Shown here piece after piece: positions 1 to 29,539 of a stretch of DNA of 29,539 nt. The number at the start of each line of letters is the position of its first letter. Positions within the stretch are counted from its first letter, which is position 1. The notes under the pieces were generated by a model. The model made no database searches. It had not been told where the DNA came from and saw nothing but the letters and a program-made list of their open reading frames with translations. The position numbers were made by a program, and so were the translations under genes. Origin of the DNA: a virus; IMG/VR virus record IMGVR_UViG_3300035682_000136, positions 1 to 29,539 of that record, one strand, 5' to 3'.

Positions 1-1097
1 GAACGCTCACTATCAACGGCACAACGCAAGACTTATCAGCCAACAGAACATTCACGATAGCCACAGGCTTAACGGTAGGCACTACACCAATAACAAGCGG
101 AACGGTAGGGCGTGTGTTGTTCGAAGGAACGGGCAATGTGTTGCAGGAGAGTGCTAATTTCTTTTGGGACAATACTAATTCAAGGTTGGGTATTGGTACG
201 GCTTCGCCACTTGTTTCTAATGATATTAGAACATCAAGCAATTCACCAATAACACCATTAGTAAATGTACCCGATTCTGCAACAACTTTATTAATTGGAA
301 ATACAGGAACAAATGGAGTTTTAGCATTCGGTCAAAATAATACAAGTCAAGCTTGGATTCAGGCTCGTTCTCGTTTAGCGGGTGCAAGTGCTAATGTTCT
401 TTTGTTAAATCCTTTAGGCGGCAACGTTTTAATCGGCACAACAACAGACGCAGGGTTTAAACTCGATGTGAATGGAACGGCTCGCTTTAAAGGAGCAAGC
501 AACGTAGGCACAACAACTGCCTTAACTGTTATCAATAGCGACTCAACAACTCTTTTGCAAGTTCAAGATAACGGATACATTCGCGTAGGAAGTCAAACAA
601 CAAGTGCTTTTCGTATCTACGCAACTGACGCTTCAGGAGATTCAGAACCTTCAGGGTTGCATTTGGTGCTTAACTCGCGAGTAGTGGCGCAATCGCAAGC
701 GTTTAATGTGGGTATGGTTATGATTAGCGGCATTAACGGAACGGCTACAACAGGAACTCAGAATGTATTTCTAATTTCAAAAGGGTTTGCGCCAACAAGT
801 GGAACGGCTACTTTTGCAGCATCTTCGATTATACCTACAATTAACCAAACTGGTGGTGCTAATGGAATAACAAGAGGTTTATACATCAATCCAACGCTAA
901 CAGCAGCGGCTGACTTTAGAGCAATTGAAGTAGCGAGTGGCATCACAATTTTAGGAGCAGCCACAACGGCTAAAGCATCATTAAGAATACCAAGCGGAAC
1001 AGCACCTACCTCACCTGTTAACGGTGATATTTGGTTTGACGGAACAAATCTAAACGTGAGAATCGGTGGAGTAACAAGAACAATAGTAGTACTTTAA
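1..1097 (+). CDS. Tail-fibre-like structural protein, 5' truncated
   Basis: The reading frame is already open at base 3, so the start lies outside the window; the GTG at 114 is only an internal codon. The visible 365 residues are low in charge and rich in Thr, Gly, Ala, Ser and Asn. They contain the fibre-type segment WDNTNSRLGIGTASP and end with GDIWFDGTNLNVRIGG, a closing motif common in phage tail fibres and appendage proteins. The likely role is host-surface binding at the tail tip, as part of a trimeric beta-rich fibre; this is inferred from family style, not from a recognised binding domain. The small protein at 1109 follows after 11 bases. Wording of the codons (many ACG, CGT, TCG) differs from the genes after 1484. 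Confidence 0.75.
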   Translation, partial: TLTINGTTQDLSANRTFTIATGLTVGTTPITSGTVGRVLFEGTGNVLQESANFFWDNTNSRLGIGTASPLVSNDIRTSSNSPITPLVNVPDSATTLLIGNTGTNGVLAFGQNNTSQAWIQARSRLAGASANVLLLNPLGGNVLIGTTTDAGFKLDVNGTARFKGASNVGTTTALTVINSDSTTLLQVQDNGYIRVGSQTTSAFRIYATDASGDSEPSGLHLVLNSRVVAQSQAFNVGMVMISGINGTATTGTQNVFLISKGFAPTSGTATFAASSIIPTINQTGGANGITRGLYINPTLTAAADFRAIEVASGITILGAATTAKASLRIPSGTAPTSPVNGDIWFDGTNLNVRIGGVTRTIVVL

Positions 1098-1108
1098 TAT
1101 AATAAACA

Positions 1109-1360
1109 ATGGCTAAAATACAACCGATTACATTTCCTTTAAACGCAGGAACAGCAACAGAGATGAGTGTTCTCATTCTGAACTTTGAAACGAGTGCAAT
1201 TAATTGCACTACCTATTACGAATTGAAAACCGAAGAAGGCAAGGTGCTAAGTAATGGAAACTACACGCTAACAGAACAAGAATTCGCAGCGTGGGGTGAA
1301 GATAATTCGTGGGTAGAACAGTGCGTGGCGAATGCAATAGGAGTAACAATTATAAAATAA
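1109..1360 (+). CDS. Small conserved phage protein downstream of tail fibre, function unknown
   Basis: An 83-residue acidic protein. I recognise its style from Bacteroidetes phages (a segment like YYELKTEEGKVLSNGNYTLT followed by an aromatic-rich acidic C-terminus), where it often lies beside tail-fibre or structural genes, but no function is known to me. It begins 11 bases after the fibre stop behind an AT-rich leader (AATATAATAAACA) with no Shine-Dalgarno. A virion or fibre-accessory role would be a guess from position only. Confidence 0.7.
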   Translation: MAKIQPITFPLNAGTATEMSVLILNFETSAINCTTYYELKTEEGKVLSNGNYTLTEQEFAAWGEDNSWVEQCVANAIGVTIIK

Positions 1361-1364
1361 GAAC

Positions 1365-1487
1365 ATGAACCTTACCGAAGAACATTTGAAGCAGTTAGAT
1401 GCTTTCATTCAAGAGATGCCTACAAAGTTTGGCTTACCATTGATTCAGTTTTTCAACAAGATAAAAGAGGAAGCTGATAAAGAATGA
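1365..1487 (+). CDS. Short 40-residue protein, unknown
   Basis: ATG at 1365 opens a 40-codon frame with the sense of a small amphipathic helical protein (MNLTEEHLKQLDAFIQEMPT at its start, charged KIKEEADKE end). Its TGA overlaps the ATG of the next gene (ATGA at 1484), the coupling used throughout this genome, which supports it being translated. Too short for a family assignment. Confidence 0.5.
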   Translation: MNLTEEHLKQLDAFIQEMPTKFGLPLIQFFNKIKEEADKE

Positions 1488-2107
1488 GCATACTTGCTGA
1501 GCTGTTTGAACAGGGCGCACTATACGATGTGCTTTTAGATTTCGGTGAATCCGTTACTGAAAGCGCACGCTCAAACATTCGCATCCAGCAAACGAGATAC
1601 GGCAAGAAACGCAAGGCTAACACTACAGGCACGCTAGCAGCTTCGCTCTATTACAACATAGATGTAACAGGCACACTACCATCTATTGGCTTTGATTCAT
1701 CAGCTGACTACGCTAAGTGGGTAGAGTATGGAAGGCAGGGTAAAGAGAGCAACTACAAAGGAATAGATACACGATTTGCAGCAGGAGCTGCTAAGCCTCC
1801 GGTAGAAGCTATCCTGAACTGGATGAATCTAAAGAAGATTAAGCTGAGAGCTATGGGTGAGACGGGCAAGATGACTAAGTTCGCTAAATCAGCAGCTAAC
1901 AAAGATGCAGATAATAGACTAAGAGTAGCTAACGCAATGGCAAAGAGCATTGAGAAAAAAGGTATTGCACCTCTCTACTATTTTAGAGATGCATACTTAG
2001 AGTGGCTACCTGATTACGCTCCGCAGCTAAATGGCGCTATGAGTGATGCAGTAAACATCTACATCTTAGGCCAAACGAGAAAACTAACTAACATTAAACC
2101 AGGTTAA
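1484..2107 (+). CDS. HK97 gp10-like neck/tail-completion protein
   Basis: 207 residues. The motif SSADYAKWVEYGRQGKE around residues 71-87 matches the 'Y-A-x-x-V-E-Y/F-G' signature of the HK97 gp10 family, which acts at the head-tail joint or tail terminus of siphoviruses. The N-terminal third has the typical amphipathic helix plus GTLAASL segment. A long Lys/Ala-rich helical region (about residues 110-160) is larger than in minimal gp10 proteins. It is coupled to 1365-1487 by ATGA and followed 3 bases later by the distal-tail-like gene, so it sits at the head of the tail block. The family call is fairly good; the exact step (tail completion or neck) is inferred. Confidence 0.7.
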   Translation: MSILAELFEQGALYDVLLDFGESVTESARSNIRIQQTRYGKKRKANTTGTLAASLYYNIDVTGTLPSIGFDSSADYAKWVEYGRQGKESNYKGIDTRFAAGAAKPPVEAILNWMNLKKIKLRAMGETGKMTKFAKSAANKDADNRLRVANAMAKSIEKKGIAPLYYFRDAYLEWLPDYAPQLNGAMSDAVNIYILGQTRKLTNIKPG

Positions 2108-2110
2108 ATC

Positions 2111-3391
2111 ATGGCAATTACAATACATCAGCAGCCTTACGAATTCACAGCTCTTAAGCAGAAGCTTATAGTAGTGGCTACATCTTCTAACATAGGGCAG
2201 CCTGGCTTTCGCTATGTGATAGAGGTAAGCAATGGCACTACTACTAATACTTTTTACGTGCAGCCTAACCTATCAGGCGCACTTGTATTTGACTTAAATC
2301 CTGTAGTTAGCTCTGCCATGGATTTAGGAGTAAACAGCACTGATGCGGTGCCTTCTCTATTCGCATCCACAACGGTGCAAGATGCTGCTACATCACGTAA
2401 TATCTTAGGCATTAGCACAATCATACAGGAAGGCTATGAGGTGCTTGGCTTATTCGAGGTGCAGGCTACTCAATACCCATTAGACGGCAGCGCTTTAATC
2501 AATGCAGCGTTTCAGATTAGTGATGGCTTTAATCCTGATCCTGCTGACTACTTCTCATTAGACTCAGCAGGGAGCTACATCATGAGTGATTTAGTTAGAA
2601 GCACCTATGCAATGGATGACATGCTAAGCCAATACTCATTAGGCGCTAACACAATAGGCATAACAGGCTTTAGTGATGACTATGGAGTGCTAACTATTCC
2701 TGCAGATGATGGCTCAGTTTTGACTGGCAATGCTATAGATGACATTCAGATACTGCAATTTGATGAGGCAGGAGCATTACTGCAGACTGACGTTTTAAAT
2801 TGTGTTATTGCAGCAGGCACTATTAACCACTTACCCCTACTGCCTGCTAACATAAATGATATATTTGGCTTAGATGCAGATTGGCATCACTACCTATTGA
2901 ACTTTAGAAATAGTGGAGGCACAGCAACTGCACGATCAATAGCAGTATTTAAAGCAGATGACGAATGTAGATTTGATAAGATAAGATTAGGCTGGACCAA
3001 TAGCAGAGGTGGATGGGATTACTTCAACTTTACTAAACGCTCTGAGGAATCTTACTCAGTAGAGCGCAAGAGATATCGCAAGGTAGTAGGTAACTACGCT
3101 ACTGCAGATGAAGCTGAGGCCTTTGGATTTAACACATACGATAGAGGGCTAACTGAGCGCAGCCCATTTGTAGAAAAGATGATGCGTATTAGAACTGACT
3201 TCTTAACCGAAGGGCAATTTGAATACTTAAAGAATCTTATCTACTCCGAATCAGTCTACATGATTAATACTAAAGGCTCAGCTATACCAGTGCTAATAGA
3301 TAGCAATAACTACACAGCTGTTAAGAGCAGAAGCTCACGTAAGACCGATTTAGAATTGATGTTAAAATTCAGTAACGATTATACAGCATGA
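2111..3391 (+). CDS. Putative distal-tail structural protein
   Basis: 426 residues, mostly beta-rich with many Ser/Thr/Asn. The C-terminal part (about residues 285-426) carries a pattern I associate with Bacteroidetes phage tail proteins: GWDYFNFTKRSEESYSVER, then an ERSPFVEKMMRIRTDFLTEG segment, and a final region with repeated basic residues. The ATGA overlap with the 1022-residue protein at 3388 and the tape measure just after it place this gene in the baseplate/tail-tip block. A Dit-like role is plausible from position and C-terminal style, but I cannot show a Dit fold. It could equally be a minor tail protein. Confidence 0.55.
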   Translation: MAITIHQQPYEFTALKQKLIVVATSSNIGQPGFRYVIEVSNGTTTNTFYVQPNLSGALVFDLNPVVSSAMDLGVNSTDAVPSLFASTTVQDAATSRNILGISTIIQEGYEVLGLFEVQATQYPLDGSALINAAFQISDGFNPDPADYFSLDSAGSYIMSDLVRSTYAMDDMLSQYSLGANTIGITGFSDDYGVLTIPADDGSVLTGNAIDDIQILQFDEAGALLQTDVLNCVIAAGTINHLPLLPANINDIFGLDADWHHYLLNFRNSGGTATARSIAVFKADDECRFDKIRLGWTNSRGGWDYFNFTKRSEESYSVERKRYRKVVGNYATADEAEAFGFNTYDRGLTERSPFVEKMMRIRTDFLTEGQFEYLKNLIYSESVYMINTKGSAIPVLIDSNNYTAVKSRSSRKTDLELMLKFSNDYTA

Positions 3392-6300
3392 GGCCAACAG
3401 TAATATTAACGGTTAAGGCAAGCAATGGAGCTGCAGTAGTAGTAGACCTTTACGAGAATGAAAGCATAAGCTACTCATCTAACTTTAATAGCGTATCTGA
3501 GTTCACTACCAGGGGAGCTTTTTCAAGAGAGTTTAGAATACCGGCTACTAAGAGTAACGTAGATTTCTTTGGGCAGCAGTATAACGCTAATCTGCTTAAT
3601 AATGATACTACTCAGATTAACGTACTTCGTAAGATAGATGCAACGCTATCAGTTAACACTTTACCAATCGCTGAAGGGCATATACAATTTAAGCAGGCCA
3701 TTACTCAGCAGGGTAAGATGCACGAATTTGTAATAGCATTTTTTGGTGAGACTGTAGACTTAGCTCGCAGCATTGGAGATAAGATGCTAAAAGAATTAGA
3801 CTACACTGATTTAGCTCATGAGAATAGCTATGCTAATGTAAATGATATTAATGATGGTACTTTATTTAATAACGCACTCTGCTACACGCTAACGGATAAG
3901 GGGCAGAATTGGAGTGAGGATAGCACAGTAACAAGCAGAAGGATATTCAGCTCAGTTAATCCTATCTATACAGGAGAGCTAACATTAGCTCTGCAGGCAA
4001 AGTGGTTAATGGATAAGATAATAGGTGAGGCTGGCTTTACGTGGAGCGGACAAACCTTATTCAATGAGCTTGCTGAAATGTATATTCCTTACATCACTAA
4101 TCCACTAACGCTTGGCCCATTAAATAACGATGAAGCTAAATTTTTAGCAGGATTTGCAGGAGCAACTACATCAGTTACTATTAATGTTGCTGCTGCTAAT
4201 GGCCAAACTAAGAAACAACTTACAGGATGGACTGAGTCAACTGATCCAAGCAATAGCTTTGCTTCCGATGTTTATACATCACAAGGTAACTTTAATGCAA
4301 CCTTTTTTATTAGCGCTAATTTTATTATACCAGGTGCTGTAGCATTTGCTCAAAATGCTTATGACTTTGTTTTAGGAGTTACAAGAGATGGCATAGAAAC
4401 ACTTTTACCAATGGGCCAAGGTCAATCTATTTCCGATACTGTGATAGAATTTGATCCATCAATAGGCCAATATATTCAAGTTCCTGTTGATCCTGTTGTA
4501 TACGCTACCTATACTTTAGATATGCAAGTAGGTGATGAGATACGCTACTATGTTTATGCTCATGCAGGAAGCGCTCAAACTATTTTATTTGGTGCTAACT
4601 GTACTATTGGTATTTCATTTGTAACAGGAGAGCTGCAAGCGCAGCCTGTAAGCTTTGTTAAGAATGCTCCTGAGCAGAAACAAGTAGATTTCTTAAGAGA
4701 TATTCTTAAGATGTTTAATGCTGTGCTTGTGCCTAATCCTAACATGCCTAACGCTGTTGAGATTATTCCAATGGTAGAGTATTTAGGTACTGGAGATGAT
4801 TACGATTGGACCGGTAAGTTAGACCTATCAAAAGACATTGTATTAACTCCTGCAGCTGACATCAGAAAGCGCCTACTTAAGTGGAGCTATAAAGAGCAGG
4901 GAGATTTATTTAATGCTAAGTATAAAACAGCAGCTCAGAGAGTGTATGGGGAGCTTAGGCTTAATGATGCAGGCAATGATTTTAGCACAAGTGATTACAC
5001 TGTAGAGCTAACCTTTGGAGCTTCGCCATGCGACTTAATACCTAATACTAATTACGTCATCCCAAAGTACTTTAATGAGACGGGAGAGTTCATGGCACCT
5101 GGGCCGAGAATACTTTACAGAAGAGCATTTGAAGAGAGCGCTGTAGTTATGGTTTATGATGAGGTAGCAGAGGAGGCAAGCTTTACAATTATACCACTAC
5201 TTAGCCACTACTCAGCTATTCCTACTGAGATAGGTACTAATGACCTAAACTTCGGGCAAGAAATTCCTCCGCATCCAATAGAGGCTATGCCATTGCATAC
5301 TTTATTTGATAGATATTGGAGGCAGTATATCTCTGAGCTTTATGATTCAGAGCAGAAGATAATGGAGGCCTATTTTAAGCTATCAGTTACTGATGTATTT
5401 GGGTTAAAGTTTAATGATAAGATTTGGATAAAGGATTCTTTTTGGAGAGTCATAGAGCTAACCGATTACATAGTAGCAGATGAGCAAGTAACTAAGTGCA
5501 AGCTTATCCGATTACTTGACATTGGAGCGCTATGCCAATACACACCATCTACTATAAGCGCTAGTACAGGAGCAGTTTTATTTTTAGATTACGATGGAGA
5601 CACAAGCAATGGATCGCAAGAATGCTGCGAGTTTTACGGCTACACTTGGGATGATGATAAAAAGGCTTGCTATGCAACTACAGGCACGAATGGAACAGGC
5701 GGTATAATTACTTCACCGAATAATGTAGGCGGTAGCAATATCACTAATACTAGTGGTAATCAAAAGAGCGCTACCGGTATGGGTAACGTCAATAGGGCAT
5801 CTATTGAGAATAACAACGAACGCATATTTGTTAGTGGCTTAGGCCATGGCATTGCACCTAACAATAACTACAGCCAAGCGTTAGGCTATCGCAACTTTAT
5901 CAGGCCAAACTTAGAGGGCACTATGGTAGCAGGCAGATGGGCAGAGGCAGATGTAAGAGGGGTGCACTTTGGCGGTGGTACTTGGTACGATGGCACCTCA
6001 GACTTTGGAACAACTATACCAGGGCGCTCACAGCATGGATTTATACAGCTCATGGGCTTAGGCGAGCTAGATGCTAATCCAACTAACATAGATTTGTACT
6101 TAGATGGTGTAGATGGAGGCACTATAGTTATGCCTACAGAGACGGTATGGGCTGTCAAAGTTTATATTTCTATCCTCGAATACCTTTACGGTAGCACTGA
6201 CTTTACAGGAAGAGTAGCCACTGTTGAATATTCTACTATGTTTTGGCGAGATAAGGTAACTCACTACGCTGCTACTCCTCATTTAATACATGACTTTCAC

Positions 6301-6456
6301 AGTGGATTCGCATCGGGCAGATTTGACTTGTACACACCAATAGTAGGCGGTGCAATAGCTCCATACATAACAGCTAAAGTAACAGGCAAAACAGCAGTAA
6401 TCAGCGCAACCATTCAATACACTCAATCTAAATTTCAACGTACACCTATAATATGA
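3388..6456 (+). CDS. Tail-tip hub / receptor-binding structural protein
   Basis: 1022 residues. The N-terminus has FSREFRIPATKSNVDFFG at residues 45-62, a motif characteristic of large tail-tip proteins of Bacteroidetes phages. A beta-rich stretch at about residues 255-415 looks like an inserted beta-sandwich (it ends ILFGANCTIGISF). Residues 430-700 continue the hub-like part. After a Gly/Asn-rich linker near residues 760-800 come YadA-head-like turns (SGLGHGIAPNN, SQALGYRNF, GTMVAGRW) and a C-terminal beta domain. This suggests a multidomain tip protein that both anchors to the tail and contacts the host. It overlaps both neighbours by 4 bases. The assignment as hub or receptor-binding protein is inference from architecture and position. 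Confidence 0.6.
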   Translation: MRPTVILTVKASNGAAVVVDLYENESISYSSNFNSVSEFTTRGAFSREFRIPATKSNVDFFGQQYNANLLNNDTTQINVLRKIDATLSVNTLPIAEGHIQFKQAITQQGKMHEFVIAFFGETVDLARSIGDKMLKELDYTDLAHENSYANVNDINDGTLFNNALCYTLTDKGQNWSEDSTVTSRRIFSSVNPIYTGELTLALQAKWLMDKIIGEAGFTWSGQTLFNELAEMYIPYITNPLTLGPLNNDEAKFLAGFAGATTSVTINVAAANGQTKKQLTGWTESTDPSNSFASDVYTSQGNFNATFFISANFIIPGAVAFAQNAYDFVLGVTRDGIETLLPMGQGQSISDTVIEFDPSIGQYIQVPVDPVVYATYTLDMQVGDEIRYYVYAHAGSAQTILFGANCTIGISFVTGELQAQPVSFVKNAPEQKQVDFLRDILKMFNAVLVPNPNMPNAVEIIPMVEYLGTGDDYDWTGKLDLSKDIVLTPAADIRKRLLKWSYKEQGDLFNAKYKTAAQRVYGELRLNDAGNDFSTSDYTVELTFGASPCDLIPNTNYVIPKYFNETGEFMAPGPRILYRRAFEESAVVMVYDEVAEEASFTIIPLLSHYSAIPTEIGTNDLNFGQEIPPHPIEAMPLHTLFDRYWRQYISELYDSEQKIMEAYFKLSVTDVFGLKFNDKIWIKDSFWRVIELTDYIVADEQVTKCKLIRLLDIGALCQYTPSTISASTGAVLFLDYDGDTSNGSQECCEFYGYTWDDDKKACYATTGTNGTGGIITSPNNVGGSNITNTSGNQKSATGMGNVNRASIENNNERIFVSGLGHGIAPNNNYSQALGYRNFIRPNLEGTMVAGRWAEADVRGVHFGGGTWYDGTSDFGTTIPGRSQHGFIQLMGLGELDANPTNIDLYLDGVDGGTIVMPTETVWAVKVYISILEYLYGSTDFTGRVATVEYSTMFWRDKVTHYAATPHLIHDFHSGFASGRFDLYTPIVGGAIAPYITAKVTGKTAVISATIQYTQSKFQRTPII

Positions 6457-6650
6457 CAAATCCACAAAATGACATCATACTTAGTATGACTTTACTTAGA
6501 TCAGGAGTGCAGGGTAAGAGCAAAGAGTTTAAGCAGGCTAGTGGTATCTATCATGCGAGGCTAAAGGTGTGGCAAATAAGAGCTATTAATTACACTATAC
6601 TAATAGGGCTACTTAGCTTAATTACATTCACAATTTATAGCATAGTATAA
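6453..6650 (+). CDS. Small protein with one C-terminal membrane segment
   Basis: 65 residues: a hydrophilic basic N-terminal half, then a hydrophobic run (YTILIGLLSLITFTIYSIV) ending the protein. It overlaps the hub gene by 4 bases, and its stop shares a base with the ATG of the tape measure gene at 6650, so it is translationally coupled to both. A single-pass membrane protein between hub and tape measure genes could act in tail assembly or DNA entry at the membrane, but there is no motif to decide. Confidence 0.6.
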   Translation: MTNPQNDIILSMTLLRSGVQGKSKEFKQASGIYHARLKVWQIRAINYTILIGLLSLITFTIYSIV

Positions 6651-8875
6651 TGGCTACACAAGAGATGATATTAAAGCTCTCATTTGATGATGAGGGTACA
6701 TTTACAGGTCTATCCGATATTAATCAAGAGCTGGCTAAAACTGATACAGCCACAGTACAATTAGAGAAATCTACTAAGACACTTAAGGCGCAATATGCTG
6801 ACTTAAAAAAGCAGCAAGATCAATTTGATCCTGGCACTGAGAAATTCAATCAGCTATCTATTAAGATGGGTGAGCTTAAGGATAGAATGAATGATGCTGC
6901 GGATGCAGTAAAGGGAAATACAGGACCTGCTATAGAAGGAATGAGCAACTCCTTTGGATTAATGGGTGAGCAGCTATCAAACTTAGACTTTGAAGGGTTA
7001 TCACAAAGCATTAACTTGTTTACTGGCAATCTTGCTCGAGTAGATACTAAGGCTTTAGCAGGTGGATTAAAAGCTATGATATCTGCAGGGGTGCAAGGCT
7101 TTAAGACTTTAGGAAAAGTTATTTTACAGAATCCTATTTTTCTTTTAGTAGGTGTTATTGTGGCTGTCATAGCTTACTGGGAAGAGCTGAGTGATTTCGT
7201 TACCGGCAAGAGCAAGATGCTTGAGAATTTAAACAAGCAAGTAGAGGCTTTAAAAGCACAGGAGCAAGCGCTAACACGTGAGCTTGCATTACAAAAAGCT
7301 TTAGGAGCAGGAGGTGGGCAGATACTAAAGACTGAATTAGATATATTAAAAAATAAACAATATCAGGCAGAGGCTGCTATGAAGATAGCTTATCTTGAAA
7401 AGGATAAAGCAAAGTTTTTAGAAGCACAGCAGGCACAATTAACAGCCATTAACGATCTTGAGATAAGAAAGATTAAAGTCTATCAGGATACTAAAGCTTT
7501 ACTAGATAAGATTCGCGCAGGTAAGGATGATGAGTATAATAAACAGCTGCTCCAAAATGATGCTTTCAGCGTCTATAAAAATCAAACAGAACAAATAGCT
7601 TTACAACAAAAAGAGATTAATGCTCAGTCTACAGATTTAGCTCTGCAAATGCAAAGAGCTCAGCAAGCTGGCAATGCAGCTTTAGTAGAGAAATTAAGAT
7701 TACAAAGAGAGGGTTTGCTGAATCACGTTAAAGATCTTCAAGGTCAAAAGGATGAGATTTGGAATGCAGGATTACAGGCCCAAGCTGAAGTTAAAACTGA
7801 AAAAGAATTAGCTGCTATTGCTGCAAGAAAAGCAAAAGCAGCAGAGCGTAAGAGCGCTGCAGATGCAGCATCTAAGAAGTTAGCAGATGACATCTTAGCT
7901 ATTGAGAAAAGTATGGTAGATGTTACAAGATCTCTCATGCCTGATAAAGAAAGAGAGATTTTGTTATTGGAAGAGAGGCAAAAACAAGAGCTCGCTACAT
8001 TCACAAAAGCTAAAAAGAACGAAACAGAAATAGCAGAATTAAAGAAATCTCACGCTACTGAGCTCAAAATCATTAATGATAAATACGCTAAAGCAGCGCA
8101 AGATATTTTAGATGAGCAAGCTCTTAAAGAAAAGGAAGCTGCAGCTGCAAGATTAGAAGAAAAGAAAAAAGAATTAGCCGACATTCAAGCTATAATAGAT
8201 GCAGCTGATAAGGGTAATATTGAATCTGAATATAGTCAACAAGAGCGAGAATTAATAGCTTCACAAGAATATTATCTTACTTTAAAAGAGCAAGCAAAAG
8301 CAGCAGGATTAGACAGCGAAGCTTTAGTAACAGAGCAGGCACGTAAAGAGAATGAGATTAAAGAAAAATATAGAGCCGAAGATAAAGCTAAGCGTATGGC
8401 TAACATACAGCAAGGCTTTGAAATGGCAGATCTTGCTTTAGGCGCTTTAATGGATTTAAACCAAGCAGCAGCTAAGGGAGATGAGGCAAGCCAGCGCAAA
8501 GCATTTGAGCGAAACAAATTACTGCAGAAAGCTCAAGCTACCATAGCTATGGCAAGCGGAATAGTTCAGCAGTTAGCTGTACCACAAGACCAACTTAAAG
8601 GAACTAACTTTATTAAAGCAGCAGCAATAGCAGCAGCAGGCATAGCTAACATAGTTAAGATTAATCAAACTCAATTTGGTGGTGGTGGCTCAGGTGGAGG
8701 TAATGGTAATTTAAACGAGCCAACAGGAGGAGGAGCTAACGCACCGGCTGTAGATTTTAGCGGAGCTAATTTGCAAGTTAATGCACCTGGTAGCACTGAG
8801 ACCTATGTACTTGCTGGTAATGTAGCAAACGCATTAGAGGCACGCCAAAAGATAATAGACCAATCACATTTATAG
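6650..8875 (+). CDS. Tail tape measure protein
   Basis: 741 residues. Coiled-coil-like sequence occupies residues 25-85 and again about 190-560 (long Lys/Glu/Gln/Ala runs). A membrane-type helix lies at 158-176 (ILQNPIFLLVGVIVAVIAYW), and a Gly-rich segment with FGGGGSGGG sits near the C-terminus. This arrangement is that of tape measure proteins, which fill the tail tube, set tail length and help DNA pass the cell envelope. A protein of this size implies a medium-length non-contractile tail. No sheath gene is seen. Unusually, the tail chaperone-like gene is not directly upstream but near the far end of the window (28553). Confidence 0.85.
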   Translation: MATQEMILKLSFDDEGTFTGLSDINQELAKTDTATVQLEKSTKTLKAQYADLKKQQDQFDPGTEKFNQLSIKMGELKDRMNDAADAVKGNTGPAIEGMSNSFGLMGEQLSNLDFEGLSQSINLFTGNLARVDTKALAGGLKAMISAGVQGFKTLGKVILQNPIFLLVGVIVAVIAYWEELSDFVTGKSKMLENLNKQVEALKAQEQALTRELALQKALGAGGGQILKTELDILKNKQYQAEAAMKIAYLEKDKAKFLEAQQAQLTAINDLEIRKIKVYQDTKALLDKIRAGKDDEYNKQLLQNDAFSVYKNQTEQIALQQKEINAQSTDLALQMQRAQQAGNAALVEKLRLQREGLLNHVKDLQGQKDEIWNAGLQAQAEVKTEKELAAIAARKAKAAERKSAADAASKKLADDILAIEKSMVDVTRSLMPDKEREILLLEERQKQELATFTKAKKNETEIAELKKSHATELKIINDKYAKAAQDILDEQALKEKEAAAARLEEKKKELADIQAIIDAADKGNIESEYSQQERELIASQEYYLTLKEQAKAAGLDSEALVTEQARKENEIKEKYRAEDKAKRMANIQQGFEMADLALGALMDLNQAAAKGDEASQRKAFERNKLLQKAQATIAMASGIVQQLAVPQDQLKGTNFIKAAAIAAAGIANIVKINQTQFGGGGSGGGNGNLNEPTGGGANAPAVDFSGANLQVNAPGSTETYVLAGNVANALEARQKIIDQSHL

Positions 8876-8877
8876 AA

Positions 8878-8893
8878 TTTTTCCACTAATAAA
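8878..8893 (+). promoter_or_regulatory. Repeated leader element, copy 1 (TTTTTCCACTAATAAA)
   Basis: The 16-base word TTTTTCCACTAATAAA lies in the 29-base gap before the protease gene, 11 bases before its ATG. The same word recurs exactly before the scaffold gene (9503-9518). Shorter versions occur at 22060-22071 and 29294-29302. It has no Shine-Dalgarno, so it may be a translation-enhancing leader or RNA-processing site; this is inference. Confidence 0.5.
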
Positions 8894-8904
8894 AAAGCAA
8901 TCAC

Positions 8905-9501
8905 ATGAATGATAAATTGAAATTAATTGAATACGGCTTAGGTGAGGAAGAGGATAACATGGGGGTGTACGCTGTGAGCCTTGTTAGTGAGCCTGCTATA
9001 ATGGTAGACTTTGTAGCACTGTCTAAAGCTAACTTGTTACTAGCTCGCGTAGAGGATGGAGAGAAGCGCATGCTATACGGCCCTGCCTTAATTCCTAACC
9101 AACCTATAGTTAGATATGATGGTAATAACGAAAAGTATTTTATCACTTACTCTAAAGAGACTATAGAGCAAACGGCTCAGGAATTCTTAAAGAGAAACAT
9201 GCACCATAACCATACTATCCAGCATGAGATGCCGGTAAATAATCTTACCGTAGTAGAATCTTGGGTTACTACAGGAGCACATGATAAGAGTATGAATTAT
9301 GGCTTTGAACTTCCTGAGGGCACATGGATGATAGGGGTAAAAGTAGATGATGATAAAACTTGGCAAGCTGTAAAGAATGGCGAGGTTAAAGGATTCTCAA
9401 TAGAAGGATGGTTTGCGCCAATGTCTGAAACTGATGTAACTGAGAAAGACCTTGAGAAGCTATTAGCTGAATTAGCTGAGCAGCTTGAAATGAATTTGTA
9501 A
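8905..9501 (+). CDS. XkdF-type prohead serine protease
   Basis: 198 residues. The signature segments of the putative phage serine protease XkdF family are present: a His cluster MHHNHT at residues 99-104, a following beta segment with ESW, then GTWMIGVKVDDD (140-151) and the serine in VKGFSIEGWF (S165). The protein would cleave the scaffold and the capsid N-terminus during head maturation. The genes that follow are the scaffold-like and major capsid genes, the expected partners. A Glu/Leu-rich helical tail ends the protein. Translation probably starts at the ATG at 8905, downstream of the repeated leader element. The fold call is good; the catalytic residues are inferred from position in the family motif. 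Confidence 0.75.
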   Translation: MNDKLKLIEYGLGEEEDNMGVYAVSLVSEPAIMVDFVALSKANLLLARVEDGEKRMLYGPALIPNQPIVRYDGNNEKYFITYSKETIEQTAQEFLKRNMHHNHTIQHEMPVNNLTVVESWVTTGAHDKSMNYGFELPEGTWMIGVKVDDDKTWQAVKNGEVKGFSIEGWFAPMSETDVTEKDLEKLLAELAEQLEMNL

Positions 9502-9502
9502 T

Positions 9503-9518
9503 TTTTTCCACTAATAAA
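9503..9518 (+). promoter_or_regulatory. Repeated leader element, copy 2 (TTTTTCCACTAATAAA)
   Basis: An exact copy of the element at 8878-8893, ending 9 bases before the ATG of the scaffold-like gene. The conservation of the whole word plus its similar distance to the start codon argues for a function in expression of the head genes, but the mechanism is not visible. Confidence 0.5.
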
Positions 9519-9527
9519 TATAACACG

Positions 9528-10106
9528 ATGAACATGATTCAAGACATTTTAAACAAGTTCGCTCCACAGCTTTCAAAGCATGGAGTAAAGCTATCTGTTG
9601 AAGAGACTACTGCACCTGAAACTACTAAGGTAGAGATGATGGCAGAAGGTGCTTTGATGGATGGTACTATGATCTATTCACCGGCTGCTGAAATAGCTGA
9701 GGGAGTAGAGATATTCGTAATGGATGCAGACGGCAACCCTACACCTCTTGCTGATGGTGAATACACTTTAGATAACGGTAAGAAAATCGTTGTGGCAAGT
9801 GGTTTAATCGCATCTATAGCTGATGCTGAGGAGCCATCTACAGAAGTAGAGGTAATAGTAGAGCAGGAAGTAGCTGAGACTTACAGCAAAGAGCAGGTAG
9901 AGGGATTGTTAAATAACATCATCTCTGAATTCGAAGCTAAGTTAAGCGCTGCTGAGAAGCAAATCACTGAGCTTAGTAAAGCACCGGCAGCAACTACTGT
10001 AAAGCAGTCGCGCCAAGCTGCACCGCAAGCACCTTTAAACATTACAGCGATGAGCAATATCGAAGATAGAACTCGTGCTATAGTAGCAAGATACAAAAAC
10101 AACTAA
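9528..10106 (+). CDS. Putative capsid scaffold protein
   Basis: 192 residues, acidic. It lies between the XkdF-like protease and the major capsid gene, the standard place for a scaffold. A small beta domain at about residues 40-95 (DGTMIYSPAAEIAEGVEIFV, then GEYTLDNGKKIVVASG) is typical of Bacteroidetes phage proteins at this spot. It is followed by a Glu/Val linker and a coiled-coil helix (residues 120-150, SKEQVEGLLNNIISEFEAKL) and a basic C-terminus ending ARYKNN. A scaffold with a helical core and a basic capsid-contacting tail fits. An alternative start is the ATG at 9534. Function is inferred from context and shape. Confidence 0.6.
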   Translation: MNMIQDILNKFAPQLSKHGVKLSVEETTAPETTKVEMMAEGALMDGTMIYSPAAEIAEGVEIFVMDADGNPTPLADGEYTLDNGKKIVVASGLIASIADAEEPSTEVEVIVEQEVAETYSKEQVEGLLNNIISEFEAKLSAAEKQITELSKAPAATTVKQSRQAAPQAPLNITAMSNIEDRTRAIVARYKNN

Positions 10107-10130
10107 AAACAAAAACAAAAAAACAAAAAC
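10107..10130 (+). promoter_or_regulatory. A-rich translation leader of the major capsid gene
   Basis: The 24 bases before the capsid ATG consist only of A and C, built from repeats of AAAAAC and AAACA. There is no Shine-Dalgarno. Unstructured A-rich leaders mark highly translated genes in Bacteroidetes, which fits a major virion protein. Confidence 0.6.
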
Positions 10131-11054
10131 ATGGCTGATAACTTGACCATCACCTCAACATACGCTGGCGAATTAGCGCTACCGTACATCGCAGCAGCTG
10201 TCCTTTCAGGGGATACTATTGCAAACAACTACATCACCGTAAAGGAGAATGTAAAATACAAAGCTGTACTTAAAGTATTAGCTTCTACAGGATTAGTTAA
10301 AGCTGCTACTTGCGACTTTGACAACTCTACATCTGCGCTTACTCTTGAGGAGAAAGTGTTGACTGTAACTGACCTTATGGTTAATATCCAATTGTGTAAG
10401 GCTGAATTTACAAAAGATTGGGAAGCGGCTCAAACAGGTCGTGGCTTTATCAACGATGTTGTACCTGCTAACTTCTCTGATTTCTTAATTTCTCACTTGG
10501 CTGCTAAGGTTGCTCAAGAGATTGAGTGCAATATTTGGAAAGGTAACTGGCCTGCTTCAGGATTCACAGGATTCAACGGTTTACAATACTTAATCGATGC
10601 CGGTAAAGGTGGTACACCTGATGTTGACTTTACAACTTCTTTGGATGCTAGTAACGTAATTGCTAAATTGCAGTTATGTACAGATGCATTGCCTGCTACA
10701 TTGGTAGGTTCACCTGATTTGAAGATCTACGTTAACCGTAAGACTGCACAGTTATATCGTCAAGCTTTGGCTACTGCAGGTTACTTGCAAACGTTCCAAG
10801 GTACTGCTCAATTCCCATTGACCTTCAACGGATACGATGTGTATGTTTGCCCAGGTATCTCTGACAGCGTAGTTATCTTAGCTACTCCTACTAACTTAGT
10901 GTTCGGTACAGATTTGAATTCCGATTTCAACGAGGTGAAAGTAGTAGACATGAGCTTTACTGACGCATCTGATAACGTGAGAATGGCTATGCGCTTCCGC
11001 GCTGGTGTTCAGTACGCTGTACTAGGTGATATCGTTATCGGATTTGATAACTAA
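10131..11054 (+). CDS. Major capsid protein (HK97-type, inferred)
   Basis: 307 residues. It follows protease and scaffold genes and has the composition of a capsid protein: few Lys clusters, many Ala/Thr/Val/Asn, and a C-terminal run VRMAMRFRAGVQYAVLGDIV like the P-domain end of HK97-type subunits. The helix with CKAEFTKDWEAAQTGRG (about residues 89-105) and SDFLISHLAAKVAQEIECNI resembles the long spine helix region of Bacteroidetes phage capsids. Codon choice shifts toward TTC, AAC, GTT and GGT compared with neighbours, as expected for a highly expressed gene. Its A-rich leader and the hairpin after its stop mark it as a separately tuned gene. Confidence 0.8.
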   Translation: MADNLTITSTYAGELALPYIAAAVLSGDTIANNYITVKENVKYKAVLKVLASTGLVKAATCDFDNSTSALTLEEKVLTVTDLMVNIQLCKAEFTKDWEAAQTGRGFINDVVPANFSDFLISHLAAKVAQEIECNIWKGNWPASGFTGFNGLQYLIDAGKGGTPDVDFTTSLDASNVIAKLQLCTDALPATLVGSPDLKIYVNRKTAQLYRQALATAGYLQTFQGTAQFPLTFNGYDVYVCPGISDSVVILATPTNLVFGTDLNSDFNEVKVVDMSFTDASDNVRMAMRFRAGVQYAVLGDIVIGFDN

Positions 11055-11071
11055 ATAATACTCCTTTGTTA

Positions 11072-11114
11072 AAAGAGTGGGTTAGCTAATAGCTGCCCAT
11101 TCTTTGCAAAGAAT
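11072..11114 (+). terminator. Strong hairpin with overlapping palindrome after capsid gene
   Basis: AAAGAGTGGG at 11072-11081 pairs with CCCATTCTTT at 11096-11105 (10 pairs, one G-U), with further AGCT/AGCT pairing inside. The 3' arm also belongs to a perfect 16-base palindrome, ATTCTTTGCAAAGAAT (11099-11114), so two folds compete. There is no U-tract, so this is either a weak or partial terminator, an RNA-stability element protecting the capsid message, or a switch. Confidence 0.55.
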
Positions 11115-11140
11115 ATTTAACTAATAAATAAAAAATAACT

Positions 11141-11689
11141 ATGAGCTGTCTAACTACCGCTGGCATATTGATTGCATGTAAAGAAGCAATCGGAGGTATT
11201 AAAGCCTTATACTTAGGGAATTACGCTACATTTGCAAACACTGCTACCATTAACGGCACAACTAATTTAGTTACTGCTCTTGCTACAGGAAGCGTTTACG
11301 AATTTGAATTACCTAAGCACACAGGATCATTTACAGAAGAGGCTGCTATCAGCATCGAGAATGGCACTGTTTACTATACTCAAACTGTTGTGGCTATGTT
11401 TCATGGCATGACTGCTGCACGTTCACTTGAGCTTCAAAACATTTCTAAAGGTCGTAACGTATTATTCGTACAGGATAATAATGATAACATTTGGATGTGT
11501 GGTTACAAAGATGGCGTAGAGGTTACTGCCTTTACTACAGCTTCAGGAACAGCTAAGGGAGATATGAGTGGCTATACTATTACCTTCACAGGCGAAGAGA
11601 AAGATAAAGCATACTTGTTAGATCAGGATGCAGGAGATACTCCATTCCAAGACTTTGCTACAGTTACTGTAGTTCAAGCTACATTGTAA
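11141..11689 (+). CDS. Putative major tail tube protein
   Basis: 182 residues, beta-rich, with an N-terminus (CLTTAGILIACKEAIGGIKA) and a C-terminal pattern (IWMCGYKDGVEVTAFTTASG, then DMSGYTITFTGEEKDKAYLL) that I associate with a tail-tube-like structural protein of Bacteroidetes phages. It directly follows the capsid gene, has its own AT-rich leader (AACTAATAAATAAAAAATA) and no Shine-Dalgarno, consistent with an abundant virion protein. A head decoration protein is the main alternative. No sheath gene is near, in keeping with a flexible tail. Confidence 0.5.
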   Translation: MSCLTTAGILIACKEAIGGIKALYLGNYATFANTATINGTTNLVTALATGSVYEFELPKHTGSFTEEAAISIENGTVYYTQTVVAMFHGMTAARSLELQNISKGRNVLFVQDNNDNIWMCGYKDGVEVTAFTTASGTAKGDMSGYTITFTGEEKDKAYLLDQDAGDTPFQDFATVTVVQATL

Positions 11690-11713
11690 GTAAAATTGTG
11701 CTATATTTAAAGC

Positions 11714-12124
11714 ATGATTTACTTACTTAAAAATACAGCAGCACAGCTCCTCTACCTTAGTCTTAAGGAAGGGGAGCTTTTGCTTGCTAATACCTATACG
11801 CATTACTTGTTAGAACTAACTAACGAGCAGACACTTGAGAAGCTTTACGCTATCCCAACACAGATAGCTCAGAATGATAGGTATACTACCATTCAGATTG
11901 GCACCAATGCCAACACACCAACAGCTGCGAGCCTACTAATTAACTACCCAGCACGATTCAGCTACGTAGTTTATGGGCAGAATAGCAGCACTAACTTAGA
12001 TCCTACAGATGCTGTTGTGGAAGGGGTAATCCAAATGGGTTATTTAATAGTAGAAGATTTAACTACTCCCCGATTCACTGAGCCGAACTTAACAATAGAT
12101 TCAGATATAGCCTACAATGGATAA
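11714..12124 (+). CDS. Conserved phage structural-region protein, unknown function
   Basis: 136 residues. The arrangement YLLKNTAAQLLYLSLKEGEL at the start and VVYGQNSSTNLDPTDAVVEG near residue 90 is familiar from Bacteroidetes phages, where the gene lies among head/tail genes. It looks like a small beta-sandwich protein. It overlaps the portal gene by 8 bases (12117-12124), so it is translationally coupled to the portal. I do not know its role in the virion. Confidence 0.6.
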   Translation: MIYLLKNTAAQLLYLSLKEGELLLANTYTHYLLELTNEQTLEKLYAIPTQIAQNDRYTTIQIGTNANTPTAASLLINYPARFSYVVYGQNSSTNLDPTDAVVEGVIQMGYLIVEDLTTPRFTEPNLTIDSDIAYNG

Positions 12125-14126
12125 AATAAAACACGCGGCACCTATGTTAGTTAATCTTGGCGCAGCAATGCCACAAGAGGCTAACGAGAAAGAGACTCCT
12201 AAAGGATGGGTAACATTAGGCGAGGCTAACTCATTTAGTAATTACTTAATAGATTTATACTACAGCTCACCGGTGCATTCAGCTTTGACTATGTCAATAG
12301 CTTTCATGATTGCAGGCAAAGAGATTAAGAGTAATAATCCTGCAGCACAAAGAGAGATAGATAGACTTAAACTAAATAGCATTAGACGGCCTGTAGCATT
12401 AGATGCTAAGATGCAGGGTGGCTACTACTTAGAAATTATTTGGAGCGTAGATAGAAATAGCATAGCTAAAATTAACGAGCTGCCCTATGAGAATTGCCGT
12501 CTTGCTGTTGCTAATGATGAAGATGTTATACCTGGCATTTATTATTCTAAAGATTGGAATGATATGCGCAAGAAGAAGAACATCCCTGTATTTATCCCGA
12601 TGTACAACCCAACTTCGAAAGCAGATGAGCCTTCTCAAGTGCTATTTATTGGAGTGATGACACCAGGTAGCGCATACTATCCTAAGCCTGATTACTATAG
12701 TGCCATCAATTACATAGAAATTACAAGAGAGATAAGCGAATTTTATAGAGCTTTCTTAAGTAATGGTATGGCACCTTCTTACATGCTGCATTTTAATAAC
12801 GGCATCCCTGATCCTGAGGAGCAGTTAGCTATCCGCAGAAATTGGGAAACTATGGTAGGCGCAAGAAAAGCAGGTAAGGTAGTATTTACTTTTAATGAAT
12901 CATCAGATAGAGCACCTCGTTTAGACTTAGTGCCTATGACTGATGCGGATAAACAGTGGCAAGAGCTAAGCACTCAGTCAAGAGAGAATATCTTAGCAGC
13001 TCACCGCGTTACATCTCCTCTACTTTTCGGTATTCGTGATGCAGGAGGATTAGGTAGCAATGCTGATGAGATGAAGAACGCTTACCGCATCTTTAACAAG
13101 AACATTATTGAGCCTTATCAAAAAATTATAACTGATAGCTTTGAAGAGATTTTTAAAGGTATGGGCATTGTGGCTGATATTTATATCGAGTCTAATGATA
13201 TATTCTCTGATGAGATGGATGCGGCAATAGCAGCAACTACACCAACAACTGTTGCAGATAATGCAACAACTGACACTAATACAGCTGCACCGGTAGCACC
13301 AGCAGGAGCATCAGTAAGTGATGTAACTTATAACGGTGCTCAGATAGCAAGTGCACTTGAGATTGTAGCAGCTGTAGGCACAGGAGCACTAACTGTAGAG
13401 CAGGCAATAGTATTCTTAGTACAGTTCTTACAGCTTCCTATTGACGTAGCGACTGCAATGTTTGAGCCTACGGGAGGGAGCGCTGTAGCTAAACTATCTG
13501 CTCAAAAAAAAAAGATTAATTTAGAGCCACAAGAGAAGCCGCCAATTTTCACAGATGAAGATGAGACGTGGTGGTGTGAATTCTTAGAAGATAAGGGAGA
13601 GATAGTAGATGAGGATGAGTGGGAATTAATCGAAGCTGAGCCTGTTAATCTTGCATCAGTTAGAAGCTACTCTGATCCTGATAAGCCTTCTGAAATGGAT
13701 AGCGGATTGTATAAGATACGCTACGCATACTCTAAGAATCTAAGTAAAGATAGTAGAAGATTTTGCAGACAAATGGTAAGCGCTTCACGTGCTAACTTTG
13801 TTTACCGTTATGAAGATTTAACTGCTATGAGTGCAGATAGTAACGACCTTAACCCTAAGATGGGCCACAATGGCTCTACCTATAGCGTGTGGTTGTACAA
13901 AGGATCAGTCAACTGTAAACATTTTTGGGAAAGAAGAGTGTATTTTAGAAAGAGAGATAAGGGAAGATTCATTGCAGATAATGGTTTAGAATCATCTGAT
14001 GAGATTTCTGTATCTAAAGCAATCAGAGCAGGCATGCCTTTAAGAGATATAGCTAAAGGATTTGCTACAGCTAATACTCGCACTTTTGACTTGCCAAATA
14101 ATGGCAGATACCCAGGAACAAATTAA
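12117..14126 (+). CDS. Portal protein with long C-terminal extension
   Basis: 669 residues. Residues 1-390 have the features of Bacteroidetes phage portals: wing/clip-like alternation, ALTMSIAFMIAGKEI, a MQGGYYLEIIW segment, VLFIGVMTPGSAYYPKPDYY, and a stem region with RENILAAHRVTSPLLFGIRD. The portal forms the ring for DNA entry and exit and docks the terminase. After a Thr/Ala/Pro linker comes a helical module (AQIASALEIVAAVGTGALTV, about 407-426) and then, beyond an A10 tract at codons 463-466, an acidic stretch and a Cys/Trp-containing domain (RRFCRQMVSASRANFVYRYE, CKHFWERRVYFRKR). That last part could be a fused MuF-like head-morphogenesis domain; this is inference. The start overlaps the previous gene by 8 bases. 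Confidence 0.8.
   Translation: MDKIKHAAPMLVNLGAAMPQEANEKETPKGWVTLGEANSFSNYLIDLYYSSPVHSALTMSIAFMIAGKEIKSNNPAAQREIDRLKLNSIRRPVALDAKMQGGYYLEIIWSVDRNSIAKINELPYENCRLAVANDEDVIPGIYYSKDWNDMRKKKNIPVFIPMYNPTSKADEPSQVLFIGVMTPGSAYYPKPDYYSAINYIEITREISEFYRAFLSNGMAPSYMLHFNNGIPDPEEQLAIRRNWETMVGARKAGKVVFTFNESSDRAPRLDLVPMTDADKQWQELSTQSRENILAAHRVTSPLLFGIRDAGGLGSNADEMKNAYRIFNKNIIEPYQKIITDSFEEIFKGMGIVADIYIESNDIFSDEMDAAIAATTPTTVADNATTDTNTAAPVAPAGASVSDVTYNGAQIASALEIVAAVGTGALTVEQAIVFLVQFLQLPIDVATAMFEPTGGSAVAKLSAQKKKINLEPQEKPPIFTDEDETWWCEFLEDKGEIVDEDEWELIEAEPVNLASVRSYSDPDKPSEMDSGLYKIRYAYSKNLSKDSRRFCRQMVSASRANFVYRYEDLTAMSADSNDLNPKMGHNGSTYSVWLYKGSVNCKHFWERRVYFRKRDKGRFIADNGLESSDEISVSKAIRAGMPLRDIAKGFATANTRTFDLPNNGRYPGTN
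13504..13513 (+). other. A10 tract with in-frame A_AAA_AAG slippery sequence in portal gene
   Basis: Codons read CAA AAA AAA AAG ATT. A -1 shift gives GAT TAA and a +1 shift gives TTA ATT TAG, so either shift ends the protein at once, just before the C-terminal domain. Ribosomal or transcriptional slippage here would make a portal of about 467 residues without the extension. Confidence 0.4.
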
Positions 14127-14138
14127 TACTATAAAACC

Positions 14139-14714
14139 ATGGCAATAGCACCCGAAATATTATTCATTAACGAAGAGTTTTTAAAGAAATACACTCAGCT
14201 AAATGAGGCTGTAGATACTAACCTTATTCGCCCTGCAATTTACTTAGCGCAGGATAAGTATATTACTCTTTGGCTTGGCACTAACTTAACTAACAAGATT
14301 AAGAATGAGATAAGCGCAGGCACTTTAGCTGGCGTTTATGAGACTTTGCTAAATGAGTATATCGTAAAGCCTACTGCATGGTGGACTATGGTAGAGCTTT
14401 ACCCAATGCTGATGTATAAGCATGATAACGGTAACTTAGTTACTCGCCAATCTGAGAACACTACAGCCATTACTCAAGGTGAGCTATCAGCTCTAAGAGA
14501 TATGGCACGTGAGAACGCTAACTACTACACTCAACGCTTAGTAGATTACCTTTGTGCAAATAACTCAGACTATCCTGAATACAGCAATAACACAAGCCCT
14601 AATATTACACCCATTCGTGTAGTTAACAGGCAGAGTCAAATATCTTTTAGCAGAAGTATGAATAATATGGAGAGTCCATGGAGCAGATTTAACGTGCGAG
14701 ACTTTACTAACTAA
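14139..14714 (+). CDS. Head-tail connector protein (DUF6712-like)
   Basis: 191 residues. The segments RPAIYLAQDKYITLWLGTNL near residue 31 and a run of helices with AWWTMVELYPMLMYKH fit the gp6-like head-tail adaptor family seen in Bacteroidetes phages (DUF6712 type). It sits 12 bases after the portal gene, where the adaptor ring binds the portal. The C-terminus is Asn/Ser/Arg-rich. The family call is from recall of pattern and position. Confidence 0.65.
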   Translation: MAIAPEILFINEEFLKKYTQLNEAVDTNLIRPAIYLAQDKYITLWLGTNLTNKIKNEISAGTLAGVYETLLNEYIVKPTAWWTMVELYPMLMYKHDNGNLVTRQSENTTAITQGELSALRDMARENANYYTQRLVDYLCANNSDYPEYSNNTSPNITPIRVVNRQSQISFSRSMNNMESPWSRFNVRDFTN

Positions 14715-14716
14715 GA

Positions 14717-14836
14717 ATGAAATTAACAAAGGAGCAGCAAACACGTAAAGACTATGAGCGTAAGCTGAAGGTCTACCTAACTAAACGAGATAAAGAATTA
14801 AGAAAGAATGAAAGCACCAACAATAGAAGAGCTTAA
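14717..14836 (+). CDS. Very basic 39-residue protein, unknown
   Basis: ATG at 14717, 2 bases after the connector gene, opens 39 codons of strongly charged sequence (KLTKEQQTRKDYERKLKVYL then TKRDKELRKNES). It overlaps the next gene by 29 bases. The composition suggests a short coiled helix; no family recognised. It may be real because it fills the gap exactly, but overlap and length leave doubt. Confidence 0.35.
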   Translation: MKLTKEQQTRKDYERKLKVYLTKRDKELRKNESTNNRRA

Positions 14837-15353
14837 AGCTCAATTCACAGAGCTTGGCTATAAGTGGCCTACTATTCACGTGGTAGGTATCAGGTCTAAA
14901 GCTAATGAGCCTAACAAGTTTGATGATCTAATAGGTTTAGTAAATGGCAGCGAGCTTAAATGGTACACCGGTACGACTAACCCAGGTACTTTTTGGCTTA
15001 ACTCACCTATGAATAGCTTAGGCACAGCAGTGTTAAAGGCAGGGCAATATGTAGATACTTATACAATAGGCTTGCATCAGGGCAAATACACAGCATTAAA
15101 GCAAGCAAAGAAAGTTACAGTGTATAGAGATGCCGATAAAGATAACGTAGCTGAGGAGCAAGGTAAAGAAGATACAGGATTGTTTGGCATTAACATTCAT
15201 AGAGCTAATGAATCTACTGAATCTAAGAATATAGATAAGTGGAGTGCGGGCTGTCAAGTAATGAATAACCCTATTCAATTCAAAGAGCTCATCCAAGCCT
15301 GCATTAAATCAGGTAAGAAGTCATTCACCTATACACTACTTCACGAATTATGA
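14808..15353 (+). CDS. L,D-transpeptidase-like lysis enzyme
   Basis: 181 residues. The C-terminal half contains GLFGINIHRAN (H131) and DKWSAGCQV (C149), the His...(S/T)-x-G-C pattern of the L,D-transpeptidase (YkuD-like) catalytic fold. In Bacteroidetes phages this type stands where the endolysin would be, and it is followed here by holin-like and spanin-like genes. It probably acts on peptidoglycan cross-links, with C149 as nucleophile. No signal peptide is seen, so release would depend on the holin. Whether it hydrolyses or exchanges peptide bonds is not decided by sequence. It overlaps the next gene by 4 bases. Confidence 0.6.
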   Translation: MKAPTIEELKAQFTELGYKWPTIHVVGIRSKANEPNKFDDLIGLVNGSELKWYTGTTNPGTFWLNSPMNSLGTAVLKAGQYVDTYTIGLHQGKYTALKQAKKVTVYRDADKDNVAEEQGKEDTGLFGINIHRANESTESKNIDKWSAGCQVMNNPIQFKELIQACIKSGKKSFTYTLLHEL

Positions 15354-15526
15354 GCAATCATCAGCAGCAAGTAGCAGAGGGAGTAACCGGTACAGTTAGC
15401 AGTATTTTATTGAGCGTGCCTGCATGGATGTTAGACGTTGAATTTGCACTAAAGATATTCTGCCTATTGCTATCAGCAGCTGCATCTATCTTTACTATTT
15501 ATAAGATGCGTAAGAGCAAGAGATGA
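15350..15526 (+). CDS. Small holin-like membrane protein
   Basis: 58 residues. The start ATG overlaps the TGA of the lysis enzyme. A hydrophobic segment covers about residues 32-51 (FALKIFCLLLSAAASIFTIY) and is followed by a basic tail KMRKSKR, so one membrane helix with positive C-terminus inside. An additional weakly hydrophobic stretch (SSILLSVPAWML) precedes it. Position and shape fit a holin or holin partner. The ATGA overlap at 15523 couples it to the next membrane protein. Confidence 0.55.
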   Translation: MSNHQQQVAEGVTGTVSSILLSVPAWMLDVEFALKIFCLLLSAAASIFTIYKMRKSKR

Positions 15527-15768
15527 AATGGCTTAAGAGCATATTCAGTAATGAAGGTGATGCGAGCTCTAAACGAGTAGCATCTATACTAGCTTTACTT
15601 GTATGCATTAACTTATCTTACATTGGCACGTTCACTGAATACAAAACTCCTGAATACATGTATGACGGCTTGTTAATTTTAGCAGGAGGAGGATTAGGAT
15701 TAACTGTAATTGAGTCTATCTTTGAAAAAAAGAAATCAAATGACACATCAAACCAAGACACAAATTAA
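15523..15768 (+). CDS. Holin-like protein with two membrane segments
   Basis: 81 residues with two hydrophobic segments, about 19-36 (VASILALLVCINLSYIGT) and 48-67 (DGLLILAGGGLGLTVIESIF), then a charged EKKKSND tail. This is the usual small holin layout of Bacteroidetes phages, with both termini likely in the cytoplasm. It lies between the lysis enzyme and the spanin-like genes, and its 3' end overlaps the next gene by 29 bases. Holin function is inferred from topology and context. Confidence 0.6.
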   Translation: MKWLKSIFSNEGDASSKRVASILALLVCINLSYIGTFTEYKTPEYMYDGLLILAGGGLGLTVIESIFEKKKSNDTSNQDTN

Positions 15769-16096
15769 GTTAGCTGTAGTATTCGGGATAACAGTATTTA
15801 TCTGCATACTTATGCAGCTCATGTACATTAGAATTAAAGATAGCGAGAAGGCTATACAAGGCTACGAGAGAAGAGCTGATAGAGCTACGCATGTTATTGA
15901 TAGCTTAGAAGCTACTAATGTGCAGCGTATGCAAGAGATTGCAGAACTGAATATGCAGATTGAACATAATACTAAAAGATATGAAGCTAACATCAGTGCT
16001 ATTGATTCTCTTGATAGGAACGGCCTGCGCAGAGCCATGCACAACCTACTCACAAGCCTTGCCGGTGAGAGATACCCTGGTGAGTCTAACGACTAG
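15740..16096 (+). CDS. Rz-like inner-membrane spanin candidate
   Basis: 118 residues from the ATG at 15740; an in-frame upstream extension to 15710 is possible but lies inside the holin gene. One N-terminal membrane segment (residues about 8-27, LAVVFGITVFICILMQLMYI) is followed by a long charged coiled-coil-like region (KDSEKAIQGYERRADRATHV, then IAELNMQIEHNTKRYEANIS). This is the topology of i-spanins (Rz type), which with an outer-membrane lipoprotein fuse the two membranes at lysis. The next gene, starting inside this one in another frame, supplies a candidate lipoprotein partner. Confidence 0.55.
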   Translation: MTHQTKTQIKLAVVFGITVFICILMQLMYIRIKDSEKAIQGYERRADRATHVIDSLEATNVQRMQEIAELNMQIEHNTKRYEANISAIDSLDRNGLRRAMHNLLTSLAGERYPGESND

Positions 16097-16379
16097 CGAA
16101 GTAAGAAGCTTACTTAAGCTAAAGGCAGAGCGCGATTATTTAAAGATTCAGTTTGCTACACTATCTAAATCGGATAGCATTTCAGCTATAGTTATTAAGG
16201 ATCAGCAGAAGTCTATAGACGCATGGGCGCTCACCAACGAAAAGACATCACAGCATTTAGTTAAATCACAGCAAGAGCTGTATAAAGAAGCTGCACGTAA
16301 AGAATCTTGGCGCAGTGCAGCGCTAATAGGTATACCTATCTCATTTGTGGGGGGTATTATCTTCAATCTACTTTTCTAA
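15981..16379 (+). CDS. Lipoprotein spanin candidate with C-terminal membrane segment
   Basis: 132 residues from the ATG at 15981, chosen over an upstream TTG at 15960 because it gives a short clean signal peptide: MKLTSVLLILLIGTAC, with C16 as the likely lipidated residue (lipobox G-T-A-C, weaker than L-A-G-C). A helical, Lys/Gln/Ser-rich middle follows (about 40-105). The protein ends with a second hydrophobic segment (AALIGIPISFVGGIIFNLLF). Lipobox plus C-terminal transmembrane helix is the layout of unimolecular spanins such as phage T1 gp11. The first 116 bases lie inside the Rz-like gene in another frame, like Rz/Rz1. It could be a u-spanin, or an o-spanin partner of the upstream protein. 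Confidence 0.5.
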   Translation: MKLTSVLLILLIGTACAEPCTTYSQALPVRDTLVSLTTSEVRSLLKLKAERDYLKIQFATLSKSDSISAIVIKDQQKSIDAWALTNEKTSQHLVKSQQELYKEAARKESWRSAALIGIPISFVGGIIFNLLF

Positions 16380-16405
16380 ACTAACAAATCTTTGTTAATA
16401 ACTTT

Positions 16406-16429
16406 GCTAATATTAGTAAGGTTTTTTTT
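16406..16429 (+). terminator. Weak possible terminator after lysis cassette
   Basis: The palindrome CTAATATTAG is followed by AAGG and a run of eight T residues (16422-16429). The stem is short and AT-only, so termination would be weak. The T run also overlaps the -33 box of the promoter that follows, so the element may not be a terminator at all. Confidence 0.25.
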
Positions 16430-16457
16430 GCATATCTAAAATATTGTAGTACATTTG
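16427..16457 (+). promoter_or_regulatory. Bacteroidetes-type promoter of the early/middle operon
   Basis: TTTG at 16427-16430, 19 bases, then TACATTTG at 16450-16457. This matches the Bacteroidetes primary sigma consensus TTTG-N19-TAnnTTTG. Transcription would start near 16462, giving an A-rich leader of about 30 bases before the ATG at 16494. It stands exactly at the border between lysis genes and the block of small unknown/replication genes. Confidence 0.75.
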
Positions 16458-16493
16458 TCAAACAATAATCAATAACAATAAAAAACAAACCAA

Positions 16494-16682
16494 ATGAACA
16501 CAGTAAATGTTTATCATCAAAGCAAGTTAGTTAAGACATTGGAATTTTTAACTGAGAGACAAGCAGTAAATTATTTAATTGAAAAAGCTTCTGAAGAAAG
16601 TCTTGAAATAAATGATAATTACACCGAAGCTTATAGCGCTGGTGTTAAGCCTGAAACACTTTTAATCTTAAACGAAGCCTAA
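16494..16682 (+). CDS. Small early protein, unknown
   Basis: 62 residues, first gene after the promoter. It is acidic, with a short beta-like start (NTVNVYHQSKLVKTLEFLTE) and helical remainder. No family recognised. First-position, small acidic proteins in phage early operons are often host-takeover factors, but nothing in the sequence proves that. Confidence 0.55.
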   Translation: MNTVNVYHQSKLVKTLEFLTERQAVNYLIEKASEESLEINDNYTEAYSAGVKPETLLILNEA

Positions 16683-16684
16683 TC

Positions 16685-16798
16685 ATGAAAAAAGCACTAA
16701 TCTATTTAGCTATCCTATTCGCAGGTATGTTAATCGCTGGGACATTCGATGCGCAGACAGCAGAACTAGAATCACAACCAAATCACTACAGCAAATGA
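16685..16798 (+). CDS. 37-residue protein with signal-peptide or membrane segment
   Basis: ATG at 16685, 2 bases after the previous stop; KK then a hydrophobic run (ALIYLAILFAGMLIAGTF) and a short polar tail with AQTAELESQ. It may be secreted (cleavage after FDA is possible) or a single-helix membrane peptide. Its TGA overlaps the ATG of the next gene (ATGA at 16795). Confidence 0.5.
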   Translation: MKKALIYLAILFAGMLIAGTFDAQTAELESQPNHYSK

Positions 16799-17025
16799 GC
16801 GAGCAATTAAATTTTTCTAAAACCATCTTTTTATTCTTAGATGATGTAGTGCAAATTACAGAAGCTATAACCCTGGCGCAAAAGACTTGGCGCAAAGAAA
16901 AAGACGGAAATGTTGAATGGGATGCTTACGCAGATGAGCGAATTAATCAACTTGAAGCAGTCCTAAATAAAATTAACGCTACACCCTACAAAGAATTACC
17001 AAACCCTAATACCTTAAATAAATGA
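16795..17025 (+). CDS. Small early protein, unknown
   Basis: 76 residues, helical and charged (FLFLDDVVQITEAITLAQKT, then DAYADERINQLEAVLNKINA). Both ends overlap neighbours by 4 bases, showing a tightly coupled operon. No family recognised. Confidence 0.55.
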   Translation: MSEQLNFSKTIFLFLDDVVQITEAITLAQKTWRKEKDGNVEWDAYADERINQLEAVLNKINATPYKELPNPNTLNK

Positions 17026-17204
17026 AAACACTTTTTGAAATTAAAGAAGTATGCCGCTATGATGGCACTCGTTACTTCCTTTACATTGACAACTCATGCC
17101 ACAAAGTATTCAGTACTTATGATGAAGCTTTTACCGAGTTTACATTAGCTACTAACTTTAGAGAGACTATAACTACTTTAGTCAGCAAGGAGGTAGAGCT
17201 ATGA
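17022..17204 (+). CDS. Small early protein, unknown
   Basis: 60 residues with a beta-rich N-terminal part (IKEVCRYDGTRYFLYIDNSC) and a helical end. Coupled by ATGA to both neighbours. The end of this gene contains the strong Shine-Dalgarno of the next gene. No family recognised. Confidence 0.5.
   Translation: MKTLFEIKEVCRYDGTRYFLYIDNSCHKVFSTYDEAFTEFTLATNFRETITTLVSKEVEL
17187..17194 (+). promoter_or_regulatory. Canonical Shine-Dalgarno (AAGGAGGT)
   Basis: AAGGAGGT ends 6 bases before the ATG at 17201. Full-strength Shine-Dalgarno sites are the exception in this genome, where most genes start behind AT-rich leaders, so this gene start is distinctive. Confidence 0.6.
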
Positions 17205-17437
17205 AGTACCATGTATTAGTAACACCTCTTGACGAGGTGCAAATATCAATAGCTGAGCGCTTAGGAACTGCTAACCTATTTATAGCAGATACTTGGGAAG
17301 TAGCACAGCAGATGCTACCACTACTTATGAAGATTTACAAATTTGATTATACTCCAGTGTGGATTAATGAATACAACGAAGGCGCATTGTATGAGTGGGA
17401 AAATGATGAGGTAGTTATCAGTATAAAAAGAATTTAG
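17201..17437 (+). CDS. Small early protein with Shine-Dalgarno start, unknown
   Basis: 78 residues, aromatic- and acid-rich (MLPLLMKIYKFDYTPVWINE, then EGALYEWENDEVVISIKRI). The ATG is set by AAGGAGGT at 17187-17194. No family recognised. The acidic surface could suit a DNA-mimic or protein-binding role, but this is only a thought. Confidence 0.55.
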   Translation: MKYHVLVTPLDEVQISIAERLGTANLFIADTWEVAQQMLPLLMKIYKFDYTPVWINEYNEGALYEWENDEVVISIKRI

Positions 17438-17465
17438 TATATTAGCAACTTAATTAATAATCAAT

Positions 17466-17696
17466 ATGAACAAACCAAACAATGTAACCGGTAAGGTTAT
17501 CGTAAGTCGGTGGGATGCCGAAGCTTGCGGATGGAAGCTGTACACATCAGCTCACAGCTACTCACTAACTGATTTCTCAACAGCTAAAAAGCATGGAGAG
17601 GTATTCCCTGATGATGGTACTTTCCTGTACCAATTCGAGAGCGAAGGGGAAAGCAATGTACATGACTACTTTATGAGCGACCGCTATGTTATCTGA
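17466..17696 (+). CDS. Small protein, unknown
   Basis: 76 residues with beta-strand-like alternation (GKVIVSRWDAEACGWKLYTS) and acidic C-terminal half. It follows a 28-base AT-rich gap with a promoter-like but imperfect TATATTAG. The next small gene overlaps its end by 11 bases. No family recognised. Confidence 0.55.
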   Translation: MNKPNNVTGKVIVSRWDAEACGWKLYTSAHSYSLTDFSTAKKHGEVFPDDGTFLYQFESEGESNVHDYFMSDRYVI

Positions 17697-17841
17697 TCGC
17701 TACCAAAGCAGATTCATCTGCGTGCAGAGCTCACTACCGGGAGAGGAGTTAGAGTTTAACGAAATGGCATCTAAAGTAGTCTATGAAAGCTGGCGCTCAT
17801 ACTTTCAAAATAACCCCCATGAACTACAGCAGAGAACCTAA
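17686..17841 (+). CDS. 51-residue protein, unknown
   Basis: ATG at 17686 within the end of the previous gene, 51 codons, stop at 17839-17841. Mixed charged and aromatic (QSRFICVQSSLPGEELEFNE, then YESWRSYFQNNP). The 3' end overlaps the SSB-like gene if that starts at 17819. It fills an otherwise empty stretch, which supports it. Confidence 0.45.
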   Translation: MLSDRYQSRFICVQSSLPGEELEFNEMASKVVYESWRSYFQNNPHELQQRT

Positions 17842-18436
17842 TTGGCAGAAGCTCAAGCCTGAGATAGACTGGGATGAGCAGGAAGAAAAGTTAGCAGATA
17901 AGTTAAATAAATACATAAATAAAAACAACACAGTTATGAATCAAGGAATCGTTAAATCACAGAAATTTGTTAGAGAGTGGAATGGCCCATCAGGTACAAT
18001 CTATTACTTCGATTTAATCGTAGAGAATAATGGAGTAAATGAAGTAGGCCAAGTAGGTGTTAAGGATATGAACAGCCCGAAGATTGCAGTAGGCGCTACT
18101 ATTCACTACACAAGTGAAGAGCGCACTGGACCAACAGGCAGAAAGTCAACTAACTTTAAATTGCAGAATCCTAATCCATTTAATGGAGGAGGGACAGGCA
18201 TAGTACAATCAGCATATACTCCGCGCAAAGAATCTCCTGATGTGCAGAATTCTATTAGCAAATCAGTAGCTCTAAACAATGCTGTGCTATTCTGCAAAGA
18301 GCAGAAAGGTAGTAAGCCAGGTGATGTGTTAGATACAGCTGAGATATTCTTAGCATGGCTAAAAGGTGAGGCAGTAGAAGCAGTACAAATTAAAGCAGTA
18401 ACAAATGAAAGCGCAGACGATGAAATGCCATTCTAA
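17819..18436 (+). CDS. Single-stranded DNA-binding-like protein
   Basis: 205 residues from the ATG at 17819; an in-frame ATG at 17936, behind an A-rich leader, would give 166 residues starting directly at the core. An upstream start at 17783 is less likely because it lies deep in the previous gene. From about residue 45 the sequence reads like an OB-fold protein (GTIYYFDLIVENNGVNEVGQ, SPKIAVGATIHYTSEE), with aromatic residues for base stacking. The C-terminus is acidic and ends ADDEMPF, close to the DDxIPF tail through which SSB recruits partners. Its place among replication-type genes agrees. It is a distant SSB or SSB-like protein; moderate confidence. Confidence 0.55.
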   Translation: MNYSREPNWQKLKPEIDWDEQEEKLADKLNKYINKNNTVMNQGIVKSQKFVREWNGPSGTIYYFDLIVENNGVNEVGQVGVKDMNSPKIAVGATIHYTSEERTGPTGRKSTNFKLQNPNPFNGGGTGIVQSAYTPRKESPDVQNSISKSVALNNAVLFCKEQKGSKPGDVLDTAEIFLAWLKGEAVEAVQIKAVTNESADDEMPF

Positions 18437-18641
18437 GCTTACTCCATTTCACGCATGGGTGCGCAGTCATTTTATGACTGTGGCACACTTTGCGGAGGTG
18501 CTTGAGGTAAGTTACCCAACAGCTCAAAAGTACATTAAGCAGCCTCGCTCTATGAAGGTAAGCGATATAGGTAAGCTATCTAATGTTACTGAGGAAGAGA
18601 TACCATACATACTGGAATTAATGAATGATAGTAAACCATGA
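18405..18641 (+). CDS. Helix-turn-helix DNA-binding protein
   Basis: 78 residues. The central part (MTVAHFAEVLEVSYPTAQKY followed by IKQPRSMKVSDIGKLS) has the spacing of a Cro/cI-type helix-turn-helix: helix, small turn, recognition helix with ...SYPTAQKYI. The start at 18405 overlaps the SSB-like gene by 32 bases; an in-frame ATG at 18420 would overlap by 17. It may regulate phage transcription, possibly at the nearby promoter or the repeat region at 24859-24949, but the target is unknown. Confidence 0.5.
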   Translation: MKAQTMKCHSKLTPFHAWVRSHFMTVAHFAEVLEVSYPTAQKYIKQPRSMKVSDIGKLSNVTEEEIPYILELMNDSKP

Positions 18642-18883
18642 ATAACAATAACGGAAGCATTATAGATCAGTTATATTTTGAGTTAGCTTTTGAAATGCAC
18701 TGGACTCCTGCTATGGAGGAATTGTTTGAACAAGCCCGAAATATACATAGGCAGGAAATTGAACAAGCCTTTATGGAAGGTAGTAAATTAAAATTTGTAA
18801 ATAAAGATTCATTTAGTCAATCTCTTGAGGCAAGAATTGAAGCAAGAGTTTTTTATAATTCTAAATATAAAGAGGATGAGTAA
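18638..18883 (+). CDS. Small conserved phage protein, unknown
   Basis: 81 residues, acidic and helical (AFEMHWTPAMEELFEQARNI, then EQAFMEGSKLKFV). I have seen similar short helical proteins with an 'AFMEGS'-like stretch in Bacteroidetes phages, without a function. It is coupled to both neighbours by overlaps of 4 and 8 bases. Confidence 0.55.
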   Translation: MNNNNGSIIDQLYFELAFEMHWTPAMEELFEQARNIHRQEIEQAFMEGSKLKFVNKDSFSQSLEARIEARVFYNSKYKEDE

Positions 18884-19364
18884 AGTAATAGATAGAAAGA
18901 TAGCAGATATATTGCTGCTAATCCCTGCAGATGGGCAGCAGTTCGCACGTCAAAGATTAGATAACTTAGTGCGAGCTGTAAATGAGAGTGAGATACCGGA
19001 GCTTAAGTGGAAATCAATTAACGGCATAGCAGAATCACTAAACGAGGCTAAGGCTAAGGAGATGTTACAGATTATATTTGAGCATGGCTACTGCACTTGG
19101 GAACAGCTTAAAGGCAGGAGCAGGCATAGAGAGGTGAATGATATTAGGCAGATATGCATGTGGATAGTTCGCAACGGTACCAGCATGAGCTACCAAAATG
19201 TAGGGCTAATATTTGTCAGGCATCACGCTACTATCCTGCACGCTATTAATCACGTAGAGGCAATGCTGCAAACTGATCCATTATATCGGGCATGTGTACA
19301 GTCTATTTTAGATAAGCTACAAGATGCTAATTTGCAGAGATTGTATAATAAATTAACTCAATAA
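18876..19364 (+). CDS. DnaA domain IV-like DNA-binding protein without AAA+ domain
   Basis: 162 residues from the ATG at 18876, which overlaps the previous stop. Residues about 80-148 match the C-terminal DNA-binding domain of DnaA: RHREVNDIRQICMWIVRNGT, then YQNVGLIF, then VRHHATILHAI (116-124), corresponding to the signature DHSTVLHAV of the DnaA-box binding helix-turn-helix. The ATPase part of DnaA is missing; the first 78 residues are helical and unrelated. It could bind DnaA-box-like sites in phage or host origin and act as initiator or as a competitor of host DnaA. Function is inferred from the domain. Confidence 0.7.
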   Translation: MSKVIDRKIADILLLIPADGQQFARQRLDNLVRAVNESEIPELKWKSINGIAESLNEAKAKEMLQIIFEHGYCTWEQLKGRSRHREVNDIRQICMWIVRNGTSMSYQNVGLIFVRHHATILHAINHVEAMLQTDPLYRACVQSILDKLQDANLQRLYNKLTQ

Positions 19365-19381
19365 TCATAAATCAAATAATC

Positions 19382-19831
19382 ATGAAACAAACCACAATGC
19401 AATTCGAGAAAAAAACAAAGCAGCCTTTGACATTAGAAAGATTACAAGCTGGTATAGATTTAATTGCTAAGACAAATAACGCAACTAAATCTTTAAGGCA
19501 AGTAGGGCTATCAGGATCTTACATACAATATTTAGTCAAGGCTCGAATTTTAGTAAGGATAAATGGCCATAAAGTAGAAGTTATTAAGCCTGTTTTAGAG
19601 CGTAAAGATTTTTATAGAGTAAAAGATATTCAGACTAAACACCTGCAGAAATTTTATAGCAGAAGAAATGAAGTAACCGGTTACAACCAGTTACCTAAAT
19701 CTGATACTGATATGCTTGGATTAGTCAATATGCCTAAGATTGAATCTAAGCGTAGCTATAAGCCAAGAGTAAAAAAAGCTGTAGCACTGCCCTGGTGGAA
19801 GAGAATCTTACTATATTTGGCTAATCGATAA
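19382..19831 (+). CDS. Basic protein, unknown
   Basis: 149 residues, strongly basic, with a possible helix-turn-helix-like segment around LRQVGLSGSYIQYLVKARIL and a C-terminal basic/Trp segment (KKAVALPWWKRILLYLANR). The high positive charge suggests nucleic-acid binding. It begins after a leader with repeated AATCAT words and no Shine-Dalgarno. No family recognised. Confidence 0.55.
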   Translation: MKQTTMQFEKKTKQPLTLERLQAGIDLIAKTNNATKSLRQVGLSGSYIQYLVKARILVRINGHKVEVIKPVLERKDFYRVKDIQTKHLQKFYSRRNEVTGYNQLPKSDTDMLGLVNMPKIESKRSYKPRVKKAVALPWWKRILLYLANR

Positions 19832-19842
19832 TCTTAAACCAA

Positions 19843-20166
19843 ATGATGACTATTCTATTAAAGCGCATAGAAGCGCTCGAAGAGAGGGTAAAGGCGCTTG
19901 AATCTAAGCGCTCTACCTCTACCAAATTTTCACCCCCATCACTATCAGATGTAGTAACCTACTTAGAAGATTTAGTGTTAGCTAAGAAATTCTATTGCCA
20001 CTATGAATCTAACGGATGGAAAGTAGGTAAGAATTCTATGAAGAGCTGGCGAGCAGCTGCAGATCAGTGGAGAGCACGTGAGATTAACCAAAATAAAAAT
20101 ACACAAGATGAGCAAAGAATTGGTCGCATCAGTACAGCAGAGCTTCAATCGTTCACTAAGCGCTGA
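19843..20166 (+). CDS. Coiled-coil protein with replication-protein-like C-terminal motif
   Basis: 107 residues. The first 25 form a heptad-type coil (LLKRIEALEERVKALESKRS). Residues about 45-78 read FYCHYESNGWKVGKNSMKSW, a motif I know from the C-terminal parts of Bacteroidetes phage and plasmid replication-associated proteins, where it often ends with a W...WRxRE helix. The coil would give oligomerisation. It overlaps the next gene by 59 bases if that starts at 20108. Role in replication is inferred. Confidence 0.55.
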   Translation: MMTILLKRIEALEERVKALESKRSTSTKFSPPSLSDVVTYLEDLVLAKKFYCHYESNGWKVGKNSMKSWRAAADQWRAREINQNKNTQDEQRIGRISTAELQSFTKR

Positions 20167-20848
20167 AGAGAGAGCTATAGCTGAGTGCATTAGCTCACCT
20201 AAGCTACACACGTTAAATGAGCAGGAGTTCAGAGAGCTGATAGCTCAGGCAGCTGTAATCAATTCGATTAAAGCTTTACCATCAGATATAGAAGTAACTC
20301 TACTTCAGCAAGTTACACAAAATACGTATCGGAGTACAAGTATTAAGGATTGGCAGAATGCGTTTCTCTATAATGCTATAGGCAAAGACTTTGAAAGAGT
20401 AGAAGCTTTTAACCTATTCAGCATCTCGTTTATGGCCGATGTGCTTAAGCGCTATGAGGAATACAAAGCAAAGGTATGGAGAGAGTTAAACAAGGCGCTT
20501 GTATTACCGGAAGCTGAGATAAAACACATAGAGCCTACTGATCCTTTAAATGTTCTGCACGCTGATGTAGATAGATGGAATGATGGTAAGCATACTTGGG
20601 TAGAGATATCTGCACCTTACAACTGCCAGCGTCTCTTTAAGCAAGGCATCTATAAGAAATCTCAATGGCAGCCCGAAGTATGGGCACGCTTTGAAGATAT
20701 TGCCAAGCAAAAGGTAGAGGGTAAATTCAAGGCATCTAACAAAGTGATCTTAGGCGAATCTGCACAAGCTGAATTTGATGGCTTGCAAAAGATAGAGCTG
20801 AGTAGACTTATCTATATTGACATTATTAAACAAATTAACAATGGCTAA
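20108..20848 (+). CDS. Conserved Bacteroidetes-phage protein of the replication region, unknown
   Basis: 246 residues from the ATG at 20108 (a longer in-frame start at 20078 adds 10 residues inside the previous gene). The middle (SIKDWQNAFLYNAIGKDFER then FNLFSISFMADVLKRYEEYK) resembles proteins found next to replication genes in many Bacteroidetes phages; their function is not known to me. It is mostly helical with several Trp. It is followed within 10 bases (overlapping) by the HNH gene. Confidence 0.55.
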   Translation: MSKELVASVQQSFNRSLSAEERAIAECISSPKLHTLNEQEFRELIAQAAVINSIKALPSDIEVTLLQQVTQNTYRSTSIKDWQNAFLYNAIGKDFERVEAFNLFSISFMADVLKRYEEYKAKVWRELNKALVLPEAEIKHIEPTDPLNVLHADVDRWNDGKHTWVEISAPYNCQRLFKQGIYKKSQWQPEVWARFEDIAKQKVEGKFKASNKVILGESAQAEFDGLQKIELSRLIYIDIIKQINNG

Positions 20849-21470
20849 AGATTGGACCGTAGAAGAAATGCAGTACCTGGTTAATCACTACGCTGATAAC
20901 TTTACTGAGGATGTAGCTAAGGCTTTAAATAGAACTGTTAGCGGAGTGTATGGTAAAGCTTATTCTCTTGACATTAAAAAGAGCAAGCTGCATCATGAGA
21001 AGGTAATGGCTAAGACTTCGGTAAAGCTAAAAGAAAATTCTAAGATACACCGTTACGCTAAAGGTCATGAGCCTGCTAACAAAGGAAAGAAAGTAGCTCC
21101 ATCTACCTACAATAAGTGCGCTCCAACGATGTTTAAGAAAGGTAATAAACCTCACAACTTTAAGCCTGTAGGAAGTGAACGTATTACTAAGGATGGATAT
21201 CTAGAGCGCAAGATAGCTAATCCTAAAACTTGGAAAGGTTTGCATATTTTGATATGGGAAGAGGCTAATGGTCCCGTTCCAGCAAAGCACAAGGTAGTAT
21301 TTAAGGATAACAATCAGCTAAATTATGACCTGAGTAATCTTGAATGCCTTTCTTATGCTGATGTAATGCGCAGAAATAGCATAGTTAGATACCCTGCAGA
21401 TCTAAGATTTGCAATGAAAACACTTAAAAAACTTAAAAAACAAATAAACAATGGCCAGAAACAAAATTGA
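20841..21470 (+). CDS. HNH endonuclease with N-terminal SANT/Myb-like domain
   Basis: 209 residues from the ATG at 20841. Residues 3-45 (WTVEEMQYLVNHYADN, then VAKALNRTVSGVYGKAYSL) look like a small Myb/SANT-type DNA-binding fold. Residues about 110-175 form an HNH_3-type nuclease: DGYLERKI, H135 in the GLHILIWE helix, H150 in PAKHKVVFKDNN, then LSNLECLSYAD. Such enzymes can be homing-type endonucleases or act in packaging and recombination. It lies in line with neighbours and does not interrupt a gene, so it is not obviously a selfish insertion. The tail is Lys-rich. Confidence 0.7.
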   Translation: MAKDWTVEEMQYLVNHYADNFTEDVAKALNRTVSGVYGKAYSLDIKKSKLHHEKVMAKTSVKLKENSKIHRYAKGHEPANKGKKVAPSTYNKCAPTMFKKGNKPHNFKPVGSERITKDGYLERKIANPKTWKGLHILIWEEANGPVPAKHKVVFKDNNQLNYDLSNLECLSYADVMRRNSIVRYPADLRFAMKTLKKLKKQINNGQKQN

Positions 21471-21708
21471 AGATTTAAGAAATCACCTCTTTGAAGTAAT
21501 AGAAGCGCTTAAAGATGGGGATATTGAGATGGATAAAGCAAAGACTATAGCAGATGTAGCGCAAGTAATTGTGAACAGCGCTAAAGTAGAAGTCGATTTC
21601 ATGAAGGTAGTACATGGTAATGGTAGTGGATTTATTCCTTTAGATAACCGAGGGAGTTATGAGACTGCTAAGCAGCTAACTGTAGGAGGTGAAGATGAAA
21701 ATATTTGA
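21451..21708 (+). CDS. Small conserved protein next to HNH gene, unknown
   Basis: 85 residues. The segment DLRNHLFEVIEALKDGDIEM then AKTIADVAQVIVNSAKVEVD is a pattern I recognise from many phages, where it lies close to HNH/replication genes, function unknown. It overlaps the HNH gene by 20 bases. Its last codons (VGGEDE) contain the Shine-Dalgarno of the next gene. Confidence 0.6.
   Translation: MARNKIEDLRNHLFEVIEALKDGDIEMDKAKTIADVAQVIVNSAKVEVDFMKVVHGNGSGFIPLDNRGSYETAKQLTVGGEDENI
21684..21690 (+). promoter_or_regulatory. Canonical Shine-Dalgarno (AGGAGGT) inside preceding gene
   Basis: AGGAGGT ends 4 bases before the ATG at 21695 and decides this start over the GTG at 21689. It is one of only two full Shine-Dalgarno sites I found at gene starts in this window. 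Confidence 0.55.
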
Positions 21709-22042
21709 ATTTAATGAGCACGATGTATGCGAAAATCCTATTCTTAAAACGCTAAAATGCCTGAAGGGATATGAAGCTCAGATTAGTGTAGCTATTGTTA
21801 AGAATGGTAAGTGGAGTTATGCTATTAGATTTTATGGTAAAGATCAGGGATGGGGACAGCCTTTAATTTATCACGCTCAACACAATGTATTTGATACGCA
21901 AGAGGAAGCGTATAGAGCAGGCGCTGTACTTCTTTACAATCAAATAAAATCTAATAACGATTACAAGAGATATGATAGAATTTTAGATATTCTTTTATCC
22001 GATATTAGTACTAAGGCTGAGAATCAATTAACACTATTCTGA
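21695..22042 (+). CDS. Small protein ending in a beta-clamp binding motif
   Basis: 115 residues from the ATG at 21695, supported by AGGAGGT. The body is alpha/beta with many aromatics (GKWSYAIRFYGKDQGWGQPL, then AQHNVFDTQEEAYRAGAVLL). The final residues are ENQLTLF: QLTLF fits the bacterial sliding-clamp binding consensus QLxLF and stands at the extreme C-terminus, where such motifs are usually free to bind. The protein could be tethered to the host or phage clamp, or block it. The body has no family I can name. The intrinsic terminator at 22097 ends the operon after it. Confidence 0.55.
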   Translation: MKIFEFNEHDVCENPILKTLKCLKGYEAQISVAIVKNGKWSYAIRFYGKDQGWGQPLIYHAQHNVFDTQEEAYRAGAVLLYNQIKSNNDYKRYDRILDILLSDISTKAENQLTLF

Positions 22043-22059
22043 TTTAATTATCTAATTTC

Positions 22060-22083
22060 TTCCACTAACAAGTAGGTGTTAGT
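22060..22083 (+). promoter_or_regulatory. Leader-like word and hairpin upstream of terminator
   Basis: TTCCACTAACAA (22060-22071) resembles the repeated element at 8878 and 9503. It overlaps a 7-bp perfect inverted repeat, ACTAACA (22064-22070) and TGTTAGT (22077-22083), with a 6-base loop. A second hairpin, the terminator, follows 13 bases later. Confidence 0.4.
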
Positions 22084-22096
22084 AACTAACTTAAAG

Positions 22097-22122
22097 AGCT
22101 CAGCACTATGCTGGGCTTTTTT
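22097..22122 (+). terminator. Intrinsic terminator
   Basis: AGCTCAGC (22097-22104), loop ACTAT, GCTGGGCT (22110-22117) form an 8-pair stem with one G-T pair, followed directly by T6 (22117-22122). This is a textbook rho-independent terminator and closes the operon that starts at 16427. The next ATG is only 14 bases further on, so downstream genes need read-through or an own promoter that I could not find. Confidence 0.85.
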
Positions 22123-22136
22123 ATTAACCTTTACTT

Positions 22137-22487
22137 ATGAATCTATTTAAAAGAAAGAAGGAGCCAATAGATTTAAATGCCAAGCTGTTACCTGAGCTGT
22201 GCAGCTGCACTATTATACAGTGGAATTACAGCGAAGATATAGGCCTTGAGTCTACTTATGCAGAGGATATTCCTTTTATGTTTGATGCAAGAAAGTGCGT
22301 AGGCATACAGGCAGAAGTAGAGTTTAGAAAAGATGGTACTTACTACGTAGGAGAGCGCACCTTAGCGCTGATGCAGGGCATAGATAATGCAATAGTAATA
22401 GATGTACCTTACAACGAATTTAAAAAGCATTTTCAGGAGTTAAAATCTAACATAATCACAAATGATTACATCATATCGCGAGGGTAG
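22137..22487 (+). CDS. Protein of unknown function before metallophosphoesterase
   Basis: 116 residues, N-terminus basic (NLFKRKKEP), then mixed alpha/beta sequence with GIQAEVEFRKDGTYYVGERT. It overlaps the phosphoesterase gene by 26 bases. No family recognised. It begins right after the terminator, which makes its transcription a question. Confidence 0.55.
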   Translation: MNLFKRKKEPIDLNAKLLPELCSCTIIQWNYSEDIGLESTYAEDIPFMFDARKCVGIQAEVEFRKDGTYYVGERTLALMQGIDNAIVIDVPYNEFKKHFQELKSNIITNDYIISRG

Positions 22488-23340
22488 AAATGTCATAATC
22501 ACTACTTGCAAGAGTGGAGATAAGTTTTTAATGATGAGCGACCTGCACTGGGATAATCCCCATTGTGATAGAAAGCTATTAAAGGCACACTTAGATAAAT
22601 GCTTAGCTGAAAACATTAGCTTTGCTGTTAATGGAGATTTATTTTGCTGCATGCAGGGCAAGTATGATCCTCGTAGAAGTAAGCAAGACATCTTACCGGA
22701 GCATAACGTAGCTAATTACTTAGATGCCTTAGTTAATACTGCAATAGATTGGTTTAAACCATATGCTCACCTGATGGTATTTGTTGGATATGGTAATCAT
22801 GAGACTGCTATAATAAAGAACTGTGAAACTGATTTAATAGAGCGCTTTGTTAGTGGCCTTAACCGAGAAGCTGGCACTAATGTATTAGTAGGTGGCTATG
22901 GTGGTTGGTGGATACATAGAGTAATGAAAAGCGAAAAGAGTGCCTTAGTGTTTAAAACAAAATACTATCATGGATCAGGAGGAGGAGGAGTAGTTACTAA
23001 GGGAGTTATTCAGAATAACCGAATGGGTGTTATGATAGATGGAGCTGACTGCATTTGGGCAGGCCACGTGCACGAGCTTTACCATCACTCAGATATGGTA
23101 GAGGAATTATGCTATGCTGCAAATGGTGGCTATAGAATCAATATGAGATATGTGCATCACATTAGAACTGCAAGCTATAAAGAAGAGTATGACGAGGGCT
23201 TTATGGGCTTTCACGTTGAACGCATGAGACCTCCTAAACCTTTGGGCGCATATTTGTTACAGTTAGATTTAGAAAGAATAACTAAACCCGTTGACACTAC
23301 ATTAGTAATACCTACTTTTGTGCAATGGAGAGACAAATAA
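22462..23340 (+). CDS. Calcineurin-like metallophosphoesterase
   Basis: 292 residues. All blocks of the two-metal phosphoesterase fold are present: D27-x-H29 (MSDLHWD), G58-D59 (VNGDLF), G111-N112-H113-E114 (GYGNHET), H170 (KYYHGS) and G201-H202-V203-H204 (AGHVHE). Such enzymes in phages may be nucleases (SbcD/Mre11-like) or phosphatases acting on DNA ends or nucleotides; the substrate cannot be told. The Cys pair in LFCCMQ and the long Gly run GSGGGGV are family variations. Its last 16 bases overlap the large terminase gene, suggesting joint expression with DNA packaging. Confidence 0.8.
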   Translation: MITSYREGRNVIITTCKSGDKFLMMSDLHWDNPHCDRKLLKAHLDKCLAENISFAVNGDLFCCMQGKYDPRRSKQDILPEHNVANYLDALVNTAIDWFKPYAHLMVFVGYGNHETAIIKNCETDLIERFVSGLNREAGTNVLVGGYGGWWIHRVMKSEKSALVFKTKYYHGSGGGGVVTKGVIQNNRMGVMIDGADCIWAGHVHELYHHSDMVEELCYAANGGYRINMRYVHHIRTASYKEEYDEGFMGFHVERMRPPKPLGAYLLQLDLERITKPVDTTLVIPTFVQWRDK

Positions 23341-24752
23341 ACTACAATTTTAAACCTCTTACAAGGCAAAGCGAGGCACTTAAATTCTTATCAGTAGATT
23401 CAGACGTTGAAACTATCCTCTATGGAGGAGCTGCAGGCGGTGGAAAGACTATGCTCGGGTGCATGTGGCAGATTCTTAGACGTTTAAAGTATCCAGGTAC
23501 ACGCTCACTAATAGGCCGAGCCAAGTTAGACACGCTTAAAAAGACTACAATGGCTACCTTTTTTCAGGTAGCTAATGAAATAGGGCTTAAAGCAGGAGAG
23601 GATTTTATCTATAATCAGCAAAGCCATATCATTAAGTTCAGCAATGGCAGTGAGATAATCTTAGCCGATTTATTTTTGTATCCATCAGATCCGATGATGA
23701 CCGATTTAGGCGGCCTTGAAATTACAGATGCATTTATAGATGAAGCTACTGAGATAACTGAAAAGGCTTATTCTATTGTTAGCTCACGTATACGGTATAA
23801 GTTAAATCATTTTTGCACTAAATGTTCCGCTCAAGAATTAGACAAAGGCGAAGTAACAAAACAAGATAAAAGTGGTAAAGCTATTGAATGGCTATGCAAA
23901 GTATGTAACCAAAAAAGTAGCGGCTTAAAACCTAAAGTTTTACTATCGTGTAACCCATCTAAAGGGTGGATTTATAACCAATTCTACTTACCTTACAAGA
24001 ATCAGAATCTTCCTGAGCACAGAGCTTTTGTACAAGCATTACCTGGAGATAATATACACTTACCTGATTCATACGTAACAAGCCTCAGCCGATTACCTGA
24101 AGCTGATAGGAAGAGACTCTTAGAAGGAGATTGGGAATTTGATAACAGCAGTGATAGACTTTATCTTTATGAAGAGCTCATGCGCTGTTTTAGAGAGCCT
24201 ATGAACGTAGGAGAGGGTTACATCACAGCAGATATAGCTCGACTTGGAAAGGATAGAACAGTGCTTTGTGTATGGAAAGGATTAAGCTGTATAGATATAG
24301 TAGTGCTGAGGCAGAAGAGACAAGATGAAGTTAAGGCAGAGATACAGCGCTTAATGAATCAGTATAGTGTTAGGCTATCTAATGTACTTGCCGATGCTGA
24401 TGGTGTAGGTGGTGGCTTGGTAGATAGTCTTAGATGCCGAGAGTTTATGAATGGCAGTAAAGCTGTAAGAGGAACTCAGTACATGAATCTAAAAGCTGAC
24501 TGTTACTTTAGATTAGGTGAGTTAATTGATAAGAATGAGATTACCTTCCCTATTAAATGGCAAGAGGATATCTGCAAAGAGCTGGAGTTAATCAGGAGAG
24601 TAGATCCTGATAAGGAAGGAAAGCTAAGAGTAACATCAAAAGATACTATTAGCCAGCGCACCGGAGGGATTAGCCCCGATATAGCAGATGCTATAATGAT
24701 GCGAGCTTACTTTGAGCTTAATCGCAACTACACTAAATACGCATTTATCTAA
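23325..24752 (+). CDS. terL: Terminase large subunit with inserted zinc-knuckle
   Basis: 475 residues. ATPase domain: Walker A GGAAGGGKT at 34-42 and Walker B AFIDEAT with D139/E140; the coupling segment SCNP follows at 208-211. Nuclease domain (RNase H fold): D303 in TADIARLGKD, D357/D359 in LADADGVGGG, and D452/D455 in SPDIADAIMM as third acidic site. It translocates DNA into the prohead and cuts it. Between Walker B and SCNP stands an insertion of about 40 residues with C164-x2-C167 and C191-x2-C194, a zinc-ribbon pattern that most related terminases lack at this place. The gene lies far from the portal and from the small-terminase candidate (27967). Confidence 0.9.
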   Translation: MERQINYNFKPLTRQSEALKFLSVDSDVETILYGGAAGGGKTMLGCMWQILRRLKYPGTRSLIGRAKLDTLKKTTMATFFQVANEIGLKAGEDFIYNQQSHIIKFSNGSEIILADLFLYPSDPMMTDLGGLEITDAFIDEATEITEKAYSIVSSRIRYKLNHFCTKCSAQELDKGEVTKQDKSGKAIEWLCKVCNQKSSGLKPKVLLSCNPSKGWIYNQFYLPYKNQNLPEHRAFVQALPGDNIHLPDSYVTSLSRLPEADRKRLLEGDWEFDNSSDRLYLYEELMRCFREPMNVGEGYITADIARLGKDRTVLCVWKGLSCIDIVVLRQKRQDEVKAEIQRLMNQYSVRLSNVLADADGVGGGLVDSLRCREFMNGSKAVRGTQYMNLKADCYFRLGELIDKNEITFPIKWQEDICKELELIRRVDPDKEGKLRVTSKDTISQRTGGISPDIADAIMMRAYFELNRNYTKYAFI

Positions 24753-24764
24753 GATAACTCCATT

Positions 24765-24803
24765 AAAGTGTTATTTAGCGCACTTTATCGTACTTAAAAG
24801 TGC
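24765..24803 (+). repeat. Alternative hairpins after terL (AAAGTG/CACTTT/AAAGTGC)
   Basis: AAAGTG (24765-24770) can pair with CACTTT (24781-24786), or GCACTTT (24780-24786) with AAAGTGC (24797-24803). The central arm is shared, so only one hairpin forms at a time. There is a short TTTA after the second, too little for a clear terminator. Confidence 0.5.
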
Positions 24804-24858
24804 TTTATGAGGGATATTGCATACTATAATATGGATTAGATGTGATTAATAACATCTT

Positions 24859-24887
24859 TGTCGCAAGTATAGTAGACTTTTGCGACA
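24859..24887. repeat. 8-bp perfect inverted repeat TGTCGCAA / TTGCGACA
   Basis: Arms at 24859-24866 and 24880-24887 with a 13-base spacer that carries the first TATAGTAGA word. It could be a protein operator or a hairpin. Confidence 0.55.
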
Positions 24888-24949
24888 GCTATAGTAGAAA
24901 ATAATCTACAGAATGAGCCTTATAGTGGAAAATAATCTACAAAACTATA
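24868..24949. repeat. Iteron-like TATAGTAGA repeats
   Basis: TATAGTAGA begins at 24868. A 21-base unit starting TATAGTAGAAAATAATCTAC lies at 24890-24910 and repeats with one change at 24921-24941 (period 31). An inverted core ACTATA follows at 24944-24949. Each long unit itself contains a GTAGA/TCTAC (or GTGGA/TCTAC) inverted repeat. Regularly placed direct repeats of this size are typical of initiator or repressor binding sites. Confidence 0.55.
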
Positions 24950-24957
24950 CCCGATAA

Positions 24958-24991
24958 CGTATAATATCTGCTAATATCTGCAAATTATACG
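24958..24991. repeat. Inverted repeat CGTATAAT / ATTATACG with tandem repeat in loop
   Basis: Perfect 8-bp arms at 24958-24965 and 24984-24991. The loop includes ATCTGC twice, from a 10-base tandem TAATATCTGC. The AT-rich tandem inside a stem could be an unwinding element or recognition loop. Confidence 0.5.
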
Positions 24992-25011
24992 CAAAAGGGT
25001 ATAAAACAAAA

Positions 25012-25089
25012 TAGCCCTACACGTTTGTAGAGCTATCCTGTAATCAAATAATCAATATAAGCCTAAACCAAAAGGCTAAAATGGATAGC
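25012..25089 (+). ncRNA. Possible small folded RNA element
   Basis: TAGCCCTAC (25012-25020) pairs with GTAGAGCTA (25027-25035) with one mismatch. Alternatively GCTATCC (25032-25038) pairs with GGATAGC (25083-25089), closing a domain that contains AGCCT/AGGCT (25060-25077 region). Several stems in a short AT-rich stretch suggest an RNA or operator, but without conservation data it stays weak. Confidence 0.3.
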
Positions 25090-25137
25090 CAAATATATCA
25101 CACTTAATACTATGTGCATAAGTATGTGAATAAGATG

Positions 25138-25169
25138 TTGAAAGCAGATAAGTTAATAGTCTAATTTTG
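25138..25169 (+). promoter_or_regulatory. Promoter-like sequence directly before the VRR-NUC gene
   Basis: TTG at 25138-25140, 21 bases, then TAATTTTG at 25162-25169, which matches the -7 consensus TAnnTTTG. The ATG is at 25175, only 5 bases after the box, so transcripts would start almost at the start codon (leaderless or nearly so). Confidence 0.4.
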
Positions 25170-25174
25170 AGCAC

Positions 25175-25522
25175 ATGAAGAATGAAGAGGCACTAATACA
25201 AGAGGCTGTTATTAACTATATCAATGCTCAGTATCCAGGCACTCTTTACTGTGCATCTGCTGGAGGTGTTCGTACTTCCATGAGACAGGCTGTAAAGATG
25301 AAGCGCACAGGTTACGTTAAGGGCTTTCCTGATCTCTTTATCTATGAGCCTCGTGATGCCTTCCATGGCTTAGCTATTGAGATGAAACGAGAAAAGGGAG
25401 GAGTAGTAAGCTTGCACCAAAAGGAATGGCACAAGAAGCTAACTGAGAGGGGATATTTCTGCGCTATTTGTAAAGGCTTTGATGAGGCTAAATTAATTAT
25501 AGATGAGTACCTACACCTCTGA
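25175..25522 (+). CDS. VRR-NUC domain nuclease
   Basis: 115 residues, the usual length for stand-alone VRR-NUC proteins. The PD-(D/E)xK core is visible: E9 in the first helix, GFPDLFIY (D53), then AIEMKRE (E69, K71) and LHQKEWHKKLTERGY, the Q/W-containing helix typical for this family. VRR-NUC enzymes cut branched DNA such as Holliday junctions, and in phages they may resolve replication or packaging intermediates. It overlaps the sigma-like gene by 20 bases. Confidence 0.85.
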   Translation: MKNEEALIQEAVINYINAQYPGTLYCASAGGVRTSMRQAVKMKRTGYVKGFPDLFIYEPRDAFHGLAIEMKREKGGVVSLHQKEWHKKLTERGYFCAICKGFDEAKLIIDEYLHL

Positions 25523-26003
25523 AATTAATAGATGCTATGCCGAATGGCGCAGAGTAGCAGCAACTGTTACCCGGTTAGATTTAGCTGATGAGCTGCTGCA
25601 TGACACTTTGCTTAAGATATTAGAATCAGATAAAGATAAGCTGCAGGATATCCATGATAGGGGTAAGCTGAACAATTACGTTAGCAATGCTATTAGACTA
25701 TCTGCACGCTGTAGTAACAGCTCATTTAACTACACTCGTTTAAGATTCGAGAAGATACGCAACGATTTGAAAGATGATATCATAGATGATGTGAATAAGA
25801 GCGTAGGCATGCGTTTAGAAAATGAGCAGTTAGATATATTTATAAGCAGGCTGCCATATTTTGAGAGAGAGCTATTCTTTCTCTATGCCTTAGATGATTT
25901 CTCTTATCAGGAGTTAGCTAAAGAAACAGGCATTCCTCTTAACTATCTTTACCGCACAATTAAGAAAGCTAAAGTAACACTTAGAAACTCGTTACAAATA
26001 TGA
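25503..26003 (+). CDS. Sigma-70-like transcription factor
   Basis: 166 residues. The C-terminal part (LPYFERELFFLYALDDFSYQ then ELAKETGIPLNYLYRTIKKA) is a region-4 helix-turn-helix of ECF-type sigma factors. The N-terminal part has a DELLHDTLLKILES segment similar to region 2. Such small sigma-like proteins recur in Bacteroidetes phages. It may direct host RNA polymerase to late genes, for which I found no consensus promoter. The next gene overlaps by 4 bases. Confidence 0.65.
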   Translation: MSTYTSEINRCYAEWRRVAATVTRLDLADELLHDTLLKILESDKDKLQDIHDRGKLNNYVSNAIRLSARCSNSSFNYTRLRFEKIRNDLKDDIIDDVNKSVGMRLENEQLDIFISRLPYFERELFFLYALDDFSYQELAKETGIPLNYLYRTIKKAKVTLRNSLQI

Positions 26004-26518
26004 CTAAAGAAAACTACGCTGCGAGGATTGCAATCTGCAATAACTGCGAAGTATTTAACACTCGCTATAAGACGTGCGGACCTCCTACCAATGCCATTAA
26101 TCCATTCGCTAAACCAACTGAGCTTAATGGGCATCTATTTAAGCCATGCGGCTGCCCTATAGATCACTTAGCAATGTATGCAGTTAAAGATTGCCCTGCT
26201 AAGAAATGGCCTATCTTAGATGATAGATTAGTAATTGAGAACATGCTGGCCTTTATTGAATCTTTGAAAAGAAAGAATCAGGTAACGAGCCAAGATATGA
26301 AAGTGGTAGGTGAGCTCAGAAAGAAGTACAGTAAGTTAGATTACCCTGGTACATCATGTGGCCCATGCGCTAAGAAGTACGTAGATGATGTAGAGCAGCA
26401 GCTAATCTCTGAGCTAACTAAATTAGAACAAGCTCAAGCACTGATAGAATTAACTAACTTAGAGCTCACACCTGAGCCGATACAAAAGAAACGAAGAGCT
26501 AAACGTAAAAAACTATGA
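26000..26518 (+). CDS. Cysteine-rich, probably zinc-binding protein
   Basis: 172 residues. The N-terminal 70 carry C13-x2-C16, C26, C50-x-C52 and C65 in the arrangement CNNC...TCGPP...CGCPIDH...CPAKKW, a pattern I know from phage proteins of unknown function that probably bind zinc. A further SCGPCAKKY follows around residue 118. The C-terminus is very basic (QKKRRAKRKKL). Coupled by ATGA to both neighbours; its partner may be the sigma-like factor, but that is only positional. Confidence 0.6.
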   Translation: MTKENYAARIAICNNCEVFNTRYKTCGPPTNAINPFAKPTELNGHLFKPCGCPIDHLAMYAVKDCPAKKWPILDDRLVIENMLAFIESLKRKNQVTSQDMKVVGELRKKYSKLDYPGTSCGPCAKKYVDDVEQQLISELTKLEQAQALIELTNLELTPEPIQKKRRAKRKKL

Positions 26519-26706
26519 CTATACTTATCATCTACTTAGTAGGCTTCCTACTGCACACTGGCATTCTAAGCTTTAACATCTACAGACATCAGAGACACCT
26601 ATCTAACTTCCATTGGTATGCTTACATAGGTGTTATCTTTACAGGCTTTGTATGGCTGCCTTTTTGGGTGTACATTACTGTGCTACGTTTTCAACAGCCA
26701 AAATAG
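26515..26706 (+). CDS. Small membrane protein with two helices
   Basis: 63 residues with two hydrophobic segments (IIYLVGFLLHTGILSFNIYR and WYAYIGVIFTGFVWLPFWVY) separated by a His/Arg loop. Last gene of its block; it overlaps the preceding gene by 4 bases. No family recognised. Confidence 0.55.
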   Translation: MTILIIYLVGFLLHTGILSFNIYRHQRHLSNFHWYAYIGVIFTGFVWLPFWVYITVLRFQQPK

Positions 26707-26745
26707 TTTTGCACAAATTAACTGAGTGACATTTTTATTTATAGA

Positions 26746-26776
26746 TTTGTCATAGGGTGGTATTACTGTAGATTTG
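26746..26776 (+). promoter_or_regulatory. Bacteroidetes-type promoter before noncoding region
   Basis: TAGATTTG occurs twice, at 26742-26749 and 26769-26776. The TTTG of the first copy serves as -33 box for the second with a 19-base spacer, giving TTTG-N19-TAGATTTG, an exact fit to TTTG-N19-TAnnTTTG. Start of transcription would be near 26782, followed by no open frame for about 410 bases. Confidence 0.65.
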
Positions 26777-26781
26777 ATTTA

Positions 26782-27165
26782 AGGTTTTATACGCCCTTTG
26801 GATGTTCTCACCCTGCATCCTTAGGGCTATATTTTTTACAGAGGGAAGCGTTTAACAGCAGTGTAAAGAATGAATTGAGCTACTGCGGGATAGTAACACA
26901 GCTCAGGGGTATGGCTAAGGTATAAGCCCCAGGTTACTTAGGGATGGCAATATCTCTAAAAGGTAGATACCAGGTTAGTGCACATTGCTGATGACACTAA
27001 TACATGATGGCGAAGCACTCAAGCGACAAGCATGAGAACAGTCATTTTGAATGAGAGCCCAACACTTAGAGCAATCTTTGTGAAGGATACTTCTATCTCT
27101 CATTTAGCTCAGCATCTAAGCTCTAAGCATTAAGTTAATTAGCTAAAAGCTTAAAGCTAATTAGC
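26782..27165 (+). ncRNA. Candidate large structured noncoding RNA
   Basis: No frame of useful length occurs here, yet perfect inverted repeats are frequent. In order: hairpin 26793-26827; TTTACA/TGTAAA (26835-26840, 26862-26867); TGAGCT/AGCTCA (26876-26881, 26900-26905); AGTAAC/GTTACT (26892-26897, 26933-26938) enclosing GGGG/CCCC (26906-26909, 26927-26930); TATCT/AGATA (26951-26955, 26965-26969); TTAGTG/CACTAA (26975-26980, 26995-27000); AATGAGAG/CTCTCATT (27050-27057, 27097-27104); CTTAGAGC/GCTCTAAG (27065-27072, 27120-27127); TAATTAGCT/AGCTAATTA (27136-27144, 27155-27163). Two pairs of helices cross, which would be pseudoknots or alternative folds. A promoter stands at the 5' end. The region is richer in G and C than other intergenic parts. 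It does not match tRNA, tmRNA, RNase P or group I/II intron signatures I know. Confidence 0.55.
26793..26837 (+). terminator. Hairpin with U-tract at the 5' end of the noncoding region
   Basis: GCCCT-TT-GGATG (26793-26804) pairs with CATCC-TT-AGGGC (26816-26827), two 5-bp helices around a TT/TT internal loop, followed by TATA and T6 (26832-26837). It may end transcription from 25175-26706. As it also lies about 10 bases after the predicted start of the promoter at 26746, it would act as an attenuator or as first stem of the RNA. Confidence 0.55.
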
Positions 27166-27193
27166 ATAAGCTAACTAATTAATAAACTAACTT

Positions 27194-27343
27194 ATGAATG
27201 ATAATAAGTATAACTTTTTGAGGGCACAAGTCAAAATGTTTAATCCTAACTTCACAGATAAAGAAATTGATAAGGAGTGCGAAAGAATATTAAATGCAGG
27301 TGAGGGTGGAGAGGATGAGAGCTGCCTTTATTGTGGATCGTAA
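27194..27343 (+). CDS. 49-residue acidic protein with C-terminal CxxC
   Basis: ATG at 27194 behind an AT-rich leader (AATTAATAAACTAACTT). 49 codons: a helical first part (FLRAQVKMFNPNFTDKEIDK), Gly/Glu-rich middle and ending ESCLYCGS. The CLYC pair plus C29 could bind metal. It is the first gene after the noncoding structured region. No family recognised. Confidence 0.45.
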   Translation: MNDNKYNFLRAQVKMFNPNFTDKEIDKECERILNAGEGGEDESCLYCGS

Positions 27344-27383
27344 CTGTTAAATATCAATACTCAATTATACAAATAATCGAATT

Positions 27384-27620
27384 ATGCAATGTAATATAAC
27401 ATTTGACTTAGACTCACCTGAAGATGCAGCTCACCATCTTAGATGCACTAAAGCATTAGATTTAGCACTGTGCTTAAATGAGTTCAACACTCAGCTACTA
27501 TCTCAGCTTAAGTATGATGAGCTATCAGGTAAAGAAAAGATATTACTATCTAGGGTTAATGAGTTACTGCAAGAGACGATGGAAGAGTATGGCATTAACT
27601 TAACTGAGCTTTGTAGATGA
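27384..27620 (+). CDS. Small conserved phage protein, unknown
   Basis: 78 residues, helical, with FDLDSPEDAAHHLRCTKALD at the start, a pattern frequent in phage proteins of unknown role (the 'L-D-S/N-P-E-D' start and following A-x-x-A helix). It overlaps the next gene by 4 bases. The 40-base leader is AT-rich. Confidence 0.6.
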   Translation: MQCNITFDLDSPEDAAHHLRCTKALDLALCLNEFNTQLLSQLKYDELSGKEKILLSRVNELLQETMEEYGINLTELCR

Positions 27621-27970
27621 TATTAATACCAGCACAGCTTGAATCTGTAGGCACAAGAAAAGATAAGACTCTTAAGCTGACCTTTGGCACTAACGAGCTC
27701 ACACCTTCTCAGGCTGCTGAACTGTTCGGTACAGCCAATCAGTTCGGTTACTTAGCTTTTAAAGATGAGAGCTTTAGACGTGAGGAGCTGGATGCAGTAG
27801 AGAGCCTTAAATCAGAGTTAGAAGATACACTTAAAAAACCATCTCAAAGATTAAGAGGTATAATGTTTAGAGTTTATGAAGCTGATTCAGAGGGATTTAC
27901 TACCTTTGCTAAATACTATGACTCGAAGATGGAACAGTTAATAACACACTTTAAGAATAAGTTAGCATGA
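27617..27970 (+). CDS. Conserved Bacteroidetes-phage protein, unknown
   Basis: 117 residues. The run ELTPSQAAELFGTANQFGYL, then KDESFRREELDAVESLKSEL, and a C-terminal helix with KYYDSKMEQLITHFKNKL are familiar from proteins encoded next to the small terminase in these phages. Function unknown; perhaps recombination or packaging. Coupled by ATGA to the small-terminase-like gene. Confidence 0.6.
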   Translation: MILIPAQLESVGTRKDKTLKLTFGTNELTPSQAAELFGTANQFGYLAFKDESFRREELDAVESLKSELEDTLKKPSQRLRGIMFRVYEADSEGFTTFAKYYDSKMEQLITHFKNKLA

Positions 27971-28374
27971 GTGAGGAGCAGGAACAAAACGTAACAATCA
28001 AAAAAGATGCTATGCTTCAGGCACTTACATCTTCTTTAGGCAATGTTACAGAAGCCTCAGAGAAGATAGGTATCTCTCGCAAGACTCACTATGAATGGCT
28101 TAAAGATGATGCTGAGTATAGTGCAGCAGTAGCTTCACTAAAGAATGTAGCTTTAGACTTTGCTGAGTCGCAACTTAAGAAGCTGATGGAAGGAGCAGAG
28201 CGCCAAGCATTAACTCACGATGGTGAGATAGTAACAATTAAAGATGCACCTAACACAAGTGCCATTATCTTTTATCTTAAGACTCAAGGTAAGCAACGAG
28301 GGTACATAGAGAGGCAAGAGCTTAGCACTGAGATAAAGAGCATTAACATAACCATAGATGGTACAAATATTTAA
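27967..28374 (+). CDS. Terminase small subunit-like HTH protein
   Basis: 135 residues. N-terminal helix-turn-helix of the homeodomain/phBC6A51 type: LGNVTEASEKIGISRKTHYE then WLKDDAEYSAAVASLKNVAL. A central helix for oligomerisation (AESQLKKLMEGAE) and the C-terminal motif APNTSAIIFYLKTQGKQRGY followed by ERQELS complete the family pattern. It would recognise the packaging site and assist the large terminase, which in this genome lies about 3.2 kb upstream rather than next to it. Confidence 0.7.
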   Translation: MSEEQEQNVTIKKDAMLQALTSSLGNVTEASEKIGISRKTHYEWLKDDAEYSAAVASLKNVALDFAESQLKKLMEGAERQALTHDGEIVTIKDAPNTSAIIFYLKTQGKQRGYIERQELSTEIKSINITIDGTNI

Positions 28375-28377
28375 GCT

Positions 28378-28560
28378 ATGAGTCAAATAACCAAACGAGA
28401 CGAAGAAATGTTTATAGCTATAATGGCTCACTTTCATAAAGAGATTCCAATAATGTTTAGTAATCCTGAGGAATTAACTGCGGATAAAAGAGCTGATTTA
28501 GAAATAGAAATGTATGAAGAATTAAAGAAAGCAGGTAGATTAAGATTTGATTATGAGTGA
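28378..28560 (+). CDS. Small acidic helical protein, unknown
   Basis: 60 residues (FIAIMAHFHKEIPIMFSNPE, then LEIEMYEELKKAGRLRFDYE). It starts 3 bases after the small-terminase-like gene and overlaps the next gene by 8 bases. No family recognised. Confidence 0.5.
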   Translation: MSQITKRDEEMFIAIMAHFHKEIPIMFSNPEELTADKRADLEIEMYEELKKAGRLRFDYE

Positions 28561-29137
28561 AAAAATAATAAGCACTAAGTACAGTGATCAGACATTAGGC
28601 ACGTACGTAGATTTCCTTAATGCCGGAACTGATAGCGTTTCGCAGATTCAGGCAATAACAGGATTAAAGCGTGATGACATCAGGAAGATAGATATGGCTA
28701 CTGTGGAAAAGATAGTGGCATCTTACTCGCAAGGTCTGCGCCAAGATGAGAAGGTATTTAAGCAGTTCATAGATATTGATGGTGTGAAGTTCGGCTTTCA
28801 TCCTAACCTTAAATCTATGACCTTTGGAGAGTGGTTAGATCTATCCGAGTTTAGTAAGAACTTCCCCCATCAGCTACCTGAGCTAATGTGCATTCTATAC
28901 CGACCGGTAACAGCTGAGATAAATCTGCAGTACAAAATAGAGCCTTATGATAGTGATGTGCACCTTAAGTACGTGCCTCAAATGCGCAAGCTTAACTTAG
29001 CCAATGTGAATGCTGCGCTGCTTTTTTTTTCGACACTCAGCAAAGATTTGCAGAACAGTACACCCGAATATTTAGAGCAGGAGCTGGAGAAGCTGAAGAA
29101 TCAGATCAGTCAACTAGCCGAAGAGGTGAAACATTAG
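28553..29137 (+). CDS. Tail assembly chaperone-like protein (short, in-frame form)
   Basis: 194 residues from the ATG at 28553 (a TTG at 28547 is less likely). The sequence (FGFHPNLKSMTFGEWLDLSE, ELMCILYRPVTAEI, LANVNAALLFFSTLSKDLQN) resembles the proteins in Bacteroidetes phages that stand where lambda gpG acts, binding the tape measure during tail assembly. At codons 157-159 the gene contains C-T9-C, a slippery tract where ribosomes can shift to the -1 frame (next entry). In the zero frame the protein ends with a charged helix (QELEKLKNQISQLAEEVKH). Confidence 0.55.
   Translation: MSEKIISTKYSDQTLGTYVDFLNAGTDSVSQIQAITGLKRDDIRKIDMATVEKIVASYSQGLRQDEKVFKQFIDIDGVKFGFHPNLKSMTFGEWLDLSEFSKNFPHQLPELMCILYRPVTAEINLQYKIEPYDSDVHLKYVPQMRKLNLANVNAALLFFSTLSKDLQNSTPEYLEQELEKLKNQISQLAEEVKH
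29022..29030 (+). other. T9 slippery site, -1 programmed frameshift candidate
   Basis: Zero-frame codons are CTG CTT TTT TTT TCG. The heptamer T_TTT_TTT at 29023-29029 has the canonical X_XXY_YYZ phase for a -1 shift. After the shift the ribosome reads TTC GAC ACT and stays open until TAA at 29290-29292. Confidence 0.6.
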
Positions 29138-29292
29138 CAAGCGTTTATCAATGGTGGCATGTGATAGAGGAGATGAGCGAAAGAGATGTAACTAAATTCG
29201 ATGCCATAACTAACACAAGAGCTACTACCATCTTTACTCATTTGACCTACGCGATGGATTACGCAAATAGCTTACAACAAAAGCTTACTTAA
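29029..29292 (+). CDS. -1 frame extension of tail chaperone (gpGT-like T part)
   Basis: Reached only by a -1 shift at the T9 run; the fused product would have about 246 residues. The extension is open for 87 codons and ends with LASVYQWWHVIEEMSERD, then TKFDAITNTRATTIFTHLTY and MDYANSLQQKLT. This has the look of the T domains of Bacteroidetes phage tail chaperones (aromatic 'W/Y-x-x-x-x-x-L/E' helix and 'T-x-x-F-T-H/Y-L-x-Y' helix). An ATG at 29173 could start a 39-residue stand-alone product instead. No separate start with a good leader precedes the frame, which favours the fusion. Confidence 0.55.
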   Translation, partial: FDTQQRFAEQYTRIFRAGAGEAEESDQSTSRRGETLASVYQWWHVIEEMSERDVTKFDAITNTRATTIFTHLTYAMDYANSLQQKLT

Positions 29293-29307
29293 ATTCCACT
29301 ATAAGAT

Positions 29308-29539
29308 ATGAGCACAATCAATTACACATACAACGTAATAGTAGATAGGTTTAGACAGTTCGCAGATGGGCACTTCCAACTGCGTAGGTTTACACATGGT
29401 GAGATATCACAGGCCGATTTAGAGAAGGAAGCAGAGTGGCCATGGATGCACGTTAAGCCACGAGCTATTAACTACTCGCCAGGCACAAGAGCTTTTAGCT
29501 TTGAGATATTTATCTCTGACCTACCAAGAGATAAGGAAG
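29308..29539 (+). CDS. Tail-terminator/connector-like protein, 3' truncated
   Basis: ATG at 29308 behind TTCCACTATAAGAT; the frame is open for 77 codons to the window end. The sequence (YTYNVIVDRFRQFADGHFQL, then EAEWPWMHVKPRAI and RAFSFEIFISDLPRDK) follows the pattern of a Bacteroidetes phage family found between connector and gp10 genes: an N-terminal helix, a 'xYPLxxVxP' strand, then a strand with 'FxIxxxDLxxxD'. A tail-terminator role is suspected for that family. The C-terminal half is outside the window. Confidence 0.55.
   Translation, partial: MSTINYTYNVIVDRFRQFADGHFQLRRFTHGEISQADLEKEAEWPWMHVKPRAINYSPGTRAFSFEIFISDLPRDKE

Follow-up and report, generated by a model that had tools for sequence, protein, structure and literature searches.

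A phage-borne structured RNA homologous to the RF02932 class, and its alternation with a second RNA at a two-allele locus

Introduction

The put RNA of HK022 is short and acts in cis on RNA polymerase. It belongs to the structured RNAs of early phage transcripts (PMC9378689). ROOL and GOLLD form multimers or compartments that consist of RNA only (PMC12286853). The family most relevant to this study is Rfam RF02932, "Betaproteobacteria-1", which is represented by a model of 120 positions. The literature searched yielded no paper on RF02932; it did not extend to the original description of the family, and our claim of novelty is therefore made with some reserve.

Here, we analyzed a DNA window of 29,539 nucleotides from an uncultured Bacteroidota-type phage (IMG/VR record IMGVR_UViG_3300035682_000136, complete stretch), in which the initial annotation had proposed an undescribed, large structured noncoding RNA with its own promoter. 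Covariation across 31 homologues supports a structured noncoding RNA that has its own conserved, promoter-like element, although the reasons originally given, repeat density and a consensus promoter, did not hold. Nor is the RNA entirely undescribed, since its core is homologous to RF02932 at a sub-threshold score. However, the Rfam entry covers neither the 5' pseudoknot and the 3' extension nor the wide distribution among phages and the alternation with another RNA.

Results

A gene-free slot with weak single-sequence statistics

The RNA is located in an intergenic slot of 487 bp, with no plus-strand ORF of at least 40 amino acids between positions 26706 and 27194 (Table 1). The gap in this gene-packed genome is thus real but not unique, since the segment 24753-25174 (422 bp) is likewise gene-free. 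The latter is a candidate replication origin with imperfect repeats and a low folding energy. Two adjacent DnaA-box-like sites are found on its reverse strand, at 25121 and 25133, and a DnaA C-terminal-domain protein is encoded by the same phage (18825-19364). The slot is also less AT-rich, as had been noted, with a GC content of 0.38 as compared to 0.31 in the other long gap. As previously suggested, it contains no tRNA or tmRNA according to ARAGORN and no signature of RNase P, an intron or a retron, in that none of the Rfam families exceeded its gathering score anywhere in the window when scanned with cmscan. MicroRNA-like Rfam matches on the antisense strand were discarded as AT-rich chance matches.

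Inverted repeats had been described as much denser in the slot than elsewhere. Counting perfect stems of at least 6 bp with loops of 3-20 nucleotides, we found 3 in the slot, and 41 of 157 equal-sized windows have at least 3. The inverted repeat at approximately 27133-27163 falls within a variable linker, outside the conserved RNA. The minimum free energy of the stretch on the plus strand was -109.9 (z -2.54), a value reached by none of 100 shuffled sequences, and the minus strand gave a z of -1.0. However, the plus strand ranked only 18th of 154 windows by fold z across the whole window. The lowest fold z, -4.8 on the plus strand and -3.3 on the minus strand, was observed at 11521-11904, which spans the end of the gene at 11141-11689, a gap of 24 nucleotides and the start of the gene at 11714-12124. 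A sigma70-type promoter proposed at 26747-26774 (TTGTCA-16-TAGATT) was rejected because such matches occur at chance level (4 found, 3.4 expected). Taken alone, these weak statistics on folding, repeats and promoter would have let the case fail. The unremarkable folding rank is what an ordinary intergenic stretch with fortuitous hairpins would give, but that reading has a negligible probability, as it is already refuted by the compensatory changes and contradicted by the reciprocal homology described below.

Promoter element and genomic neighbors

Promoters of Bacteroidota are known to contain a -7 element of the form TAnnTTTG, and the putative promoter function of the element in Table 1 is based on this resemblance. 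The -7-like element was present as TAnATTTGT in all 63 distinct slots, including both of the allele types (A and B) described below. Since it is conserved at 26742-26749, the transcript probably starts near 26751-26757, approximately 30 nucleotides before the start at 26782 suggested earlier.

The slot is flanked by the genes for TerL (23325-24752) and a terminase-small-subunit-type HTH protein (27967-28374), and the downstream genes, from a 49-amino-acid gene through the terminase small subunit, are co-directional with the RNA. No U-run terminator was found after the RNA. The gene at 25503-26003, just upstream, encodes a short sigma factor that contains sigma-70 region 4, which may point to a transcription programme of the phage's own. 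In some relatives, the RNA is directly followed by a small ORF that by eye is HAD-like (L004, L008, L036, L052, L055 and L080) or HNH-like (L015, L020 and L063). In one contig (L002:3930-4701), the RNA ends after approximately 315 nucleotides of the query and is fused to the terminase small-subunit region in reverse-complement orientation, a junction that represents either an inversion or an assembly chimera.

Covariation supports a large pseudoknotted RNA

BLASTN searches with the region identified no relatives among cultured phages. About 60 distinct relatives of the locus were collected using relatives of TerL and an exact 28-mer. The 31 homologues with the type A RNA were aligned (alignment A2, mean column identity 89%), and a model with 13 helices, three pseudoknots and one loop-loop kiss among them, was derived from the window sequence and then counted on this alignment. 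Across the 80 pairs of the model, 96.4% of the cells were paired, and two-sided changes were observed at 17 pairs. The number of two-sided cells was 125, as compared to 38.4 +/- 5 in shuffled controls and at most 29 when the model was slid along the alignment.

Table 1. Features of the RNA locus, in coordinates of the window.
Feature	Position	Strand	Remarks
Intergenic slot with RNA gene (type A allele)	26707-27193	+	No same-strand ORF
TAGATTTG, Bacteroidota-type -7 promoter element (TAnnTTTG)	26742-26749	+	Putative promoter of the RNA
Conserved RNA (type A)	26753-27128	+	About 380 bases; predicted 5' end about 26751-26757; conserved to about 27128
PK0, 5' strand: leader pairing with P0 loop 26809-26815	26753-26759	+	Alternative allele pairs
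P0 hairpin (26793-97/26823-27, 26800-04/26816-20), then T-rich run	26793-26827	+	4 pairs with two-sided changes
Match to RF02932 "Betaproteobacteria-1", end to end	26831-26934	+	29.9 bits against a gathering score of 49.4
P1 hairpin (26831-40/26862-71), loop motif AACAGCAG	26831-26871	+	100% paired; 2 pairs with two-sided changes
P1/P2 loop-loop kiss, GCAG (26858-61)/CTGC (26883-86)	26858-26886	+	100% paired in A2
P2 hairpin, loop motif ACTGCGGGATAG	26877-26904	+	Invariant in A2
P4 pseudoknot, P2-loop AGTAAC (26892-97) with GTTACT (26933-38)	26892-26938	+	100% paired, invariant
P3 hairpin, loop TATGGCTAAGGTAT (class motif GGCnAAG)	26906-26930	+	2 of 4 pairs with two-sided changes
PK3 pseudoknot, P3-loop GGTAT (26919-23) with ATACC (26967-71)	26919-26971	+	100% paired, invariant in A2
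P5 hairpin	26939-26958	+	2 pairs with two-sided changes, one with UA, AU and GC
P6 hairpin	26975-27000	+	99.5% paired, nearly invariant
P7 helix (27050-57/27097-104) enclosing P8 (27063-70/27075-82)	27050-27104	+	
Variable AGCT-rich linker before next gene	27129-27193	+	Length and sequence differ among relatives; outside conserved RNA

Hairpins P0, P1, P3, P5 and P8 were well supported by covariation in A2, with two-sided changes at 5 pairs of P8; the enclosing P7 was nearly invariant. In the P1/P2 kiss, one pair varied on both sides, and the same columns pair in an independent alignment of the wider class. P4, PK3, P2 and P6 were almost invariant in A2, so that this group of sequences provides no test of them, and the invariance of P4 there is neutral evidence. 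In members of the wider class, we noted by eye GTAGA/TCTAC, GTTGG/CCAAC and GGTTC/GAACC as equivalents of P4, and the equivalent of PK3 covaries (columns 108-112/130-134, 15 two-sided changes at one pair). The P0 hairpin together with its T-rich run is terminator-like by pattern only.

The leader pairing PK0 was formed in 24 of the 31 rows of A2, and the other 7 were off by one column. As read from the alignments, the type A alleles are AGGGTG/CACCCT and TGTGTGA/TCACACA, and the type B alleles ATGCGC/GCGCAT, ATGCGAC/GTCGCAT and ATGCGAAA/TTTCGCAT. PK0 is thus represented by several mutually exclusive sequence pairs over the two types. The alignments show that 26753-27128 is the gene of a large structured RNA, which belongs to a class carried by phages.

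The core is homologous to RF02932

The core of the RNA matched RF02932 colinearly over model positions 1-120 of 120, with the P1, P2 and P3 loop motifs present. The E-value was 8e-4 in a permissive search and 1.0e-5 in a search of the record alone. The gathering score of 49.4 was reached neither by the window (29.9) nor by its best relative, L028 (38.4).

The relationship was further analyzed with two independently built covariance models. Model R1 comprised 24 phage and chromosomal members of the class, with the window relatives left out, and matched the window at the same place as RF02932 with an E-value of 1e-4 (1.5e-6 for relatives, L014). Model R2 was built from the window relatives only and matched, at the RF02932 place, the class members L130 (1.9e-10) and L262 (3e-6), the latter chromosomal. 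The match to L262 is not explained by selection, because this copy originates from a search of genomes with RF02932 rather than from the loop-motif pattern search, which had retrieved diverse viral contigs of the class. These reciprocal profile matches confirm common ancestry with RF02932. In the wide alignment, the P1/P2 kiss and the P3-loop pseudoknot display compensatory changes, and they correspond to GCAG/CTGC and GGTAT/ATACC of the window.

The window RNA and RF02932 have the same order of hairpins and the same loop motifs (P1, GG.CGG..AACGGCAG; P2, CTGYGGGAnAG; P3, GGCnAAG), and in the wide alignment they also agree in the kiss and the pseudoknots. In the shared core, three hairpins are connected through the P1/P2 kiss and two more long-range helices. 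In contrast, the Bacteroidota-type host of the phage, the extra P5 hairpin and the RNA's own 5' (P0/PK0) and 3' (P6-P8) domains set the window RNA apart, the latter domains being absent from the Rfam model. Judged by these profiles, the window RNA is a homologous, divergent and longer branch, and by the curated score it is strictly no member of RF02932. We consider the relation to the RF02932 class, together with the RNA nature of the element, to be very probable.

Two alternative RNAs occupy the same slot

Among 46 distinct intact slots, 27 contained the type A RNA and 19 a different RNA, type B; both or neither were found in none. Loci collected via TerL alone comprised 25 of type A, 26 of type B and 30 that were truncated or untyped, again with none containing both. 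The two types have the promoter, the leader and the P0/PK0 hairpin in common, after which they diverge completely. On the TerL tree, the type label changes 12 times, and at least 8 of these changes are forced by well-supported branches. Thus, types A and B have been swapped at least 8 times.

Type B is a structured RNA with no relation to type A that occupies this slot (for example L048:5541-5993, with divergent members in L272, L295 and L293). It was not matched by R1 even with the filters turned off, and we rejected the idea that it represents a hidden relative of type A. A comparison of type B with Rfam also gave no match. The 3' end of type B consists of an invariant polypyrimidine mirror repeat, CTTTTCTTTCTTTTTCTTTTTACCTTTTTTCTTTTTCTTTCTTTTC, of which 46 nucleotides were matched exactly in 45 stretches even where the body of the RNA had diverged. 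The repeat is thus better conserved than the surrounding type B RNA. Polypyrimidine mirror repeats are a type of sequence that is able to form triplex DNA. In L015 and L063, the start codon of the HNH-like ORF is located a few bases past the polypyrimidine tract.

The class is common in phages and recurs on bacterial chromosomes

Of the 10 viral contigs tested, 8 scored 82-96 bits to RF02932, as did Acidovorax phage AP1 and MW202545. Phage contigs commonly contain RNAs of this class, in most cases next to early or replication genes. They directly follow a Toprim primase gene in L124, L151, L162, L251, L256, AP1 and MW202545 and precede a primase-helicase gene in L133/L152; elsewhere, they are found near CI and small HTH genes, and one copy adjoins a Tad2-like anti-defence gene. 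Complementarity of 7-10 bp between leader and loop, resembling P0/PK0, was also found in phages with other hosts (L115, L159, L255, L260, L233 and L145), but single-sequence shuffling gave p-values from 0.002 to 0.38, which makes a class-wide module only suggestive. One contig with a class member also displayed matches to C4 antisense RNA and isrK (L162:1221-1411).

In Burkholderiaceae, where the RNAs are located in chromosomal islands, RF02932 scored over the cut-off in 37 of 299 genomes. A sample of 369 genomes from the whole taxonomic class of G001 contained none; the chromosomal copies are thus concentrated in Burkholderiaceae. Many of these genomes contain two co-oriented copies located 3-40 kb apart (genomes of L327, L330, L338 and L346). 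In L328 and L339, the homology breaks off sharply at GACGCTGGCT, a pattern that resembles the integration of an island into the RNA gene. The genes adjacent to the chromosomal copies are not shared among them, the neighbors are located on both strands, and several copies face converging genes. The unshared adjacent genes favor a stand-alone RNA.

Two chromosomal copies (L263:7136-7296 and L262:7631-7788) have Hma defence genes and a restriction-modification system of type IIG as neighbors and are located among candidate defence genes of the PDC-S31, PLD and caspase-like kinds. A prophage origin of the chromosomal copies was rejected, as the neighboring genes checked, namely those for Mn-catalase and Ku/LigD and defence genes, were not phage genes; however, the copy in L342 follows by 10 nucleotides an ORF of 284 amino acids, equal in size to the Toprim primase of L162. 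The neighborhoods in defence islands may reflect nothing but integration hot spots.

Discussion

We propose that the RNA would be transcribed from its own Bacteroidota-type promoter at 26742 as a stand-alone RNA, the 5' end of which would be sealed by pairing of the leader with the loop of the first hairpin. It would then act in trans, early in infection, most likely with its kissing-loop core presented to a protein or an RNA machine of the host, so that the RNA would be a structured decoy, an inhibitor or a scaffold in the conflict between phage and host. That the body has repeatedly been exchanged for type B, while promoter and 5' hairpin stayed the same, fits selection for alternative specificities. 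Apart from the last step, the conflict, this explanation as a whole is likely. Stand-alone action in trans is somewhat favored, because the Burkholderiaceae copies share no adjacent genes and have neighbors on both strands. A role in conflict or host takeover is a tentative suggestion; it is based on the copies that adjoin Hma genes, restriction-modification genes, PDC candidates and the Tad2-like anti-defence gene. More doubtful still is the idea that types A and B represent interchangeable modules, which recombination swaps because the specificity of a counter-defence or phage-exclusion system based on RNA depends on them.

The RNA is co-directional in an operon without an obvious terminator, here and in many other phages, and a role in cis is therefore possible. 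It could be the 5' part of the downstream mRNA, either modifying RNA polymerase in the manner of put or controlling translation. Its promoter element, the HAD-like and HNH-like ORFs directly behind it in relatives and its position in the early operons of many phages agree with such a leader; like put, it is by gene position a structured RNA of early phage transcripts. However, the class RNA is much larger than put and also exists as isolated chromosomal genes with no conserved downstream gene, several of them facing converging genes, and in L254 a CI repressor gene converges on it. We consider the leader function unlikely.

The location of several class members beside primase genes suggests replication rather than conflict. 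At least 8 members, AP1 included, adjoin Toprim primase or primase-helicase genes, as would be expected of a primer precursor, an origin RNA or a primase partner. In the window phage, however, no recognized primase gene is located near the RNA, the candidate origin with DnaA boxes is found elsewhere (24753-25174), and the chromosomal copies checked are not near replication genes, all of which renders a replication RNA improbable.

Assembly into an RNA-only multimer or compartment is equally improbable. Similar to ROOL and GOLLD, the RNA is large, phage-borne and pseudoknotted with conserved kissing loops (PMC12286853), and it may stand alone with a kiss that could be intermolecular. It differs by its length of approximately 380 nucleotides, as compared to 600-900, and by its location away from tRNA islands. 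Moreover, the Rfam models of ROOL, GOLLD and OLE gave no match at the gathering score in the window and none up to an E-value of 5 in 26700-27250.

Even less probable is a packaging RNA similar to the phi29 pRNA, or a DNA packaging site. The terminase genes on either side and the loop-loop pairing would fit, but the pRNA covariance model matched neither the window nor 26700-27250, and most class members are located away from packaging genes, in early regions or on bacterial chromosomes.

What is new is a divergent, longer variant of a known but unexplained RNA family and, unexpectedly, a locus with two RNA alleles. The Rfam family, until now an orphan listed as an sRNA of betaproteobacteria, becomes a broad class of RNAs that phages carry and that has a defined, pseudoknotted core; a cultured carrier, Acidovorax phage AP1, is available to test function. 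The alternation of one of two RNAs within a single phage group is a natural allele-swap experiment, and it hints that the task of the RNA involves specificity rather than fixed housekeeping. If the modules do set the specificity of a counter-defence or exclusion system, the RF02932-class RNAs in phages and those in bacterial defence islands would be two sides of one conflict.
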